Source: Propionigenium maris DSM 9537
Lineage (GTDB): Bacteria; Fusobacteriota; Fusobacteriia; Fusobacteriales; Fusobacteriaceae
Reading direction: 5' to 3'
Assembly (NCBI RefSeq): GCF_027925155.1
Contig: NZ_BSDY01000004.1
Coordinates: 212,284-276,283 of the forward strand
Length of the DNA: 64,000 bases
In this document: piece by piece, positions 1 through 64,000 of the stretch
How positions within the stretch are numbered: the stretch's first letter is position 1
How the letters are laid out: the number at the start of each line of letters is the position of its first letter
Notes under the pieces: generated by a model
What the model was told of the DNA's origin: nothing
Database searches by the model: none
The model's input: only the letters and a program-made list of their open reading frames with translations
Position numbers and translations under genes: made by a program

Positions 1-260
1 ATCTGGTCACCAGTTCCAAATACCCCTACCTTCTTTCCTAAAAGATTTGCTCCCTTTAGCTCATCTATAGCTGTGTTCCAGTCATCCTGAAGCTCTCCCC
101 ATCCCCATGTGGAAGATCCCAGTAGGATCAGATCATATGAGGTCATCTCCCCTAGTCCAGCCCCTGCTGTAAACAGGTCTCCTCCCACCTTCTCAGCTAC
201 TAGCTTTGCTACTCTTTCTGTGTCTCCTAACGTACTTCCGTAAAATACTGCTGTTTTCAA
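1..260 (-). CDS. Flavodoxin, 3' part cut by window edge
   Basis: The minus-strand frame reads KTAVFYGSTLGDTERVAKLV and later LGSSTWGWGELQDDW. This is the FMN-phosphate loop and W-G-W region of a short-chain flavodoxin, a soluble low-potential electron carrier. I place the start at TTG 260 because GGAG at 271-274 is 10 nt upstream; an in-frame GTG at 269 is the alternative. The C-terminal part lies outside the window. It is transcribed in the same direction as the feo operon but beyond a hairpin at 326-346, so it is probably a separate unit. A flavodoxin beside iron-uptake genes fits replacement of ferredoxin under iron limitation, which is inference. Confidence 0.88.
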   Translation of the reverse strand, partial: MKTAVFYGSTLGDTERVAKLVAEKVGGDLFTAGAGLGEMTSYDLILLGSSTWGWGELQDDWNTAIDELKGANLLGKKVGVFGTGDQ

Positions 261-325
261 ATCCTCCACTCTCCTTTTGTTTATTTTTTCTTATATTTTG
301 TAAATCAAAATATATTTTTAAAGGA

Positions 326-346
326 ATATGCAGCCAGGCTGCATAT
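326..346 (-). terminator. Hairpin after the feo operon
   Basis: A perfect 9-bp inverted repeat, ATATGCAGC / GCTGCATAT with a 3-nt loop, lies just after the last feo gene. The tail on the minus strand is only partly T-rich, so termination efficiency is uncertain. Confidence 0.5.
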
Positions 347-357
347 CCAGTTGTTAA

Positions 358-516
358 TTATTTTTTCTTATTCTTGCTTGGGCAGCTCTTCTTTATGGAG
401 CAGTCATCGCTTTTAGAGCAGCTGCATCCTCCCTCTCCCTTAAGACTTTTAATGAGGCTTCTTATGGAGAAGAAAACTATTACTCCCACTACTGCCAATA
501 CTATTATCGTCTTCAT
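358..516 (-). CDS. FeoB-associated Cys-rich membrane protein
   Basis: A 52-residue protein starting MKTIIVLAVVGVIVFFSIRS with one N-terminal membrane helix. A short cytoplasmic tail follows with a Cys-rich motif (GGCSCSKSDDC, then SC) and a basic C-terminus. Length and layout match the FeoB-associated Cys-rich membrane protein family that follows feoB in many bacteria; its role is not established. GGAGG at 526-530 lies 9 nt before the ATG. It begins 23 nt after the feoB stop and is co-transcribed with it. Confidence 0.88.
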   Translation of the reverse strand: MKTIIVLAVVGVIVFFSIRSLIKSLKGEGGCSCSKSDDCSIKKSCPSKNKKK

Positions 517-539
517 TGTCTTAAGCCTCCTCTAGACTA

Positions 540-2741
540 TTAAATAATTAGTCTTCCAATCTGATATATTAATGTTGAAGCCACATAAGGTACCACTAGA
601 AGTATCCCTATTACCTTCCACATAAATGTTGTTCCAAACTCCTGCTTGATTGCAGCAAGGGTTACTACACAAGGCACCACTAACAGGATGAATGCCATGA
701 ATGAGTATGCCTTCAGCGGCCCCTCTGGGTCATTCTCCCACATTCTAGCTGTGGCTGCTACAACTCCAGCTCCCTCTTCCTCTACTTCCTCAGCACTTGG
801 AGTAGTAAATAGCCCGGCTATGTCTGCTCCTACTATTGCCACTACTGAGTCCTTAAGAGCTACTGCTAAGCCCTGAACCTGGTCCATTGTATCCTCTGCA
901 AATGTTGTTACCTCTTCCTCTTCCTCGGCTTCTACTCCTTCTCCCAACGGAAGAACCTGAGCCATGTATCCTACAACTACTTCCTTAGCTGCAATACTTG
1001 GCGGGATAGCTGATACTGCTTCCCATCTGTCTCCAAATCCTGTAGGAGCCATGATAGGTGCCATTACCTTACCGAATCCAGCCATAAACGATTTGTCTGC
1101 TTCACCGTTATTTGGGAAGTATACAAGAGCCCATAGAAGGATAAGGATTCCCATGATTACTGTAGTTGCTTTCTTCAGGTATGATCCTGTTCTTGTGATA
1201 GTAGATGACCATATCATCTTAAAGCTTGGTACTCTGTATGGAGGCAGCTCTATAAGAAGAGCTCTGTCCTCAGCTTTAAACTCTGGATGGTTCTTAAGTG
1301 CCATTCCAGTAAGGATCGCTACTACTATTCCAAGAAGGTATAAACTCATTACTACAGCTCCACCTCTAGGACCGAAGAATGCTGCTGCAAACAGTCCGTA
1401 TACTGGAAGTCTGGCTCCGCAGGACATAAATGGTGCCATTACTGCTGTAAGCTTTCTCGACTGATGATCCTCAAGGGTTCTTGTGGCATAGATTGCCGGT
1501 ACAGTACACCCGAATCCAAGTACCATAGGTACGAAAGCCTTACCGTTAAGACCAAGTCTTCTCATGATCTTATCCATAAGGAAGGCTACTCTGGACATAT
1601 ATCCGCTCTCCTCTAGAATTGCTAGGAAGAAGTACAGGAATAACATAAGAGGTACGAATACAACTACTCCTCCTACTCCTCCTATAATACCGTCCATTAC
1701 AAGGGAGTAAAGCCAGTCTGGAGTCCCCTCCACAGCCATTCCCACATACTTACCGATGTAGTCTCCTATAAATCCGTCTACCCAGTCCTGAAGAGGGGCA
1801 GCTCCGTTAAATACTGTTCCCATAAGCAGTGCTATAACCACAAAGAACAGCGGCAGTCCAAGATACTTGTTCAGAAGAACCTTGTCCACCTTATCTGTAA
1901 AGTCAAGCCTTGATTTCATAGAGGTAGTAAATGTAGTGGCAAGGATACCCTTTACCGCTCCATATCTTCCCTCAGCAAGAATAGTTTCTGCATCCTCATC
2001 AAACTTGTTCTCTATCTTTTCTACATTTTTCTTAGCAAACTCAGCCATATCTATAGAGTGGTCTCTAGCTAATACCTCTCCAAAGTATGAATCCTGCTCC
2101 AGGAGCTTTATAATGATAAAGTCCATGGAGTACTTAGATCTTACAGCATCAAATCTACCGTCTCCCTCAACCATTCCCTTGATCTCAGCCAGCTCCTTCT
2201 CGATAAAGCTGTCAAACCTCAGCTCATACTTCAGGTGCTTCTGACCCTGGTGCTTCTCAGCTGTTTTAAGGGCTTTGTCCAGCAGCTCCTTGATCCCCTT
2301 GTTCTTAAGGGCACTTGTTGCCACCACTGTCATCCCCAGGTGAGATTCCAGCTTCTTCATATCTAGCTTATATCCAAGGTTCTCGAACTCATCTATAAAG
2401 TTTAGAGCCATTATCATAGGCTTTCCAAGTTCCTTTAACAGCATCGTCAGGTATAGGTTTCTCTCAAGGTTAGTGGAGTCCACCACGTTTATAACTACAT
2501 CTGGATCCTCATTTAGGATATAGTCTCTTGTTACCTTCTCCTCTATTGTATAGGGACTCAGGCTGTATACACCTGGAAGGTCTACAAGCTTAATCTGCTG
2601 CCCATTGTGCTCAAACTCTGCTTCCTTCTTTTCTACAGTTACTCCAGGCCAGTTACCTACCTTTAGCTTGGCTCCTGCAATTTCATTGATAAGTGCTGAT
2701 TTTCCTACATTGGGATTTCCAGCAAAAGCAATCTTAATCAT
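540..2741 (-). CDS. feoB: Ferrous iron transport protein B
   Basis: Inner-membrane Fe(II) transporter with an N-terminal G domain. Visible motifs are G1 GNPNVGKS (residues 8-15), G3 DLPG (54-57) and G4 NFID (114-117). A helical GDI-like spacer follows, then two Gate domains with many membrane segments (about 290-730), including the conserved MSCGARLPVY region. At 733 residues it has the family's usual length. The insertion around EEEEEVTTFAED and SAEEVEEEG in the last third is unusually acidic. It lies 17 nt downstream of feoA, in one operon with two FeoA-domain proteins and the Cys-rich partner. Confidence 0.97.
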   Translation of the reverse strand: MIKIAFAGNPNVGKSALINEIAGAKLKVGNWPGVTVEKKEAEFEHNGQQIKLVDLPGVYSLSPYTIEEKVTRDYILNEDPDVVINVVDSTNLERNLYLTMLLKELGKPMIMALNFIDEFENLGYKLDMKKLESHLGMTVVATSALKNKGIKELLDKALKTAEKHQGQKHLKYELRFDSFIEKELAEIKGMVEGDGRFDAVRSKYSMDFIIIKLLEQDSYFGEVLARDHSIDMAEFAKKNVEKIENKFDEDAETILAEGRYGAVKGILATTFTTSMKSRLDFTDKVDKVLLNKYLGLPLFFVVIALLMGTVFNGAAPLQDWVDGFIGDYIGKYVGMAVEGTPDWLYSLVMDGIIGGVGGVVVFVPLMLFLYFFLAILEESGYMSRVAFLMDKIMRRLGLNGKAFVPMVLGFGCTVPAIYATRTLEDHQSRKLTAVMAPFMSCGARLPVYGLFAAAFFGPRGGAVVMSLYLLGIVVAILTGMALKNHPEFKAEDRALLIELPPYRVPSFKMIWSSTITRTGSYLKKATTVIMGILILLWALVYFPNNGEADKSFMAGFGKVMAPIMAPTGFGDRWEAVSAIPPSIAAKEVVVGYMAQVLPLGEGVEAEEEEEVTTFAEDTMDQVQGLAVALKDSVVAIVGADIAGLFTTPSAEEVEEEGAGVVAATARMWENDPEGPLKAYSFMAFILLVVPCVVTLAAIKQEFGTTFMWKVIGILLVVPYVASTLIYQIGRLII

Positions 2742-2758
2742 CTCTCTTGTATCCCCCT

Positions 2759-2980
2759 CTATTTAGAAACTTCTATATTTTGTGCGTCTTCTTTTCTTAT
2801 GGCTATTCCAGTCCCCTTGATGATGTACTCCTGGGGGTCTCCTAGGGGGGCATTTCTTTCAAGTTTGATTACCTCTCCCGATGTGATTCCCATATCCACC
2901 AGTCTCTTCTTCAGCTCTCCGATTCTTCCAATCTTTACAATCTTAGCTGATTCGCCTCTCTTTAATTCTGTAAGCTTCAT
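2759..2980 (-). CDS. feoA: FeoA-domain protein, feoB-proximal
   Basis: A 73-residue SH3-like FeoA protein (MKLTELKRGESAKIVKIG, then LVDMGITSGEVIKLERNAPL and IAIRKEDAQNIEV). FeoA is a small cytosolic partner that modulates FeoB. It is immediately upstream of feoB and probably translated from the same transcript. Confidence 0.93.
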   Translation of the reverse strand: MKLTELKRGESAKIVKIGRIGELKKRLVDMGITSGEVIKLERNAPLGDPQEYIIKGTGIAIRKEDAQNIEVSK

Positions 2981-3046
2981 TCTTTATCCCCCTAAAATCA
3001 TTTCTATAAATTATTTTGATATTCAAAGTATTTTTTTGAAATAATT

Positions 3047-3062
3047 CAGCCTCTAAAGGCTG
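3047..3062 (-). other. Short hairpin between the two feoA genes
   Basis: CAGCCT / AGGCTG with a 4-nt loop lies in the 94-bp gap between the two feoA genes and is followed on the minus strand by a weak AT-rich tail. It might be an internal attenuator or an RNA stability element. Confidence 0.25.
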
Positions 3063-3074
3063 ATATTTATCAGT

Positions 3075-3308
3075 TTAAGCTTCCTCTACCATTATCTTGT
3101 TGGCAAGGGAAAAGTTCAATACATATTTACATTCATTTACCTTTACTACTAAGTTACAGTCCTGGTCGGTCAATACGCAGAGCTTCTTTCCAACACAGAA
3201 ACCCCTCTCTAGAAGCTTGGATTTAGTTCTCTCGCTTCCAACTAGGTTTCTTATTACGAAGTCTTTATTTTTTTCTGCAAATGTCATAGCTCTTACCATA
3301 GTGTTCAC
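3075..3308 (-). CDS. FeoA-domain protein, promoter-proximal
   Basis: A 77-residue second FeoA-like SH3 domain (FVIRNLVGSERTKSKLLERG, GKKLCVLTDQDCNLVVKVNE). It is more divergent than the feoB-proximal copy. As first gene of the feo operon it may act as a second modulator of FeoB. Two FeoA proteins with one FeoB is a known arrangement in anaerobes. Its specific role is inferred only. Confidence 0.85.
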   Translation of the reverse strand: MNTMVRAMTFAEKNKDFVIRNLVGSERTKSKLLERGFCVGKKLCVLTDQDCNLVVKVNECKYVLNFSLANKIMVEEA

Positions 3309-3327
3309 CTTCCATTTAAAAATGTCA

Positions 3328-3342
3328 ATATAAGACTTATCA
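3328..3342 (-). promoter_or_regulatory. Possible Fur-type operator
   Basis: ATATAAG-A-CTTATCA is a 7-1-7 imperfect palindrome lying just downstream of the feo -10 box, where a bound repressor could block initiation. It partly resembles the TGATAAT-N-ATTATCA Fur core. Assignment to Fur is inference. Confidence 0.4.
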
Positions 3343-3359
3343 TCATAACTTCATCAACA

Positions 3360-3388
3360 ATTATATCTCCTCAGTAAAAAAATGTCAA
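3360..3388 (-). promoter_or_regulatory. Consensus sigma-70 promoter of feo operon
   Basis: On the minus strand TTGACA (3383-3388) is followed by exactly 17 nt and then TATAAT (3360-3365). This is a perfect match to the housekeeping consensus, so the operon is probably strongly transcribed unless repressed. Confidence 0.85.
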
Positions 3389-3534
3389 GCTAAAAAAATA
3401 CACTAGTGTAATTGTTTGAATATAAAACTATATCATAATTTTAATTTCATTCCCCTGAAATCCATATGGTTTTTTTCTCTGAATTATTATATACTACCTA
3501 AAACAACTTTTCATTTAAGTAAAAGGGGGAAAAT

Positions 3535-4932
3535 ATGTTTAAAAGAGATACCTACATGGAAAGAAGAAGAAAACTCAGGGAAGCAGTGGGAGAGGGGCTC
3601 ATCCTTATCTGCGGAAATGATGAATCACCTATGAGCTATGCCGACAACTGCTATCCCTTTACCCAGGACTCCACATTCCTTTATTTCTATGGAATAGACA
3701 GAGCTGGTCTCTTTGGAGTTATAGATCTTGATAACAATAAGGAATATATCTTTGGTACCGATTTTACAATAGATGACACTGTATGGATGGGACCACTTTC
3801 CTTCCTAAGAGAGGAGGCTAAGAAGTGTGGCATCGAGGAAACTGGGGAGATCTCAGACCTGACTGCACTCCTTTCTGAAGCTAAGTCCCAGGGAAGAAGG
3901 ATCCACTACACCTCCCAGTACAGACACCTGAATATAATCAACCTCTCCAAGTGGCTTAACCTTGGGGTAGATGAGGTCAATGAAAATATCTCTGAGGAGC
4001 TTACCTATGCAGTGGTAAACCTGAGAAATGTAAAGACCCAGGAGGAGATTGCAGAGCTGGAAAGAGCTACTAATGTTACTAGAGAGATGCACCTGGCTGC
4101 CATGAAATATGCAAAGCCTGGAATGAAGGAGCATGAGGTTGCTGCCAAGGTTGCTGAGGCTGCCAAGAAGTTCAACGCTACCCACTCCTTCTTCACCATC
4201 TGCACAAGAAACGGGCAGACCCTCCACAACCACAACCACTCCAACACCCTTCAGGAAGGAGATCTTCTTCTTCTGGACTGTGGTGCCAGACTGGATAACG
4301 GGTACTGCGGAGATATGACCTCAACCATGCCAGTGTCCGGTAAGTTCACAGAGAAGCAGGGGGATATCTACTCCCTTCTTATGGAGATGTATGACAGTGC
4401 TGAGGCTGTATTAAAGGCCGGTATCACCTTCAAGGAGGTTCACCTAAAGGTGTGTAGAACCCTGGCTGCGGGAATGGTAGATAGAGGTCTTATGGTCGGA
4501 GATATCGATGAGATAGTAGCTTCTGGAGCTCACGCCCTCTTCATGCCCCACGGTCTGGGACATATGATCGGAATGGATGTCCATGATATGGAAAACTTTG
4601 GGGAAAAGATAGTTGGATACAACGGTGAGGAGAAGAGCACTCAGTTTGGTCTTAAGTCCCTCAGACTTGGAAGGGAGCTGGAGGTTGGCTTTGCCTTTAC
4701 AGTGGAGCCTGGTATCTACTTCATCCCTGAGCTCATAGCCAAATGGAAGAAGGACGGTACAAATGCAGAGTTCCTGAACTTTGACAGGATCGAGGAGTAC
4801 CTTGACTTTGGAGGTATGAGACACGAGGGAGACTATATCATCACAGAGGATGGTTACAGACGTCTGGGAGATAGGATGCCAAAGTATATAGATGAGATAG
4901 AGGAAGTGAGAAGGGAAGCTTTCACTAACTAA
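3535..4932 (+). CDS. M24 metallopeptidase, Xaa-Pro aminopeptidase type
   Basis: A 465-residue cytosolic protein with an N-terminal aminopeptidase-P domain (about 1-170) and a C-terminal pita-bread M24 domain. Metal ligands are visible: Asp in LLLDCGARLDNG (about 248), Asp in CGDMTSTMPV (260), His in PHGLGHMIG (343), Glu in VEPGIYF (391) and Glu in MRHEGDYI (about 430). It should remove N-terminal residues preceding proline. AAGGGGGA precedes the ATG. It is divergent from the feo operon and monocistronic, being closed by a terminator at 4941. Confidence 0.93.
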   Translation: MFKRDTYMERRRKLREAVGEGLILICGNDESPMSYADNCYPFTQDSTFLYFYGIDRAGLFGVIDLDNNKEYIFGTDFTIDDTVWMGPLSFLREEAKKCGIEETGEISDLTALLSEAKSQGRRIHYTSQYRHLNIINLSKWLNLGVDEVNENISEELTYAVVNLRNVKTQEEIAELERATNVTREMHLAAMKYAKPGMKEHEVAAKVAEAAKKFNATHSFFTICTRNGQTLHNHNHSNTLQEGDLLLLDCGARLDNGYCGDMTSTMPVSGKFTEKQGDIYSLLMEMYDSAEAVLKAGITFKEVHLKVCRTLAAGMVDRGLMVGDIDEIVASGAHALFMPHGLGHMIGMDVHDMENFGEKIVGYNGEEKSTQFGLKSLRLGRELEVGFAFTVEPGIYFIPELIAKWKKDGTNAEFLNFDRIEEYLDFGGMRHEGDYIITEDGYRRLGDRMPKYIDEIEEVRREAFTN

Positions 4933-4940
4933 ATTATTTA

Positions 4941-4970
4941 AGGCAGGGTGACTTTACCCTGCCTTCTTAT
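4941..4970 (+). terminator. Terminator of the M24 peptidase gene
   Basis: AGGCAGGGT / ACCCTGCCT stem (4941-4949 and 4956-4964) with a T-rich tail, directly after the stop codon. Confidence 0.85.
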
Positions 4971-5032
4971 TTAGAACAGCATAGATTTATAAATTGATTC
5001 CATTATAAAAATTACATAGGGTTAAATAGGGT

Positions 5033-5053
5033 GGAGCGTCACGCTCCCTTTTT
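5033..5053 (+). terminator. Possible second short terminator
   Basis: A GGAGCG / CGCTCC stem is followed by CTTTTT. The loop is very small. It would isolate the next gene from read-through. Confidence 0.4.
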
Positions 5054-5150
5054 CTGTTGCATACACTACAGTTTTTTTCCCTCCTATCTACTATAATATT
5101 CCTATAGTAATTAGAAAGTATTTAGCGCTCTTTTATTTTAGGAGGTAGAT

Positions 5151-5375
5151 ATGAAGAAAAAAACTCTGAGATCAAGTTTTAATTGTGGCGTGGCTGAGGT
5201 TAAGAGATCTATGGATACTATGGAGTATACCCCTGCACTTACTGAGCTTCTCAACCTTAAAACCTCTAGAGGAAGATCCTCTAACATAAGCAAGAGAGTT
5301 CCATCCCATAAAATGGTAGTGCCTCCCAACTTATGTTATCCCTCAAATCCTGAAGGGATACCTATGTTTATATAA
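5151..5375 (+). CDS. Small protein of unknown function, 74 aa
   Basis: A 74-residue ORF (MKKKTLRSSFNCGVAEVKRS ... NPEGIPMFI) with a strong ribosome site AGGAGG 6 nt before the ATG and a TATAAT-like -10 at 5092-5097. A strong terminator follows directly. The protein is basic, has no membrane segment and contains two cysteines. I recognise no family. Signals on both sides argue that it is a real, independently expressed gene. Confidence 0.7.
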   Translation: MKKKTLRSSFNCGVAEVKRSMDTMEYTPALTELLNLKTSRGRSSNISKRVPSHKMVVPPNLCYPSNPEGIPMFI

Positions 5376-5378
5376 AAA

Positions 5379-5407
5379 AGATCCGTCTCTCCCTAGACGG
5401 ATCTTTT
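5379..5407. terminator. Bidirectional terminator between convergent genes
   Basis: The AGATCCGTCT / AGACGGATCT stem has A-rich and T-rich flanks on both sides. It serves the + gene ending at 5375 and the - gene ending at 5406. Confidence 0.88.
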
Positions 5408-5573
5408 ATTTTTTACCTTCCCTTCTGGAAACATCCCAATTATAGTGACTTCTATCTCTGTCCTCCTTAGGTTCCCAGTCATAGACTGCCCACAACACAA
5501 TGACCACTATAAATACAATAAATACCACTATCCCCATATTGGTAAGATCATATATATCAGGTCGGTAATACAT
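5406..5573 (-). CDS. Small single-pass membrane protein
   Basis: A 55-residue protein starting MYYRPDIYDLTNMG, with one very hydrophobic helix (IVVFIVFIVVIVLWAV) and a charged C-terminal tail (WEPKEDRDRSHYNWD). I chose ATG 5573 because GGGGGG lies 6 nt upstream. A longer frame to 5651 has no better start. No known family; function unknown. Confidence 0.6.
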   Translation of the reverse strand: MYYRPDIYDLTNMGIVVFIVFIVVIVLWAVYDWEPKEDRDRSHYNWDVSRREGKK

Positions 5574-5706
5574 CCTTTTCCCCCCTTTTCCAATCAAAAA
5601 AGACCCTTGATCACCTCTATAAAAAGTACAACACTTTTCACAGATAATCAAGAGTCTTCACTTATTTTTTGTTATAATGGTACCATCATTATGGACTTTG
5701 TCTATC

Positions 5707-6654
5707 TTAAACCAGCAGATCCTTTATTCCGTTTAGGATAACACTTCTGATCTCACTATTGTCCTCAGACAGGTCCTTGATAAGGTTCTTCATCTTCAGC
5801 CTTCTGGAGTTCTCATTGGTCTCATATGGGCACTCAGAGACAAGAATTGGTATATTCAGCCTCTTCACATACCTGATGATGTCCTTCTCCTCCACAAGAG
5901 CCAGAGGTCTTATCACCTTCACTCCATACTCCTCAGATTCATAGGCAGGCTTCATAGCCAGCATATTCCCCTGATAGAAGATATTCATAAGGAAGGTCTC
6001 TATGATGTCATCCTTATGATGACCCAGAGCCAGCTTATTTATATTCTGCTCCTTCATTATCCTGTAGAGCATCCCCCTTCTTATCCTTCCGCAGAGGAAA
6101 CAAGGGTTCTTAGGTTTCTTCTCCTCAAAGAGGAACTTAGCCAGATCCGTTTCAAACACCTGAAGTTCAAGGCCCAGCTTCCTGCAGTAATCCTCTACCA
6201 TCCCGTACTTTGCGCTGTCCACACTTGGATGGATGTGCATCGGCAGGATCTCAAAATCAAAGTTTACTATCTTCTTTATCCTCACTAGGGCATTGAGGAG
6301 GGTCATGCTGTCCTTTCCTCCAGACACTCCAACTGCTATTCTGTCCCCAGGCTCCACCATATTATACTTGTGCATGGCCTTACCAATGGGGTTCCACATT
6401 ACCTTGTTAAACCCCTTATCCTCTATATAGGACAGGACCTCCCTGTCCCCCAGTTCAGCCAGCTCTATCTTAAGTCCCGTATACTTCTCGATGGTCTTTG
6501 TGGTCTTCAGCCTTCTGCTCTCATTGAACTCTATGTTGAACTCTATCTTCTCCCTGGAGTTAACTACCTTGAGGGTCTCTCCCTCTACGGTAAACCTGTA
6601 GTTCTCGTGCTTTAACCCGTGAAGATCAGCTATATTACTTATTCTCATTGCCAT
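5707..6654 (-). CDS. TtcA-family PP-loop protein, downstream paralogue
   Basis: A 315-residue ATP-pyrophosphatase-type protein. The PP-loop is GVSGGKDSMTLL, the CxxC is in PCFLCGRIRRGML, and a third Cys lies in SECPYETNENSRR, matching the three [4Fe-4S] ligands of TtcA, which makes 2-thiocytidine-32 in tRNA. LGHHKDDIIETFLMN is the conserved family block. Unlike its neighbour it has an extra N-terminal region of about 95 residues before the PP-loop. Its start overlaps the end of the upstream paralogue by 20 nt, implying coupled translation. One of the two may modify another tRNA position or substrate. Confidence 0.85.
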   Translation of the reverse strand: MAMRISNIADLHGLKHENYRFTVEGETLKVVNSREKIEFNIEFNESRRLKTTKTIEKYTGLKIELAELGDREVLSYIEDKGFNKVMWNPIGKAMHKYNMVEPGDRIAVGVSGGKDSMTLLNALVRIKKIVNFDFEILPMHIHPSVDSAKYGMVEDYCRKLGLELQVFETDLAKFLFEEKKPKNPCFLCGRIRRGMLYRIMKEQNINKLALGHHKDDIIETFLMNIFYQGNMLAMKPAYESEEYGVKVIRPLALVEEKDIIRYVKRLNIPILVSECPYETNENSRRLKMKNLIKDLSEDNSEIRSVILNGIKDLLV

Positions 6655-7510
6655 CTTTAGCCACGTCCCTCTTATTTCCTCTGGTATATCCCATTACATA
6701 GTCCAGGTTGATATTCTTCAGGGAGTTAAAGATACTCTGCTTTATATTTGGGTTTACCTTGGTAAGCTCAGCTAACAGGTTCTTTATCTCCCTTCTCTTG
6801 GAGTCCACCTTACCAGACTCGATAGGACATCCGCATGCCATAGCCACTATACCATTTCTCTTGGTATAGTTAATGATGTCCTCCTCCTTTACATAGATAA
6901 GTGGCCTTATAAGCTCCATCTTTCCAGATGTGGATTTTACCTTAGGTATCATAGTCTTTACTGTTCCTGCATAGAACTGGTTGATAAGAGCTGTTTCAAC
7001 CACATCGTCAAAGTGGTGTCCTAGAGCCAGCTTGTTGTATCCTAGCTCCTCTACCTTGTTGTAGAGCACTCCCCTTCTCATCTTAGCACACAGGAAACAC
7101 GGCTTTTCAGGATCCTCCTTAAAAGCTACCTCCCATACATTGGCTTCAAATACCTCGCATGGAATGTCCAGCTCCTCCAGGTTCCTCTTAAACTGCTCCA
7201 TATCCATAGCTTCAAAACCGGGGTTCATAGAGATAAATGCTACCTCAAACTTTCTTGTTCTGTCCTTAGCCAGCTCCTGGAATAACTTACACAGCAGAAG
7301 ACTGTCCTTTCCACCGGATACTCCAACAGCTATCTTGTCTCCGTCCTCTACAAGATCGAAGTCCTTTATAGCCTTTACAAACTTAGTCCAGATCTTCTTT
7401 CTATATGTCTTTCTGAGAGATTCAGTGGCAATGGCCCCACGGCTTATACCTTCCTCCCTCATTCTCTCCTCTATTGATTCATACACCTTCTTTTCCTTCT
7501 TCTCATTCAT
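6635..7510 (-). CDS. TtcA-family tRNA thiolation PP-loop protein
   Basis: A PP-loop protein with GVSGGKDSLLL, CxxC in PCFLCAKMRRGVL, LGHHFDDVVETAL, and a third Cys in ACGCPIESGK. The set fits the TtcA family (tRNA 2-thiocytidine synthesis, Fe-S dependent). I place the start at ATG 7510 (MNEKKEKKVYES, 291 residues) with GGAGG 11 nt upstream. An open frame reaches 7576 but lacks a ribosome site and codes for an untypical hydrophobic leader. It forms an operon with the paralogue that overlaps its 3' end. Confidence 0.85.
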   Translation of the reverse strand: MNEKKEKKVYESIEERMREEGISRGAIATESLRKTYRKKIWTKFVKAIKDFDLVEDGDKIAVGVSGGKDSLLLCKLFQELAKDRTRKFEVAFISMNPGFEAMDMEQFKRNLEELDIPCEVFEANVWEVAFKEDPEKPCFLCAKMRRGVLYNKVEELGYNKLALGHHFDDVVETALINQFYAGTVKTMIPKVKSTSGKMELIRPLIYVKEEDIINYTKRNGIVAMACGCPIESGKVDSKRREIKNLLAELTKVNPNIKQSIFNSLKNINLDYVMGYTRGNKRDVAKDGNENK

Positions 7511-7691
7511 GTCCTTGTCTTCCTCCGTGAATATAATAATCCTAAAATATAACCAGCCACCAATCAAAACCAACAAGACACTTAGCGGAGGCCAGTCTTC
7601 CCCTTCAATATCATAAAAGGAAATATCAGGATTAATTATACCATAAATCTCTTATTTTTTTGATAATTTTTTACCACAATACTAAGGAACC

Positions 7692-7721
7692 TTGACATCC
7701 CCACCCCAGATGAAATACAAT
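7692..7721 (+). promoter_or_regulatory. Promoter of the small winged-helix gene
   Basis: TTGACA (7692-7697), an 18-nt spacer and TACAAT (7716-7721) lie 19 nt upstream of the ATG at 7740. Confidence 0.75.
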
Positions 7722-7739
7722 CTATTTAAGGAGGTTCAT

Positions 7740-8072
7740 ATGAATAAGGAAATTAAACTGCTAAAGCTCCTTCTCTCCTCAGAGGTCACCACCGAGGATG
7801 AGATTATGGAGGTAATGGATATAGATAACACTGAACTGGAACTTCTCTTTGATAGGCTGGAGGATCTGGGATATTTAGAGGTAGACAACGGCTACTTCGA
7901 AAAGACCTGCGACAACTGCAACAAGGGAGGAACCTGCTCCACTGCTCCCTACAGACCGGTGGATAAGGTGAAGAAGATAAGGGTTCTTACGTGGAAGGCT
8001 ATAGAGGAGTATGGGGATGCCCCCCAGCTGAGTGAAAACCATGAAAATCCCGATTTTAAACCTGAAAAATAA
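7740..8072 (+). CDS. Small winged-helix-like protein with Cys cluster
   Basis: A 110-residue protein starting MNKEIKLLKLLLSSEVTTED. The N-terminal 50 residues look like a winged helix (EIMEVMDIDNTELELLFDRL). A Cys cluster follows, TCDNCNKGGTCSTAP, which could bind a metal or Fe-S centre, much as in FeoC-type regulators. AAGGAGG is 5 nt before ATG 7740, which sets the start downstream of an open extension to 7692. It has its own promoter and terminator. The FeoC comparison is by layout only. Confidence 0.75.
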   Translation: MNKEIKLLKLLLSSEVTTEDEIMEVMDIDNTELELLFDRLEDLGYLEVDNGYFEKTCDNCNKGGTCSTAPYRPVDKVKKIRVLTWKAIEEYGDAPQLSENHENPDFKPEK

Positions 8073-8079
8073 ATAAAAT

Positions 8080-8117
8080 AAAGAGAGCACAGGATTAAAA
8101 AATCCTGTGCTCTCTTT
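8080..8117. terminator. Strong bidirectional terminator
   Basis: A perfect 17-bp stem, AAAGAGAGCACAGGATT with its complement and a 4-nt loop. A-runs and T-runs flank both sides. It closes the + gene at 8072 and the hydrogenase gene arriving from the minus strand. Confidence 0.92.
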
Positions 8118-8137
8118 ATTTTTATCTTTTCTTATAC

Positions 8138-9559
8138 CTATCTCTTCAGCTTTGTAAGCATAGCTTTTGCAACAAGGGGTTTCTGGATTACACTTGGTCC
8201 GCATATACATCCGCCCTTACACCCCATTCCCTCTAACAGGGTATTGGTTTTAGCCAGTCTGAACTGCTTGAAGGCCTGGGCTCCCTCCTTAATTCCGTCC
8301 ATCTGAATCAACTGAAGCTCCTTCTCACACTTATTTACCACAGCCTGGGCAACCCCTCCGCTTCTGGCAAAGTTCCAGCCGTCATAGCTTCCCTCTATAT
8401 CCTCCCTTGAAAGAGTATCTATATCTATCCCCCTGGCATCTATCCACGACAATATATCTGTAAAGGTCAGTACATCATCCACTATCCCGTACTTTTTCGC
8501 CTCTACCTTCTTGGCAGTACAAGGCCCTATAAACACTATCTTATACTCTGGGTCCTCATCCTTAAGTCTTTTGGCAAGAGCCATCATAGGGGAGTCTACG
8601 TGAGATATATACTCCACCATATCCGACTGATGGAGCTTTATATACTCATAGAAGGCCGGACAGCAGGATGTGGTCATCTTCTCATCCCTTGTGTCCATTA
8701 CATGAGCCTCCTCCTCTATTACCATATCTGCTCCGATGGCCACCTCTACTGCTCTGGTGAACCCCAGCTCTAAAAATAATGATTTTATCTTCTCCAGAGT
8801 AGTCCCTGCCCCAAACTGAGTAATTATAGCTGGAGCAAACATCGCCACAACCTTTTTATTGTTTTTTATATGGGATACAACATCTATCAGATGAGTGGGA
8901 GACTCCACTGCTCCAAATGGACAGGCTGAGTGACATGCTCCGCAGGAAACACACTTGTTCCTGTCTATACTTGCTACACCCCTTTCATTGGCCTTTATTG
9001 CTCCCACACCGCAGGCCTTCTCGCAGGGTCTCGACAGTTTAACTATGGCGGAGAAGTCACAGGCTTTTTCACAGAGCCCGCATCCCACACACCTTTCTGC
9101 ATCTATTACAGCTCTCTCATTGACAAAGCTTATGGCATCCTTGGGACATATTACCTCACAGGAGTGGGCTATACAGTTTCTGCACAGGTCGGTGGCATAG
9201 TACTGACCCGTTGGACACTGGTCACAGGCTTCCTCCACAACCTCCACAGCGTGGTCCCTTCCCTCATACTCAGCGGGAATCTGCTCACCCTTAAACTTCT
9301 TCTGCAGCAGTTCCAATAGCTCATATAGCTCCATATCTCTCACCTTATACAGGTTCAGATTTAGGTATACCTTTATCCTCTGTTTTAAGATCTCCCTCTC
9401 CCTGTAGATGGAGTCTCTGTAGGTCGGCTTCTCTCCGCTAAGGAGCATCTTGGGCAGCTTAGGAAGTTCCTTCAGCAGTTCCCCGGTTTCATAGAGATCC
9501 ACTATCGCCTGGAGAGTCAGCTTCCTTAGCTCCTTCACTGAATTCAATTTTATCTTCAT
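8138..9559 (-). CDS. Monomeric [FeFe] hydrogenase, group B type
   Basis: A 473-residue iron hydrogenase. The N-terminal half has a helical region, then ferredoxin-like Cys clusters (CRNCIAHSCEVICP, CVGCGLCEKAC, CVSCGACHSACP). The H-cluster domain shows L1 TSCCPAF, L2 PCTAKKVE and L3 GMGCKGGCICGP. L3 differs from the textbook ACPGGCxxGGG but resembles group-B proteins. It should exchange electrons between ferredoxin and protons, disposing of reducing power as H2 in fermentation. It is monocistronic with its own promoter. Hydrogenase maturases are not in the window. Confidence 0.9.
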   Translation of the reverse strand: MKIKLNSVKELRKLTLQAIVDLYETGELLKELPKLPKMLLSGEKPTYRDSIYREREILKQRIKVYLNLNLYKVRDMELYELLELLQKKFKGEQIPAEYEGRDHAVEVVEEACDQCPTGQYYATDLCRNCIAHSCEVICPKDAISFVNERAVIDAERCVGCGLCEKACDFSAIVKLSRPCEKACGVGAIKANERGVASIDRNKCVSCGACHSACPFGAVESPTHLIDVVSHIKNNKKVVAMFAPAIITQFGAGTTLEKIKSLFLELGFTRAVEVAIGADMVIEEEAHVMDTRDEKMTTSCCPAFYEYIKLHQSDMVEYISHVDSPMMALAKRLKDEDPEYKIVFIGPCTAKKVEAKKYGIVDDVLTFTDILSWIDARGIDIDTLSREDIEGSYDGWNFARSGGVAQAVVNKCEKELQLIQMDGIKEGAQAFKQFRLAKTNTLLEGMGCKGGCICGPSVIQKPLVAKAMLTKLKR

Positions 9560-9597
9560 ACTTCCCCCTGTTCACTAATGATTTTTAGATTTCCCCC

Positions 9598-9626
9598 ATT
9601 ATATAATCATCAACCCCTTGCGTAAA
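9598..9626 (-). promoter_or_regulatory. Promoter of the hydrogenase gene
   Basis: TTTACG (9621-9626), 17 nt, TATAAT (9598-9603) on the minus strand. Upstream GTTAATTGTTGGTTAA (about 9642-9660) has Rex-like half-sites but does not match a full Rex palindrome. Confidence 0.6.
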
Positions 9627-9777
9627 GTATAAAGAAACTTTTATTAACCAACAATTAACAATTTGAAGTAAATACATTTTAGAACTCAGTGCATTTTATG
9701 TTTGTTATCTATTTGTTTTAATAGCATTTATTTCTGTTTATATACACCTACCACTGAAGATTTACCGTATAAAATAA

Positions 9778-9810
9778 AGGGAATGGAGCTATAAAATATC
9801 TCCATTCCCT
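9778..9810 (-). terminator. Terminator of the alpha/beta hydrolase gene
   Basis: AGGGAATGGAG / CTCCATTCCCT stem with a T-rich tail on the minus strand. Confidence 0.85.
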
Positions 9811-9861
9811 CAGATTTACTACATTCATTTTAGCTCCCCTTACCTAGGGTGAGCAGGCCTG

Positions 9862-11304
9862 CTAATCTATCTTCTCCTCTATATTTCTCTCAAGGTAGTC
9901 GAAGAACTCATTGTATCTCAGCCTGAGAAGCATATCTGGGGATACTGTAACTATCCCCTTCTCCCCCTTGATACTAAGCTCCCCCAGAAGGGTTCCCCTT
10001 CCATAGAGGAGGTTTTCAGGAGAGATAGGCAGGGAGATGTGGGCCAGACAGAAGGTGAATCCCGACCACTTGAGATCCAGATCTGCATCCTCCTCTTTGG
10101 CCCTTCCGTCGGTCACCCTCACTACAGAAACCTCCTCCGTCCTGTTTCTCATATTGCTCACCACCACTATATCACTGACGATACCAGACTCCTTAATACC
10201 CCTTGCAAAGTCGATCTCTTTTATCTTAGACTTATAAAAGTCATTGTACTTCCTGTTGGCATCAAAGATGATAACTTCTCCGGCCTTATTCCCCATCTCA
10301 CGGATTACCTTAAAGAGTGCCGTAGCATCCACTGTAGCATCCTGGATAGATGTATAAGCGTATACTGGAGGAAGGCCTTCCCTCTCCTCCTCTGTAAGCT
10401 TTGAGAGGTTTTTTCTGGCATTTTTTATAATATTGTACACCTGGATCCCCGGGTTCTTAGCAAAGGAGTTGTACTTGGCCATATCATACTCTGGGTATAT
10501 ATCCAGCCATGCAAACTTCTCAAAACCAGGAATCTTACTGGTGAGAATATCCAGGAATCCAAACTTAGCAGCAGGATTCACACCCATTGCAGGGGATATC
10601 CAGAATACCCCGTCTGGTTTTGGAAGATCATTGTCCTCCTTCATATCGTGAGCGATATACTGGAGAGTGGTGGTTGCCCCTGTGGAGTACCCCATCATAT
10701 AGAACTTACCTCCCTCTATCCCCTCAAGCTTCCTCTTGACCATCCTTGCCCCAAACCTTGCAGTCTTGGAAAAATCCTTCCAGCTCAGCTTCAGGAGCTC
10801 CCCTGGATAGGTCCCGTGGTAGGGATACCTCAGAGCCAAAACATAGTATCCCTTGTCATAGAATGTCTTAGCCATATCCCTCATGGAGTAGGGTGAGTCT
10901 GTAAGTCCGTGGAGCATGAGAACTCCTCCCTTTATCTTCTCAGGTATCATCTCAAAGGAGGCATTCACATCTGTGTCCAGATGACCATAGGGGGAGCTTC
11001 CCGACTCCCTTATATACCTGTTGTAGAGGCCCTTCTCCTTCACCTCTACCTCCTGATACCTCTCCTCCAAGAACAACTTCTCATCCCTTAGGTAGCTCTC
11101 CACATCCCCATAGGTATCGTAGTCCAGCTCAGCTACCTCACTCACACCGTGCCACGGCATGAGCTTCAGATCGTTATTCACAAAGAGGTAGCCCCTGGTT
11201 ACCTGAATTACCGCCACTACCACTATTAACTTTACTATACTCTTAACTATAAATTTAATCCCCTTCAACTTCATCCCCCTCAGTTTCTCTCTATTCCCTA
11301 TCAC
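9862..11304 (-). CDS. Membrane-anchored alpha/beta hydrolase
   Basis: A 480-residue protein with an N-terminal signal-anchor (IKFIVKSIVKLIVVVAVIQV) and a lysophospholipase-like alpha/beta hydrolase domain. The oxyanion region is VLMLHGLTDSPYS and the nucleophile elbow is GYSTGA, with Ser as nucleophile. The catalytic Asp/His are not certain from inspection. It is probably exported and anchored with its domain outside the cytoplasmic membrane; the substrate is unknown. The start could be GTG 11304 or the internal ATG 11274 (MKLKGIKF). Ribosome sites are imperfect for both. Confidence 0.75.
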   Translation of the reverse strand: MIGNREKLRGMKLKGIKFIVKSIVKLIVVVAVIQVTRGYLFVNNDLKLMPWHGVSEVAELDYDTYGDVESYLRDEKLFLEERYQEVEVKEKGLYNRYIRESGSSPYGHLDTDVNASFEMIPEKIKGGVLMLHGLTDSPYSMRDMAKTFYDKGYYVLALRYPYHGTYPGELLKLSWKDFSKTARFGARMVKRKLEGIEGGKFYMMGYSTGATTTLQYIAHDMKEDNDLPKPDGVFWISPAMGVNPAAKFGFLDILTSKIPGFEKFAWLDIYPEYDMAKYNSFAKNPGIQVYNIIKNARKNLSKLTEEEREGLPPVYAYTSIQDATVDATALFKVIREMGNKAGEVIIFDANRKYNDFYKSKIKEIDFARGIKESGIVSDIVVVSNMRNRTEEVSVVRVTDGRAKEEDADLDLKWSGFTFCLAHISLPISPENLLYGRGTLLGELSIKGEKGIVTVSPDMLLRLRYNEFFDYLERNIEEKID

Positions 11305-11378
11305 ACTATCAAGAAGTCCCTCCCCTTATAGGATTCCTCTTCCTTTACTTTATTCCATCAAAATGCCCCTATCCTTTC

Positions 11379-11657
11379 CTACTCCATAAAAAAGGTTATA
11401 TATAGGGCTGCTGCCCCCTGAAGGCTCACTATAGTGGGAATACCATACCTAAAAACTCCCTTTCTTGTCTTGTGTCTCCACACCTTCATCCCGGCAATTC
11501 CTCCCAGCCCACCTCCAAGGATAACAGATAAAAAAAGAGTTCTTTCAGCTATCCTCCACCTATTCCTCCTGGCCTGCATCTTATCCCATCCAAAGATGAG
11601 AAAGGTTAATATATTTATAGATATCAAATATATCATTAAAATTTTTCTTCCATCCAC
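11379..11657 (-). CDS. DUF1294 family membrane protein
   Basis: A 92-residue protein with two to three membrane segments and the DUF1294 signature: FGWDKMQARRNRWRIAE, GGGLGGIAGM, RHKTRKGVF. GTG start at 11657 with GGAGG 8 nt upstream. The function of the family is unknown. Confidence 0.85.
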   Translation of the reverse strand: MDGRKILMIYLISINILTFLIFGWDKMQARRNRWRIAERTLFLSVILGGGLGGIAGMKVWRHKTRKGVFRYGIPTIVSLQGAAALYITFFME

Positions 11658-11734
11658 AATTTACTCCTCCCTGATCAATTTTAAAGATTATATCATACTT
11701 TTCCACCTAAGATACACTTTGCACCTTACTCTTG

Positions 11735-11945
11735 AAAAAAAGGTGTCCGAAGTAGTAGATATTACTTTGGACCTTTAACGTTTACTAGACCGTTATACAG
11801 ATTAAGTTTATCATAACGTTTTACACACTTCTTCTCCTGCAGAGGTATGATTGCAGCTTCCAAAGGTCGTAAGTTAATATTCTACTTGTAAGACATTACG
11901 AAGGACTAGATCTTCTTTTGTTCCTTTCACAACAAAAAAGAACAT
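11735..11945 (-). repeat. Intergenic repeat, module B
   Basis: A B-module copy in minus orientation. Diagnostic parts on the + strand are CTAGACCGTTATACAG, AAGTTTATCATAACGTTTTA and CAAAGGTCG, which match the copies at 57.5 and 62.9 kb. It is joined to an A module in the opposite orientation. Confidence 0.8.
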
Positions 11946-11980
11946 AGGACCTTTACATCCTATGCTCTTAATATTTTTTA

Positions 11981-12150
11981 ATCGACCGAAGATAGTCGTC
12001 CGGCTTCACGCCAAAAGTCTGCTTCGTTCCGTTTTACTCTTTAGGTTCAATCTTGAGCCCTTAAAAGGAACGAAACCTCTGCTTAACTATTAAAGACAAT
12101 TATCGTAGGTCTTGATTTTTTGATTCTTTTGTATCAAGACAAAAGAACTG
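11981..12150 (+). repeat. Intergenic repeat, module A
   Basis: A-module copy. Outer stem CGTTCC / GGAACG, inner stem GGTTCAA / TTGAGCC, then AAAGACAATTATCG and a terminal hairpin with loop GTATCAAGAC. The loop complements the upstream TCTTGAT. Confidence 0.85.
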
Positions 12151-12154
12151 TAAA

Positions 12155-13156
12155 TTACTTAATCTTCTGCCCAGTATACTGGTACTTACCGATCTTTTCA
12201 GCCAGGGCTTCCAGATCCACTGCCTCTACCTTGGTAATTACACCGTCTAGTAACAGTTGAATCTCTTCCTTCCCCTTGCTCTTAGAGTATCTGGAGAATA
12301 ACTCCATAGCAAACTTTCTGTCCTCGTCAGTCATCTCTCCAAATCCTAGTATTGCAGGTCCCGGAGTTCCGGCTCCAACAATATAAAGGCTTGCGTGAGC
12401 TTTCTGCTCAGAAAGCTTCAAGTTGTCCTCATTTTCCCTTCCTACGAAGAGGTACTTCCCCTCATCCATTCTGAACATTCTTCCTACCTTGGCAAGGTGG
12501 AAAAGGAATGAATGCTCCTCGTCCAGGAATCCGTCCTTCTCTATGAGCTTCAATCTATTTGAGTAGTTTGGATCTGTCAGTAGACACCCTCCACCTGGGC
12601 TTGGGTACTCCACAAGGCCAAACTCATCCATCATAGCCATCTGTCTCTTTCTGCTTCTTCCCTGAATATCCAGTAGCTGAGCTCTGTCTATCCATCCTTC
12701 CTTCTCAGGCTTTGTCTCTGGAAGACACTTAGCAGATAGCGGTCTCACGATAATATCGTCCACCTCAGCCAGCTTCTGTACCCTTCCAAGAGCGTTGTAG
12801 TTCTGCGACATAGGTCTCTGTCCCAGTACCTCTCCCGATATTAAAAACTGTGCATCATACTTTTCCAGTAGACCAGCTGCCACTTTAAACATAAGGGCAT
12901 GACAATCGATACAAGGGTTTATATTCTTTCCTCTCCCACTTGGAGGATTCTTAACTATCTCTGTATGGATAGCCTTAAAGTCCACATACTCCAGCTTGAT
13001 CCCCAGCTGCTTTGCCATATTCTCAGCCTTCTCGTTCTTTCCCCCGAAGAAGTGAGATACAAAGTTTAATGCGATAACCTCTATCCCCTGCTCCTGTACT
13101 ACTCTTATTGCCAGGGCACTGTCCAGTCCTCCTGAAAATAATGCTAATGCTCTCAT
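12155..13156 (-). CDS. PP-loop ATP-pyrophosphatase, ThiI/MnmA-like
   Basis: A 333-residue protein. The N-terminal PP-loop is LFSGGLDSALA. A CxxC lies in NPCIDCHALMF, then SGEVLGQRPMSQN, a block typical of ThiI/MnmA-like RNA-thiolation enzymes found without a THUMP domain. PSPGGGCLLTDPNYSNR follows. It probably activates a tRNA base or a small-molecule carbonyl through adenylation, with the Cys pair handling sulfur. The exact substrate cannot be fixed from sequence. It lies 71 nt downstream of the Gate-domain gene, same strand. Confidence 0.78.
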   Translation of the reverse strand: MRALALFSGGLDSALAIRVVQEQGIEVIALNFVSHFFGGKNEKAENMAKQLGIKLEYVDFKAIHTEIVKNPPSGRGKNINPCIDCHALMFKVAAGLLEKYDAQFLISGEVLGQRPMSQNYNALGRVQKLAEVDDIIVRPLSAKCLPETKPEKEGWIDRAQLLDIQGRSRKRQMAMMDEFGLVEYPSPGGGCLLTDPNYSNRLKLIEKDGFLDEEHSFLFHLAKVGRMFRMDEGKYLFVGRENEDNLKLSEQKAHASLYIVGAGTPGPAILGFGEMTDEDRKFAMELFSRYSKSKGKEEIQLLLDGVITKVEAVDLEALAEKIGKYQYTGQKIK

Positions 13157-13227
13157 TCTATCATCTCCTTTAAATGCATAAGGCTCCTATGCTACAACTA
13201 GCAAGTTTCCTTAAAAAATATCCACTG

Positions 13228-14157
13228 CTAGCTATGGATCCCTTCCACAGCTTCTTGTTTACTCTCCCTGGGCATAATCTTATTAAATACCAGGGTAAAT
13301 ATTACCGCAAAGACTATCCGCGCCCAGAATATCCCCACCATCTTAGCTCCTATGGGTACCATGAGAAGGGTATCCTCTATGAGGGCATGGCAGAGACTCA
13401 TAAACACCGCCACAAGGAAAAGGTCCCTCGGGCTGTACTTCCCTCCCTTGGTCTCCCTTATGATAAGTCCGCTTCCATAGCTTATTCCCATGGTAAGCCC
13501 CACTATACAGGTTAGTGATAACCCCGGATCTATCCCCATAAAGGACATAACAGGGGAAAACTTCCTGTTTATCCAGTCTATTACACCGATCCTCTTGAGA
13601 ACCTCCATTACCGCCAGAAGAACAAAAATTATCATAAAGATAGTAAGGTACTTTCTCACCTCTCCAGATATCCAGTTGAGAACTCCCGGTTTAGATTCCT
13701 TCACAGTAAATCTGAATACAGCAGTTTCCTGATACATATTAAAAACTTTGAATATAAAGTTTAAAAATGCTCCTGCTATTATAGCACACAATACCCTAAT
13801 TGCTAAAATTTTTGAGGTCTTTGCTCCCGTCTCTCCAATAACCTTGAGCTCCACAGGAAGGGAGTGGGCAAATAACATGAGACTTGCAACTATTGTTATC
13901 TCTGCCACAGTGAATACATTGTTCTGGGTCATGGTGAATAACACCAGCAATCCGCCGTAGATATTGGTTACCATTGCAGTGGCCCACACAATTCCCAGTT
14001 CTCCGCTGAGTCCCACAAACCCCATAAGGGGAGATATCCCCTTGGCTACGAGATCTATGATCCCCAGATGCCCTGCCACCTTCACCAGTATGCTTATAGG
14101 CAGCATTATCTTCAGAAGCTTCAGGCTAATAGCCGCACTTTCCTTTAATAACTTCAT
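13228..14157 (-). CDS. Nucleoside-recognition (Gate) domain membrane protein
   Basis: A 309-residue integral membrane protein with about eight hydrophobic segments and two Gate-type halves (for example SPLMGFVGLSGELGIVWATA and SPVMSFMGIDPGLSLTCIVG). Such YjiH/spore-maturation-like proteins resemble nucleoside transporter cores. The substrate is unknown. It starts 6 nt after the sepF stop, in the hemW-yggS-sepF operon. Confidence 0.75.
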   Translation of the reverse strand: MKLLKESAAISLKLLKIMLPISILVKVAGHLGIIDLVAKGISPLMGFVGLSGELGIVWATAMVTNIYGGLLVLFTMTQNNVFTVAEITIVASLMLFAHSLPVELKVIGETGAKTSKILAIRVLCAIIAGAFLNFIFKVFNMYQETAVFRFTVKESKPGVLNWISGEVRKYLTIFMIIFVLLAVMEVLKRIGVIDWINRKFSPVMSFMGIDPGLSLTCIVGLTMGISYGSGLIIRETKGGKYSPRDLFLVAVFMSLCHALIEDTLLMVPIGAKMVGIFWARIVFAVIFTLVFNKIMPRESKQEAVEGIHS

Positions 14158-14162
14158 CTAGA

Positions 14163-14693
14163 CTAATCCTCCAGGTCTATACCGTTATTCCCAGGCTCAG
14201 TCACCTTCCCGTCAAAAACTATCTCTACACTCTCAGGTACTACAACATATACCCTCTTACTTACAGGGATGAAGTTGGCTCCCTTTATGCTGCAGGCTCC
14301 GCTTAGGAAATCCAGGATCCTCTGAGCTATTCCACCATCTACATTTTCAAGGTTTACCGTTACAGTCTTGTTCTCCTTGATGTAGTTGGCTATCTTCTTA
14401 CACTCACCGTAGTTTTTAGGCTCCACAAATACAGTCTGGTTTCCGCTGAGGCCGGTCTTCTTGGCTTCAGGCTTCTTCTCCACCACTGCAATGGGCTCCT
14501 GTACCCCTACTCCCTCGTTCTTAGTAGCTATAAACTCTGTCTTCAGCTCCTCTACTGTACCTCTGCCCACATCAGCTATATCGTCCACTACCAGGTCGTC
14601 CACAGCATTTTCCAGCTGTCTCTCCTCCTCCTCGGTAACTCCTACCCCCAGCATATCCTTAAATGTACTGTTTATCTTCTCCTTTAAACTCAT
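14163..14693 (-). CDS. sepF: Cell division protein SepF
   Basis: A 176-residue protein starting MSLKEKINSTFKDMLG. This is an amphipathic membrane-targeting helix, followed by an acidic linker and the C-terminal SepF domain (VFVEPKNYGECKKIANYI, VNLENVDGGIAQRILDFLSG, VYVVVPESVEI). SepF bundles FtsZ and anchors it to the membrane. ATG 14693 has AGGAGG 6 nt upstream; an in-frame extension to 14726 overlaps yggS and is unlikely. The neighbour yggS is often linked to sepF. Confidence 0.92.
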   Translation of the reverse strand: MSLKEKINSTFKDMLGVGVTEEEERQLENAVDDLVVDDIADVGRGTVEELKTEFIATKNEGVGVQEPIAVVEKKPEAKKTGLSGNQTVFVEPKNYGECKKIANYIKENKTVTVNLENVDGGIAQRILDFLSGACSIKGANFIPVSKRVYVVVPESVEIVFDGKVTEPGNNGIDLED

Positions 14694-14703
14694 ATCCAAC
14701 CTC

Positions 14704-15393
14704 CTAAGAAAATATCTTGCTTCCAATCCTTATTATTGTAGATCCCTCTTCCAGAGCAATCCTATAGTCATTGGTCATTCCCATGGACAGCTCAGTCATC
14801 TGTCCCTCAAAGTACCTTGTGTTAAGCTCCTCCTTGAGCTCCCTCAGTCCTCTGAATACTCCCCTTATCATCTCCTCGTCCTCCGAGTAGGGAGCCATGG
14901 TCATGAGACCTCTATATCTTATGTTTTTTAACTTAACCAGTTCCTCTATTTCCTTGTACAAACTTTCCACTGTATATCCTTCTTTACTCTCCTCACCGGA
15001 CACATTCACCTCTAGGAGCACCTCTATAGTCCTTCCTATCTGGGCCGCTCTCTTATCCAGCTCCTTTGCTAAGGACAGCTTGTTTACCGAGTGCACAAGG
15101 TCTATATAGTCGATTATATACTTAACCTTGTTCTTTTGAAGGTTTCCGATGAAATGCCATTGGATATCCTCCCCTATGGCTGTTGTATCAAAGTGCTCCT
15201 TCTTCTCCCTTATTATCTGTACCCTGTTCTCTCCAAAGATAGGATTTCCCGCCTCAAAGGCTCCCTCCATCTCCTCGGTTCCCACATACTTGGTTACAGC
15301 TACAAGCTTTACCTTCTCAGGGTGGGATGAATACTTTGCAATATCCTCTCTGATCTCCTCTATATTCTGTCTGATAACATCCTTCTTGCTCAT
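14704..15393 (-). CDS. YggS/PLPBP pyridoxal phosphate homeostasis protein
   Basis: A 229-residue PLP-binding TIM-barrel protein. KLVAVTKYV carries the PLP lysine, followed by FGENRVQ, WHFIGNLQKNKVKYI, EVNVSGEESKEGY, RGLMTMAPY, ELSMGMTNDY and STIIRIGSKIF. It buffers PLP and has no known catalytic activity. Full length for the family. It starts 9 nt after the hemW stop. Confidence 0.95.
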   Translation of the reverse strand: MSKKDVIRQNIEEIREDIAKYSSHPEKVKLVAVTKYVGTEEMEGAFEAGNPIFGENRVQIIREKKEHFDTTAIGEDIQWHFIGNLQKNKVKYIIDYIDLVHSVNKLSLAKELDKRAAQIGRTIEVLLEVNVSGEESKEGYTVESLYKEIEELVKLKNIRYRGLMTMAPYSEDEEMIRGVFRGLRELKEELNTRYFEGQMTELSMGMTNDYRIALEEGSTIIRIGSKIFS

Positions 15394-15402
15394 CTTTTCC
15401 CC

Positions 15403-16482
15403 CTAATCCAAAAATTCTTCAAAGACATCGTTTGCCAGGAAGACTCCTTTCTGGCTCAGTACAAATCTTTTCCCTCTTCTCTCAAGGAGCCCATTTCTCT
15501 CCAGCTCCTCACACCTTTTAAGGTATCTGCCGCTGGCCTCTACTCCCTCTTCCAGGAGCCTGAGTCCAAGGATAAATCTGTACTCCTCCTCTGCCTCTGA
15601 ATCTACCCTCTCTTCACTTTCCACAGGTTTTATTTTTTCATCTATTTTATCATAATAAGGGATAAATTCCACCAAGTTTTTATACCTTATCCCGTCTACA
15701 TACCCCGATGCTCCAAGGCCTGCTCCCACATACTCCCTGTTTTCCCAGTACTTACTGTTGTGTCTTGCAGCCATCCCTGGGAGGGCAAAGTTTGAGATCT
15801 CATAGTGGACATATCCTGCCCCTCTCAGCCTCTCTATTATCCCCTCATACATATTAGCTTCCAGGTCGTTATCCGTTTCCTGGTAGACCCCGGCACTTAG
15901 CTTCTCAAAGAAGGGGGTTCCCTCCTCCCAGATAAGGGAGTAGATAGAGATGTGCTCCGGCTTCATCCCGATAATCTGATCCAGATCCTCATTTAGCTCC
16001 CCCATGGTCTGGTCTGGCAGGGAAAACATAAGGTCGATACTTATATTCTCAAAGCCCGCCCTTCTGGCTGCCTCATAGGTAGCTATAGCCCTATCCCTGT
16101 CGTGGAGACGCCCTAAGGTCTTCAGGTGCTTCTCATTGAAGGACTGCACCCCTATACTCACCCTGTTTATTCCCGCCTCCCTGAAGGCTTTCAGCTTATC
16201 GTAGTCCACAGTCTTGGGATTTACCTCCAGGGTCACCTCAGCTCCCACAGCTATATGGAGCTTCTTCAGCACCCCCTCAACATCCTCCGGCTTTAGAAGG
16301 GATGGAGTCCCTCCTCCAAAGTAAACTGTGTCGTAGCTATAGTCTGGGTAGAGTTCTATCTCCCTCTTGAGGTACTCCACATATTTGTCCCTCTCGCTTC
16401 CGCTGCTCTTAAATGAGAGGAAGTCGCAGTACTCACACTTGTTGACGCAGAAGGGTACGTGTATATATATTGCATCGCACAT
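15403..16482 (-). CDS. hemW: Heme chaperone HemW, radical SAM family
   Basis: A 359-residue radical SAM protein. The CxxxCxxC motif is CVNKCEYC near the N-terminus, followed by YFGGGTPSLL, SIGVQSFNEKHLKTLGRLH, and HNSKYW, the HNxxYW motif that separates HemW from coproporphyrinogen dehydrogenase HemN. I set the start at ATG 16482 (MCDAIYIHVPFC), preceded by AAGGAG. The open frame continues to 16602, but that part translates repeat DNA. First gene of the hemW-yggS-sepF operon. Confidence 0.93.
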   Translation of the reverse strand: MCDAIYIHVPFCVNKCEYCDFLSFKSSGSERDKYVEYLKREIELYPDYSYDTVYFGGGTPSLLKPEDVEGVLKKLHIAVGAEVTLEVNPKTVDYDKLKAFREAGINRVSIGVQSFNEKHLKTLGRLHDRDRAIATYEAARRAGFENISIDLMFSLPDQTMGELNEDLDQIIGMKPEHISIYSLIWEEGTPFFEKLSAGVYQETDNDLEANMYEGIIERLRGAGYVHYEISNFALPGMAARHNSKYWENREYVGAGLGASGYVDGIRYKNLVEFIPYYDKIDEKIKPVESEERVDSEAEEEYRFILGLRLLEEGVEASGRYLKRCEELERNGLLERRGKRFVLSQKGVFLANDVFEEFLD

Positions 16483-16545
16483 AGTTATTCTCCTTACTTT
16501 ATATTTCGTTACTCTGCTCACAGCGAAAGTAACCAAAACTTCAAA

Positions 16546-16720
16546 AACTTCGATACCTTTGTCTTGATACAAATGTATCCGAAAAATCAAGACTTCCGAC
16601 AATTGTCTTTTCAGGCTAACACAGGGTTACCATTCCTTTTCCAGGCTCAAGATTGAACCTGCATAGTCCGACGGAATGACGCTTGATCTTTCCTGTGTTG
16701 CCCGACGACTGTCCTCAGTC
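16546..16720 (-). repeat. Intergenic repeat, module A
   Basis: A-module copy, minus orientation. Outer stem CATTCC / GGAATG, inner stem GGTTCAA / TTGAGCC, pseudoknot pair TCTTGAT / ATCAAGA. It lies directly upstream of hemW. Confidence 0.85.
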
Positions 16721-16786
16721 ATAGTTAAATATTTTTTATACTCTATTCCTAATTATATCACACCCTTACTTTTTTATGCTAACTTA

Positions 16787-16815
16787 AAAGAGCCTCTGAT
16801 TAGAGGCTCTTTATT
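16787..16815. terminator. Terminator between two A repeats
   Basis: AAAGAGCCTCT / AGAGGCTCTTT stem with T-containing tails on both strands. No gene ends here on +. On - it would end transcripts from the Crp-like gene after the repeat at 16871-17040, which would then lie in that 3' UTR. Confidence 0.75.
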
Positions 16816-16870
16816 ACAATTCTATTTATTCTTTAATCCTACAAAAACTGAATCAAAAAAATCCAATTCG

Positions 16871-17040
16871 TTACTTCTCTCTTGAAAAAGAAGTAGCCAA
16901 GAGTTCAAGACTTCCGACAATTGTCTTTTGGAGCTGAAACAAGGTTTCCATTCCTTATGTGGGCTCTAGATAGAACCTGCATAGTTCGACGGAATGAAGC
17001 TATGCCTCTCCTGTGATGTCAGACGACTGTCTTCAGTCAG
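16871..17040 (-). repeat. Intergenic repeat, module A
   Basis: A-module copy, minus orientation. Outer stem CATTCC / GGAATG, inner stem GGTTCTA / TAGAGCC, pseudoknot pair CTTGAA / TTCAAG. Confidence 0.85.
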
Positions 17041-17136
17041 GTGTTAATATTTCTTATCCTCTATTCCTAAGTTCTATCATTCCCTGACTTTTTTATTTCA
17101 GGTTAAAAGATCGCACTTAAAACTTCTATGCACCAA

Positions 17137-17775
17137 TCAATAAGTATATTTTTTATATACATCAATTAGTCCTCTTTTATTTTTAATTATTATCTCATTT
17201 TTTTCTTTTTGAATTAAGCCTTCTCTAACAAACTTTTTTATTATTCGATAAAGCATACTTCTACTTATCCCTAGCCCTTTAGCTAAATTAGTGTAACTTT
17301 CAAAAGCAACCCTTCCTTTGTCTTCATTATTAACTAATCCATAAGCAAATAGAGCTTCTGATCCTCCATATATTCTTAAAAAAAATGACGTCATTCCTCT
17401 TTCTACAGCATCCATTGTATTTAAAACAAAATACTTAAATGCTTTAAGGTCATTCATTATATATTTCTCTATAATACTTGGATTAAAAACAATAACTTCA
17501 ACTGTTTTTGAAACTACTACCACCTCCCAATTTTTTTCATAAGGCTTCAAAGAATAGAGAAAACCTATAGAATCTCCTGGCTTAAATAAAAATGGGTAAT
17601 AAATCTCATTCATCCCATGAAACCGTATTCCTCTAACTGTTCCTTTGAGAACTACATAAATATTCTTATCCTCCCTTGTACAGAAAAGATCTCCCTTGTG
17701 ATATTCTTTTATAGACAGGTTATTGAGAACATCTTCAGGTATATATTTCTTTAATTCTTTAAATACCCTCTCCAT
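17137..17775 (-). CDS. Crp/Fnr-family transcriptional regulator
   Basis: A 212-residue protein with an N-terminal cyclic-nucleotide-binding-like beta barrel (YHKGDLFCTREDKNIYVVLK, FKPGDSIGFLYS) and a C-terminal winged helix (YTNLAKGLGISRSMLYRIIK). There is no Fnr-type N-terminal Cys cluster. The ligand is unknown. I prefer ATG 17775 (MERVFKELKKYI), preceded by GGGGTGG. A TTG at 17865 would overlap the upstream gene. More AT-rich than most neighbours. Co-directional with the GGDEF gene, so probably one signalling unit. Confidence 0.8.
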   Translation of the reverse strand: MERVFKELKKYIPEDVLNNLSIKEYHKGDLFCTREDKNIYVVLKGTVRGIRFHGMNEIYYPFLFKPGDSIGFLYSLKPYEKNWEVVVVSKTVEVIVFNPSIIEKYIMNDLKAFKYFVLNTMDAVERGMTSFFLRIYGGSEALFAYGLVNNEDKGRVAFESYTNLAKGLGISRSMLYRIIKKFVREGLIQKEKNEIIIKNKRGLIDVYKKYTY

Positions 17776-17861
17776 ACTTTCCACCCCACTTTTCTTACTC
17801 TTACCATTTATAATAAATTTTCTTAGGTACTGCCTCCATAACATTCCAAAGCCTTTTAGCT

Positions 17862-18956
17862 TCAAACCCTTGTTATGCTGTATTCCCCATGTTTTCTACC
17901 TTTCACCATATAGAGATTTCTATCCACTTCATCAAAATATTCCCTAAGAGGCTTTTCAGAAACAACCTCTACAATTCCAATACTTATCCCTATAAATCTT
18001 CCTTCTCTATCATACGGGATCCTTAGTTTTCTTACCTCTTCACATATTACAAGAGCCTTTTCTTCTGCTTCACTAAGCGATATGTCTATAAAACCTCCTA
18101 TAAATTCATCTCCGCCATATCTTCCTACCTCACCACTTTTAAATACTTCTTTTAAAGTAACAGCTATCCTTTTTAAAGCTTCATCCCCAAATCTATGTCC
18201 ATAATTATCATTTGCTCCCTTAAAATTATTTAAATCCATAAAAAACATAAAAACCCTTTTATTTTTTTTCAGGGCATTCTCATAATGAAAAGTAAATTTC
18301 TCATAAAATGCTCTTCTATTGTACAACCCTGTTAAGTCATCATAATCAGAAAGAAGTTTTAACTTTTCATTTATCTCTATAAGCCTCTTATTCTTAATGT
18401 AGTTATCGAGAGCAATAGTCAAAAAAGGCAAAAGCTCTCTACATATTTTTATTTCATCTACTGACAGAATTTTCCTCTCATATGCTTGAAAAGTAAACCC
18501 TCCTATAACTTCTCCCTTGACTATAAGAGGAGCATGATAAGAAACTTGAGGGGTTGCCTCTTTACACTTTATGCTATGTTCCACCTTTAATTTACTATTT
18601 ATTACTTCCCTTTTATCAAGAACAGCTACTAAAAGAGCATTCCTACTTTCAGCCGAATAATTCATATCATCTTCTTTTAAAACTTTACCACTTTCACAGT
18701 AAAAACAATCCCCTATCTTTTTTCCCTCAGGGTAGTTTATACCTATCCCAAATTTACACTCCCCATAGCTTATCCTCATATAACTATATAACTTCTTAAT
18801 TATCTTTTCCATAGATCTAGTAGATACCACAACCCTTATAAGTTTCAGCATTAAGCTATATTCATCACTTTCTCTTTGATCTATTTCAAGTAATGTATTT
18901 ATCTCCTCTCTGGAGCTAGATGCTAATAGACTTCTATTTCCAATTTTTCTCCTCAC
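17862..18956 (-). CDS. GGDEF diguanylate cyclase with GAF-like sensor
   Basis: A 364-residue protein. Residues about 45-195 look like a GAF-type sensor (APLIVKGEVIGGFTFQAYER). The C-terminal GGDEF domain shows DDLTGLYNRRAFYE, DLNNFKGANDNYGH and the intact active site RYGGDEF. It should make cyclic di-GMP. I see no RxxD inhibitory site five residues before GGDEF. No signal peptide or membrane helix, so it is cytosolic. GTG start 18956 with GGAGG 6 nt upstream. The sensor has CFYCESGK and IKCKEAT cysteines of unknown role. Confidence 0.88.
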   Translation of the reverse strand: MRRKIGNRSLLASSSREEINTLLEIDQRESDEYSLMLKLIRVVVSTRSMEKIIKKLYSYMRISYGECKFGIGINYPEGKKIGDCFYCESGKVLKEDDMNYSAESRNALLVAVLDKREVINSKLKVEHSIKCKEATPQVSYHAPLIVKGEVIGGFTFQAYERKILSVDEIKICRELLPFLTIALDNYIKNKRLIEINEKLKLLSDYDDLTGLYNRRAFYEKFTFHYENALKKNKRVFMFFMDLNNFKGANDNYGHRFGDEALKRIAVTLKEVFKSGEVGRYGGDEFIGGFIDISLSEAEEKALVICEEVRKLRIPYDREGRFIGISIGIVEVVSEKPLREYFDEVDRNLYMVKGRKHGEYSITRV

Positions 18957-19017
18957 CTTTCACCTCCAGAGTATAACTCTTACTTGATCCAGCCTTAAAT
19001 TACTCTTCAGATTTTTT

Positions 19018-19197
19018 CTATTTAATTCTCTCTCGAGAACATATCTCTTTGAGGTGCTTAATCCCTAAGACTCTTCTTCTCTTTCCTTTAATCTCAATAA
19101 TTTTAACTTCATTTTTTTTCCAAAACTCTAATAATTTTTCTCTTGTCACATCACTTGTAACTAAAAGAACTTTGTATGGGTCATCTATAACTTTCAT
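19018..19197 (-). CDS. Small basic protein, 59 aa, unknown function
   Basis: A 59-residue ORF starting MKVIDDPYKVLLVTSDVTRE and containing KLLEFWKKNEVKIIEIKGKR. AAAGGTAGG precedes the ATG. The beta-alpha-beta-like pattern (VLLVTS, then KIIEIK) could be a fragment of a response-regulator-like or helicase-like fold, but I cannot name a family. It lies 61 nt upstream of the GGDEF gene on the same strand and may be the first gene of that unit. Confidence 0.55.
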   Translation of the reverse strand: MKVIDDPYKVLLVTSDVTREKLLEFWKKNEVKIIEIKGKRRRVLGIKHLKEICSRERIK

Positions 19198-19789
19198 AAA
19201 TCTATACCTACCTTTAATTTTACTTAAGTTTTAATGCTAATATAGCTACAGTGAAGGTATCTTTCATTTACAATTTAACTATTCCCTTATATCTACTAAC
19301 CCTCAGATTTTTTCAGAAATAACTTTATTCTCTGGCAAACAATAACTTCTAAACCACTTACCATTTAATATATATTCCCCATAGTGAACTACTACTACTT
19401 CCTAAATCATTTAAAAGATTTCATAAGCAAAAGCACAGAAAATCACCGTATTTCAAAAACATTATTTCATACAAGCTCTAACTTAACTGTTAACTGGGTT
19501 AACAGTTAAGCTTTTCTTTAGCAAACATTAAGGTGAACATTAGAAAAAATAATTCTTGAATCTCTCCTAATTACTTTGTTATCTATAATCTAGCCTATAA
19601 CAATACCGATCAAAAAGAATCTTAATATTCAAGAGATTCCTTATCACGGTAATTACATTTAGTCTATTACTTTTACACTCATTCCATCTCACACTTATTT
19701 AAAATCATCAATACCTTGAGAAACAATTTATAAAGGATTGTTTTTCTTCCTTTCAAATCTAGACTTAGATAAATTCCCTTATTAAAAAT
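19198..19789. other. AT-rich non-coding region
   Basis: About 590 nt of AT-rich sequence without a convincing gene, between the signalling unit and adenine deaminase. It holds the palindrome at 19482-19510 and presumably the promoter of the minus-strand unit. Confidence 0.6.
19482..19510. repeat. Perfect 13-bp inverted repeat
   Basis: CTTAACTGTTAAC, three bases TGG, then the exact complement. The TGTTAAC / GTTAACA core looks like a dimeric operator, roughly like Rex sites but with a different spacing. Low GC makes a terminator less likely. Confidence 0.65.
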
Positions 19790-19818
19790 TTGACAAATTT
19801 CTAAATTAAATATAAAAT
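19790..19818 (+). promoter_or_regulatory. Promoter of ade
   Basis: TTGACA (19790-19795), 17 nt, TAAAAT (19813-19818), just upstream of the riboswitch. An alternative -10 TATAAA sits at a 15-nt spacing. Confidence 0.75.
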
Positions 19819-19834
19819 GTGCAAAATAAAATAA

Positions 19835-19896
19835 TCGTATAACCCCGATAATCTGGTTCGGGGGTTTCTACGGGAAACCTTAATTTCTCATTACGA
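19835..19896 (+). ncRNA. Adenine-sensing purine riboswitch aptamer
   Basis: The three-way junction is visible. P1 is TCGTA (19835-19839) / TACGA (19892-19896). P2 is formed by CCCCGA and TCGGGG with an L2 containing TCTGG. J2/3 is TTTCTAC. P3 is GGGAAA (19872-19877) / TTTCTC (19884-19889) with loop CCTTAA. The base before the 3' strand of P1 that pairs with the ligand (position 74 of the xpt/add aptamers) is T (19891), the adenine-specific state. The downstream gene is adenine deaminase, which agrees. Confidence 0.92.
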
Positions 19897-19938
19897 AATG
19901 AATCGCCTAGGCATTCATTTTCGTGATGGGATTTTTTT
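19886..19938 (+). terminator. Riboswitch-controlled intrinsic terminator
   Basis: An 18-bp stem pairs 19886-19903 with 19913-19931 (one bulged T, two G.T pairs) and runs into seven Ts (19932-19938). Its 5' strand contains the 3' strands of aptamer P3 and P1, so the two folds exclude each other. Adenine binding should prevent the terminator, making this an ON switch. Confidence 0.88.
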
Positions 19939-19973
19939 ATTTTACTAAGATTTTACAGACGGAGGAAAAATTT

Positions 19974-21707
19974 ATGAATAACAAGATAAAGCACTTAATC
20001 GATGTGGCGGCAAAACGGAAAAAAGCAGAGCTTCTTCTGAAAAATTGCAGGATTGTAGATGTATTTTCAGGGGAGATAGCGGAGGGGAACCTGGCAATTG
20101 ATTCAGGGAAGATAGTAGGCATCGGCGACTACCAGGGATTAAAGGAGATTGACCTTAACGGGAAGTTCCTAGCTCCGGGACTTATAGACAGCCATGTCCA
20201 CATGGAGAGCTCTATGATCTCCCCTGGTCAGTTTGCAAGGGCAGTGGTTCCCAGGGGAACAACAGGTGTAGTTACAGATCCCCACGAGATAGCCAATGTC
20301 TGTGGTTTAGAAGGAATTAAATTTATGATGGAGTCCAGTAGGGACCTCCCCCTCAATGTTTACTTCATGCTTCCCTCCTGTGTACCTGCAACTCCCTTTG
20401 AAAACTCAGGGGCAGTACTGGAAGCTGAGGAACTGGCGAAGTTAATTGACAATCCTGCGGTACTGGGCTTGGGGGAGATGATGAACTATCCTGGGGTCAT
20501 AGAGGGAAATGATAAGATAGTAGATAAGTTGAAGCTGGCTCAGGATAACAATAGGATAGTGGACGGCCACTCTCCAGATATCGTCGCCGAGGAGCTTAAT
20601 GCCTATGTAATAGGAGGAGTAAAGACGGACCACGAGTGCTCCACGGTCGAGGAGATGAAGGAGAGGCTGAGAAGAGGGATGTATATCTCCATAAGGGAGG
20701 GAAGTGCTGCCAGGAACCTGGAAGCTCTCATAGAGGGGATCACCCCAGAAAATGAAAGAAGGTGCCTCTTCTGTACAGATGACAGACATCCAGAAGACAT
20801 AATAGAGAAGGGACACATCGATAACAACGTAAGAACTGCCATAAAGAAGGGGATAGACCCCATATCTGCAATTAGGATGGCCACTATCAATGTGTGTGAA
20901 TGCTATGGAATAAAGAACTTGGGAGCGATAGCTCCTGGATATGATGCAGACCTGATAGTTGTAGATTCCTTGGAGGACTTCAATGTGGTGGAAGTTATAA
21001 AGGATGGTAGATTTGTTGCAAGGGAGGGTAAACCACTCTTTGAGTTAGAGAAGGAGGATACTTCAAAGGTAACCGACACTATAAACTTCAAGGAGATTGT
21101 AGAGGATGATCTGAAGGTAAAGCTCACAAGCAACCGTGCAAATGTTATGAGACTCTTGTCCCACAGCCTTTTAACTGAAAAAGTAGTAAGGGAAGTGGAA
21201 AGAGATACTAAGGGATACTTTAAGTTTAATAAAGATAAGGACCTCCTGAAGCTGGCTGTAATCGAGAGACACAATGCAACGGGGAATATCGGATTTAGTC
21301 TGGTGGAAAACTTCAACCTCAAAGGAGGGGCAATAGCCTCCACCGTCTCCAACGACTCCCATAATATCCTGGTAATAGGGGATAATGATCGGGATATGTA
21401 TCTTGCTGTAGAGGAGATCAAAAAGATGCAGGGGGGAGTTATCATTACATCTGGAGGTGAGGTGCTGAAAAAACTGGAACTTCCAATAGCGGGGCTCATG
21501 TCCGATAAGCCCATTGAAGTGGTAAAGGATACCCTAGAGGAGATGCACAGGATAGCCTATGACAGGCTGGGAGTAAACAGGGACCTGGATCCCTTTATGA
21601 CCCTGGCTTTCCTTGCTCTGCCAGTTATCCCAGACATAAAAGTTACAGATAAGGGTTTATTTGATGTGGTTAACTTTAAGTTTATAGATATAAGTGTTGA
21701 GGATTAA
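19974..21707 (+). CDS. ade: Adenine deaminase
   Basis: A 577-residue amidohydrolase that converts adenine to hypoxanthine and ammonia. Motifs: APGLIDSHVHMESSMISP with metal-binding HxH, VVTDPHEIANV, LGLGEMMNYPGV, DGHSPDI, DHECSTVEEM, CTDDRHPEDI and the C-terminal IASTVSNDSHNILVIGDNDR. Start is ATG 19974 (MNNKIKHLID) after GGAGG. The open frame from 19923 would begin inside the riboswitch terminator. A single gene under an adenine ON riboswitch, so it serves adenine salvage. Confidence 0.96.
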   Translation: MNNKIKHLIDVAAKRKKAELLLKNCRIVDVFSGEIAEGNLAIDSGKIVGIGDYQGLKEIDLNGKFLAPGLIDSHVHMESSMISPGQFARAVVPRGTTGVVTDPHEIANVCGLEGIKFMMESSRDLPLNVYFMLPSCVPATPFENSGAVLEAEELAKLIDNPAVLGLGEMMNYPGVIEGNDKIVDKLKLAQDNNRIVDGHSPDIVAEELNAYVIGGVKTDHECSTVEEMKERLRRGMYISIREGSAARNLEALIEGITPENERRCLFCTDDRHPEDIIEKGHIDNNVRTAIKKGIDPISAIRMATINVCECYGIKNLGAIAPGYDADLIVVDSLEDFNVVEVIKDGRFVAREGKPLFELEKEDTSKVTDTINFKEIVEDDLKVKLTSNRANVMRLLSHSLLTEKVVREVERDTKGYFKFNKDKDLLKLAVIERHNATGNIGFSLVENFNLKGGAIASTVSNDSHNILVIGDNDRDMYLAVEEIKKMQGGVIITSGGEVLKKLELPIAGLMSDKPIEVVKDTLEEMHRIAYDRLGVNRDLDPFMTLAFLALPVIPDIKVTDKGLFDVVNFKFIDISVED

Positions 21708-21712
21708 AAGAA

Positions 21713-21884
21713 TTTGATACCTTTGTCTTGATACAAATGTATCCGAAAAATCAAGACTTCCGACAATTGTCTTCTGGGGTATGCACAAAGTTTCCATTCC
21801 TTATATTGGCTCAAGATTGAACCTGCATAGTCCGACGGAATGAAGCTACATCTTTCCTGTGATGCTCGACGACTGCCTTAAGTC
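21713..21884 (-). repeat. Intergenic repeat, module A
   Basis: A-module copy, minus orientation, immediately after the ade stop codon. Outer stem CATTCC / GGAATG, inner stem GGTTCAA / TTGAGCC, pseudoknot pair TCTTGAT / ATCAAGA. Confidence 0.85.
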
Positions 21885-21924
21885 AATTTTTATGACCTAA
21901 AAATTCTATTTAATTGTTAGTAAA

Positions 21925-21950
21925 GAAAAAGAGAGAGCCTTCGCTCTCTC
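21925..21950 (-). terminator. Terminator of the CODH gene cluster
   Basis: GAGAGAGC / GCTCTCTC stem (21931-21938 and 21943-21950) followed on the minus strand by TTTTTCTTT. Confidence 0.85.
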
Positions 21951-22004
21951 CATCTAATCTTATTTTTTACTATATAAAATAACCTATTATAAATTCCGGA
22001 CCTC

Positions 22005-23225
22005 TTAATAAGAATACTCCCCATTTTTCTTCAATCTGAAGAAGTCCGAGTAGTCTATCTCGAAGATGTTTTTATTGATCTTTGAGATATCCGTCCTGTT
22101 TTTTATTAGGTGGGTTAGGACTCCCGAGTAGGAAAGGTCTCCCTGGAGAAGGGCTCCCTTGATACGCCCCTCTTTGTGGATAATCTTCTTGTAGATCCCC
22201 TGAAACTCATCTACCTCCACTATATCCCCTTCTTCAGGTAGAACACTTCCAATAGACATAGTAGGAAGGTCCATGAAGTTCATGGTGTTTTTAGAGCTGA
22301 AGAAATCATCCATTACCATCTCCGAACCCAGCATGTTGTTGGCTGCAACCACCGCTTCCTTTACAGCATTGGGCCAGATGGGATTTCTTCCTGTTACATC
22401 TCCTGCACCGAAGATATGGGGATCGTTGGTTCTTCCCCTGTCATCTATCACAAGGCCAAGACGGTCGGTGGATACCCCGGTTCCCTCTAGGAAGGAGATA
22501 TTGGAACGGACTCCTGTGGCCACAACTACCATATCACAAGGGACCTTTTCTCCCCCTTCCAGGTGGAGGGCAACTGGGTTATTATCAGCATCTACCTCTA
22601 GCCTTTCAGCCCTTGAGGAGAAGGAAAACTCAACTCCCCTCTTCCTGAACATCTCCTCATATCTGGAGGAAGCCTTCTTATCCAGCTGAAGGGGAAGGAT
22701 CCTGTCGCTCATCTCAACAAGATTTACCTCTACTCCCAGCTCCATAAGGCCGGTCACTGCATCTACCCCCACAAGTCCTGCCCCTATTACACAGGCTCTC
22801 TTAATATCCTTGGCATCCTCTCTAATCCTTTCAGCATCCTCCAAATTTCTCAGTCCGTATACCCTCTTGGCGCTTCTCAGGTTTTCCACTGGCGGAATGA
22901 AGGAGGAAGCTCCCGTGGCGATGAGGAGTTTGTAGTAGCTCACAGACTCACCGTTATCCAGGTGAACCTCCCTCCTTTCAGAGTCAACTCCTACAACATC
23001 CCTTCCCCTCTTCCACTGGATATTATATCTCTCGAAGAAGTTTTCATCGGAGAAGTCCAGCTCCGAAACATTCCTGTGATCGGAGATGTAGTGGTGGAGG
23101 ATGCACCTTGAGTAGACGTGCTCATCCCTTGAGATGAGGATTATCTCAGCTTCCCTGTCTATCTTTCTGATCTCCTTGGCTCCGTTTATCCCTGCAGCAG
23201 AAGCTCCCAGTACAACATATCTCAT
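22005..23225 (-). CDS. CODH-associated NAD(P)/FAD oxidoreductase
   Basis: A 406-residue two-dinucleotide-fold flavoprotein. The FAD motif is VVLGASAAGINGAKEI, the NAD(P) motif is CVIGAGLVGVDAV, and FAD is also bound by IFGAGDVTG. SRCILHHYIS resembles NADH oxidases and rubredoxin reductases. Start ATG 23225 follows GGAGG. The reading frame opens immediately after cooF. It likely passes electrons from CooF to NAD(P)+ or to a partner redox protein; this role comes from the gene context. Confidence 0.85.
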   Translation of the reverse strand: MRYVVLGASAAGINGAKEIRKIDREAEIILISRDEHVYSRCILHHYISDHRNVSELDFSDENFFERYNIQWKRGRDVVGVDSERREVHLDNGESVSYYKLLIATGASSFIPPVENLRSAKRVYGLRNLEDAERIREDAKDIKRACVIGAGLVGVDAVTGLMELGVEVNLVEMSDRILPLQLDKKASSRYEEMFRKRGVEFSFSSRAERLEVDADNNPVALHLEGGEKVPCDMVVVATGVRSNISFLEGTGVSTDRLGLVIDDRGRTNDPHIFGAGDVTGRNPIWPNAVKEAVVAANNMLGSEMVMDDFFSSKNTMNFMDLPTMSIGSVLPEEGDIVEVDEFQGIYKKIIHKEGRIKGALLQGDLSYSGVLTHLIKNRTDISKINKNIFEIDYSDFFRLKKNGEYSY

Positions 23226-23226
23226 A

Positions 23227-23670
23227 TTACTCCACCTCCTCAAATGTTATAGCCCCTGTAGGACAATTATTTATACAGGCAGGTTCGTCCCTTCCTGCAC
23301 ACAGATCACACTTGAGGATAGTTTTGTGGTTTCTGTTGTCGGCCTTTAACACACCGTAGGGACAGGCCATTATGCACATAAAGCAGGAAGCACACTTCTC
23401 GCTGTTGTACTCAACACGTCCCGTCTCAAGGTTTTTCGTCATGGCCCCTGCCATGCATGTGTATGTACACTCAGGTCTGTCGCAGTGACGGCAGAAGATG
23501 GGCACATACTTCCCGTCAGCAGCCACCCCGATATGGTTACGGCTGCCGTTATCCAGGTTATCTATATCCAGCTGATGGATGTTTTCCGTTTCACTGTGAG
23601 AGAGCATACAGGCCACAGAGCAGCTCATACACCCTACACATATATCCCTGTCTATCCTTATTCTTTTCAT
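23227..23670 (-). CDS. CooF-like iron-sulfur electron-transfer protein
   Basis: A 147-residue ferredoxin of the CooF/HycB type with four Cys clusters: CVGCMSCSVAC, FCRHCDRPECTYTC, CASCFMCIMACP and CDLCAGRDEPACINNCP. It accepts electrons from CO dehydrogenase. It sits between cooS and the oxidoreductase, 22 nt after the cooS stop. Confidence 0.92.
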   Translation of the reverse strand: MKRIRIDRDICVGCMSCSVACMLSHSETENIHQLDIDNLDNGSRNHIGVAADGKYVPIFCRHCDRPECTYTCMAGAMTKNLETGRVEYNSEKCASCFMCIMACPYGVLKADNRNHKTILKCDLCAGRDEPACINNCPTGAITFEEVE

Positions 23671-23692
23671 TCTTCCCCCCTATGAAAAAGTA

Positions 23693-25558
23693 TTAAAGTC
23701 CCAGCGCTCTTCTTCTGTCTAAGATGATATCCTCCATGATGTCTGCTGACTTCAGGATATCCTCCTCAACAATAAGCTGTCCTCCAGTGATCTCCTTTAA
23801 GCTGTTTGTAAGGACATCTACCACTATCTCACTTCCAGTAACAAATGGAGGAAGTCCAAGGTGTAGAGGAAGTCCAAGGGCAAGTCCGAAGGCTCCGTCG
23901 GCAAGTGCCTGCTCCTCCAGCCACTGTGGTGCTGATAGAGCAAGTGGTAACTGAGGAATATCAATTCCCAGAGCTTCAGCCAGTTCAGTGGCTACAATCT
24001 CTAATCTACCTATGGCAAGACATGGACCGAAGTTTAGTACAGGAGGAATTCCCAGGTTCTCACAAACTGCTCTTAGGTTATCTCCAGCTAGAGATGCTGC
24101 TCCTGGCGACATAAGCCCTACATTCTCAAGTCCTCCCGATGAACACCCTGCTGACAGCACAAGAATATCCCTCTTGATAAGCTCCTTGGTAAGCTCCACA
24201 GTAAAGATATCATGTCCCTTTGCAGTAAGGTTGGAACATCCAACAACTCCAACAACTCCCTTGATCTTACCAGATGCAATTAGGTCGATTAGTGGCTGCC
24301 ACGTGTTCCCCAGGAAGGCCTTCAGGGATTTTTCCGAAACTCCTGTGATTACATCGTCGTGTCCGTGATCCTTTGGAATATTTATAGAGATCTCTCCCCT
24401 TCTCTCTGAGTAAGCTGAGATAGCTTCTTTTATTATGGCTTCCGAGATAGACTCCTTGTCATCGGTGGAGTACTTCATGAACTCTGCATTGGATTTCTTT
24501 GCAACGTCGTCCAGACAGATCTGCTTTACCTTAAACTCCTCTGCAATAGGCTCGATTCCAGGCAGGGTACAGTTGAACTCCGAAAGGATTACGTCCACTG
24601 CTCCAGTCTGAAGGAAGGCTTCAGAGATAAAGTTATTTCCTGCATGTCCCACGAAAACCTCCTGGTAGTGCTCTCCTCTCAGCTGAAGGTCCTGTCCCAC
24701 ACATGTACAGCCCACAAGTCTTATTCCCTTAGCTCCTGCAGCCTTGGCCATCTCAGTTACATCTGCATCGATAAGCCTGTCCTGAAGGTGTGAAAATACA
24801 GAGTGCTGGTGTCCTGTGATCATTATGTTGATGTACTCCTCATTTACCACCTTAAACCCTACTGGTGCCTTTCTTATTACAGGCTCCCCTAGCATTACGT
24901 CGTTTAGCAAGTTAGTCAGGGTAAGTCCATAGAGTCCCGTTGAGATTCCAAGGTTCAGCGAGTGCATAAGCATATCCACCGGGTCTGAGTTTAGGTTTGT
25001 AGAGGTCTTTACCAGGGCATCGAAAACCTCCGACTTAGCTCCTCCAGGCAGGATTCCCAGCTCCTCCCACTTCTTGTATCTTGGAGCATAGGCCATCTTC
25101 TCCACCAGTTCCATCTTCTGGTTTCTTGGCTTATAGAGGTCTGCCAGTACTGCGTCGGCAACCTTTACAGCTTTCTCATGCTTATCTCCCTCATGGATAC
25201 CAAAAATTTCACATAGTTCTTCAAGAGCATTCTCTCCCTTGATCTTCTCCCTCTTTTCTCCCAGAGACTTAAGGTTGTTTGCAGTTGTCTCAATAACGTG
25301 TAGGTAGCACGCACTACCTGCAGCGATGTTTCTCAGGAAGTTTCTGGCAACTATAGTGTGTGCATCTGCTCCACAGACCCCCTTAGGTGATTTAGGTGTG
25401 ATCCTGCACGGCCCGTTTGAACAGAGCCTGCAACAGACTCCCTGAAGTCCGAAACCACACTTTACTTTTTGATCGACTACCCTCTTAAAGGACGTTTCAC
25501 AGCTGCACTCCTTGATAAAATTTTCTAACTTCTTGTCCGCTGATTGACACATTGGCAT
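23693..25558 (-). CDS. cooS: Anaerobic Ni carbon-monoxide dehydrogenase
   Basis: A 621-residue homodimeric CO dehydrogenase catalytic subunit (CO + H2O to CO2 + 2H+ + 2e-). Cys motifs for the D and B clusters are near the N-terminus (CGFGLQGVCCRLCSNGPCRI, then GVCGADAHTIVARN). C-cluster ligands are within HQHSVFSH, VGCTCVGQD, EFNCTLPG, GVVGCSNLT, LSAGCSSGG and FGPCLAIG. The ATG follows GGGGAG. No acetyl-CoA synthase gene is visible, so it may serve CO oxidation, redox balance or detoxification. Three genes follow one promoter with an Rrf2-like operator. Confidence 0.96.
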   Translation of the reverse strand: MPMCQSADKKLENFIKECSCETSFKRVVDQKVKCGFGLQGVCCRLCSNGPCRITPKSPKGVCGADAHTIVARNFLRNIAAGSACYLHVIETTANNLKSLGEKREKIKGENALEELCEIFGIHEGDKHEKAVKVADAVLADLYKPRNQKMELVEKMAYAPRYKKWEELGILPGGAKSEVFDALVKTSTNLNSDPVDMLMHSLNLGISTGLYGLTLTNLLNDVMLGEPVIRKAPVGFKVVNEEYINIMITGHQHSVFSHLQDRLIDADVTEMAKAAGAKGIRLVGCTCVGQDLQLRGEHYQEVFVGHAGNNFISEAFLQTGAVDVILSEFNCTLPGIEPIAEEFKVKQICLDDVAKKSNAEFMKYSTDDKESISEAIIKEAISAYSERRGEISINIPKDHGHDDVITGVSEKSLKAFLGNTWQPLIDLIASGKIKGVVGVVGCSNLTAKGHDIFTVELTKELIKRDILVLSAGCSSGGLENVGLMSPGAASLAGDNLRAVCENLGIPPVLNFGPCLAIGRLEIVATELAEALGIDIPQLPLALSAPQWLEEQALADGAFGLALGLPLHLGLPPFVTGSEIVVDVLTNSLKEITGGQLIVEEDILKSADIMEDIILDRRRALGL

Positions 25559-25597
25559 CTTAATATCTCCCCTTTCCTATCTGGATTTAATTTAAAT

Positions 25598-25618
25598 GTA
25601 TACTATTTTGGTATAGTT
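25598..25618 (-). promoter_or_regulatory. Candidate Rrf2 operator at cooS
   Basis: On the minus strand AAACTATAC-N5-TAGTATAC, containing the inverted repeat ACTAT-N6-ATAGT. It overlaps where the cooS -10 should be. Nearly the same sequence stands upstream of the adjacent Rrf2 gene. Confidence 0.6.
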
Positions 25619-25634
25619 TAAGTTTAAAAAATAT

Positions 25635-25685
25635 GGGGGCTTTACCCCTGCCTTTAGTAGAGCAGCTTTCACACAGAAAGCTGCT
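25635..25685 (-). terminator. Hairpins after the Rrf2 gene
   Basis: AGCAGCTTTC / GAAAGCTGCT (25661-25670 and 25676-25685), then a short GGGG / CCCC hairpin followed by CATATTTTTT on the minus strand. Together they probably stop rrf2 transcription before the cooS promoter. Confidence 0.6.
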
Positions 25686-26098
25686 TACTGCTCATCTCCC
25701 ATTAACTTCTTAAAGGTTACCGAGGAGAGATCCTCCAATAAGTTTCTCTGTACCCTTGCCAGCTCCTTGTGGACGGCACAGACATTCCCCCTCTGGACAT
25801 TGCATTTTTCTTTACTATTTAAGCATCTGTTTATAAAGATCTCGCCCTCTACAGCTTCTATTACATCCAGCATGGTGATCTCCTGTGGATCCTTAGCCAG
25901 GGTATACCCCCCGTGGACTCCCCTGAAGGAAGCTACTATTCCCCTATGGGTCAGTTTTCTCAGGATCTTCAGGGTAAACCTCAGGCTTACTCCTTCGGCC
26001 TCGCTTATAGCCTTGGCCTCGATCTTCTTTCCAACCCCTAGCCTGCAGAGAAATAGAACGATCCTCATAGCATAATCAGACTCTTGAGTTATCTTCAT
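25685..26098 (-). CDS. Rrf2-family Fe-S transcriptional regulator
   Basis: A 137-residue protein starting MKITQESDYAMRIVLFLC. Winged helix with SLRFTLKILRKLTHRGIVAS and the wing GVHGGYTLAK. Three cysteines in CLNSKEKCNVQRGNVC match the [Fe-S] ligands of IscR/NsrR/RsrR-type proteins. Start ATG 26098 has AAGGAG upstream; a TTG at 26113 is inside that ribosome site. Its position next to cooS and the shared operator suggest it controls the CODH operon and itself, perhaps sensing CO, redox or Fe-S state. Confidence 0.88.
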   Translation of the reverse strand: MKITQESDYAMRIVLFLCRLGVGKKIEAKAISEAEGVSLRFTLKILRKLTHRGIVASFRGVHGGYTLAKDPQEITMLDVIEAVEGEIFINRCLNSKEKCNVQRGNVCAVHKELARVQRNLLEDLSSVTFKKLMGDEQ

Positions 26099-26111
26099 GT
26101 AAAACTCCTTC

Positions 26112-26133
26112 AAACTATACTCTCTTAGTACAC
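26112..26133 (+). promoter_or_regulatory. Candidate Rrf2 operator at its own gene
   Basis: AAACTATAC-N5-TAGTACAC, 14 nt upstream of the Rrf2 start. It matches the cooS site except for one base outside the spacer. Confidence 0.6.
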
Positions 26134-26298
26134 TTTTTACATCAATTTTTAGTTAATGTCAAGTACTTTCCTTCACAAATAATAAAATTTTTAATGGAAT
26201 TCCTATTCATCAAAGGAAGCAAAAACTATATTTTTCCCTATTAAAACTGGAAGAATTTTAAATTAAACACTGTAAAACCTTAAATATAAAATCATTAA

Positions 26299-26320
26299 AA
26301 AAGAGAGGTTTCCCTCTCCC
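26299..26320 (-). terminator. Terminator of pgm
   Basis: GAGAGG / CCTCTC stem followed by a T-run on the minus strand. Confidence 0.8.
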
Positions 26321-26345
26321 TTTTAAATTTTATATTATTTTGGAT

Positions 26346-28070
26346 CTACAGTGCTGCCTCAAACTTTTTCATTGTATCTGTGAGCTTTGCATCCACAGCC
26401 TCAGCTGAATCTGCCTTTACACCATAGTAATACTTGATCTTTGGCTCGGTACCAGATGGTCTTGCTGTGATGTGAGTTCCGTCCTCTAACACAAACTGGA
26501 TTACATTTGAGCTTGGAAGGTCCAGCTTAGCTTCAGTTCCCGCAATCATATCCTTCTCAGTCTGCAGTTTAAAGTCTCTCAGGATAGCTACCCTCTGACC
26601 AGCTAACTCCACAGGTGTGTTGTCTCTAAGCTTAGTCATGATAGCTGCTATCTCCTCAGCTCCGGACTTTCCGCCCTTGGTAATAGCGCTGATTCCCTCC
26701 TTGTAGTAACCATACTTTTCATATAGCTCCTCCAGCTTCTCTGGGATAGATGTTCCCTCAGCAGCATACTTTGCCGCCATCTCAGCTATAAGAAGGGTTG
26801 TAACCACTGCATCCTTATCCCTTGCATGGGTTCCGATAAGGTATCCGTAGGACTCTTCAAATCCAAATAGGTAGGTTCCATCCAGCTTCCCCTCCTCAAA
26901 CTCCTTTATCTTCTCCCCTATGAACTTAAATCCAGTAAGGGTTCTCATCACCTTTACATTCTTGTCTGCAGCTACCACATCCAGCATAGGTGTGGATACC
27001 ACTGTTGAGATTACCGCTCCGTTTGCAGGGATATCCTTTCTGTTTTCCAGGATGTAGTTCATAAGAAGAAGTCCCACCTGGTTTCCATTTGGATAGATCC
27101 ACTCTCCCTCCTTAGTCTTTACTGCAATACCAATTCTGTCCGCATCTGGATCGTTTGCCATACAGATATTAGCACCCTTCTTCTCAGCCAGCTTGATCCC
27201 AAGCTCAAATACTGCAGGATCCTCTGGGTTTGCATAGGAGCAAGTTGGGAATGTTCCGTCTGGCATCTCCTGCTCAGCAACGGTATATACAGATTCAAAA
27301 CCAGCTTCAGCCATGACTCTCTGTACCGCTACCCTTCCAGTTCCATGAAGAGGTGAGTAAACAATCTTAAAATCCTTCTTCCCCTCTATCTCAGAGTTCA
27401 GCACCTCTCCCTTTATAGTCTCGATATACTTATCATCCAGATCCTTACCGATCATGTGAAGAAGCCCCTTCTCTTTAGCTTCCTCCTCAGAGATCATCTT
27501 TATCATCTCAAGGTCTGTTACTCCATTTACGCTCTCTACCACTCCTGTTGCATGGGGATCCACTATCTGAGCACCGTCATTCCAGTAAACCTTATATCCA
27601 TTGTACTCCACAGGGTTATGGGAAGCTGTTACTACCACTCCTGCTTGGGCTCCCAGCTCTCTTACTGCAAAGGATAGCTCTGGTGTAGATCTCAGCGACT
27701 CAAAAAGATATGCCTTTATCCCGTTGGCTGCCAGTACCAGTGCTGTTGTAAGGGCATACTCTGTAGATCCTATTCTGCAGTCATAGGCTATAGCTACTCC
27801 CTTTTCCCTAGCTGCTTCAGCATCCACTGAAAGCATGTAGTTCGCCAGCCCCTGAGTTGCCTTTCCTATCATATATTTATTGATTCTGTTGGTCCCTACT
27901 CCTCTGATACCTCTCATTCCACCAGTTCCAAATTCCAGGTCCTTATAGAATCTTTCCTCTATCTCCTTAGGGTCGTTAGCTATTCCCCTTAATTCCTCTC
28001 TGTCTGCTTCATCAATACACTTAGAGTTTAGCCATGTATTGTATAGATCTTGTATTCTGTCTTCCATCAT
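26346..28070 (-). CDS. Phosphoglucomutase/phosphomannomutase
   Basis: A 574-residue alpha-D-phosphohexomutase. The phosphoserine loop is TASHNPVEYNGYK, the metal loop is DPDADRIG, the sugar loop is FGFEESYGY and the phosphate-binding loop is RPSGTEPKIKYY. It interconverts hexose-1- and hexose-6-phosphates, probably glucose in view of its length and the GFEES motif. Tandem ATG codons at the start; either may be used. Monocistronic. Confidence 0.94.
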   Translation of the reverse strand: MMEDRIQDLYNTWLNSKCIDEADREELRGIANDPKEIEERFYKDLEFGTGGMRGIRGVGTNRINKYMIGKATQGLANYMLSVDAEAAREKGVAIAYDCRIGSTEYALTTALVLAANGIKAYLFESLRSTPELSFAVRELGAQAGVVVTASHNPVEYNGYKVYWNDGAQIVDPHATGVVESVNGVTDLEMIKMISEEEAKEKGLLHMIGKDLDDKYIETIKGEVLNSEIEGKKDFKIVYSPLHGTGRVAVQRVMAEAGFESVYTVAEQEMPDGTFPTCSYANPEDPAVFELGIKLAEKKGANICMANDPDADRIGIAVKTKEGEWIYPNGNQVGLLLMNYILENRKDIPANGAVISTVVSTPMLDVVAADKNVKVMRTLTGFKFIGEKIKEFEEGKLDGTYLFGFEESYGYLIGTHARDKDAVVTTLLIAEMAAKYAAEGTSIPEKLEELYEKYGYYKEGISAITKGGKSGAEEIAAIMTKLRDNTPVELAGQRVAILRDFKLQTEKDMIAGTEAKLDLPSSNVIQFVLEDGTHITARPSGTEPKIKYYYGVKADSAEAVDAKLTDTMKKFEAAL

Positions 28071-28172
28071 TTCTCACTTCCCCCTTGTATTTTGCTAGTA
28101 TAATTTTATGACAACTCCAGGGAAATTGCAAGGCCTACAGACCTATTTGAGAATACTTCCTCTAAATTAAAT

Positions 28173-29615
28173 CTAGCCCTGAACAGCCTTTCTCTCTTTT
28201 TTTCCAGCAAATATCTTCTCCGCTGCAAAGATAGATACCCCGTTAGCTATAAACCCTGGTAGAAGCTCATACATGTAGGCACCATATCCCAGCTCCTTCC
28301 AAAGAAGCATTACAAGCATTCCAGTAAGCATCCCCAGGAATACACTCTTCCAGTTGATCCCCTTAATATATAGAGTTGCAAGGATAGCAGGTCCAAATAC
28401 AGCCCCAAATCCTGCCCATGCATAGGATACAAGGGCAAGTACGTGGGCTCCAGGATTCAGTGCCAGTACTACAGCTATTGCTGAGATAGCTACTACACAG
28501 ATTCTTCCTACCCACATAAGCTCACCATCTGTTGCATCCTTCTTTATATACTTATAGAAGTCCTCTGTAAGAGTTGTAGAGGATACCAGCAGCTGGGAGT
28601 CGATAGTTGACATAATAGCTGAAAGGATCGCTGCAAGAAGCACTCCCCCTACCCAAGGGTTGAATAGCTTGGAGATCATGTAGATGAATACTCTTTCAGC
28701 ATCTCCACCCATCATATCAGTTGTGGCAAATAGGGAAACCCCTGTAAGTCCCACAGCTATAGCTCCCCCAAGGGAGATAAATACCCAGATCATAGCTATT
28801 AATCTCGACTTATCCAGTTCCTTTACACTCTTGATACTCATAAACCTTACAAGGATGTGAGGCTGACCAAAGTATCCCAGACCCCATGCCATAGAGGAGA
28901 TAATAGCCGCAAATCCTATCTTCTCTCCCCCGTTTTCCATGATATTCATGGTCATATCTCTCACCTGCATAGCTGCTTCCATTCCGTCCATTCCTCCACC
29001 AGCTCTAAAGGCCATAGTAGGAACAAGAATTATAGCTCCAAACATAAGTGCTCCCTGGAAGAAATCTGTCCAGCACGACGCTAGGTATCCCCCCATAAAT
29101 GTGTAGAAGACTATTGTTAAGGCTCCCACAACTACAGCTACCTGATAGTCGATTCCAAGCATAGTTTCAAAGAGTTTTCCTGCAGCTACAAGACCGGAAG
29201 CCGAGTAGATAGTGAAAAATACTAGGGTTACTATAGCTGAAAAGTTTCTTATAAGCCCTGTGTTATCTCCCAGCTTCTTCTCTAGGAATGTAGAGATAGT
29301 TAAGGTGTCCGTCTCCTCCGTCTGTCTTCTCAGACTCTTAGCCACAAACTTCCAGTTGAGGTAGGTTCCTATTAGGAGTCCTATGGCTATCCATATCTGG
29401 TTTATCCCGTAGAGGTAGATTGCTCCAGGCAGTCCCATTAGCAGCCATCCGCTCATATCGCTGGCCTGTGCTGAAAGTGCTGTTACCCACGATCCCATTC
29501 CTCTACCACCTATTAGGTAGTCCTCTACTCCGCTGGTTCTCTTATAAAAAAATACTCCTATTCCCATTAAAAATACTAGATATATTCCAAAAGTTATTAG
29601 TGTTTCAATTCCCAT
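28173..29615 (-). CDS. putP: Sodium/proline symporter, SSF family
   Basis: A 480-residue protein with about 13 membrane helices. SSF motifs of PutP: GGRGMGSWVTALSAQASDMSG (start about residue 37), FMGGYLASCWTDFFQG, FGQPHILVRFMS, ILSAIMSTIDSQLLVSSTTL. It imports proline with Na+. I chose ATG 29615 because AAGGAG lies 7 nt before it; ATG 29621 is too close to that site. A 38-codon microgene ends 14 nt upstream, and farther up is an attenuator-like leader. Confidence 0.92.
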   Translation of the reverse strand: MGIETLITFGIYLVFLMGIGVFFYKRTSGVEDYLIGGRGMGSWVTALSAQASDMSGWLLMGLPGAIYLYGINQIWIAIGLLIGTYLNWKFVAKSLRRQTEETDTLTISTFLEKKLGDNTGLIRNFSAIVTLVFFTIYSASGLVAAGKLFETMLGIDYQVAVVVGALTIVFYTFMGGYLASCWTDFFQGALMFGAIILVPTMAFRAGGGMDGMEAAMQVRDMTMNIMENGGEKIGFAAIISSMAWGLGYFGQPHILVRFMSIKSVKELDKSRLIAMIWVFISLGGAIAVGLTGVSLFATTDMMGGDAERVFIYMISKLFNPWVGGVLLAAILSAIMSTIDSQLLVSSTTLTEDFYKYIKKDATDGELMWVGRICVVAISAIAVVLALNPGAHVLALVSYAWAGFGAVFGPAILATLYIKGINWKSVFLGMLTGMLVMLLWKELGYGAYMYELLPGFIANGVSIFAAEKIFAGKKERKAVQG

Positions 29616-29629
29616 CTTCATTCTCCTTC

Positions 29630-29746
29630 TTATTCTGAATTTTCATACTCCCGGCATCTCCTGCCCAGCCACAATCTCCAACAATCCTCTGTAACCCCGA
29701 GGGGAATCTCCTTTATCTTTACAACCCTATAGATGAAACTGTACAT
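29630..29746 (-). CDS. Microprotein gene directly upstream of putP
   Basis: A 38-residue ORF starting MYSFIYRVVKIKEIPLGVTE and continuing DCWRLWLGRRCREYENSE. AGGAGGG lies 4 nt before the ATG. It ends 14 nt before the putP start, so the two may be translationally coupled. It is not hydrophobic, unlike the small accessory subunits of some symporters. No family recognised. It could be an accessory protein or an upstream regulatory ORF. Confidence 0.55.
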   Translation of the reverse strand: MYSFIYRVVKIKEIPLGVTEDCWRLWLGRRCREYENSE

Positions 29747-29799
29747 ACTTCCCTCCTAAACTTTTTTATCTATGAAATAGTTTTGCTCCCAATAAACGA

Positions 29800-29841
29800 T
29801 AAAATAAAAAGCCCCTTAGATGCTCTTGCACCTAAGGGGCT
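29800..29841 (-). terminator. Attenuator-like terminator upstream of putP
   Basis: AGCCCCTTAG / CTAAGGGGCT stem with a 12-nt loop, followed on the minus strand by TTTTATTTTAT. It stands between the leader peptide and putP. The loop contains TAGGTGCAA, complementary to the 3' arm of the upstream hairpin. Confidence 0.8.
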
Positions 29842-29890
29842 AACTCAGCTGAATAAAAGAACTTTCTTCCTTTACCTCACACTCTTTAAC

Positions 29891-29942
29891 CATAGATGCA
29901 AATCCAGTTTGACATTCAACTCAAAATGGATTTGCACCTATG
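29891..29942 (-). promoter_or_regulatory. Leader hairpin upstream of putP
   Basis: A 16-bp hairpin with one G.T pair: CATAGGTGCAAATCCA pairs with TGGATTTGCATCTATG around a 20-nt loop. Its 3' arm can instead pair with the loop of the following terminator (9 bp), as in a classical attenuator. Confidence 0.7.
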
Positions 29943-29968
29943 ATCAACAATCACAAACACAAATCCTT

Positions 29969-30019
29969 CTATGGCATAATGGGGCTGTTATTAAGTGTAA
30001 AGGTATTGATTAACTTCAT
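29969..30019 (-). CDS. Putative leader peptide of putP, 16 aa
   Basis: MKLINTFTLNNSPIMP followed by TAG. GGAGG lies 6 nt before the ATG and a promoter precedes it. The peptide contains two prolines, one at the last codon before the stop. With the hairpins that follow and the proline symporter downstream, it looks like a leader peptide for ribosome-mediated attenuation. This is inference from layout. Confidence 0.55.
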   Translation of the reverse strand: MKLINTFTLNNSPIMP

Positions 30020-30050
30020 TTTCTTCCTCCGAAATATTTATTATATTAAT

Positions 30051-30080
30051 AGAATATCATACCTTCAGTCCATCTGTCAA
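30051..30080 (-). promoter_or_regulatory. Promoter of the putP leader
   Basis: TTGACA (30075-30080), 18 nt, TATTCT (30051-30056) on the minus strand. Confidence 0.65.
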
Positions 30081-30149
30081 AGAAAAATTAATTTTTGTGC
30101 TCTGTAGAAGGACTTTTATATGGTTTTTCTCACACTTTACAGGGACTAT

Positions 30150-30317
30150 AACACCTTTCTCTTAAAAGAAAGGTGCCCAAAGTTCAAGACTTTCGGTAAT
30201 TGTCTTTTTAAGCTGAGCAAATTTACCGTTTCTTTTATGGATGCTAGATAGAACCTAATAAGTCCAACGAAACGACGTTCGATATTCTGTGAAGCTCGAC
30301 GACTACCTGTAGTCGAC
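30150..30317 (-). repeat. Intergenic repeat, module A
   Basis: A-module copy, minus orientation. Outer stem CGTTTC / GAAACG. The pseudoknot pair is CTTGAA with TTTAAG, which includes one G.T pair. Confidence 0.82.
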
Positions 30318-30384
30318 CAAAACCTCTAAAAAATACTCTTTAATAGTACCTTTGACTAATTATACGCTCCTTCTTTTTATCGAT

Positions 30385-30480
30385 ATGACTTCGACTTATT
30401 TACCTGCTAGTCCATAAAACAGACTAAGTTCCCCAGGACATTCCAATATATTTTAATCATAAATTTATACCAATTGCTAA
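30385..30480 (-). repeat. Degenerate module B remnant
   Basis: CTAGTCCATAAAACAG and AGACTAAGTTCC recall the B-module core CTAGACCGTTATACAG and AGATTAAGTTTA. Much of the rest is unrecognisable. Confidence 0.4.
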
Positions 30481-30514
30481 GCTTTAATGGAAAGTTATCT
30501 ATACGAACTCTAAA

Positions 30515-30690
30515 GCGGGGTTCATAGTCGTCGAGCATCACAACAAAAAACTACTTCGTTCCGTTACACTCCTTCAGGCTCTGTAGAGAGCCCGGCAAAG
30601 GAACGAACAATCTGCAGTTACCCAAGATGACAATTATGAACCCCTAGACTTTCTTTGGTTCGTTTCTTGTGTCATGACAAGAAATGAACT
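30515..30690 (+). repeat. Intergenic repeat, module A
   Basis: A-module copy. Outer stem CGTTCC / GGAACG, inner stem GGCTCT / AGAGCC, terminal hairpin TTTCTTGT / ACAAGAAA. The terminal loop (GTCATGAC) does not keep the usual pseudoknot complement. The copy ends with a CACTCTC / GAGAGTG hairpin. Confidence 0.85.
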
Positions 30691-30729
30691 CACTCTCTAC
30701 AGAGAGTGAAATAGCTCCTTTCCAAAATA

Positions 30730-30756
30730 AAAAAGCTGCCCCTAAGGGCAGCTATG
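30730..30756 (-). terminator. Terminator of gltX
   Basis: AGCTGCCC / GGGCAGCT stem followed by TTTTTTATTTT on the minus strand. Confidence 0.88.
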
Positions 30757-30764
30757 TCTATCTA

Positions 30765-32273
30765 TTAAAATACCTCATACTTTGCTACAGTATTTCTTAT
30801 TCTGTTAAGAGTTCTGTCTCTTCCGATGATTGAAACTACGTTGTAAAGCTCAGCTCCTCTTGCCTGACCAGTTACCACTACTCTTAGAGGCATAAGAACC
30901 TTTCCAGGTCCCTCTCCGATCTCCTCCATAGTGTCGTTAAGCATAGCCTTTGCTTCCTCTACAGTAAGCTCCTCCCCTGCAGCTTCAAGCTTAGACATAA
31001 ATAGCTTAATAGAAGCCTTTCCAGTCTCATCGTTGATTGCACTGTACATTCTGTCGATGGACTTTCTCTCCTTCTTGTTCATATCCTCAGTTGCCACTGG
31101 AAGTTCAAACTCATCCACGTAGTAAAGGTGAGCTTCCTTAGCGATCTGCTTTAGAGTATTTGCTCCCTCTCTCAGGATCTCAACAACAGTTGTCAGAGCC
31201 TTCTCCTCCTTCTCAGTCAGAGTTTCTCCGATATATCCCTCTCCTCTGAAGAATGGCTTAGCAAGCTCTACAAGCTCCCCAAGGTCCTTCATTCTCATGT
31301 GCTGGTTGTTAACCCATCCAAGCTTTACAAGGTCGAATACAGGTCCTCCAAGAGATACGTTGTCGATGTTGAAGTTGTCGATGAACTCCTGTAGGGAGAA
31401 GATCTCCTTGTTCTCTCCAAATGAGTATCCCATCAGCCCAAGGAAGTTTACAAGACCTTCCTTCAGGTATCCCTCATCTCTGTACCAGTTTAGTGATACT
31501 GGGTTCTTTCTCTTTGAGATCTTTGTCTTATCCTGGTTTCTAAGAAGTGGCATGTGGATAAACTCAGGCTCATCCCATCCGAATGCTCTGTACAGCTGGA
31601 TGTGCTTAGGTGTAGATGCAATCCACTCCTCTGCTCTGATTACGTGAGTGATATTCATCAGGTGGTCGTCCACTACGTTAGCCAGGTGGTATGTAGGGAA
31701 TCCGTCAGCCTTTAGAAGAACCTGGTCGTCGATCTTGTTATTTTCAAATCTAACCTCTCCTCTAAGTCTGTCCTTGATTACAGTTTCACCCTCATATGGC
31801 ATCTTTAGTCTGATTACATATGCTTCGCCAGCTTCTAACTTAGCCTTGATCTCCTCATCAGTAAGGGATCTGCAGTGACCGTCATATCCTGGAGCCTGCT
31901 TCATAGCCTTCTGTCTCTCTCTTAACTTCTCAAGTCTGTCTCTTGTACAGAAGCAATAGTAAGCCTTCCCATCCTCTACAAGCTTTCTTGCATAGTCCCC
32001 GTATAGGTGGAATCTCTCAGACTGTCTGTATGGTCCTGTGTCTCCTCCAACATCTGGACCTTCCGAGTAGTCTAGTCCCAGCCACTTTAGAGTTTCAAAG
32101 ATCATCTCTTCAGATTCAGGTGTAGATCTTGTCTGATCTGTATCCTCTATTCTCAGGATGAAGTCTCCTCCGTTTTTCTTTGCAAATGCAAGGTTAAACA
32201 GTGCAATATAAGCTGTTCCCACATGTGGGTCTCCAGTTGGAGATGGAGCTATTCTTGTTTTTACTTTTGCCAT
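30765..32273 (-). CDS. gltX: Glutamyl-tRNA synthetase
   Basis: A 502-residue class I synthetase that charges tRNA-Glu. The HIGH-type motif is in [19 protein letters not shown] near the N-terminus and the KMSKS-type motif is [10 protein letters not shown]. The zinc-site region is [11 protein letters not shown] / GYDGHC. Full length. It follows prfB on the same strand with a 63-nt gap. Confidence 0.97.
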
Positions 32274-32336
32274 CTTTAGTTCTCTCCTTATACTCTTTAT
32301 ATTAAAGTTTTATTTTTATTTAATTTTTTTAATTAA

Positions 32337-33438
32337 CTACATCTTCTTCCATCTGAGATATCCGGTTATAAATGAATCCAGGTCTCCGTCCATTACAGCC
32401 TTTACATTACCAGATTCCACAGAGGTTCTGTGGTCCTTTACCATGGTGTAGGGCTGGAATACATAGGATCTTATCTGACTTCCCCATCCTATCTCATTTT
32501 GCTCACCCTGAAGCTTCTTCATCTCCTCTTCCTTCCTCTTCATCTCGATCTCCAGAAGTTTTGATTTTAGGAGCTTCATCGCTGTTTCTCTGTTTTTAAG
32601 CTGGGATCTCTCCTTCTGACATGTGACCACCACTCCGCTTGGCAGGTGGGTAATCCTCACCGCTGAGTCTGTGGTATTTACGTGCTGTCCTCCGGCTCCG
32701 CTGGCTCTGTAAGTATCTATCTTCAGATCCCCTGCATTTATCTCTATATCTGTGGATTCATCCACCTCTGGCATGACATCTATAGATGCAAAGGAGGTGT
32801 GTCTCTTCTTGGCTGCATCAAAGGGGGATATCCTTACAAGTCTGTGGACTCCCTTCTCACTCTTGAGGTAACCATAGGCCCTCATCCCCTCTACTGCAAA
32901 GGTTACAGACTTAACTCCCACCATATCTCCTGGCATAAAGTCAAGCTCGGTAATCTTATACTTCTTCTCATTACACCATCTGGAGTACATTCTGTAGAGC
33001 ATCTCTGCCCAGTCGCAGGATTCAGTTCCTCCAGCTCCAGCATGGATGGTAACTATAGCACTGTTGGAGTCATACTCACCGTCTAGAAGAAGCTTTGTAT
33101 CATAGGCCTCTATGGAGCTTCCCAGAACCTTTATCTTCTCCTCCAGCTCCCCGGCAAACTCCTCCTCGCCGCTCTCAACGAAATCGATGAGTACCTCTAC
33201 CTCGTCTGAATACTCCTGGAGTCCCTGAAACTCTCCCACTATCTCCTTGAGAGAGTTCATCTCCTTTATCACCTTTTCACTGGATCTCTTGTCGTTCCAA
33301 AACCCCTCGGCCATGGTCTTGTCCTCTAGGGATTTTATCTTCTCCCCTTTGCCTTCAAGGTCAAAGAGACCCCCTTATATCATCTAATTTTTCCAAGTAG
33401 TCACTATACTCTCTCTTTATGTCTAGTATGTCCACCAT
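32337..33438 (-). CDS. prfB: Peptide chain release factor 2 with programmed frameshift
   Basis: RF2 recognises UAA/UGA and releases the peptide; GAGGQHVN is the catalytic GGQ loop. The gene starts at ATG 33438 (MVDILDIKREYSDY), reads 25 codons and meets TGA at 33361-33363 in the context AGGGGGTCTCTTTGAC. This is the classic prfB site with an internal AGGGGG Shine-Dalgarno and slippery CTT. A +1 shift joins it to the main frame (LEGKGEKIKSLEDKTMAEGF ...), giving 366 residues. It is therefore an intact autoregulated gene, not a broken one. GGAGG precedes the start. It overlaps the upstream gene by 35 nt. Confidence 0.96.
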
Positions 33439-34477
33439 CTTCCTCCTTAAATTCAAAAAGAGTCTTTAATCTGTCTAAAAACCCCTCCCTTTCCTCAGCT
33501 GCCACACCTTCAAGTTTTTTTATATATTTCAGGTTCTGGGATATAAATATCCACCTTCCCTCTATAAAGATATACTTCTTCCTCTCAAAGAATGGAATCT
33601 CCAAAAAATCCACTCCCTCTTCCACGCCTCTCACAAGGCCTATCCTCTTGAGCACCCCTTCATTGTAAAGGTTTACCACCTCATCCACTGTCATAGGATC
33701 AAGGGATTTTATTACTATTCCCTCATCCAGGCTGAACACTCCGTTCACCCTGCCCTCAAGGAGTTTTTCAAGCCTTGCCGGATTCAGATCTATCTCAGGA
33801 ACAGATCTCATCATGGTCTGGGCCATCTCCTGGTAGTCCACTACCACCCTTACATCTCCCAGCCTGCTGTCCCTTCTTACATCCTCATCTATACTGAAGC
33901 TTTTAAAGTAAAGCCTCGTACTTCCTCCGTCTTCAGATGCTTCAAGGAAGGAGGAACCGTATATGGTCTTCTTCTCCTCATATACTATCTGCCTGTTGCT
34001 GTACTGGCTTCCCTCTTCAAAGTAGCCCTTCAGCTCAGCCTTCAGGGCATCTATATTCTCTATTCCAAAGTAAGCCCCTTCCAGGCTGTTGGAAAGGTAT
34101 ATCCTCTCATCGCTGTAGATAATAGCTATCTCATTGTAGTTGGGTCTGTACTTCACCCTGTAGCTTCTTCCGCCTATCTCAAAGGTGTCATCTATAAAAC
34201 CGCTGCTCTTCAGGATCAGCCCCTCAAAATCTCCCTCTATCTCCAGAAAGAATTTCTCCTTGGACCTTCCCTCATAGAAGTAGGGACTCTTTATAAGGTT
34301 GCCCACATCTATCCCCGCTCCGTCCAGGTATTCATAGACCTCATCGATGGTGTCCTCTGTGAGCCAGGATCTGAGTTTCTTCCCCTGTCTCAGCAGTCTC
34401 CTCTCACCCTGCTTCCCATAGGAAATAAAAGAAAGTAACAGGTAGATTATCAGTGTAAAAGTTCCTACTTTCCTCAA
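33404..34477 (-). CDS. Exported protein of unknown function
   Basis: A 357-residue protein with an N-terminal signal peptide (RKVGTFTLIIYLLLSFISYG) and no further membrane helix, so periplasmic or outer-surface. Mixed alpha/beta, acidic, no Cys cluster. I recognise no family. Its 3' end overlaps prfB by 35 nt, suggesting coupled expression by chance of packing. Confidence 0.75.
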   Translation of the reverse strand: MRKVGTFTLIIYLLLSFISYGKQGERRLLRQGKKLRSWLTEDTIDEVYEYLDGAGIDVGNLIKSPYFYEGRSKEKFFLEIEGDFEGLILKSSGFIDDTFEIGGRSYRVKYRPNYNEIAIIYSDERIYLSNSLEGAYFGIENIDALKAELKGYFEEGSQYSNRQIVYEEKKTIYGSSFLEASEDGGSTRLYFKSFSIDEDVRRDSRLGDVRVVVDYQEMAQTMMRSVPEIDLNPARLEKLLEGRVNGVFSLDEGIVIKSLDPMTVDEVVNLYNEGVLKRIGLVRGVEEGVDFLEIPFFERKKYIFIEGRWIFISQNLKYIKKLEGVAAEEREGFLDRLKTLFEFKEEDGGHTRHKERV

Positions 34478-34555
34478 AATATCAATCCTCCCAGGGAAAT
34501 TTATGCAAAGAGTATTATACCATATGCCTCTGTTTTTTTCAATAATGGTAGGGGC

Positions 34556-35026
34556 TTAAAAACCCTCCTCCTCAAGGATTCTTGGAAGATCCTCCTCCTC
34601 TACCCTGTGATACCCTGTGTCATCCACATAGATATTCGGACCTATTGCGCACTTTCCAAAACACCTCTGGGTTCCCAGGGAAAATCTTCCATCCTCAGTG
34701 GTCTCATCCACCTCTATTCCCATGAGCTCCTCCATCCTCTTGAGAAGCTTGGCACTTCCCCTTCCGCTGCAGCCCATTCCTACACAGACCTTTACCACCT
34801 TGGGTCCGGTCCTCTCCAGGGTCTCCTTAAACTTAGGATAGAAATCTATAGTCCCCTTGATGGTAAATGGAAATAGTCCCGTTTTTTCAGCTATAAACGC
34901 CTGAACCTCCTTGGGAATATATCCGATCTCCTCCATTACAAACTCAAGGATCTTCTTGTCATCTTTCTTATCTGTAAGTCCCTCTATATACTCTTCCAGT
35001 CTCTTATAAAACTTCTGATCAATCAT
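34556..35026 (-). CDS. NuoE-like [2Fe-2S] thioredoxin-fold protein
   Basis: A 156-residue NADH-dehydrogenase 24-kDa-type subunit. Helical N-terminus (FVMEEIGYIPKEVQAFIAEK), then the thioredoxin-like domain with [2Fe-2S] ligands in CVGMGCSGRG and RCFGKCAIGPNIYVDD. It appears alone, without NuoF or bifurcating hydrogenase subunits nearby, so the partner complex is unknown. Confidence 0.9.
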   Translation of the reverse strand: MIDQKFYKRLEEYIEGLTDKKDDKKILEFVMEEIGYIPKEVQAFIAEKTGLFPFTIKGTIDFYPKFKETLERTGPKVVKVCVGMGCSGRGSAKLLKRMEELMGIEVDETTEDGRFSLGTQRCFGKCAIGPNIYVDDTGYHRVEEEDLPRILEEEGF

Positions 35027-35050
35027 AGGTTCCTCCTTACTGTTAGCCTC

Positions 35051-35416
35051 CTACCTCTCCAGAAGAAGTGCCACTGCAGTGGCGTAATCTCTGGAGTGAG
35101 ATATGGACAGCTCTACTCTGTAGTTTACATATTTTTCAGCCAGAGGTCCTTTCAGGGTCACCTCAGGCTTCCCCAGCTCATTGCTGAGTATCTCTATATC
35201 TGTAAGCTTAAACCCCCTTACCCCGGTACCAAAGGCTTTGGCTACCGCTTCCTTGGCTGCAAAACGTCCTGCATAGCTGGGATAGGGATTACTCTTCTCC
35301 GCTACAGCCTCTATCTCCCCAGGTGTAAAGACCCTGTCCCTGAACCTGGAGTTTCTCTCTATTGCCCGCTGTATCCTATCTATCTCTACAATATCATTTC
35401 CTATTCCTCTGAACAT
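35051..35416 (-). CDS. acpS: Holo-[acyl-carrier-protein] synthase
   Basis: A 121-residue phosphopantetheinyl transferase (GIGNDIVEIDRIQRAI, FAAKEAVAKAFGTG, LSISHSRDYATAVAL). It loads CoA-derived phosphopantetheine onto acyl carrier protein using Mg2+ at the Asp/Glu sites. Usual length. Confidence 0.96.
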   Translation of the reverse strand: MFRGIGNDIVEIDRIQRAIERNSRFRDRVFTPGEIEAVAEKSNPYPSYAGRFAAKEAVAKAFGTGVRGFKLTDIEILSNELGKPEVTLKGPLAEKYVNYRVELSISHSRDYATAVALLLER

Positions 35417-35471
35417 AGTCCATTCCTTTTATTCTATAATTTTTTACTCGGTACCTCTGGAGTCTAAAATC

Positions 35472-36299
35472 CTACTTGAACCTCTTAACAAAGACGTCTA
35501 TATTCACATCTATGGTTACATCCAGCTCCTCTAAGGCAGCAAGCCTCTCCACTCCCTCCTTGGGAGTTCTCCACTTATACGGGGTCATATCAAAGAGACT
35601 CATAATGTCCTTACTCCCCTCTACAAGGGTTCTGTACTTTACATTTTTCGTCTCCTTTAGCTGAAACTCCTCTGCTAGGTCCACTTCAGGTCTGTAGTAC
35701 TCCATCCTCACCTCATCGTAGAGGACCTTTTTCATATCCAGGAGGTGGTCCTCCCCTGTGGATACCACTACTAGTATACCATCATCCTTCAGTACCCTGC
35801 TGTACTCCTCCTCTGCCAGCCTGGAGAACATACATACCACAGCATCCAGGCTTCCAGCTGACATAGGCAGGTCAGCTGCACTTCCCACAGCCCAGAAGAT
35901 ATCCTTATAGGATCTGCTGGCAAAAAGTACCGCCTCCTTTGAGATATCTATCCCGTAGATGTTACTCTTCTTCCCCATATCCTCAAGGTGGTTTTTCAGG
36001 TGCTTTGTATAGTATCCCTCTCCGCACCCTATATCCAGGATCTCTGGTTTCTCAGATCCCAGGTGTCTTCCTGTAACCTCATTTACCTCTTCTGAGATCT
36101 TTTTGTAGTAATCCTTCTCCAGGAAATCCCTCCTGCTCTGGATCATCTCCTTATCATCCCCTGAGTTCTTCTTGTTGGAGATGTGCAGGTTCACATACCC
36201 CTGCTTTGCCATATCAAAGGAGTGGTTTTTAGGGCACCTGTAGGTTCTCCCCTCTCTCTCTAAACTTCCCTTACAGATGGGACATATTAAGATACTCAT
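35472..36299 (-). CDS. 23S rRNA (guanine-N1)-methyltransferase, RlmA type
   Basis: A 275-residue protein with an N-terminal zinc finger (CPICKGSL, then CPKNHSFDMAKQGYVNL) and a SAM-binding domain (ILDIGCGEGYYTKHL). This is the RlmA/TlrB layout, methylating G745 or G748 in 23S rRNA. It abuts tatD (stop and start adjacent), so they are cotranscribed. Confidence 0.9.
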   Translation of the reverse strand: MSILICPICKGSLEREGRTYRCPKNHSFDMAKQGYVNLHISNKKNSGDDKEMIQSRRDFLEKDYYKKISEEVNEVTGRHLGSEKPEILDIGCGEGYYTKHLKNHLEDMGKKSNIYGIDISKEAVLFASRSYKDIFWAVGSAADLPMSAGSLDAVVCMFSRLAEEEYSRVLKDDGILVVVSTGEDHLLDMKKVLYDEVRMEYYRPEVDLAEEFQLKETKNVKYRTLVEGSKDIMSLFDMTPYKWRTPKEGVERLAALEELDVTIDVNIDVFVKRFK

Positions 36300-37061
36300 C
36301 TACTTCACCATCCCATAAGCTTTTTTAGTATTTTCATTGGTGATCCTCACAACTTCCTCATAGGAGATTCCCTTTACCTCTGCTATCCTCTGGGCTATAT
36401 ACTCCACATACACAGGCTCATTTCTCTTTCCCCTATATGGTTCCGGTGTAAGGTATGGACAGTCCGTCTCTATAACTATCCTGTCCATTGGCAGCTTCTC
36501 CACAGTTTCCTTGAGCTTCTTAGAGTTTTTAAAGGTAAGGACTCCCCCCACTCCAAAGTAGTAGTTGTCCATTATCTCAGCTGCACTCTCATAGGATCCT
36601 GGGTAGCAGTGAACTATCCCCCTTACATCTGGGTACTCCTTCAGTATATCCAGGGTGTCCCTTGTGGCCTCCCTTGTATGGATAACAACGGGCTTCCCTA
36701 CCCTTCTGGCCATCTCCATCTGTTTTCTGAAGATCTCCTGCTGCTTCTCCTTGGGGTCGGTCATCCAGTGGTAGTCCAGACCTACCTCTCCCACAGCCAG
36801 CACCTTGGGATGCTTGGCCAGGGCTTCCAGCTCTGCCTCCACCTCATCGCTGTAGATACCTATATCTGTCGGGTGTACCCCCACCACTGCATAGATGTAG
36901 TCGTGGCTCTCAGCCAGCTCCACACTTCTCTTGGAGCTTTCCAGGTCGTATCCTATATTTACTGCAAACTCTAACCTCTCCTCTATTCTCGCCAGTACCT
37001 CATCTCTATCACTATCAAATCTTTCATTGTCCAGATGACAATGGGAATCTATTAATTTCAT
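36300..37061 (-). CDS. TatD-family metal-dependent DNase
   Basis: A 253-residue TIM-barrel hydrolase (LIDSHCHLDNERF, VGVHPTDIG, AVGEVGLDYHW, VIHTREATRDTL, GIVHCYPGS, ETDCPYLTPEPYRGKRN). All usual metal ligands are present. Probable 3'-5' exonuclease or D-aminoacyl-tRNA-deacylase-like activity, as in the family. Confidence 0.95.
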   Translation of the reverse strand: MKLIDSHCHLDNERFDSDRDEVLARIEERLEFAVNIGYDLESSKRSVELAESHDYIYAVVGVHPTDIGIYSDEVEAELEALAKHPKVLAVGEVGLDYHWMTDPKEKQQEIFRKQMEMARRVGKPVVIHTREATRDTLDILKEYPDVRGIVHCYPGSYESAAEIMDNYYFGVGGVLTFKNSKKLKETVEKLPMDRIVIETDCPYLTPEPYRGKRNEPVYVEYIAQRIAEVKGISYEEVVRITNENTKKAYGMVK

Positions 37062-37154
37062 CTCTTCACTTCACCACCATATTAATTATTAACTAAGTAA
37101 AATTATACTACACTCCCCCGCCTTTATAAAGTAAAGTTTAAAAACTCTTTTATC

Positions 37155-38495
37155 CTACCTGCTCCTCCTCTCCTCCCTGCAGAGCTTAAGGTAGACTCCT
37201 CTCACATAGGCCACCGCCACTATGGCAGCACTCCAGTTCACTGCAAATATCCCCCACCAGATGCCGTAGATACTTCCCACCATTGCAATAAGGGCTGGAA
37301 AGAGGATCACAGGCATGGCAAACTGCCTGTATATACCTATGACTATGGGGAACTTTGGTCTCTTGAGTCCCTGGAGAACCGATACAGATATATTCAGGAG
37401 CACATAGGAGTTGAACACCAGGGTCTCCACCCTGAAGTAGGATATTCCATAGTGGATGACCTCCATATCCCTGGTGAAGATGTAGAAGAGGTACCTGGAG
37501 AGGGGGAGGATTACAAACATGGCTGTGGTCATTATAATTAGGCCGTACTTCATGGTCTTCCTGTAGGTCTCCTCCACACGGTCCAGCCTTCCCGCACCGT
37601 AGTTTTGCCCTGTTATGCTGAGGGCCGCTATATTCAGTCCTATGGCAGGAAGGAGAGCCAGCTGCTCTATCCTCATGGCCACTCCGAAGGCAGCTACCGC
37701 CTTGGAGCCTCCCACTCTGACAACATAATAGTTTATTATAAAGACCCCCATAGCTATGGTCATCATATTAAAACTTGCAGGGATCCCCTGGGAGAGGATC
37801 TCCATGTAATTTCCTATATGGGGTATAGTGAGCCCAAATCCCTTCCCGGCTATGATCTTGGATCTCCTCACCCTCCTCAGGAGGTAGAGATTTCCTATAA
37901 ACTGAACCACTACCGTAGCCAGGGCCACCCCCTCGGTGGTCATTCCCAGCACCAGTATACTTAAGGGATCCAGAACTATATTCAGCAGAAAACCAACTAT
38001 AAGAAAGTTTCTGTAGCTCACTGTATCCCCCTGGGCTGAGAGGATGCCGTTCATCACCATATTTAAAACAAAGAAGACGGTCCCCAGAAAGATAACATTG
38101 GTATAGCGTAACCCGTAGACGAGAGTTAACCCCTCTCCCCCCATGGCCCTCATTAGGTATTCATCTGCTGTTACTCCTATCCCTGTTATTACAAGGGATA
38201 CTATTATCCCCAGGGACAGGGCGTCCCTGGCCACCTCCCTGGCCTTTTCAATCCTTCCCTCCCCTATATAGTTGGAGATTATAGCCGTTACCCCAGTCCC
38301 CACCCCTGAACCCAGGGCTATGAGGATAAAGAATACCGGAAAGGATATGGCCAGCCCTGCAAGGGCTTCCGATCCTATATAACCTGTAAATATATTGTCC
38401 ACCACATTAAAAAGGGTATTGAAAAGAAAGCCCACACTGGACGGAAAAGCTACCTTTCTCACCAGATTCCCTATATCTCCAACAGTTAAATCCAT
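37155..38495 (-). CDS. MATE-family multidrug efflux transporter
   Basis: A 446-residue protein with 12 membrane helices and MATE motifs (VVDNIFTGYIGSEALAGLAI; GYGAGRL-like QNYGAGRLDRVEETYR). It exports cationic compounds using Na+ or H+ gradients. Monocistronic, following a terminator. Confidence 0.94.
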   Translation of the reverse strand: MDLTVGDIGNLVRKVAFPSSVGFLFNTLFNVVDNIFTGYIGSEALAGLAISFPVFFILIALGSGVGTGVTAIISNYIGEGRIEKAREVARDALSLGIIVSLVITGIGVTADEYLMRAMGGEGLTLVYGLRYTNVIFLGTVFFVLNMVMNGILSAQGDTVSYRNFLIVGFLLNIVLDPLSILVLGMTTEGVALATVVVQFIGNLYLLRRVRRSKIIAGKGFGLTIPHIGNYMEILSQGIPASFNMMTIAMGVFIINYYVVRVGGSKAVAAFGVAMRIEQLALLPAIGLNIAALSITGQNYGAGRLDRVEETYRKTMKYGLIIMTTAMFVILPLSRYLFYIFTRDMEVIHYGISYFRVETLVFNSYVLLNISVSVLQGLKRPKFPIVIGIYRQFAMPVILFPALIAMVGSIYGIWWGIFAVNWSAAIVAVAYVRGVYLKLCREERRSR

Positions 38496-38565
38496 AATCT
38501 CCCCCTGCCTTTCTCAGATCTCTTCCTCTAATATTTATTCCAAAAGATCTATTTTCCTATAAAAT

Positions 38566-38592
38566 AAAAGAGGCACCTCCTTAGGTGCCCCT
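38566..38592 (-). terminator. Terminator after the small lipoprotein gene
   Basis: GGCACCT / AGGTGCC stem followed by CTTTTATTTTAT on the minus strand. Confidence 0.85.
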
Positions 38593-38598
38593 AATATA

Positions 38599-38787
38599 TT
38601 AATCTTTAAAGAAGTGTTCTCCGTGATAATAGACCCTTGCCCTTTCAGGAGCTTCATCCTCCTGTACATTGTGGAAAAATTCCAGGTTCTCTCTAGGGTT
38701 TCTCTCTTCAGTTCCAGACTGGGTACTGGTACATCCCAACAACAAGGACAATCCCATGAATAATATCAGCATTCTGAATAATTTCAT
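38599..38787 (-). CDS. Small lipoprotein, 62 aa
   Basis: Signal peptide MKLFRMLILFMGLSLLLGC with lipobox LLGC, so the mature protein is lipidated at Cys19. The mature part is only 44 residues, acidic, with three His and no recognised domain. Own terminator downstream. Function unknown. Confidence 0.8.
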   Translation of the reverse strand: MKLFRMLILFMGLSLLLGCTSTQSGTEERNPRENLEFFHNVQEDEAPERARVYYHGEHFFKD

Positions 38788-38865
38788 AGTATCACCCCCT
38801 TTGCTATTTCCTACTCCACCTATATTAAGGATAGATTAATTTTGTCTATGTCACCCCAAAAAACG

Positions 38866-39030
38866 AAACAAAGAAAATATGCCCCACCTTCCAATGTTTC
38901 ACGGGACACCTATTTAATATACGACCTTTTTTAGCTACAGTCTTCGCTTCCCTCTGAAACTCATACTGCATAACGGTCTAGCATCACTTTTCCAGCTAAA
39001 AGCCCCATCAACTGGATAGGTAGGGATATT
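38866..39030 (+). repeat. Intergenic repeat, module B
   Basis: Solo B copy. It shows ACGACCTTTTTTAGCTACAG and ACTGCATAACGGTCTAGC. Confidence 0.75.
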
Positions 39031-39100
39031 TTTATCCTGTAATCTAAATAGGCATTTCAAAAGCTACCTGCACAACTTGTAGTTTTCCTTTTACATAATA

Positions 39101-39124
39101 AAAAAGCTGGGTAGATACCCAGCT
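39101..39124 (-). terminator. Terminator of the 39.1-kb gene
   Basis: AGCTGGGT / ACCCAGCT stem followed by TTTTTATTATG on the minus strand. Confidence 0.85.
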
Positions 39125-39133
39125 ATAAAAAAC

Positions 39134-39466
39134 CTATCTATTCAGATCCAGGTAGTCCTCTAACTCATTTACCCTTCTTCTGTTTATCTTTCTCTTATGG
39201 AAGTAGTAAAGGATGAAGTTAATCATTTCCAGCCTCTTCTCCACATCCAGGTCCATAAAGACATTTCCAAGAATCTCCCTTCTCTCCACAAACTTAAGTC
39301 CCTTGTCCTCCTTGTAAAGTCTTATATACCTCTCAAAACTAAATGGTAGTTCTGGATTATATCTTCTCATAAGGCAGTAGGTAGACTCCTCGTTGAAGTC
39401 AATAGTATCCTCTGCAAAAAGGTTTTGTATCTTCTCTCCGATCTCTATCCAGTTATAATTTGACAT
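39134..39466 (-). CDS. Hypothetical protein, 110 aa
   Basis: Starts MSNYNWIEIGEKIQNLFAED at ATG 39466 after GGGAGGGG. The open frame extends to 39580, but that part overlaps the hslO terminator. Charged, predicted mostly helical, no membrane segment, ends in a basic stretch (HKRKINRRRVNELEDYL). No family recognised. Confidence 0.7.
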   Translation of the reverse strand: MSNYNWIEIGEKIQNLFAEDTIDFNEESTYCLMRRYNPELPFSFERYIRLYKEDKGLKFVERREILGNVFMDLDVEKRLEMINFILYYFHKRKINRRRVNELEDYLDLNR

Positions 39467-39530
39467 ATGACCCCTCCCTTTTATCCTCATACTATTTCTA
39501 CTAATTATAGTATACTTTCCTTTTTTTACC

Positions 39531-39556
39531 AAAAAAAGAGGAGCCCCAGGCTCCTC
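39531..39556 (-). terminator. Terminator of hslO
   Basis: GAGGAGCC / GGCTCCTC stem followed by seven Ts on the minus strand. Confidence 0.9.
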
Positions 39557-39560
39557 AAAA

Positions 39561-40427
39561 CTATATCTTAAAGAATTCATTCTCTTTAAAACTATACTTT
39601 TTCTTACAGAAGTGGCACTCCACCTCTAACTCTTCCTTCTCTGTAAAAATTTCCTTTAACTGCTCCTTACCAAGGGTAATAAGCCCCTTGAAGAACTTCT
39701 CCCTCTCACAGTTACACTGGTAATCCACATGAGTTTCCTCTAGGATCTCAAACTCCTCCACAAGCTTTTCGTGGTTCTCATCTGTCATATCCTCATATAG
39801 TAGCTTAATTATTCTCTCCAGGTCCATTCCACCCTCGAAAAGCTCAGTTACATTTCTTACAGCCTTTACCTTCTCCTCTAGTGCGTCTATAAAGCTGTCC
39901 TGGGCTCCTGGAAGAAGCTGGATCATGTATCCCCCTGCTGCCTTTACAGTCATATCCTGGTTTAAAGATACTCCCAGTGCTACAACAGACGGAGTCTGCT
40001 CAGATGTGTAGTAGTAGTAAGCCAGATCATGAGCCAGGTCACCATTCTTTATATCGGACATTCCAACATATGGCTCCTTAAGTCCCATATCCTTAATAAC
40101 TCTAAGGATTCCCTTTCCAGTTATTGCGCTTACTCCGTTGGACTGAAGGTCTGCTGCTGGGTTGGACATATAACCCTTTATTCCACTCTTAGCGTCTGTC
40201 GTCACTACCATGTGATTTAACGGACCATCTGTATCTGTTCTCAGTGTAAGAAGGTCATCTCCCTTTAGATCTGTTCCCATCATAAGTCCCGCTGTCATCA
40301 GCTTTCCAAAGGCCTCTATAGCTTTTGGTGTAGCTTTATGTAAGTCCAGTGCCTTCTGTACTATATCCTTAGAATCCACTGCAATAAATCTTGCATTTTT
40401 ACTAGTTCCTCTTATTATTCTAGCCAT
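39561..40427 (-). CDS. hslO: Redox-regulated chaperonin Hsp33
   Basis: A 288-residue holdase. N-terminal Hsp33 domain (VVTTDAKSGIKGYMSNPAAD, GKGILRVIKDMG) and C-terminal zinc switch with CNC and CHFC (QCNCEREKF, VECHFCKKKY). Oxidation releases zinc and turns on chaperone activity. Usual length. Confidence 0.96.
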   Translation of the reverse strand: MARIIRGTSKNARFIAVDSKDIVQKALDLHKATPKAIEAFGKLMTAGLMMGTDLKGDDLLTLRTDTDGPLNHMVVTTDAKSGIKGYMSNPAADLQSNGVSAITGKGILRVIKDMGLKEPYVGMSDIKNGDLAHDLAYYYYTSEQTPSVVALGVSLNQDMTVKAAGGYMIQLLPGAQDSFIDALEEKVKAVRNVTELFEGGMDLERIIKLLYEDMTDENHEKLVEEFEILEETHVDYQCNCEREKFFKGLITLGKEQLKEIFTEKEELEVECHFCKKKYSFKENEFFKI

Positions 40428-40644
40428 TTATATCTCCCTTCAAGACTATTTTTTTACAAACTTAATTCTATCATAAGATACACTTTTTTTCAATCTCTAG
40501 AAGAGTAGGTAGGGATACTGAATTTTTCTACAAAACTTCCTACTCTCCACTCTTTTCAATTAAAAGTATCTCTTTCAGCTTTTAATACCTTTCTTTTAAT
40601 CATAGATTCACCAAGGGGACTAAGCCTTCATCTGCAGATATTTT

Positions 40645-40820
40645 AAACGGGGTTCATAGTCGTCGAACTTCACCCAATAATTTACTCCGTTCCGTCATAC
40701 TCCTTCAGGCTCTATAGAGAGCCCAGCAAAGGAACGAAAAATATGTATTCACCCCAAAAGACAATTATGAACCTCTAGACTTTCTTTGGTTCGTTTCTTG
40801 TGTCATGACAAGAAATGAAC
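40645..40820 (+). repeat. Intergenic repeat, module A
   Basis: A-module copy close in sequence to that at 30515. Outer stem CGTTCC / GGAACG, inner stem GGCTCT / AGAGCC, terminal hairpin TTTCTTGT / ACAAGAAA. Confidence 0.85.
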
Positions 40821-40855
40821 TTCCTCCTTGAGAGAGTAAATTATAATTTAAAATA

Positions 40856-40875
40856 GCTGCCGGGAGTCCCGGCAA
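40856..40875 (-). terminator. Hairpin after the coiled-coil microgene
   Basis: TGCCGGGA / TCCCGGCA stem followed on the minus strand by an AT-rich tail. Confidence 0.6.
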
Positions 40876-40880
40876 CCTCT

Positions 40881-41009
40881 CTATATCCTTCCAAGGATCT
40901 CCTCTTCCAGCTCCTCTATGTGCTCTTCTCCCTTGAGCCTGGCTATCTCAGCCTCCACCCTTCTCAGTTCCTCCAGAAGTTCCTCTCTTCTCTTTAAAAG
41001 CTCCTCCAT
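40881..41009 (-). CDS. Coiled-coil microprotein, 42 aa
   Basis: MEELLKRREELLEELRRVEA, then EIARLKGEEHIEELEEEI. The heptad-like pattern and charge indicate a single coiled-coil helix. GGAAGGTGG precedes the ATG and a hairpin follows the stop. It lies downstream of rnr. Function unknown. Confidence 0.6.
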   Translation of the reverse strand: MEELLKRREELLEELRRVEAEIARLKGEEHIEELEEEILGRI

Positions 41010-41084
41010 ACTCTACCACCTTCCAATAAATATTGGACATTATAACATTTTTGTATTTTCCCAGCCACAGCTTTAACCTTAAAA

Positions 41085-41110
41085 GAAACTCTGCCAGTTA
41101 AGGCAGAGCT
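41085..41110 (-). terminator. Terminator of the yqeK-rnr unit
   Basis: CTCTGCC / GGCAGAG stem with TTTCTTTT on the minus strand. Confidence 0.8.
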
Positions 41111-41121
41111 TCACAAAACTA

Positions 41122-43254
41122 CTACTTATATCTTCTAAAGGTATCCTCCATCTCATCTGTGTATGGAACAGCCTCTACCTCCAGCTCATTCAGGTCAGCC
41201 CTTGCAATAAGGATCTTCATCTTATCCCCCATATTGTAGGTATAACCTGTATCCACATTCTTCATTACATACTCTCTCTCATCAAACTCATGGTACCCCT
41301 CAGCCTGGACTATATCCCAGAAGCACTCCACATGCTCCTTGGTCTCAAAGAATACCCTCTTGTTGCTGAATCCTATGATGGTGGCATCGAAGACATCTCC
41401 CACCTTATCCATCATATACTCCACCACCTTGATCTTTACACTTTCATCCTCCAGCTTCATGGCATCCCTTTCAGTCTTGGAGATTATAGTACCAATGGTA
41501 TCCATCTCGTGATTCCATCTTGCTATTTTCTTCTTGCTCGGGTATCCGTCCAGAGTAGATGCCAGTACCCTGTGGATCATCAGGTCTGCATATCTTCTGA
41601 TAGGTGATGTAAAGTGTGTATAGTAGCTGGATGCCAGTCCGAAGTGACCGGTATTCTCCTTGGTATACCTGGCCTGCTTCAGGGACATAAGGATCATCTT
41701 GTGCACTATCATGGCCATATCCTTGTCCTTGGAATCCTCTATTATACTCTGGAACTTCTTAGGGTGAAGGTCCTCAAAGGAGTGGATCCTGTACTTAAAC
41801 TTAGCCAGGGTCTCGTTGAGGCTCTTTATCCTCTCTGGGTCGGGCTTATCGTGGGTTCTGTAGAGGGACGGTATCTCCATCCAGAAGATCTTCTCAGCCA
41901 CAGTTTCATTGGCTGCGATCATAAAGTCCTCTATTATCCTCTCAGCTTCTCCCCTCTCTCTGTTCTTCAGTCTCTCTACCTTACCATTTTCATCTAGCTC
42001 CACCTTGATCTCAGGCAGGTCGAAGTCTATACTTCCCCTGTTGTACTTTACCCCTCTGATTATCTTAGAGAGCTCATGCATGGTAAAGAGCATATCTTTT
42101 ATATCAGCATACTTAGCTGTAAGCTCCTCATCTCCCTTGAGTATCTCATTTACATCGTCGTAGGTCATCCTGTGGGCTGTCTTTATTACAGACCTGTGGA
42201 TATCGTGATCCAGTACCCTTCCCTCTCCGTCTATCTCCATCTCGCAGGTAAATACCAGCTTATTTGTGTGGGGGTTCAGGGAGCATACTCCGTTGGATAT
42301 CTCCCTTGGGAACATTGGCAGTACCCTGTCCACAAGATACACTGAGTTACCCCTCTTGAGGGCTTCCTTGTCCAGCATAGATCCCTCTGGGATGTAGTGG
42401 CTTACATCGGCAATACTTACTATAAGCTTGTAGTTTCCGTTGGCAAGCTTCTCCACATATACTGCGTCATCCAGGTCCTTGGCATCTGCGCCGTCTATTG
42501 TAATTATAGGAAGGTGTCTGAGATCCCTTCTCTTGGCGATCTCCTCCCTGCTTATCTCCTCCTCTACCTGCTTTACCTCTCTCATCACCTCTGGGGCAAA
42601 CTTCTCTGATAGGCCGTTTCTCTTAATTAGAGCCTCTATCATATTGTTGGTGTCGTATGGGTCCCCTAGGATCTCAAGGATCTGCCCCTCGGGCTTCTTC
42701 CCCTCTCCTCCCCAGTTTGTGATCTCCACAAGAACCAGCTCACCATTTCTCGTTCCTTTCATCTGCTTTCCTGGAATAAATATATCCCTTCCGAAGGAGT
42801 GGGTAGGTTTTACAAAACCGAAGTTCTGGCTACGCTCGAAGATACCTACAATACGGTTTTTCTCCCTCTTGATTACTCTATCTACCTCTCCCTCCTTCTT
42901 CTTTCCTCCGTCTAACCCCTTTGTTACCCTTACAAGTACTGTATCTCCGTCTAGGGCTGAGTTAAATGAAGATCTCGGGATGAAGATTCCCTCATCCTCT
43001 GTATCCACAAAGGCAAACCTGTCCTTTATAACGGTAAATATTCCCTTTACAAATCCAAGGTTTTCAGGGATGTTGTACTTCCCCCTCTTGTTTCTCAGAA
43101 GGTCTCCCTCCTCTATCATCTTGTCCAGCTTATCTCTGTTTTCCTTCTTCTTCTTGGGAGACCATCCCATCAGCTGACTTATCTCGCTCAGGGTCATAGC
43201 TTTCTTCCCCTTGAGAGCCTCCCTTATCATACTATATTCTTTGTTCAAGTTCAT
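41122..43254 (-). CDS. rnr: Ribonuclease R
   Basis: A 710-residue 3'-5' exoribonuclease. Helix-turn-helix N-terminus, cold-shock domains (FGFVKPTHSFGRDIFIPG), catalytic RNB domain (TIDGADAKDLDDAVYVEKL with the Mg2+-binding aspartates, SIADVSHYIPEGS, RTHDKPD, FTSPIRRYADLMIHR) and a C-terminal S1 domain. It degrades structured RNA. Its start overlaps yqeK by 23 nt. Confidence 0.97.
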   Translation of the reverse strand: MNLNKEYSMIREALKGKKAMTLSEISQLMGWSPKKKKENRDKLDKMIEEGDLLRNKRGKYNIPENLGFVKGIFTVIKDRFAFVDTEDEGIFIPRSSFNSALDGDTVLVRVTKGLDGGKKKEGEVDRVIKREKNRIVGIFERSQNFGFVKPTHSFGRDIFIPGKQMKGTRNGELVLVEITNWGGEGKKPEGQILEILGDPYDTNNMIEALIKRNGLSEKFAPEVMREVKQVEEEISREEIAKRRDLRHLPIITIDGADAKDLDDAVYVEKLANGNYKLIVSIADVSHYIPEGSMLDKEALKRGNSVYLVDRVLPMFPREISNGVCSLNPHTNKLVFTCEMEIDGEGRVLDHDIHRSVIKTAHRMTYDDVNEILKGDEELTAKYADIKDMLFTMHELSKIIRGVKYNRGSIDFDLPEIKVELDENGKVERLKNRERGEAERIIEDFMIAANETVAEKIFWMEIPSLYRTHDKPDPERIKSLNETLAKFKYRIHSFEDLHPKKFQSIIEDSKDKDMAMIVHKMILMSLKQARYTKENTGHFGLASSYYTHFTSPIRRYADLMIHRVLASTLDGYPSKKKIARWNHEMDTIGTIISKTERDAMKLEDESVKIKVVEYMMDKVGDVFDATIIGFSNKRVFFETKEHVECFWDIVQAEGYHEFDEREYVMKNVDTGYTYNMGDKMKILIARADLNELEVEAVPYTDEMEDTFRRYK

Positions 43255-43828
43255 TTATGCCTTCTCCTTTTCTGTTGTGAAGCAGCCAGTTTCTCATATC
43301 CACAGTATTTGGATGGATTATAGCTTCCTTCTTTATGAGGAACTCCATCTTTCTGTCCACTTCGTGTATTATAGCCTCATCTATATTTTCATAGGCCAGC
43401 CTTCTTATAGTTTGAACCTCTTCATGGGTTCTGCTGGGCTCTATGGCATCTGCCACATATATTATCTTTTCGACTATAGACATCCCCCTTCTTCCAATGG
43501 TGTGGTACCTTATGGAGTTGAGGATATCCTCATCTGTTATGCCAAACTCCTCCCTGGCATACACACTTCCTGCAAATCCGTGAAGGAGCTCTCCCAGGTG
43601 ACCATAGGTCTTTATCGTCTCATCACAGTCGCAGAGCTCGTGCATCCTTGTGAGAGTAAACTGCTTGGAGCAGTCGTGGAGGAGGGCTCCCTTTCTTACC
43701 TTGTTTATATCTGCCCCGTAGTGGTGGGCCAGCTCTATAGCTACCTTCTCCACCCCCAGGGTATGGTTATATCTCTTCAGTGTGAGGAGTTCCCTCATCT
43801 TATCCTTTATTCTACTTATCTTATCCAT
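43232..43828 (-). CDS. yqeK: YqeK-type HD-domain diadenosine tetraphosphatase
   Basis: A 198-residue HD hydrolase (RYNHTLGVEKVAIELAHHYG, ALLHDCSKQ, LLHGFAGSV, IRYHTIGRRGMS, YVADAIEPSR). Members cleave Ap4A symmetrically. Its 3' end overlaps rnr. Confidence 0.92.
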   Translation of the reverse strand: MDKISRIKDKMRELLTLKRYNHTLGVEKVAIELAHHYGADINKVRKGALLHDCSKQFTLTRMHELCDCDETIKTYGHLGELLHGFAGSVYAREEFGITDEDILNSIRYHTIGRRGMSIVEKIIYVADAIEPSRTHEEVQTIRRLAYENIDEAIIHEVDRKMEFLIKKEAIIHPNTVDMRNWLLHNRKGEGINELEQRI

Positions 43829-43910
43829 GAATCCACATCCTTTCCGCTCATACTTCTACATACTATAATACGGACAGTTTTTCATATTCTTTTTTTAACT
43901 TTATTCATTT

Positions 43911-44135
43911 CTTTTGGCCAGCAAAAGAAACGAAGCAAAGAAAACTGGCCCTTATTTATAATCTTTCACGGGCTAGGTTACTCTTAATACGGCCTTTATA
44001 AGCTACAGTCCTCACTTCTTATGACCAAGCTTTTCAGCAGTGGCGTTGCGGAACTTAATTTGCATAACGGCCTAGCAGATATATATTGTACAAAGTCCTA
44101 TCAATATAAACAAGGGACTTTATTTAAAGGCTCTG
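43911..44135 (+). repeat. Intergenic repeat, module B (composite left part)
   Basis: B copy with GGCC / GGCC in place of the usual GACC / GGTC pair (ACGGCCTTTATAAGCTACAG, ATAACGGCCTAGC). Directly followed by an A module in the same orientation. The head hairpin TTTCTTTTGGCC resembles an inverted copy of the A tail. Confidence 0.78.
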
Positions 44136-44145
44136 CAAGGTCCTT

Positions 44146-44323
44146 TTGGCCGGCTGCAGGCAGTCGTCTAGCGTCACAAAACTCCTTGCTTCATTACGTC
44201 TTGCTCCTTCAGGCTCTGTAGAGAGCCCCACAAAGTAATGAAAACCTTGTTTCTGCTCCTAAAGACAATTGCCGGAAGCCTTGACCTTCTTGGTTCGTTC
44301 TTGTGTCAAGACAAGAATGAACG
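44146..44323 (+). repeat. Intergenic repeat, module A (composite right part)
   Basis: A-module copy. Outer stem CATTAC / GTAATG, inner stem GGCTCT / AGAGCC, pseudoknot pair CTTGAC / GTCAAG. Confidence 0.85.
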
Positions 44324-44411
44324 AATAGATTTTGAATTTAACTAAAGTAGATTCCCTCCTTAGGGGAAAGAACTATACATTCATAATCTATACTTAGTAG
44401 AGTTTCGAGCA

Positions 44412-44440
44412 AAAAACAAGGTGACCTCAGAGGCCACCTT
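44412..44440 (-). terminator. Terminator of the amidase-GerMN operon
   Basis: AAGGTG-CCTC / GAGG-CACCTT stem with one mismatch, followed by six Ts on the minus strand. Confidence 0.85.
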
Positions 44441-44446
44441 AATTCC

Positions 44447-45118
44447 TTATATTTCTAGATTTCTCTCGTAGAACTCTGAAAGCTTATAGAAGTTAAGCTG
44501 CTCCACTTCCTTGTCGTTTACAAGGAACTTCACCCTTCTATACCTTCCATCTTCAGTTAGGGTATTTACTATTGAGTAGATTACAAAGATCTCCTGGGAG
44601 ATGGTCTTCATATTCTCTCTGAAGTGGTAGTTCATATTGAGGTAGATATCCCTTCCGTCGATATATACGTTCATGAGCTGAACTTCATCATTTAGGAATG
44701 GAACCTCCACCACCTTCCCCTCTTCATCTGTGTAAGTTATCTTGTAGGCAAGGTTCTCCTTGAGGGCGTCAAAGATCATCTTTACCCTCTCTTCCGGTGT
44801 ATCCCCCACAACTATCTCCACCTGCTTGCTCTCCAGGCTCTCACCGCTCTCAGTAGGCACATAGATAGTAAGGGCTTCCCTCACTATCTCCCTGACCTGC
44901 TCCTGCTCCTGGTAGATTACCTTGGGAGGATTCTCCTTCAATACCAGGTTGTAGTAGAAGGCCCCGGATACTGCAGTAAGTACACCCAGTATCCCCAGAA
45001 TCCCTATCCTTATGGGAGAGGGTTTATCGCCTGTTTTTTTTGCTTCCCTCTTCCCCTCTATCTTCTCATCTTCCTTTACTTCTGTGTTTCTCTTGTCTTC
45101 CAAAACAACCTCCTCCAT
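44447..45118 (-). CDS. GerMN-domain membrane protein
   Basis: A 223-residue protein with a charged cytosolic N-terminus, one membrane helix (RIGILGILGVLTAVSGAFYY) and an extracytoplasmic GerMN domain (LTIYVPTESGESLESKQVEI, ERVKMIFDALKENL, IYSIVNTLTEDGRYRRVKFL). Such domains occur in envelope-associated proteins. I place the start at ATG 45118, overlapping the amidase stop in TGATG, so translation is probably coupled. The open frame continues to 45196 inside the amidase gene. Confidence 0.82.
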   Translation of the reverse strand: MEEVVLEDKRNTEVKEDEKIEGKREAKKTGDKPSPIRIGILGILGVLTAVSGAFYYNLVLKENPPKVIYQEQEQVREIVREALTIYVPTESGESLESKQVEIVVGDTPEERVKMIFDALKENLAYKITYTDEEGKVVEVPFLNDEVQLMNVYIDGRDIYLNMNYHFRENMKTISQEIFVIYSIVNTLTEDGRYRRVKFLVNDKEVEQLNFYKLSEFYERNLEI

Positions 45119-46152
45119 CAATAGAAGTGATTTCTTATACTCTTTCCAATCTCCTGCGCCATTATCTTCTGATACTTGGACTGCTTCAGCTTCCATACAT
45201 CGCTGGAGTTACTTATAAATCCTGTCTCCACAAGGATTCCCGGTCCGTCAAATCCACGAAGTACAGCAAAGTTTGCCCCGTGGGTTCCCCTGTTTCTCAT
45301 ATTCAGCCTCTTGGAGTAGGATCTTGCCAGATCGTCTGCTATCTTAGCCGACTGCACCTTGTTGGCGTTGTACTCCGTCTCACCCTTTACCTGGGCGATA
45401 TTGCTGGTATCCTCTCCATACTCCTCACCAAAGGAGTTTTCAAAGGCAGCTACCTTAGCTGCATATGGAGATGATTTCTTGGAGTAGTAGAATACCTCAA
45501 ATCCCGATGCGCTGGCTGCTGCTGCTGAATTGGCATGGATACTTACAAAGAGGTCTCCCCTGTTCCTGTTTCCTATCCTTGCCCTCTCATTTAGAGGAAT
45601 AAACTTATCGCTGCTTCTGGTCATGACTATGTTGAAGTCATTCTTCAGCTCCTCTCTGAGGTACTTGGCCACAGCAAATACAACATCCTTCTCCCTGTAT
45701 TTCTTAAATCCAATAGCTCCAGGGTCCTGTCCTCCGTGTCCTGCATCTATGATTATGGTGTATTCCTTCTTGTTTATCCTCTTGGAGAAGTCTATTACAA
45801 ACCTCACAGGGTTGCTCCTGTAGGATAGCTTGTAATCCACATTTTTCTGCAGGTGGATAAACACCCCTACCGATGTGGGATACCTCACCACATCCACCTT
45901 TCTCACATAACTTCCGTTTACATTCCTGCTGACAAATTGCTCCGCTGCCTTTGTATTCTTAAACTCTATAAATATAAGACGGTTTACCTCGTCGTAGTTC
46001 AGTTCATACTTGGGCTTTGTGCTTCCCCCCATATCAATAACCATCTGGGGAGGGGTTCCGTTAAAACGTATATTACTTGCCTGAATCCTTTCTGCTCCAA
46101 AGGAAAGGCTCGTGCTCAATATTATAAATATCAAAAGAAGGTAGTATCTCAT
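45118..46152 (-). CDS. N-acetylmuramoyl-L-alanine amidase with AMIN domain
   Basis: A 344-residue exported protein. Signal peptide (YYLLLIFIILSTSLSFG), AMIN domain (about 25-120) and Zn-dependent amidase_3 domain with IIIDAGHGGQDPGAIG, REKDVVFAVAKYL, FVSIHANSAAA and ILVETGFISN. It cuts the amide bond between MurNAc and the peptide, as AmiC does in cell separation. Confidence 0.95.
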   Translation of the reverse strand: MRYYLLLIFIILSTSLSFGAERIQASNIRFNGTPPQMVIDMGGSTKPKYELNYDEVNRLIFIEFKNTKAAEQFVSRNVNGSYVRKVDVVRYPTSVGVFIHLQKNVDYKLSYRSNPVRFVIDFSKRINKKEYTIIIDAGHGGQDPGAIGFKKYREKDVVFAVAKYLREELKNDFNIVMTRSSDKFIPLNERARIGNRNRGDLFVSIHANSAAAASASGFEVFYYSKKSSPYAAKVAAFENSFGEEYGEDTSNIAQVKGETEYNANKVQSAKIADDLARSYSKRLNMRNRGTHGANFAVLRGFDGPGILVETGFISNSSDVWKLKQSKYQKIMAQEIGKSIRNHFY

Positions 46153-46221
46153 TATCCAAAACCTTTCTGAGACTGTTCAGTCTATATCAAAATTTAAATT
46201 ATACGATCAATTAAAGAAAAA

Positions 46222-46242
46222 ACGACAATTTAAAATTGTCGT
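46222..46242 (-). terminator. Terminator of yajC
   Basis: ACGACAATTT / AAATTGTCGT stem followed by TTTTTTC on the minus strand. Confidence 0.88.
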
Positions 46243-46243
46243 C

Positions 46244-46549
46244 TTATTTATTATAAACAGATGCTATTGAACTCTTCTTTACAGTAAGTTTCACACCTTT
46301 ATCTACTCTTATAATTACAAACTCATCTGTTACCGATGCTACATCTCCCTTGATTCCCCCTGCAGTAATAACTGGAGTTCCTTCTTGAAGGCTGCTCATC
46401 ATCTCCTGGTGCTGCTTCTGCTTCTTCTTATTTGGTCTTATAAGCAAGAAGTAAAATACTGCTCCCCAGATAGCTAAGGTAAAGATCATTCCTGTGTAAT
46501 TGGCCTTTGCGGCACCTTCAGCGGCATAAACAACGAAATTATTTAACAT
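46244..46549 (-). CDS. yajC: Preprotein translocase subunit YajC
   Basis: A 101-residue single-pass membrane protein. Membrane helix TGMIFTLAIWGAVFYFLLI, then RPNKKKQKQHQEMMSSLQEG and VITAGGIKGDVASVTDEFVI. It associates with SecDF. Usual length; own terminator. Confidence 0.95.
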   Translation of the reverse strand: MLNNFVVYAAEGAAKANYTGMIFTLAIWGAVFYFLLIRPNKKKQKQHQEMMSSLQEGTPVITAGGIKGDVASVTDEFVIIRVDKGVKLTVKKSSIASVYNK

Positions 46550-46614
46550 TTTTTACCCCCTTTTCTTAATACCTTTGAGTATAACATATAGAGTGTTTTT
46601 TTTCAACTGTGGTC

Positions 46615-47781
46615 TTATGCAAAAAGACCCTTTAGCTTGTCAAAAAATGTCTTCTTCATCTTGTAGTTTTTTTCCTTAAGGCTTGCTTCAAAGGCTTCTA
46701 ATAGCTCCTTCTGTTTATCGTTAAGGTTTACTGGTACCTCTACCACTACCTTCACCAGCTGGTCACCGTTTCTGTAACCTCTGGTACTTGGCATTCCCTT
46801 CTCTCTCAGCTTAAATACCTTTCCAGTCTGAGTTCCAGCTGGAACCTTCATCTTAAGCTCTCCCTCAAGGGTAGGTATCTTGATCTCTCCCCCTAGAGTA
46901 GCTATTGTATAGGAGATAGGCACCTCACAGATGATATCATCATCCATTCTCTCGAAGATAGAGTGCTGCTTAACCTTTACAAAGATATACAGGTCTCCGT
47001 TAGGTCCTCCGCTTGTACTTGCCTCTCCAAGACCTGAAAGTCTCAGTCTCTGACCGTCATCGATTCCTGCAGGTATCTTAACCTTCTTCTCCACAGTCTC
47101 GCTCTGGATTCCGCTTCCACCACAAGTGTGGCAGCTCTTCTCAGGCATCTGACCAGATCCCTTACAGTGAGGACACTCCACTACATTTTCAAAGTTTCCA
47201 AGCATAGTTCTCTGAACCTGCTTGATCCTTCCCTGACCATTACAGTGGCTACAAGTCTTCATGTTTGTTCCAGGCTCAGCTCCCGTTCCGTTACACGTTC
47301 CGCACTGACCCTTTCTCTTATACTTAACAGTTTTCTCTATTCCCTTGGCTGCTTCCTCCAGTGAAATCTCCACAGTATATCTCAGGTCTGCTCCAGGCTG
47401 AACCCTTCTTCTGGCTGAGCCTCCGCCGAAGCCTCCTCCTCCGCCACCGAAGAATGAACTGAATATATCCCCAAGGTCCTCAAAGTCTCCGAAACCTCCG
47501 CCGAAGCCACCGAAGCCTCCAGCTCCACCTGCTCCGCCCTGTTCAAAGGCTGCGTGACCGAATCTGTCGTACTGTGCTTTTTTATTTGAATCAGAAAGAA
47601 CTTGGTAGGCATCGTTTATCTCCTTAAACTTTACCTCTGCCTCGTGCTTCTCCTTTTCATCTGCTCCACTAAATTTATCTGGGTGATACTTCATGGCTGC
47701 CTTTCTGTATGCTTTCTTTATCTCCGCATCAGATGCATCCTTGGATACCCCCAGTACGTCATAATAATCTCTCTTAGACAT
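46615..47781 (-). CDS. dnaJ: Molecular chaperone DnaJ
   Basis: A 388-residue Hsp40. J domain with the HPD motif (KYHPDKFS), Gly/Phe-rich linker, a zinc domain with four CxxCxGxG repeats (CGTCNGTG, CSHCNGQG, CPHCKGSG, CHTCGGSG) and a C-terminal substrate domain. It stimulates DnaK. It is separated by 6 kb from the hrcA-grpE-dnaK operon and has no visible CIRCE of its own. Confidence 0.97.
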   Translation of the reverse strand: MSKRDYYDVLGVSKDASDAEIKKAYRKAAMKYHPDKFSGADEKEKHEAEVKFKEINDAYQVLSDSNKKAQYDRFGHAAFEQGGAGGAGGFGGFGGGFGDFEDLGDIFSSFFGGGGGGFGGGSARRRVQPGADLRYTVEISLEEAAKGIEKTVKYKRKGQCGTCNGTGAEPGTNMKTCSHCNGQGRIKQVQRTMLGNFENVVECPHCKGSGQMPEKSCHTCGGSGIQSETVEKKVKIPAGIDDGQRLRLSGLGEASTSGGPNGDLYIFVKVKQHSIFERMDDDIICEVPISYTIATLGGEIKIPTLEGELKMKVPAGTQTGKVFKLREKGMPSTRGYRNGDQLVKVVVEVPVNLNDKQKELLEAFEASLKEKNYKMKKTFFDKLKGLFA

Positions 47782-47838
47782 CTAGTATTCCCTCCGTATT
47801 TTTTTACAAGAAATATTATACCATATCCTATACTTTTT

Positions 47839-48708
47839 TTATAGACTTACTTGTATTCGGAGTACTCTAGAAAATTCCTCACCCTCTGTCAGTCTTTCTA
47901 TTCCGTATTTCTCCTCTATCTTCCCGTTGCTCTTAGCAAAATCCGCTATTCCGCACCATGGCTCGATACAAACATAGTCCGCCCCTGGAACATTCCAAAA
48001 TGCTATAAAGGGGAAACCTGTATAGTCCACTGTTACACTTCTCTTATTTTTTTTATTTTTCAGGCTAACCCTCTTAGAGGCCAGCCCCTCAAACATAATT
48101 GCATCCTCTATAAAGGTGTCCTTCTTGAGATTTATCCTTCTTCCCTCCAGGTAATCCACCCTCTTATCCCCTATATACATCCCCTCCAGGGTATAGGTCT
48201 TAGCTTCCTCCTCCTTTTCAAACTCCAGGTAGTAGTCTGAAAACTCCACATCTTCATCTGTAGGTGTGGCAAAGGCAGGGTGTCCCCCAAGGGAAAAGTA
48301 GATCTCTCCCGAGGTTTTGTTTACCACCCTGTATTCCATGATGAGTTCGCTTCCCTCAAGGGTATAGGTAATGTAGAACTCAAACTCAAAGGGATAGTTC
48401 TCCAGGGTCTTCTTGTCTGAGGAGAGCTTGAATACTACCTTCTCCCTCGAGCTCTCAGCCACCTGAAACTCCATGTCCCTGGCAAAGCCGTGCTTGCTCC
48501 CCCTATACTCCACTCCACGGTAGGTGTAGGTATCGTTTTTTACTCCCCCTACAAAGGGGAAGAGTACCGGCGAGGTCTTTCCCCAATACTCTGGGTCCCC
48601 GCTCCACATAAACTCCTCATTATCTTTAAGGAGTCTCAGGTTTTTAAGCTCCGCTCCCTTGGATTCTATCACTGCTTCCAGTATCCCGTTGTCTATCCTA
48701 TACAGCAT
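47839..48708 (-). CDS. Aldose 1-epimerase family protein
   Basis: A 289-residue galactose-mutarotase-like beta-sandwich protein (TSPVLFPFVGGVKNDTYTYR, GSKHGFARDMEF, GGHPAFATP, EPWCGIADFAKS). The His in KHGFARD and HPAF and the Glu in CIEPWCG match catalytic positions. Substrate unknown. Its ATG follows directly on the TAG of the upstream alkyltransferase gene. Confidence 0.9.
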   Translation of the reverse strand: MLYRIDNGILEAVIESKGAELKNLRLLKDNEEFMWSGDPEYWGKTSPVLFPFVGGVKNDTYTYRGVEYRGSKHGFARDMEFQVAESSREKVVFKLSSDKKTLENYPFEFEFYITYTLEGSELIMEYRVVNKTSGEIYFSLGGHPAFATPTDEDVEFSDYYLEFEKEEEAKTYTLEGMYIGDKRVDYLEGRRINLKKDTFIEDAIMFEGLASKRVSLKNKKNKRSVTVDYTGFPFIAFWNVPGADYVCIEPWCGIADFAKSNGKIEEKYGIERLTEGEEFSRVLRIQVSL

Positions 48709-49173
48709 CTACTTCTCCTTCTTCTCTAGTTTTAGCAGGTATTCCTTTCTCCACACACCTGCTCCGAATCCCGTAAGTTTACCCGACTTACCTATTACTC
48801 TGTGTCAGGGTACCACTATGGATACGGGATTTTTTCCGTTGGCTCCCCCCACTGCCCTCACAGCCTTGGGATTTCCTATGGCATCTGCCTCCTCTGAATA
48901 GGAGATAGTCTCCCCATAGGGGATATCATACATCGCCCTCCAGCAGGACCTCTGAAACTCCGTTCCTCCCCTGAGGTCTATCTTCACTGTAAACTCAGTT
49001 CTATCCCCCCTGAAGTACTCCTCTAATTCCTTTTTGCATTTGAGTACCTCGGGACTCTCTATCTCCTCTCCCCGGATCTCGTCCAGAAAGTAGATTCCGC
49101 TTATTCCATCTGTCTCCTCGGTTATCTCTATATAGCCGAGATATTCATGTTTCAGGTATACCCTTCCCCTCAT
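48709..49173 (-). CDS. O6-alkylguanine-DNA alkyltransferase, probable selenoprotein (TGA = Sec123)
   Basis: The protein reads MRGRVYLKHEYLGYIEITEE to FQRSCWRAMYDIPYGETISY, AIGNPKAVRAVGGANGKNPV, SIVVP, then TGA (48805-48807), then HRVIGKSGKLTGFGAGVWRK and EYLLKLEKKEK. Total 154 codons before TAG, the normal Ogt/MGMT length. TGA stands exactly at the alkyl-accepting Cys of the family motif PCHR. The frame beyond it is intact and conserved, and a SECIS-like hairpin follows. I therefore read TGA as selenocysteine: the selenol would take the alkyl group from damaged guanine. A nonsense mutation is the alternative. It lies with no gap between the GNAT gene and the epimerase gene. Confidence 0.85.
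48773..48804 (-). promoter_or_regulatory. Candidate bacterial SECIS element
   Basis: After the TGA come 13 nt and then the perfect stem GTAAGT / ACTTAC enclosing loop CGGGTAA. The loop Gs are 21-23 nt downstream of the TGA. Stem, loop size and GG in the loop agree with the known bacterial SECIS pattern. Confidence 0.7.
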
Positions 49174-49629
49174 CTATACTCCCATCTTCTTACTCATATA
49201 TACGTCTGTTATATCATATCCCATCTTCCTATAGAGGGCTATTGCCCCCTCATTGTACCCAAAGGAGTGAAGGTTTACCTTCTTGGCATCCAGGTTCTCT
49301 GCCATCTCCTCTAAGAGCTCCACCATATTGATCTCATAGTCCTTCCCCTTATACTCATCGTAGATGAGGTAGTTGTTCACATAGATGGTATCGTTGAAGA
49401 GATTAAACCACACAAAGCCCACCTTGTCTATATCCTTGCAGATATCCAGGAGATAGTGGTGCTTGGTTTCTACCCCGTCCTTTAATATATTGTCCAGGGT
49501 TTCCTTGGCAAGGTCTATGGCGTCCCCCTCCTGCCAGTGTCCTACCTTTATCTTATCCTGGGCGTAGTCCCTTATCATCCTTCCCTTTATAACGTCGAAT
49601 TCCTCCTGAGTCATCTTCACAAGTCTCAT
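49174..49629 (-). CDS. GNAT-family acetyltransferase
   Basis: A 151-residue GNAT protein. Acetyl-CoA-binding region follows KGKDYEINMVELL; C-terminal LHSFGYNEGAIALYRKMGYD is typical. Substrate unknown. First gene of the three-gene operon ending in the epimerase; its stop codon touches the start of the alkyltransferase gene. Confidence 0.88.
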   Translation of the reverse strand: MRLVKMTQEEFDVIKGRMIRDYAQDKIKVGHWQEGDAIDLAKETLDNILKDGVETKHHYLLDICKDIDKVGFVWFNLFNDTIYVNNYLIYDEYKGKDYEINMVELLEEMAENLDAKKVNLHSFGYNEGAIALYRKMGYDITDVYMSKKMGV

Positions 49630-49703
49630 AAGTTGTCCCCCTCTAAGTATAGTTTTATAAGTATTTTTACTTTTTTAAACTATAATTTCTTTTTTCTGAT
49701 GAT

Positions 49704-49920
49704 TGTTCTTTCTTTGCTTGTCCAAAGAAAGAACCCAAGAAAGGACACCTCTTTCAAAGTGTTTCCCTGGTAAATATAATATTCTACGACCTTTACAAGC
49801 TACAGTCCTCGCTTACGGGTAACAAATTTTAAGCTGTATCACTGCGGAACTTATTCTGTTGTACGGTCTAGCTAACTATTTCAGTTAAAGCCACATTAAC
49901 TTGAAAGAGGATACACAAAA
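49704..49920 (+). repeat. Intergenic repeat, module B
   Basis: Solo B copy. It begins with the hairpin TTCTTTCTTTG / CAAAGAAAGAA. CCTCTTTCAA near the left pairs with TTGAAAGAGG at the right end, forming an outer stem. Core ACGACCTTTACAAGCTACAG and GTTGTACGGTCTAGC. Confidence 0.82.
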
Positions 49921-49976
49921 CCCTCCCTCTTTAGTAAAGCCAATTTATTGCCAAGCAGTTAATAAACTTAGTTTAA

Positions 49977-50783
49977 TTAAATTAAGCCAAACATTTCTTT
50001 AACCTCTTTTTGTTTTGCTTCATTCCACTCCATTTTATCACTATCAAACACTTCATTGAATTGTACAAGAGATATTTTTACTTCTTTTAAAGCTTTTTTC
50101 ATAATTTCTTCTTTTTCTTCAATATCATTAAAAAATTCATTTTTTAACATTAATAACCCGCTTAATATCCCTGACAGCCTTTCTATATTAGAAGTTTTTA
50201 TATAGCATTTTATTATTCTTTCAAAGCAATCTAATGTTGTTTTAAGCAAATGCTTTTTATCTGAGTCTTCCAGAAAAGCCACAGAATTAAGAATCATTAA
50301 GAAGTAAGCTTCTCCCATTTCATCAAGTAATCTTTTTTCTTGATCTTTTAATTCTTCTTGGGATTCTTTAATCTTTTTCTCTTGAGCTTCTATCTTTAAA
50401 AAAATACTTCTCGCTTTAAAACTTTGATATATTGGCATAATTGCAATTATACCTATTACTCCAAAAGCTGCCGCTACAAGACCTAGTATCCAATTTATCT
50501 TTCTATCCGTTTCATTTTGAAGCTTATCCCAAGCTGAAGTATAAAATTGATCAACATTATAGTTTTGGCTGGCACTAGCTAAAAGTTTATCATTTAATTT
50601 TTCTTCTAGTTTTTCATATTTTCCTAGTACTCTTTCATATGTTGCTACTTTTTCTTCTAAAAACCTAGAATACTGTTGCTCTTCATTATATTTCTTCCTA
50701 TAATCAACTTCCTCTGCTTTATCTTGCGAAAAAGTCAGAGAAAACATTAGTAGAAAACAAGCTATGATTTTAAACCTTTTCAA
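49977..50783 (-). CDS. Exported coiled-coil membrane protein, unknown function
   Basis: A 268-residue AT-rich gene. Signal peptide (KRFKIIACFLLMFSLTFS), an extracytoplasmic coiled-coil part (EEKVATYERVLGKYEKLEEK), one membrane helix (INWILGLVAAAFGVIGIIAI) and a cytosolic coiled coil with a helical C-terminal part. The membrane-spanning coiled-coil design suggests a scaffold or signalling role. No family recognised. Base composition differs from housekeeping neighbours, so it may be acquired. Confidence 0.7.
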   Translation of the reverse strand: MKRFKIIACFLLMFSLTFSQDKAEEVDYRKKYNEEQQYSRFLEEKVATYERVLGKYEKLEEKLNDKLLASASQNYNVDQFYTSAWDKLQNETDRKINWILGLVAAAFGVIGIIAIMPIYQSFKARSIFLKIEAQEKKIKESQEELKDQEKRLLDEMGEAYFLMILNSVAFLEDSDKKHLLKTTLDCFERIIKCYIKTSNIERLSGILSGLLMLKNEFFNDIEEKEEIMKKALKEVKISLVQFNEVFDSDKMEWNEAKQKEVKEMFGLI

Positions 50784-50877
50784 TACTCCCCCCTTTTAAA
50801 CCATTATTTTAAACTCTTCATCTCTACCTCGGTTTCTCCTTAGTTAGGGAAAAACCATAGAAAAGATAAGGGTTCTT

Positions 50878-51048
50878 GTCGACCGCAGGTAGACGTTTTA
50901 ACTTCACAGGATATCCCTGCTCCTTTCCGTTTTACTTATTAGGTTCAATCTTGAGCCCATAAAAGGAAAGAAAAATATGACCTCTCCCGAAAAGTCAATT
51001 ACCGCAGGTCTTGAACTTTGGGTACCTTTCTTTCAAGAGAAAGGTACT
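50878..51048 (+). repeat. Intergenic repeat, module A
   Basis: A-module copy with outer stem CTTTCC / GGAAAG, inner stem GGTTCAA / TTGAGCC, pseudoknot pair CTTGAA / TTCAAG. Nearly identical to the copy at 51473. Confidence 0.85.
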
Positions 51049-51376
51049 ATGAAGTATAGTAACCTGCATTGTGGCCTGGGAACTCCTTGTAACCCTTATA
51101 TCTGCAGTTTCCTATTATCACCAGGCTGTAGCCTTTGCCGAACTCATCGAAGGAGAAGTGAAAGAGCTTATCAAATACATCCCTTATCATATCTGTAGTC
51201 TTTTGACAGCCAAGCTTTGTTGCCCCCCAGCAGTAAAGCCAGCATACGCTGCTAAAATATGCCCTTCCATTCTCTTCCCTCCAGTACTTGTCGTAGCTCT
51301 CATTAAAGGAGTCTATCTCAAGGGATCTCAGTAGTCCCTTTGCTTCCTCTGCACTTACCTTTAGTTCTAAGTTCAT
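51047..51376 (-). CDS. Hypothetical protein, 109 aa
   Basis: Starts MNLELKVSAEEAKGLLRSLE after AAAAGGGG. Acidic N-terminal half, aromatic-rich middle (YFSSVCWLYCWGATKLGCQK) and C-terminus KGYKEFPGHNAGYYTS. Four cysteines are spread through the middle and C-terminal half. No family recognised. The gene is bracketed by two nearly identical A repeats in direct orientation. Confidence 0.6.
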   Translation of the reverse strand: MNLELKVSAEEAKGLLRSLEIDSFNESYDKYWREENGRAYFSSVCWLYCWGATKLGCQKTTDMIRDVFDKLFHFSFDEFGKGYSLVIIGNCRYKGYKEFPGHNAGYYTS

Positions 51377-51472
51377 ATGCTATCCCCTTTTAAACCATTA
51401 TTTTTAAACTCCTTGCCCCTGCCTTGGTTTCTCCTTAGTTAGGGAGAAACCATCTAAAGTATGAGGGTTGTT

Positions 51473-51641
51473 GCCGACCGCAGGTAGACGTTTTGACTTC
51501 ACAGGATATCCCTGCTCCTTTCCGTTATACTTATTAGGTTCAATCTTGAGCCCATAAAAGGAAAGAAAAATATAACCTCGCCCGAAAAGTCAATTACCGC
51601 AGGTCTTGAACTTTGGGCACCTTTTTTTCAAGAGAAAGGTT
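51473..51641 (+). repeat. Intergenic repeat, module A
   Basis: A-module copy nearly identical to 50878-51048. The similarity extends about 80 nt to the left (AAACCATTATTTT and GGTTTCTCCTTAGTTAGGGA), showing a recent duplication. Confidence 0.85.
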
Positions 51642-51678
51642 CGAAATAAAGCTTTAAATACTTTTCCAAAGTATGGAA

Positions 51679-52284
51679 CTATCTCTTTCTACCTATCAAC
51701 AGGAATAATGGATACTCCCTGTCTTCTCTGATTATCGTGTGGGGAGTCGTTATGCTCTCCACTACTAGGTTATTTTTCTCGAAGATCTCTCCCAGCATCT
51801 CTGGATCAAACCCCAGGTGACCATCAAAGTTCCCCTTGTGGAAACTACCGTCCTCGGTTATTAGGTCTGCAATGCAAAGGTATCCTCCCTGGGTAAGGCT
51901 CTCAGTCCATTCCCTTATAACCTCCTCTGTGTCTGGTATGTGGTGGAGCACCATGAGGTTGAAGATACAGTCATACTTATGGGAGGTATCCATTGCCTTC
52001 TCCGGGTCTATGAGGACCGTTCTGCAGTTAGTGTGTCCCCCAGCCTCTATCTTCCTACCTACCTCCTCCAGCATACCTTTAGAGGTGTCGCAGAAGGTCA
52101 TCCCCTTAAACTCTGGCAGAAGGCCAAATCCCAGTAGCCCAGTACCGCACCCGTACTCTGCAGCCCTCATCTCCTTAGTGTCCGGCAGGTGCTTCACTAT
52201 CCCCTCAGCCACATCCCTGGCTCTCCTTACCTTCTTCTCATCTAAATCCCACTGCTTTGCTGCTTCATCAAAGTTAGTTCCCAT
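51679..52284 (-). CDS. SAM-dependent class I methyltransferase
   Basis: A 201-residue protein with motif I AAEYGCGTGLLGFGLL, an acidic ligand region CDTSKGML, and FNLMVLHHIPDTEEVIREWT. Small-molecule type methyltransferase (UbiE-like fold); substrate unknown. It lies between repeats and has no obvious operon partner. Confidence 0.85.
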   Translation of the reverse strand: MGTNFDEAAKQWDLDEKKVRRARDVAEGIVKHLPDTKEMRAAEYGCGTGLLGFGLLPEFKGMTFCDTSKGMLEEVGRKIEAGGHTNCRTVLIDPEKAMDTSHKYDCIFNLMVLHHIPDTEEVIREWTESLTQGGYLCIADLITEDGSFHKGNFDGHLGFDPEMLGEIFEKNNLVVESITTPHTIIREDREYPLFLLIGRKR

Positions 52285-52353
52285 TCCTATCCCCCATATC
52301 CTTTAGATTGAATTATCTCTACTAAACTTGCAACTGTACCGCTTTTTTTTTAA

Positions 52354-52527
52354 TGCCGACTGCAGATAGTCGTCGGGCTCCACAGCGAAATCCTACTTCG
52401 TTCCGTTTTACCCATTAGGTTCTATCTAGAGCCCATAAAAGGAACGCATTCTATGCCCTTGCCCCTAAGACAATTATCGTAAGTCTTGACCTTTTAGGTA
52501 CCTTTTGTGTCAAGACAAAAGGTACAA
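52354..52527 (+). repeat. Intergenic repeat, module A
   Basis: The cleanest A copy. First hairpin CGACT / AGTCG, outer stem CGTTCC / GGAACG, inner stem GGTTCTA / TAGAGCC, terminal hairpin TACCTTTTGT / ACAAAAGGTA. Pseudoknot GTCTTGAC with loop GTCAAGAC is perfect over 8 bp. Confidence 0.88.
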
Positions 52528-52534
52528 ACCTCTT

Positions 52535-53176
52535 TTATCTATCTAAAAACTCCCCAGGAGTCCTTAGATACTCATCCAACCTCATATAAAACTTCCCTGC
52601 ATGCACCCCATCTGCTAAGCCATGGTGAGCTTGGAGAGCCACCGGCATAAGGAGTTTCTCCCCCTCCTCAAAGTACTTACCCATGGCTATCCTCGGAACT
52701 GAGTCCCCCTTCACTATGTGCATGGGATGCTGTATAGAGGTAAAGGATACCCAGGGAAGGGTGGTCAGGTAGAAGTCGCTGTCCATATCAGCATCGAAAT
52801 CCGGGGTGACATTATCCTTTACCCCTTCTATCGCTTTCTCCACTCCCTCGTAGAACTCCACAAAGTCCTCCTTGTGCTTAGTCCTTGCAAAACCAAAGAG
52901 CTCATCCTCTCCCAGTACTGTAAAGGAAGGGTTCACCACTGGGTGCTCTACTATCCCGTTTTCTCTTATCCTGGTTCTCAGCTCAGGGATCTCATTTACC
53001 ACCCTGGAGATAAAGTAGAGAACCGTCTTAAAGAATGAGAGCTTCCTCTCCCTACAGTAGCTCTTTAACTCCCTCACATCCACATTGGAGCAGATATTAA
53101 AGTGGGGAAGTTCCATCTCTTTAAACATCTCATACTGCTTCCTTCTCTTCCACGTTTCCATGTCTATGTATTTCAT
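52535..53176 (-). CDS. Chloramphenicol acetyltransferase-like protein
   Basis: A 213-residue type-A CAT-family protein (RKQYEMFKEMELPHFNICSN, LPWVSFTSIQHPM, catalytic-His region QAHHGLADGVHAGKFY). In true CATs the motif is HHAVCDGFH; here HHGLADGVH keeps the His and Asp. It may acetylate chloramphenicol or another small molecule; resistance cannot be inferred from sequence alone. Confidence 0.85.
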   Translation of the reverse strand: MKYIDMETWKRRKQYEMFKEMELPHFNICSNVDVRELKSYCRERKLSFFKTVLYFISRVVNEIPELRTRIRENGIVEHPVVNPSFTVLGEDELFGFARTKHKEDFVEFYEGVEKAIEGVKDNVTPDFDADMDSDFYLTTLPWVSFTSIQHPMHIVKGDSVPRIAMGKYFEEGEKLLMPVALQAHHGLADGVHAGKFYMRLDEYLRTPGEFLDR

Positions 53177-53227
53177 TTTGTTTTCCCTTCTAAACCATTT
53201 TTCTGTTTCTCTCTTTTATCCTCTGTA

Positions 53228-53468
53228 CTTTTTTTGCTTGTACCCCAAGGGCATTTCCTCGCTTCCCTCACAGCATCCAAAGAAAGTACCCAAGAAAGGA
53301 CACCTCTTTCAAAATGTTTCCCTAGTAAATATAGAGTTTTACGACCTTTTCCAGCTACAGTCCTCGCTCACAAGTGGTCCAACTTAAGCTGTATCGCTGC
53401 GGAACTTATTCTGTTGTACGGTCTAGCTAATCACTCTAGCAAAGGTCACATCAACTTGAAAGAGGGTT
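53228..53468 (+). repeat. Intergenic repeat, module B
   Basis: Solo B copy close to that at 49704, with a 25-bp insertion in the head hairpin. Outer stem CCTCTTTCAA / TTGAAAGAGG kept. Core ACGACCTTTTCCAGCTACAG and GTTGTACGGTCTAGC. Confidence 0.82.
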
Positions 53469-53529
53469 TAAATTTTTCTGAAAACCTCTGAGCTTTTTCT
53501 GCCTCTCTAAACATTTCAATAAGAAAGTA

Positions 53530-53553
53530 AAAAGAGGAGAGCTCTAGCTCTCC
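53530..53553 (-). terminator. Terminator of the hrcA-grpE-dnaK operon
   Basis: GGAGAGCT / AGCTCTCC stem followed by CTCTTTTTAC on the minus strand, 90 nt after the dnaK stop. Confidence 0.8.
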
Positions 53554-53641
53554 CCTTCAACTCTTTAAGCTAGACTGCTTAAATTCTATACCATTTTCTG
53601 ATTATCCTTTCCCAAAGGAACATATTCGAAAATTTTACTTA

Positions 53642-55465
<1,824 letters not shown>

Positions 55466-55520
55466 CTAAAATTTTTAATTTACGAATTTTTATGATTTAA
55501 TTTTATTATTTACTCTTTAA

Positions 55521-56096
55521 CTACTTTTTGCAAACCTTTACCATAGATGGTCTGATTACCTTGTCCTTCAGCTTGTATCCCTTCTGAAGCTCCATAACGA
55601 TATGGTCGTTTTCCACCTCTTCGCTTGCCTCAGTCATTACAGCCTGGTGCACATACGGGTCATACTTTGTTCCCATGTCTGCTGGAATAGCTTCTACTCC
55701 CTCAGCGTTCATGATTCCGTGCATCTGGTTTAGAGTCATCTCCACTCCCTTCACTAGAGAATCGAAGTCCTTAGTTTCAGCAGATGCTGCCACCCCTCTC
55801 TCAAGGTTGTCCACTGCCTCTACTACTTTAAGGATTACCTTCTCAGCTGCATACTTTCTCAGATCAGCCAGTTCGTTTTCCTTTCTCTTGGTGAAGTTCT
55901 GGAAGTCTGCCTGCTTTCTCAGGTAAGCCTGCTTCCACTCCTCTACCTCAGCTTCTATCTTATCTATCTTATCTTCAAGGCTCTCCTCAACTACTTCCTC
56001 AGCCTCTGCTGCTTCTTCTTCTGGATTTTCGTGCTTGGCTGCTTCGTCGTGCTTTCTCTTAGCCTCTTCAGCCTTTCTCTTCATCTCTTTAGACAT
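55521..56096 (-). CDS. grpE: Nucleotide exchange factor GrpE
   Basis: A 191-residue protein. Acidic N-terminus, long coiled coil (EEWKQAYLRKQADFQNFTKR) and beta domain (GTKYDPYVHQAVM, VMELQKGYKLKDKVIRPSMV). It releases ADP from DnaK. It abuts hrcA without a gap. Confidence 0.96.
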   Translation of the reverse strand: MSKEMKRKAEEAKRKHDEAAKHENPEEEAAEAEEVVEESLEDKIDKIEAEVEEWKQAYLRKQADFQNFTKRKENELADLRKYAAEKVILKVVEAVDNLERGVAASAETKDFDSLVKGVEMTLNQMHGIMNAEGVEAIPADMGTKYDPYVHQAVMTEASEEVENDHIVMELQKGYKLKDKVIRPSMVKVCKK

Positions 56097-57131
56097 CTAC
56101 TTCTCCTTTTTATGCTCTATTTCATCTATTACCTTATTTACTTCTCTTGTTACGTAGTCTACCAGACCCATGGTCTTGGAGTAGGCCATCCGCCGGGGTC
56201 CTATTACTCCGATAACCCCCTGGGAGGATCCCATCTTATATACCGAGTACACAAAGGAAAAATCCTCCAGTCCCGGGATATTCAGTTCATCTCCAAAGGC
56301 TACATTCACCTCACCGTAGTTTGGCTCCCTTGCCTTTACCAAGCTTTCAAAGAGTTCTCTCACTCCCTTCTTCCTGTTAAACATCTCAAGGGTTTCCTGT
56401 ACCTCTCCCACGCTCTTGTCGTGGAAGATGCTGGTTGCATTATTCAGAAAGAAGTTACCCTGGATATCCTGGTAGATCTCCCTCTCAAACTCCTCTAGGA
56501 GAGGGTTGTCTTTTTCAAGGATGAGTTCCTCTACCTGGGTGTGGCTATGAACCTCTCCACGTTTGAGCTTCTCATTTATCTCCTTGGATACCTTCTCCAG
56601 CTCCTCCCTTGTGATTCCGTGTTCAAGGGAAAGCTTCTTGGTTCTTACGGACATATTTTCGCTGACGATTACCGCCATTACAAGGTAGTCATCTATATGA
56701 ACAAGTTCCACCTTCTTTATCTTTTCCCGTTTAAAGTCCGGCTCTATTACCATCCCTGCATAGGAGGTAAGCTTAGACAGGAGGCTTGAGGTCTTCTTTA
56801 GAACACTCTCGATCTCCGTTACCCTTCTTTCATAGGCCAGGTCTATTCTATCCCTCTCCGCCTTGGACAGCTGCTCTATCTTCAGCAGTTCATGGAGATA
56901 AAATTTATAACCTAGATCTGTAGGCACCCTTCCAGAAGATGTATGGGTCTTAGCTATATAGCCCATATCCTCAAGGTCTGCCATCACATTTCTTATGGTA
57001 GCAGATGAGAAACCAATATTATATTTCTTTACAAGTGTTCTGGAACCTATGGTATCCCCAAAGGTCAGATAATAATCTATTATCGCCCCCAGAACCTGCT
57101 TCTCTCTATCAGTAATAGCCATCTCAACCAC
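56097..57131 (-). CDS. hrcA: Heat-shock repressor HrcA
   Basis: A 344-residue repressor. N-terminal winged helix (YLTFGDTIGSRTLVKKYNIG, SSATIRNVMADLEDMGYIAK, SSGRVPTDLGYKFY) and C-terminal regulatory domain (VIGVIGPRRMAYSKTMGLVD). It binds CIRCE; the site is present 7 nt upstream of its own start. First gene of hrcA-grpE-dnaK. Confidence 0.96.
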   Translation of the reverse strand: MVEMAITDREKQVLGAIIDYYLTFGDTIGSRTLVKKYNIGFSSATIRNVMADLEDMGYIAKTHTSSGRVPTDLGYKFYLHELLKIEQLSKAERDRIDLAYERRVTEIESVLKKTSSLLSKLTSYAGMVIEPDFKREKIKKVELVHIDDYLVMAVIVSENMSVRTKKLSLEHGITREELEKVSKEINEKLKRGEVHSHTQVEELILEKDNPLLEEFEREIYQDIQGNFFLNNATSIFHDKSVGEVQETLEMFNRKKGVRELFESLVKAREPNYGEVNVAFGDELNIPGLEDFSFVYSVYKMGSSQGVIGVIGPRRMAYSKTMGLVDYVTREVNKVIDEIEHKKEK

Positions 57132-57137
57132 TCCTTG

Positions 57138-57164
57138 TTAGCACTCAAATTCCAGGAGTGCTAA
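57138..57164 (-). promoter_or_regulatory. CIRCE operator
   Basis: TTAGCACTC-N9-GAGTGCTAA, a perfect match to the CIRCE consensus, between the hrcA -10 box and its start codon. It provides HrcA autoregulation of the operon. Confidence 0.97.
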
Positions 57165-57175
57165 TTCCTGCTATA

Positions 57176-57204
57176 AATATACACCTAATCAAAATCTTTG
57201 TCAA
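57176..57204 (-). promoter_or_regulatory. Promoter of hrcA-grpE-dnaK
   Basis: TTGACA (57199-57204), 17 nt, TATATT (57176-57181) on the minus strand, immediately upstream of CIRCE. Confidence 0.85.
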
Positions 57205-57211
57205 CACTTTT

Positions 57212-57395
57212 TTAGCCACTTTAGCCACAAGTGGCTAATTTTTTCTGTTCTAGCTTTCTAACCCTTATTTTTATGGGTTTTCTTTTTAGCCACCTGGCTA
57301 ATACAGGATGAATTTTAGCCACTTTTGAGGGAAGGTGGCTAAAGAATTTTGGATATCTTTTTATTAAAATTCCCCATTAGCCACCAAGGTGGCCA
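57212..57395. repeat. Cluster of TTAGCCAC / GTGGCTAA palindromes
   Basis: TTAGCCAC occurs at 57212, 57221, 57286, 57315 and 57377. The inverted form GTGGCTAA or TGGCTAA occurs at 57231, 57295 and 57335, with a degenerate GTGGCCA near 57389. Pairs have different spacing. It sits just upstream of the heat-shock promoter. Function unknown. Confidence 0.7.
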
Positions 57396-57436
57396 GGGGT
57401 TAATTTTCTTCTGTTATACTTTATCAATTCAAAATC

Positions 57437-57665
57437 TTTTTCACTCCCTTTGGGATCGAGGTACTTTCTTACCATGATGCAAGAAAGTACCCAAAGAAGA
57501 TCTAGTCCTACGTAATATCTCTTGAGTTAGAAGTTAATACACGACCTTTGTCAGCTACAATCATAACTCTGAATGTAAATAATTTTGTAAGACGTTATGG
57601 TAAACTTAATCTGCTTAACGGTCTAGTTAATAATTTAGGTTAAAGGCACATCGACTACTTCGGAC
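57437..57665 (+). repeat. Intergenic repeat, module B (composite left part)
   Basis: B copy starting with TTTTTCACTCC, then the hairpin GTACTTTCTT / AAGAAAGTAC. Core ACGACCTTTGTCAGCTACAA, and CATAAC / GTTATG. Joined to the A module at 57694. Confidence 0.83.
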
Positions 57666-57693
57666 TCTTGTTAGCTTAAAATAAGAGTTCAAA

Positions 57694-57895
57694 TGGCCGG
57701 CTGCAGGTAGTCGTCGGTCTTCACCTACCATCTTTACTTCGTTTCGTCAAACAGGATAGGTTCTATCTAGAGCCCATAAAAGAAACGGAGGACCTGCTCT
57801 ACTTGGAAAGACAATTACCGGAAGTCTTGATTTTCTTTGGTTACTTTCTTATATCAAGATAAGAAAGTGACTCGCTCCTGAAAGGAGTGAAAAAT
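57694..57895 (+). repeat. Intergenic repeat, module A (composite right part)
   Basis: A-module copy. Outer stem CGTTTC / GAAACG, inner stem GGTTCTA / TAGAGCC, pseudoknot pair TCTTGAT / ATCAAGA. It ends in GGAGTGAAAAA, the inverse of the composite's left end, so the unit has about 35-bp imperfect terminal inverted repeats. Confidence 0.85.
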
Positions 57896-57914
57896 ATTTT
57901 ATTAAAAATAATAG

Positions 57915-57942
57915 AAGAGGAGCTGCCTGGGCAGCTCCTCTT
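57915..57942. terminator. Terminator of the small DUF6868-like gene
   Basis: AAGAGGAGCTGCC / GGCAGCTCCTCTT, a 13-bp stem with T-containing tails on both strands. Confidence 0.85.
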
Positions 57943-57951
57943 TCTCAAACT

Positions 57952-58194
57952 CTATACAAGAATCAATAATATTAAATATGGTACCAGGTTGAAGGATACT
58001 ATAAATAACTTATACGCCCCCATGAGGGCATAGTGAACAGCATCAAAGGTCTCCTCGGATATCCTGAACCACCTGTAGTGCATGAGATACATCCACTGGT
58101 GGGCATAGATAAAGGTCAGGAGCCATACAGCAAAAAAAACAGAGTTTATTATGAAGGACCAGAATAACAAGTTCATAACTATATCCAGTAACAT
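57952..58194 (-). CDS. Small membrane protein, DUF6868-like
   Basis: An 80-residue protein with two membrane helices at the ends and a conserved central region (HQWMYLMHYRWFRISEETFD, AVHYALMGAYKL, FNLVPYLILLI). The pattern resembles the DUF6868 family; I hold this with moderate confidence. Function unknown. Confidence 0.7.
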   Translation of the reverse strand: MLLDIVMNLLFWSFIINSVFFAVWLLTFIYAHQWMYLMHYRWFRISEETFDAVHYALMGAYKLFIVSFNLVPYLILLILV

Positions 58195-58286
58195 AGGTCG
58201 CCTCCCTTCTGAGTTTTATATCTATATAACCTTTTAAGGAAAGTGGCCCCTACTTCCTTCTTTTTCAAAGTTTTTTTCCCTCCCCC

Positions 58287-58314
58287 TTGCATCTAATTCT
58301 ATAAATAATATACT
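58287..58314 (+). promoter_or_regulatory. Promoter of nhaC-like gene
   Basis: TTGCAT (58287-58292), 16 nt, TATACT (58309-58314), followed by AAGGAGG and ATG 58346. Confidence 0.6.
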
Positions 58315-58345
58315 ATTTCTATTAGTAGTTTTAAGGAGGTCTTTT

Positions 58346-59665
58346 ATGGATATTACACTTAGTATGGTAGTGATATTTTTTCTTTTAATATTTTCAATTA
58401 TAAACAACATCTTTATAGCCTGGCCCCTGGGAGTAGCTCTCCTTATCTTTGGATTTCTTTCCCTTAGAAGGGGGCATACCATGGGAGCTACCCTGAGGAT
58501 GGCCCTGGAGGGGGGAAGGAAGTCCTTCATCGTCCTCCAGGTCTTTATTCTCATAGGTATCCTCACATCGGTTTGGATCTCTGCAGGGACCATTCCCGCC
58601 ATCGTTTACTACGGGATACGTCTTATGAACCCCAGCTTCTTTATCCTCTCTGCCTTTGTCATCACATCCTTTGTATCCTTCCTTCTGGGTACCTCCCTAG
58701 GGACGGTTAGTACAATTGGAGTTGCTCTCATAGTCATGGCAAGGGCAGGGGATATTAATATGGCTTTGGTTACTGGAGCCATTATGTCGGGAGCCTACTT
58801 TGGTGACAGGTGCTCCCCCATGTCCTCCAGTGCCATCCTGGTAGCCAACCTGACCAAAACAGATATCTTCGACAATATAAGGGATATGTTTAAGACAAGC
58901 ATCCTTCCCTTACTCATCTCTGCTCTTCTCTACCTTGGATTTTCCCTGAGAAATCCCATAGTATTCAGAGCAGAAAACATTGGAGGGGATCTGGCCTCTA
59001 TCTTCCACATAGGCCCACTGTCCTTTCTCCCAGCAGCCATAATTCTCCTGGCCTCCCTCTTCAGGATAAGGGTCAAGAAATCCATGACCCTCAGCATAGT
59101 TGCTGCTGCCGTCCTATCTGTCATTGTAGAGGGATACTCCCCACAGGAGCTTCTCCACTTCTCCATTTTTGGATTCAGGCTGGAGGAGTGGCTCCTCCCT
59201 GGAAATATATTGAACAGGGGAGGGGTCATCTCCATGCTGAGGGCTGGTATAGTTGTATTCATCTCCTGCTCCATGGCTGGTATCTTCAACGGCACCAAGA
59301 TGCTCGACAGGTTTCACACCCTCTACACCAGAGCTAGGGACAGGTATCATCTCTTTCTCTATACCATTGCCACAAGTATCCTCACATCGGTCTTTGGCTG
59401 TAATCAGACTATAGCCATAGTCCTCACAGAGCAGCTTCTGGACAAAACCTATGAAAAAAAGGAGCACAGCAGGGGGCACCTTGCCATAGATCTTGAAAAT
59501 ACAGCTGTGGTTATAGCTCCCCTCATTCCTTGGAATATAGCGGCCTTTATGCCCACTTCCACCCTGGGGGTAAACTTCTACACCTATGTTCCCTATGCCT
59601 TCTACCTCTACCTTCTTCCCCTTACAAACCTCCTCCTCTTAAAATACAAAAGGTCTGCCAGTTAA
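58346..59665 (+). CDS. NhaC-family Na+/H+ antiporter
   Basis: A 439-residue membrane protein with 11-12 helices. Family motifs: FLLGTSLGTVSTIGVALIVM, GAIMSGAYFGDRCSPMSSSA, and TSVFGCNQTIAIVLTEQLLD near the C-terminus, then NTAVVIAPLIPWNIAA. Probable Na+/H+ (or amino-acid/ion) antiporter at the cytoplasmic membrane. AAGGAGG is 6 nt before the start. Confidence 0.9.
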   Translation: MDITLSMVVIFFLLIFSIINNIFIAWPLGVALLIFGFLSLRRGHTMGATLRMALEGGRKSFIVLQVFILIGILTSVWISAGTIPAIVYYGIRLMNPSFFILSAFVITSFVSFLLGTSLGTVSTIGVALIVMARAGDINMALVTGAIMSGAYFGDRCSPMSSSAILVANLTKTDIFDNIRDMFKTSILPLLISALLYLGFSLRNPIVFRAENIGGDLASIFHIGPLSFLPAAIILLASLFRIRVKKSMTLSIVAAAVLSVIVEGYSPQELLHFSIFGFRLEEWLLPGNILNRGGVISMLRAGIVVFISCSMAGIFNGTKMLDRFHTLYTRARDRYHLFLYTIATSILTSVFGCNQTIAIVLTEQLLDKTYEKKEHSRGHLAIDLENTAVVIAPLIPWNIAAFMPTSTLGVNFYTYVPYAFYLYLLPLTNLLLLKYKRSAS

Positions 59666-59681
59666 ACCCTGGCAGACCTTT
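59649..59681. terminator. Bidirectional terminator overlapping two gene ends
   Basis: AAAGGTCTGCCAG / CTGGCAGACCTTT stem overlaps the nhaC-like stop codon and the end of the convergent winged-helix gene. Confidence 0.88.
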
Positions 59682-60000
59682 AAGCTCCCTCCTCTAAGAG
59701 GGACCACTTACAATTTTTTACTTCCCTAATTACCCTGTTAGCCTTGGACCTCAGGTGAATCTCATTACACCTTCCCTCCTTGGTCTTGTAGATATACTCC
59801 TCCCTCTCCAGTTCCCTTATCCTTCTCACAATAAGAGACCTGTCCACACTGAGACTTTCATCCAACTTATAGAGGGTGGCCTTCTTCAGCTTCTCCACAA
59901 CACAAAGAAGAAGAATATCTGTTCTAGACAGGTGATACTCCTCCTTGAGGTGCTTGTACAACTGATCTGTTTTCAATAATATCTCCACCAATGATATCAT
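59680..60000 (-). CDS. MarR-like winged-helix regulator
   Basis: A 106-residue single-domain protein. Helices SRTDILLLCVVEKLKKATLY, recognition helix SVDRSLIVRRIRELEREEYI and wing KTKEGRCNEIHL. It resembles MarR/DUF24-type winged helices. Ligand and targets unknown; the convergent nhaC-like gene is a possible but unsupported target. Confidence 0.75.
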   Translation of the reverse strand: MISLVEILLKTDQLYKHLKEEYHLSRTDILLLCVVEKLKKATLYKLDESLSVDRSLIVRRIRELEREEYIYKTKEGRCNEIHLRSKANRVIREVKNCKWSLLEEGA

Positions 60001-60082
60001 CCCCCACCAAAGTTCATCATCAAAACTAGGTCTGAGTACCCTTCCATTTTTTTATAGTGCACCCATGCCGGTTTTCGACCAC

Positions 60083-60110
60083 ATATTAGCACTTTAATTG
60101 TAAATGTCAA
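60083..60110 (-). promoter_or_regulatory. Promoter of the MarR-like gene
   Basis: TTGACA (60105-60110), 16 nt, TAATAT (60083-60088) on the minus strand. Confidence 0.65.
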
Positions 60111-60168
60111 TACTTTTTTGAAACAATTGACCTCAAGGCACAATAAAAATTTCTAAAGTTCTTTTTTT

Positions 60169-60197
60169 AGACTTTGTCACAAAAGACTTTGTCACAA
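60169..60197. repeat. Two tandem copies of AGACTTTGTCACAA
   Basis: The 14-mer AGACTTTGTCACAA occurs at 60169 and 60184. Each contains TTGTCACAA-like dyad symmetry. It lies upstream of the MarR-like gene promoter and could be an operator. The rest of the 60.0-60.3 kb gap is AT-rich and empty. Confidence 0.5.
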
Positions 60198-60299
60198 CTT
60201 TTCTATGAAAAATCAATTGTAAAAAAACATAACTTTTCAACCTTTCATTACCATATTAATAAACATTTTTTTATATTTTAATGAAATTAATTTCAAAAT

Positions 60300-60328
60300 A
60301 AAACCCCGAATCCGTACAGATCCGGGGC
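60300..60328 (-). terminator. Terminator of glmS
   Basis: CCCCGAATC / GATCCGGGG stem followed by TTTTATTTTG on the minus strand. Confidence 0.88.
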
Positions 60329-60334
60329 TATATC

Positions 60335-62134
60335 TTATTCTACTGTTACTGATTTAGCAAGGTTTCTAGGTTTGTCCACATCTACTCCCCTATCCACTGC
60401 TACATAGTATGACAGGATCTGTAGAGGTATCACATTGATTACAGGTGAGAATAGTTCATCCACCTCTGGAACAAAGATTACCTCTGAGGAGTAGTTCTTA
60501 GCCTCTGCATCTCCTACAGTTGCTATGGTTAACACCTCTCCGCTTCTTGCTCTTACCTCTTCAATATTTGATTTAGTCTTCTCATATACAGCTGACTTTG
60601 TAGCTATTGCCACAGTAGGACACATATCGTCGATTAGGGCGATCGGTCCGTGCTTCAGCTCACCAGAAGCATATCCCTCAGCGTGGATATAAGAGATCTC
60701 CTTTAGCTTTAGAGCCCCCTCTAGTGCTATTGCAGTATTGATTCCTCTACCTATAAACATAGTAGAGTTCACTCCTACAAACATCTCCTTCTTATTCTTA
60801 ATGTGCTCAGCCTCATCTAGTATTGCCTCTACCTTAGATGGAAGCTGTGCCACACCATCTAGGATGTAGTCCGCTCTCTCCTGGCTCATTCCTCTCTTTC
60901 TTCCAAGGAATGCTGTAAACTTATACAGTGCTGTAAGCTGTGCTACAAATGCCTTTGTAGATGCTACCCCGATCTCAGGTCCTGCATTGGTATAGAATGT
61001 ACCGTCTGCTTCCCTTGAGATAGTTGATCCCACTACATTGATTATACCTATAGCCTTAGCTCCATGCTTCTTTGCTTCTCTAAGTCCTGCAAGGGTATCC
61101 GCTGTTTCCCCAGACTGAGATATAAGGATTACCAGGTCCTTATCTGTTACGATAGGGTTCTTGTATCTGAACTCTGAAGCTACCTCTACCTCTACAGGTA
61201 TTCTTAGCTCCTGCTCGATTATAGCCTTTCCTACAAGTCCTGCATGCCAAGATGTACCACATGCTACTATATGAATTCTTGAGATATCCTCTATCTCCTT
61301 GTCTGTAAGATCGATCTCAATATTTGCCTTGAGGGTATCGTTGATAGCCTTTGGCTGCTCAAAGATCTCCTTTAGCATAAAGTGGTCGTATCCGCCCTTT
61401 TCAGATGCTTCTAGAGACCATGTAATCTCAGTGATCTCCTTCTCCTTAGGAGTTCCCTCTAGATCATAGATCTTAACCTCATCCCTTGTAAGCTCAGCAA
61501 GCTCACCGTCATCTAGGAATATTACCTTGTTGGTATGCTCAAGTATAGCAGGGATATCTGAAGCTATAAGGTTTTCACCCTCTCCAAGTCCTATTACAAG
61601 TGGGGATCCCTTTCTGGCTGTGATCAGTCTCTCTGGCTCATCCTGGGTAAATACACCTATAGCATAAGCTCCATCTAGCATAGGGATAATTCTCTTTACA
61701 GTGTCAAAAAGATCCCCATTGTAGTGCTCCTCTATAAGGTGAACTATTACCTCTGTATCTGTTTCAGACAGGAAGATGTGCCCCTTGGCCTTAAGCTCCT
61801 CTCTCAGCTCAGCATAGTTCTCGATGATACCATTGTGTACCAGTGAGATCCTACCGTCCCCTGAAAGGTGAGGGTGAGAGTTTACAGTACTTGGCTTACC
61901 GTGGGTAGCCCATCTGGTGTGACCTATTCCCAGGTGTCCCTTCATCTCAAGTCCTCCCAGGATATTTCCCAGGTTAACCAGCTTTCCTACAGATTTCTGT
62001 GTGTTGATTGCTCCATCCTCTTCAAGTATAGAGATCCCCGCTGAGTCATACCCTCTGTACTCCAGCTTTGCCAGCCCGTCGTAAAGTATCCCCTTAGGCT
62101 CTCTCTTTCCAATATAACCTACGATTCCACACAT
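60335..62134 (-). CDS. glmS: Glucosamine-6-phosphate synthase, isomerizing
   Basis: A 599-residue enzyme. Class II glutamine amidotransferase domain with Cys2 (MCGIVGYIGKREPKGILYDG), GHTRWATHG and HNGIIENYAEL; two SIS domains with VACGTSWHAGLVGK, LISQSGETADTLAGLR and C-terminal KPRNLAKSVTVE. It makes glucosamine-6-phosphate for the cell wall. Expression is governed by the ribozyme in its leader. Confidence 0.98.
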   Translation of the reverse strand: MCGIVGYIGKREPKGILYDGLAKLEYRGYDSAGISILEEDGAINTQKSVGKLVNLGNILGGLEMKGHLGIGHTRWATHGKPSTVNSHPHLSGDGRISLVHNGIIENYAELREELKAKGHIFLSETDTEVIVHLIEEHYNGDLFDTVKRIIPMLDGAYAIGVFTQDEPERLITARKGSPLVIGLGEGENLIASDIPAILEHTNKVIFLDDGELAELTRDEVKIYDLEGTPKEKEITEITWSLEASEKGGYDHFMLKEIFEQPKAINDTLKANIEIDLTDKEIEDISRIHIVACGTSWHAGLVGKAIIEQELRIPVEVEVASEFRYKNPIVTDKDLVILISQSGETADTLAGLREAKKHGAKAIGIINVVGSTISREADGTFYTNAGPEIGVASTKAFVAQLTALYKFTAFLGRKRGMSQERADYILDGVAQLPSKVEAILDEAEHIKNKKEMFVGVNSTMFIGRGINTAIALEGALKLKEISYIHAEGYASGELKHGPIALIDDMCPTVAIATKSAVYEKTKSNIEEVRARSGEVLTIATVGDAEAKNYSSEVIFVPEVDELFSPVINVIPLQILSYYVAVDRGVDVDKPRNLAKSVTVE

Positions 62135-62179
62135 AATTTGTTACCTCCTAAAATATTCTTTTTTTAATGTTCTCAATTT

Positions 62180-62326
62180 TAGAAGAAATAACTACTGAGA
62201 TAGCCTTTGTCTCTGAGGTCACCCCCAGGTTTTTCCCTATCTCTCAGGCTGTAGTCACCTTTAGGGCATCCGCCGAAAATTTCGATAACCCTATTCCTCG
62301 TCAACTCCACAGGGAGTTCTGGCGCT
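62180..62326 (-). ncRNA. glmS self-cleaving ribozyme/riboswitch
   Basis: On the minus strand the cleavage-site region AGCGCCAGAACTC starts at 62326. GTTGACGAGG, GGTTATCGAAATTTTCGG, CGGATGCCC and the P4-type GGGGGTGACCTC follow. These are the conserved blocks of the glmS ribozyme, which cleaves its own mRNA when glucosamine-6-phosphate binds. It is 46 nt upstream of the glmS start. Confidence 0.96.
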
Positions 62327-62364
62327 GTTTTTATTTTTTATTTCTTCAAATTGCTGTGCTCCCT

Positions 62365-62393
62365 ATTTTACCATACACTTCAAAGTATTGCAA
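62365..62393 (-). promoter_or_regulatory. Promoter of glmS
   Basis: TTGCAA (62388-62393), 17 nt, TAAAAT (62365-62370) on the minus strand, about 40 nt before the ribozyme cleavage site. Confidence 0.7.
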
Positions 62394-62620
62394 TTACAGG
62401 AGCCCTCTCAAGCTTCAACAGGATAACACATAAATATGTCTTTTATATATTATTTACTCGCTTTCCTTTAGCAACCCCGCTATTATACACAATTTATTCC
62501 ATCGGTATAAGTGACTTTGTCACTCTTTTCTTAAATAACCCTATTTATTGAATTTTATTCCTTTCAAATTTATCAAAATATTTCTAAGCTTCATCAAAAG
62601 TTAAGCTCTATAAAAATAAG

Positions 62621-62797
62621 TTCATTTCTTGTCTTGATACAAGAAACGAACCAAAAAAGATCAAGACTTTTGGTAATTGTCTTTCTAAGTAAGTCAAGGT
62701 TACCGTTTCTTTTATGGGCTCTGGATAGAACCTATCCTGCTTGACGAAACGAAGCAGAGATGGAAGGTGAAGACCAATGACTACCTGCAGTCAGCCA
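62621..62797 (-). repeat. Intergenic repeat, module A (composite)
   Basis: A-module copy, minus orientation. Outer stem CGTTTC / GAAACG, inner stem GGTTCT / AGAGCC, pseudoknot GTCTTGAT / ATCAAGAC. Confidence 0.85.
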
Positions 62798-62816
62798 TTT
62801 AAATTCTGATTTTAAA

Positions 62817-63050
62817 CTAACAAAGCTCCGAAGTAGTCGATATAGCTTTGAACATCATAATCAACTAGACCGTTAAGCAGATTAAGTTTATCATAACGTT
62901 TTACATAACTCTTTTCATTCAGAGTTATGATTGTAGCCATCAAAGGTCGGACATTAACTTTTAACTTAAGAGACATTACGCAGGACTAGATCTTCTTTGG
63001 GTACTTTCTTGAATCATGGTAAGAAAGTACCTCGCTCCAAAAGGGAGTGA
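62817..63050 (-). repeat. Intergenic repeat, module B (composite)
   Basis: B copy, minus orientation, joined to the A copy at 62621. It has the GTACTTTCTT / AAGAAAGTAC hairpin and, at the outer end, CTCGCTCC with GGGAGTGA. Very similar to the copy at 57437. Confidence 0.84.
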
Positions 63051-63086
63051 AACAAGATTTATCACATTTTATCTCAAATAAAAAGT

Positions 63087-63112
63087 AGCTGCCTACGGGC
63101 AGCTTTTTTTGT
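63087..63112. terminator. Hairpin before the transposase
   Basis: AGCTGCC / GGCAGCT stem with loop TACG and seven Ts on the + strand and an A-run on the left. A bidirectional terminator between the repeat composite and the transposase. CTTGCAAG follows at about 63115. Confidence 0.75.
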
Positions 63113-63138
63113 ACTTGCAAGTTTGATACCATATAGGG

Positions 63139-64000
63139 ATGAGTTCTTTAAATAAACCCTTAAAACAAATTCTTTCAAAATACTTCTTTGATTATTGGAG
63201 ATACAATAACCATAAATTCCCAGCTTCTTTAAGAGATAATATTCTTCATAATATTAACCGTTTCCTTGAATGTGGAGACCCTAAAGTTGGGTATACGTCA
63301 TTTATCTGCTTAAAGTGTAAAACTATCCATAAAACGCCTTTTTCCTGTAAATCGCGTTTTTGTTCTTCATGCGGAAGAGCTTACTCTGAAGCCTGGGCGC
63401 ATAACCTTACTAATAATTTAATTAATTGTTCTCATAGACACGCTGTCTTCTCTTTACCTGCTGGATGGATTAGAAACTTCTTCTTCAAACGTAGGTATCT
63501 TCTTAAAGATTTAGCAGAAGCTTCGTACCTCGCGCTAAAGTACTCCTTTAATAAAATGGGAATTTCAACTTTTGGATCTATCTCTACAATACACACTTTC
63601 TCCAGAAAAATAGAGTGGAATCCTCATATCCATTCTTTAGTTACCTTTGGAGGGATAACTAAAAACAACCAATGGAAAGGTATTAAAAGCCTCCCTTGGC
63701 AAGTCCTAAGAAAATCATGGCAAAAGTGCGTCTTGGATATCATTGCTAAATATGCTAAGGATAATAATTCTCAACATCTAAAAAACAAGATTTCATTAGC
63801 CTATAAAAGGTATCCAAATGGCTTTTACGTTAATGCTAAATCTAAAGTTGGTAATTCTAAAACTATTGCAAAGTATATAGGTAGATATCTTGCGCGTCCT
63901 GCTGTTGCAGATTACCGAATCATCTTTTTTAACAGTAAAATTGTTAAATTTTGGTATCAAAACCCTGATTCTAAAAAGAAGCTTATCATCACCCTCACTA
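63139..64000 (+). mobile_element. IS91-family Y2 transposase, 5' part
   Basis: ATG 63139 opens a frame that runs off the window (287 codons). An N-terminal zinc-binding region has CLKC, then CKSRFCSSCG (residues 57-79). The HUH motif is HIHSLVTFGG (His163, His165). Two catalytic tyrosines lie in KYIGRYLARP (Tyr246, Tyr250). This is the rolling-circle transposase layout of IS91/IS801. The codon use is more AT-rich than that of the chromosome genes. No terminal inverted repeats are expected in this family. The right end is outside the window. Confidence 0.9.

Follow-up and report, generated by a model that had tools for sequence, protein, structure and literature searches.

A DNA alkyltransferase gene of the Ogt/MGMT family in Propionigenium maris DSM 9537, found in a 64,000-nucleotide stretch of the genome (hereafter the window), carries an in-frame TGA at the position of the catalytic cysteine codon, an observation made in a preliminary description of this DNA and confirmed here. 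The gene would count as a selenocysteine (Sec) variant of the O6-alkylguanine-DNA alkyltransferase (Ogt/MGMT) family; comparative sequence evidence makes it very likely (a probability of roughly 0.87) that the TGA is read as Sec, which is predicted to serve as a single-use alkyl acceptor. The earlier interpretation of the gene as a probable selenoprotein is supported by this evidence, and a sequencing error, a pseudogene, or a change of genetic code is very unlikely. The features discussed below are collected in Table 1.

Table 1. Position of the alkyltransferase gene, its in-frame TGA and hairpin, and the abutting genes in the window.
Feature	Position in window	Strand	Basis
GNAT-family acetyltransferase gene, abutting upstream	49174..49629	(-)	PF00583, 32.6 bits
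Ogt/MGMT-family alkyltransferase gene	48709..49173	(-)	PF01035, PF02870 and TIGR00589 matches; fold model
In-frame TGA at catalytic-cysteine position	48805..48807	(-)	Alignment with family; kept in Fusobacteriota relatives
SECIS-like hairpin, 6-bp stem, 7-nt loop CGGGTAA	48773..48791	(-)	bSECIS geometry; codon conservation
Aldose 1-epimerase-family gene, abutting downstream	47839..48708	(-)	PF01263, 98.9 bits

The frame reads SIVVP-TGA-HRVIG and consists of 122 codons, the TGA, 31 sense codons, and a terminal TAG; insertion of Sec at the TGA would give a product of 154 residues with Sec123. Translated through the TGA, the frame yields a protein that matches PF01035 with 112.4 bits (curated cut-off, 27 bits) over residues 72-151, a match that spans the TGA, as well as the N-terminal domain PF02870 with 36.1 bits (curated cut-off, 21 bits) and TIGR00589 with 114.5 bits; the claims that the TGA occupies the catalytic position and that the 31 open codons behind it keep the C-terminal sequence of the family are both borne out by these matches. 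In alignment with Ogt sequences of solved structure, the TGA coincides with the Cys in the family motif PCHRV, which is retained here as P-TGA-HRV with the Cys codon exchanged for TGA. A search with a 35-nt motif describing the TGA form gave a single match in the window, and 100 shuffles gave none. Counted by residue offset along the match to human AGT, Asn115, Sec123, His124, and Glu150 correspond to Asn137, Cys145, His146, and Glu172 of human AGT. Asn115, His124, Glu150, Tyr92, and Arg106 are invariant across 53 aligned Sec forms (taken from 62 non-redundant ones), most of which were found with a search motif that required the Asn and the His and left Tyr92, Arg106, and Glu150 free. An AlphaFold2 model (U entered as Cys; alignment of the 53 Sec-form sequences) reached a mean pLDDT of 94.6, and its closest solved folds are M. 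tuberculosis OGT (4wxd, 4bhb), the C-terminal part of E. coli Ada (1sfe), and human AGT (1eh6), which have the fold and the PxHRV motif in common with the window protein but carry a catalytic Cys where Sec is predicted. As the gene is the sole PF01035 match in the genome (a 4.1-Mb draft of 60 contigs; completeness 100, contamination 7.64), the cell would have no other enzyme of the alkyltransferase family than its product.

The genome also has the machinery that such a reading demands, the presence of which had been proposed as a check. Contig C7 holds selD (with an in-frame TGA of its own), selA, selB, and yedF in a row, together with two tRNA-Sec genes (46259-46348, L010; 75537-75626, L009). 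In-frame TGA codons also occur in grdA and in the PF07355 frame of grdB (541 bits; L130, contig C10, around 154993-156900), so that at least four genes of the genome (alkyltransferase, selD, grdA, and grdB) contain one. Given the in-frame TGA in both grdA and grdB, glycine/sarcosine/betaine reductase is likely made. Among the 37 non-overlapping window ORFs of at least 150 codons, TGA is a rare stop codon, serving in 2, as compared with TAG in 18 and TAA in 17; beyond the two TGA ends, the frames run on for no more than 1 and 13 codons.

Within Fusobacteriota, 82 of 98 genomes match the family, and the in-frame TGA is present in seven of the 82, namely the window genome and six genomes of genus g14; the two remaining g14 genomes (62% and 76% complete) gave no family match. 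No TGA was seen inside other family matches of the phylum, among the matches listed. The frame past the TGA is open in all seven TGA genomes, and of 23 non-TGA loci fetched, the 19 that could be parsed have TGT or TGC as the site codon (the other four were unparsed). The gene thereby shows the pairing of an in-frame TGA with Cys in homologues that is expected of a selenoprotein, and TGT or TGC in all close relatives, which the preliminary description had named as damaging to its claim, is not what the comparison shows. A sequencing error at 48805-48807 was likewise considered and rejected, given that the TGA recurs in six further Fusobacteriota genomes and in family members of seven other named phyla and that, among the 120 best database proteins, 30 end or show Trp there. 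Three of the g14 loci (L021, L022, and L023) match loci from the broader scan described below (L092, L069, and L099, respectively) in the printed protein end and the downstream DNA.

The reported gapless packing of three genes holds to the nucleotide: the GNAT frame ends at 49174, the alkyltransferase ATG begins at 49173, its TAG occupies 48711-48709, and the next ATG lies at 48708. The gene order in the window is GNAT, TGA form, aldose epimerase, and then dnaJ. In the Ilyobacter-type loci L024 and L025, the Cys form is flanked by a GNAT gene and dnaJ; this orthologue (database namesakes P0011, P0016) is 64-66% identical and adjoins the GNAT gene as in the window, but it has TGT at the site, lacks the hairpin codons, and is followed directly by dnaJ rather than by the epimerase gene. 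Because GNAT and dnaJ flank the Cys form in L024 and L025 and are also present in the window order, the comparison is read from gene order as an in-place swap of Cys and TGA. The aldose 1-epimerase gene that separates the alkyltransferase from dnaJ in the window is absent at that place in both Ilyobacter-type loci. Among the g14 loci listed, the neighbour genes differ.

The hairpin that had been proposed to act as a SECIS element is present, and its geometry and distance fit, but its energy misses the criterion of the published bSECIS model. The stem pairs GTAAGT (48791-48786) with ACTTAC (48778-48773), and the loop (48785-48779) starts 19 nt past the TGA. As given in a review, the bSECIS model specifies a loop of 3-9 nt, an upper stem of 4-16 bp, a distance of 16-37 nt from the UGA, a G within the first two loop positions, and an energy of -7.5 kcal/mol or lower, and some selenoprotein genes fail it (PMC13188914). 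The window hairpin falls within this geometry, with a stem of 6 bp, a loop of 7 nt that has G as its second base, and a distance of 19 nt, but it reaches only -6.6 kcal/mol (-6.0 in the g14 locus L022); the energy limit is reached by five other Fusobacteriota Sec forms and by 59 of 62 Sec forms overall, although it discriminates poorly because 16 of 17 GC-richer Cys paralogues reach it too. Against synonymous resampling, no energy signal was found in the window (z 0.01, at -4.5 kcal/mol for a stretch of 30 nt), and the six further Sec forms of Fusobacteriota do not stand out either (z -0.25 to -0.91); the 62 Sec forms have a mean z of -1.53, with p up to 0.05 in 27, as compared with z 0.01 and none of 19 for Fusobacteriota Cys forms and z -0.6 and 3 of 17 for Cys paralogues. 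Hairpins of at least 6 bp with SECIS geometry are present in 56/62 Sec forms, 5/19 Fusobacteriota Cys forms, and 7/17 Cys paralogues, and also follow 308 of the 2046 TGA triplets that the window contains across all frames of both strands. By itself the hairpin is therefore weak evidence, in view of the z of 0.01 and the frequency of similar hairpins after window TGA triplets; it is its conservation that carries weight.

That conservation is evident at the nucleotide level. The 23 nt from codon +4 to the stem end are identical in six genomes, and L023 differs by one loop base. Over codons +4 to +12, codon identity among the seven Sec forms is 0.91 vs 0.56 elsewhere, a value as high being obtained in none of 20,000 draws (p 5e-5), whereas the same codons in seven Cys forms give 0.65 vs 0.50 elsewhere (p 0.13). 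Between the window and its six g14 relatives, pS is 0.76-0.94 and pN 0.10-0.17 in the 60 codons before the TGA, and pS is 0.69-0.98 and pN 0.09-0.16 in codons +13 to +27; synonymous sites are near saturation, yet the hairpin nucleotides are kept. Across the 27 compared codons after the TGA, pN (0.05-0.11) lies far below pS, which denotes strong purifying selection. Ser in place of Asn at codon +7 (GKSGKLTG vs GKNGKLTG) was considered as a mark of the Sec form and discarded, as the Cys forms P0005, P0007, P0008, and P0010 also have Ser.

The TGA form extends well beyond this phylum. A motif scan of a species-genome collection (84,980 species by its own description), with a motif that demanded the Asn, returned 60 loci, of which 59 are family members with TGA at the site (three being the same as g14 members) and one, L049, is a chance match outside the family. 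By the taxa in the record titles, the 59 comprise Planctomycetota (14), Bacillota (12), Nitrospirota (8), Nitrospinota (8), Chloroflexota (4), Thermodesulfobacteriota (4), Fusobacteriota (3), and Tectimicrobiota (1), with five assigned to no phylum; the TGA form thus spans at least eight phyla. The selB and copy-number comparisons used 50 of the 60 loci (L049, L065, L069, L089, L092, L095, L099, L101, L102, and L106 being omitted). A selB match above cut-off is present in 44 of these 50 genomes, vs 2 of 14 control genomes and 52 of the 98 Fusobacteriota genomes; of the six without one, G107 has a partial selB-like frame below cut-off, and among the seven Fusobacteriota TGA genomes the only exception is G058 (76% complete). 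Each of the 50 genomes has exactly one TGA copy of PF01035, which is the only PF01035 match in 27, although many of the 50 are drafts that may hide further copies. Of 148 Nitrospirota genomes sampled, 136 contain a family member, and among the matches listed the TGA form occurs in eight; seven of these are genomes of motif-scan loci, and the remaining one, G215 (L131), is apparently the one that carries L101, so that the family search yielded no new Sec form among the matches listed. Viral contigs gave no match to the TGA-form motif.

A FastTree phylogeny of 352 sequences (64 Sec, including two Trp-read entries; odd-numbered proteins above P0262 and truncated database entries excluded) implies 22 Cys/Sec changes, or at least 20, 13, or 7 when branches below a support of 80, 90, or 95 are collapsed. 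P0005, a Cys form, groups with eight Fusobacteriota Sec forms with a support of 88, and the Sec form L023 lies outside with a support of 97; P0005 may possibly represent a Sec-to-Cys reversal, a kind of event that a review describes as rare, with FdhA and SelD as the main documented cases (PMC13188914). For the tree, energy, and hairpin sets, 68 TGA genes were parsed and six omitted to leave 62 Sec forms: L049 (chance match), L017 (the window itself), L069, L092, and L099 (repeats of L022, L021, and L023), and L105 (cut by a contig end). Twenty Cys paralogues, part of 25 non-TGA PF01035 rows from TGA-form genomes, were taken for comparison, three of which were unparsed.

A selenoprotein MGMT is a kind already known. 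Methylated-DNA-protein-cysteine methyltransferase is listed as a predicted selenoprotein (ABB14497) in two reviews, both of which cite a 2007 paper for the prediction (PMC9312934; PMC13188914), and a 2008 ocean survey lists one Sec-containing MGMT-type sequence (PMC2398784). The listed protein and the window gene belong to the same family (COG0350/PF01035), a comparison made with the listing; as regards lineage, the string "Fusobacteri" was not found in the main text of PMC13188914. A term search of the deep-Sep main text revealed no mention of methyltransferase or MGMT (PMC12013277), and among the open-licence papers listed, none was seen to describe experiments with a naturally occurring Sec alkyltransferase. 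Judged from that literature, the lineage, the breadth, the sole-copy status, and the repeated Cys/Sec switching are counted as new. An engineered counterpart has been described: human AGT with Sec145 protected E. coli from MNNG, and Sec145 made Asn137 dispensable (PMC4150793). Both proteins place Sec at the alkyl-acceptor position, but the engineered Sec was inserted through an amber codon and EF-Tu (PMC4150793), whereas SelB and a hairpin are proposed for the window gene. Although dispensable in the engineered protein, the Asn is kept in the seven Fusobacteriota and eight listed Nitrospirota Sec forms; the former were found without the Asn requirement, as was L131, and the idea that natural Sec forms would have lost it received no support.

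Two alternative readings of the TGA itself have to be weighed. Were it a real stop, the gene would be decaying or would encode a 122-residue product without an active site, and it is true that TGA ends two of the 37 long window frames and that database entries end at this codon. The 120 top-ranking proteins retrieved with the window query comprise 28 that terminate at the Pro preceding the TGA, 2 with Trp at the site, 89 with Cys, and 1 that was unparsed, and entries ending at the Pro account for 4 of the best 120 for a Nitrospirota query and 26 of the best 120 for a Planctomycetota query. The gene is thus commonly stored as a shortened protein. A real stop is nevertheless highly improbable, since the codons behind the TGA are under strong purifying selection, the frame is open and the TGA conserved in seven genomes, and its nearest relatives, which share the gene order, are Cys forms of full length. 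Even less credible is a reading as Trp, by which the product would be an alkyltransferase-like (ATL) protein that marks damage for other repair. ATL proteins have Trp at the Cys site, two of them (3gva and 3gx4) are among the weaker fold matches to the model, and the database proteins P0001 and P0002 show Trp there; these two entries are most simply explained as gene calls made under a TGA=Trp code, other frames of the window do stop at TGA (as the few codons open beyond its two TGA ends attest), the genome has tRNA-Sec and selB, and the protein has the full two-domain form.

With the TGA read as Sec, the most probable course of events follows that of the Cys family. SelB and Sec-tRNA would decode the UGA with help from the hairpin, and the protein would flip out O6-alkylguanine; the selenolate of Sec123, beside His124, Asn115, and Glu150, would then accept the alkyl group, by which the guanine would be repaired and the protein spent in its Se-alkyl form, as with Cys145 of human AGT. 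Single use of the Sec is carried over by analogy with the Cys family. Sec has a pKa of 5.5 vs 8.6 for Cys and is largely ionised at neutral pH (PMC4150793); the selenolate would therefore need less help from its neighbours. That the natural Sec forms keep these neighbour residues points to a conventional active site in which the nucleophile is improved, not to new chemistry. A further reading, to which only a slim chance is given, holds that the Sec form is a catalyst that passes the Se-alkyl group to a cell thiol or another acceptor and turns over. By general chemistry, a selenoether would be cleaved more easily than a thioether, and such turnover would fit the TGA form being the sole PF01035 match in 27 of 50 genomes and the 7 to 22 Cys/Sec changes, in which Sec was kept or regained despite its cost. 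The residues at the site, invariant across the 53 Sec forms, are those of the single-use Cys family, however, and neither a further acceptor motif nor a partner gene was seen. If turnover were true, many lesions would be repaired per molecule and selenium would make a suicide protein a true enzyme, which would account for the repeated trade of Cys for Sec and for life on a single copy.

Oxidoreductase selenoproteins reuse their Sec. The majority of selenoproteins with known function are of this type (PMC2398784); here, the Sec is predicted to be an alkyl acceptor spent once, at the price of one selenium atom per damaged base. Protein databases contain many such repair proteins ending just before the active site. 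Lastly, the breadth of the TGA form, its sole-copy status, and the switching between Cys and Sec would together provide a natural test of the benefit of Sec in a non-redox nucleophile.
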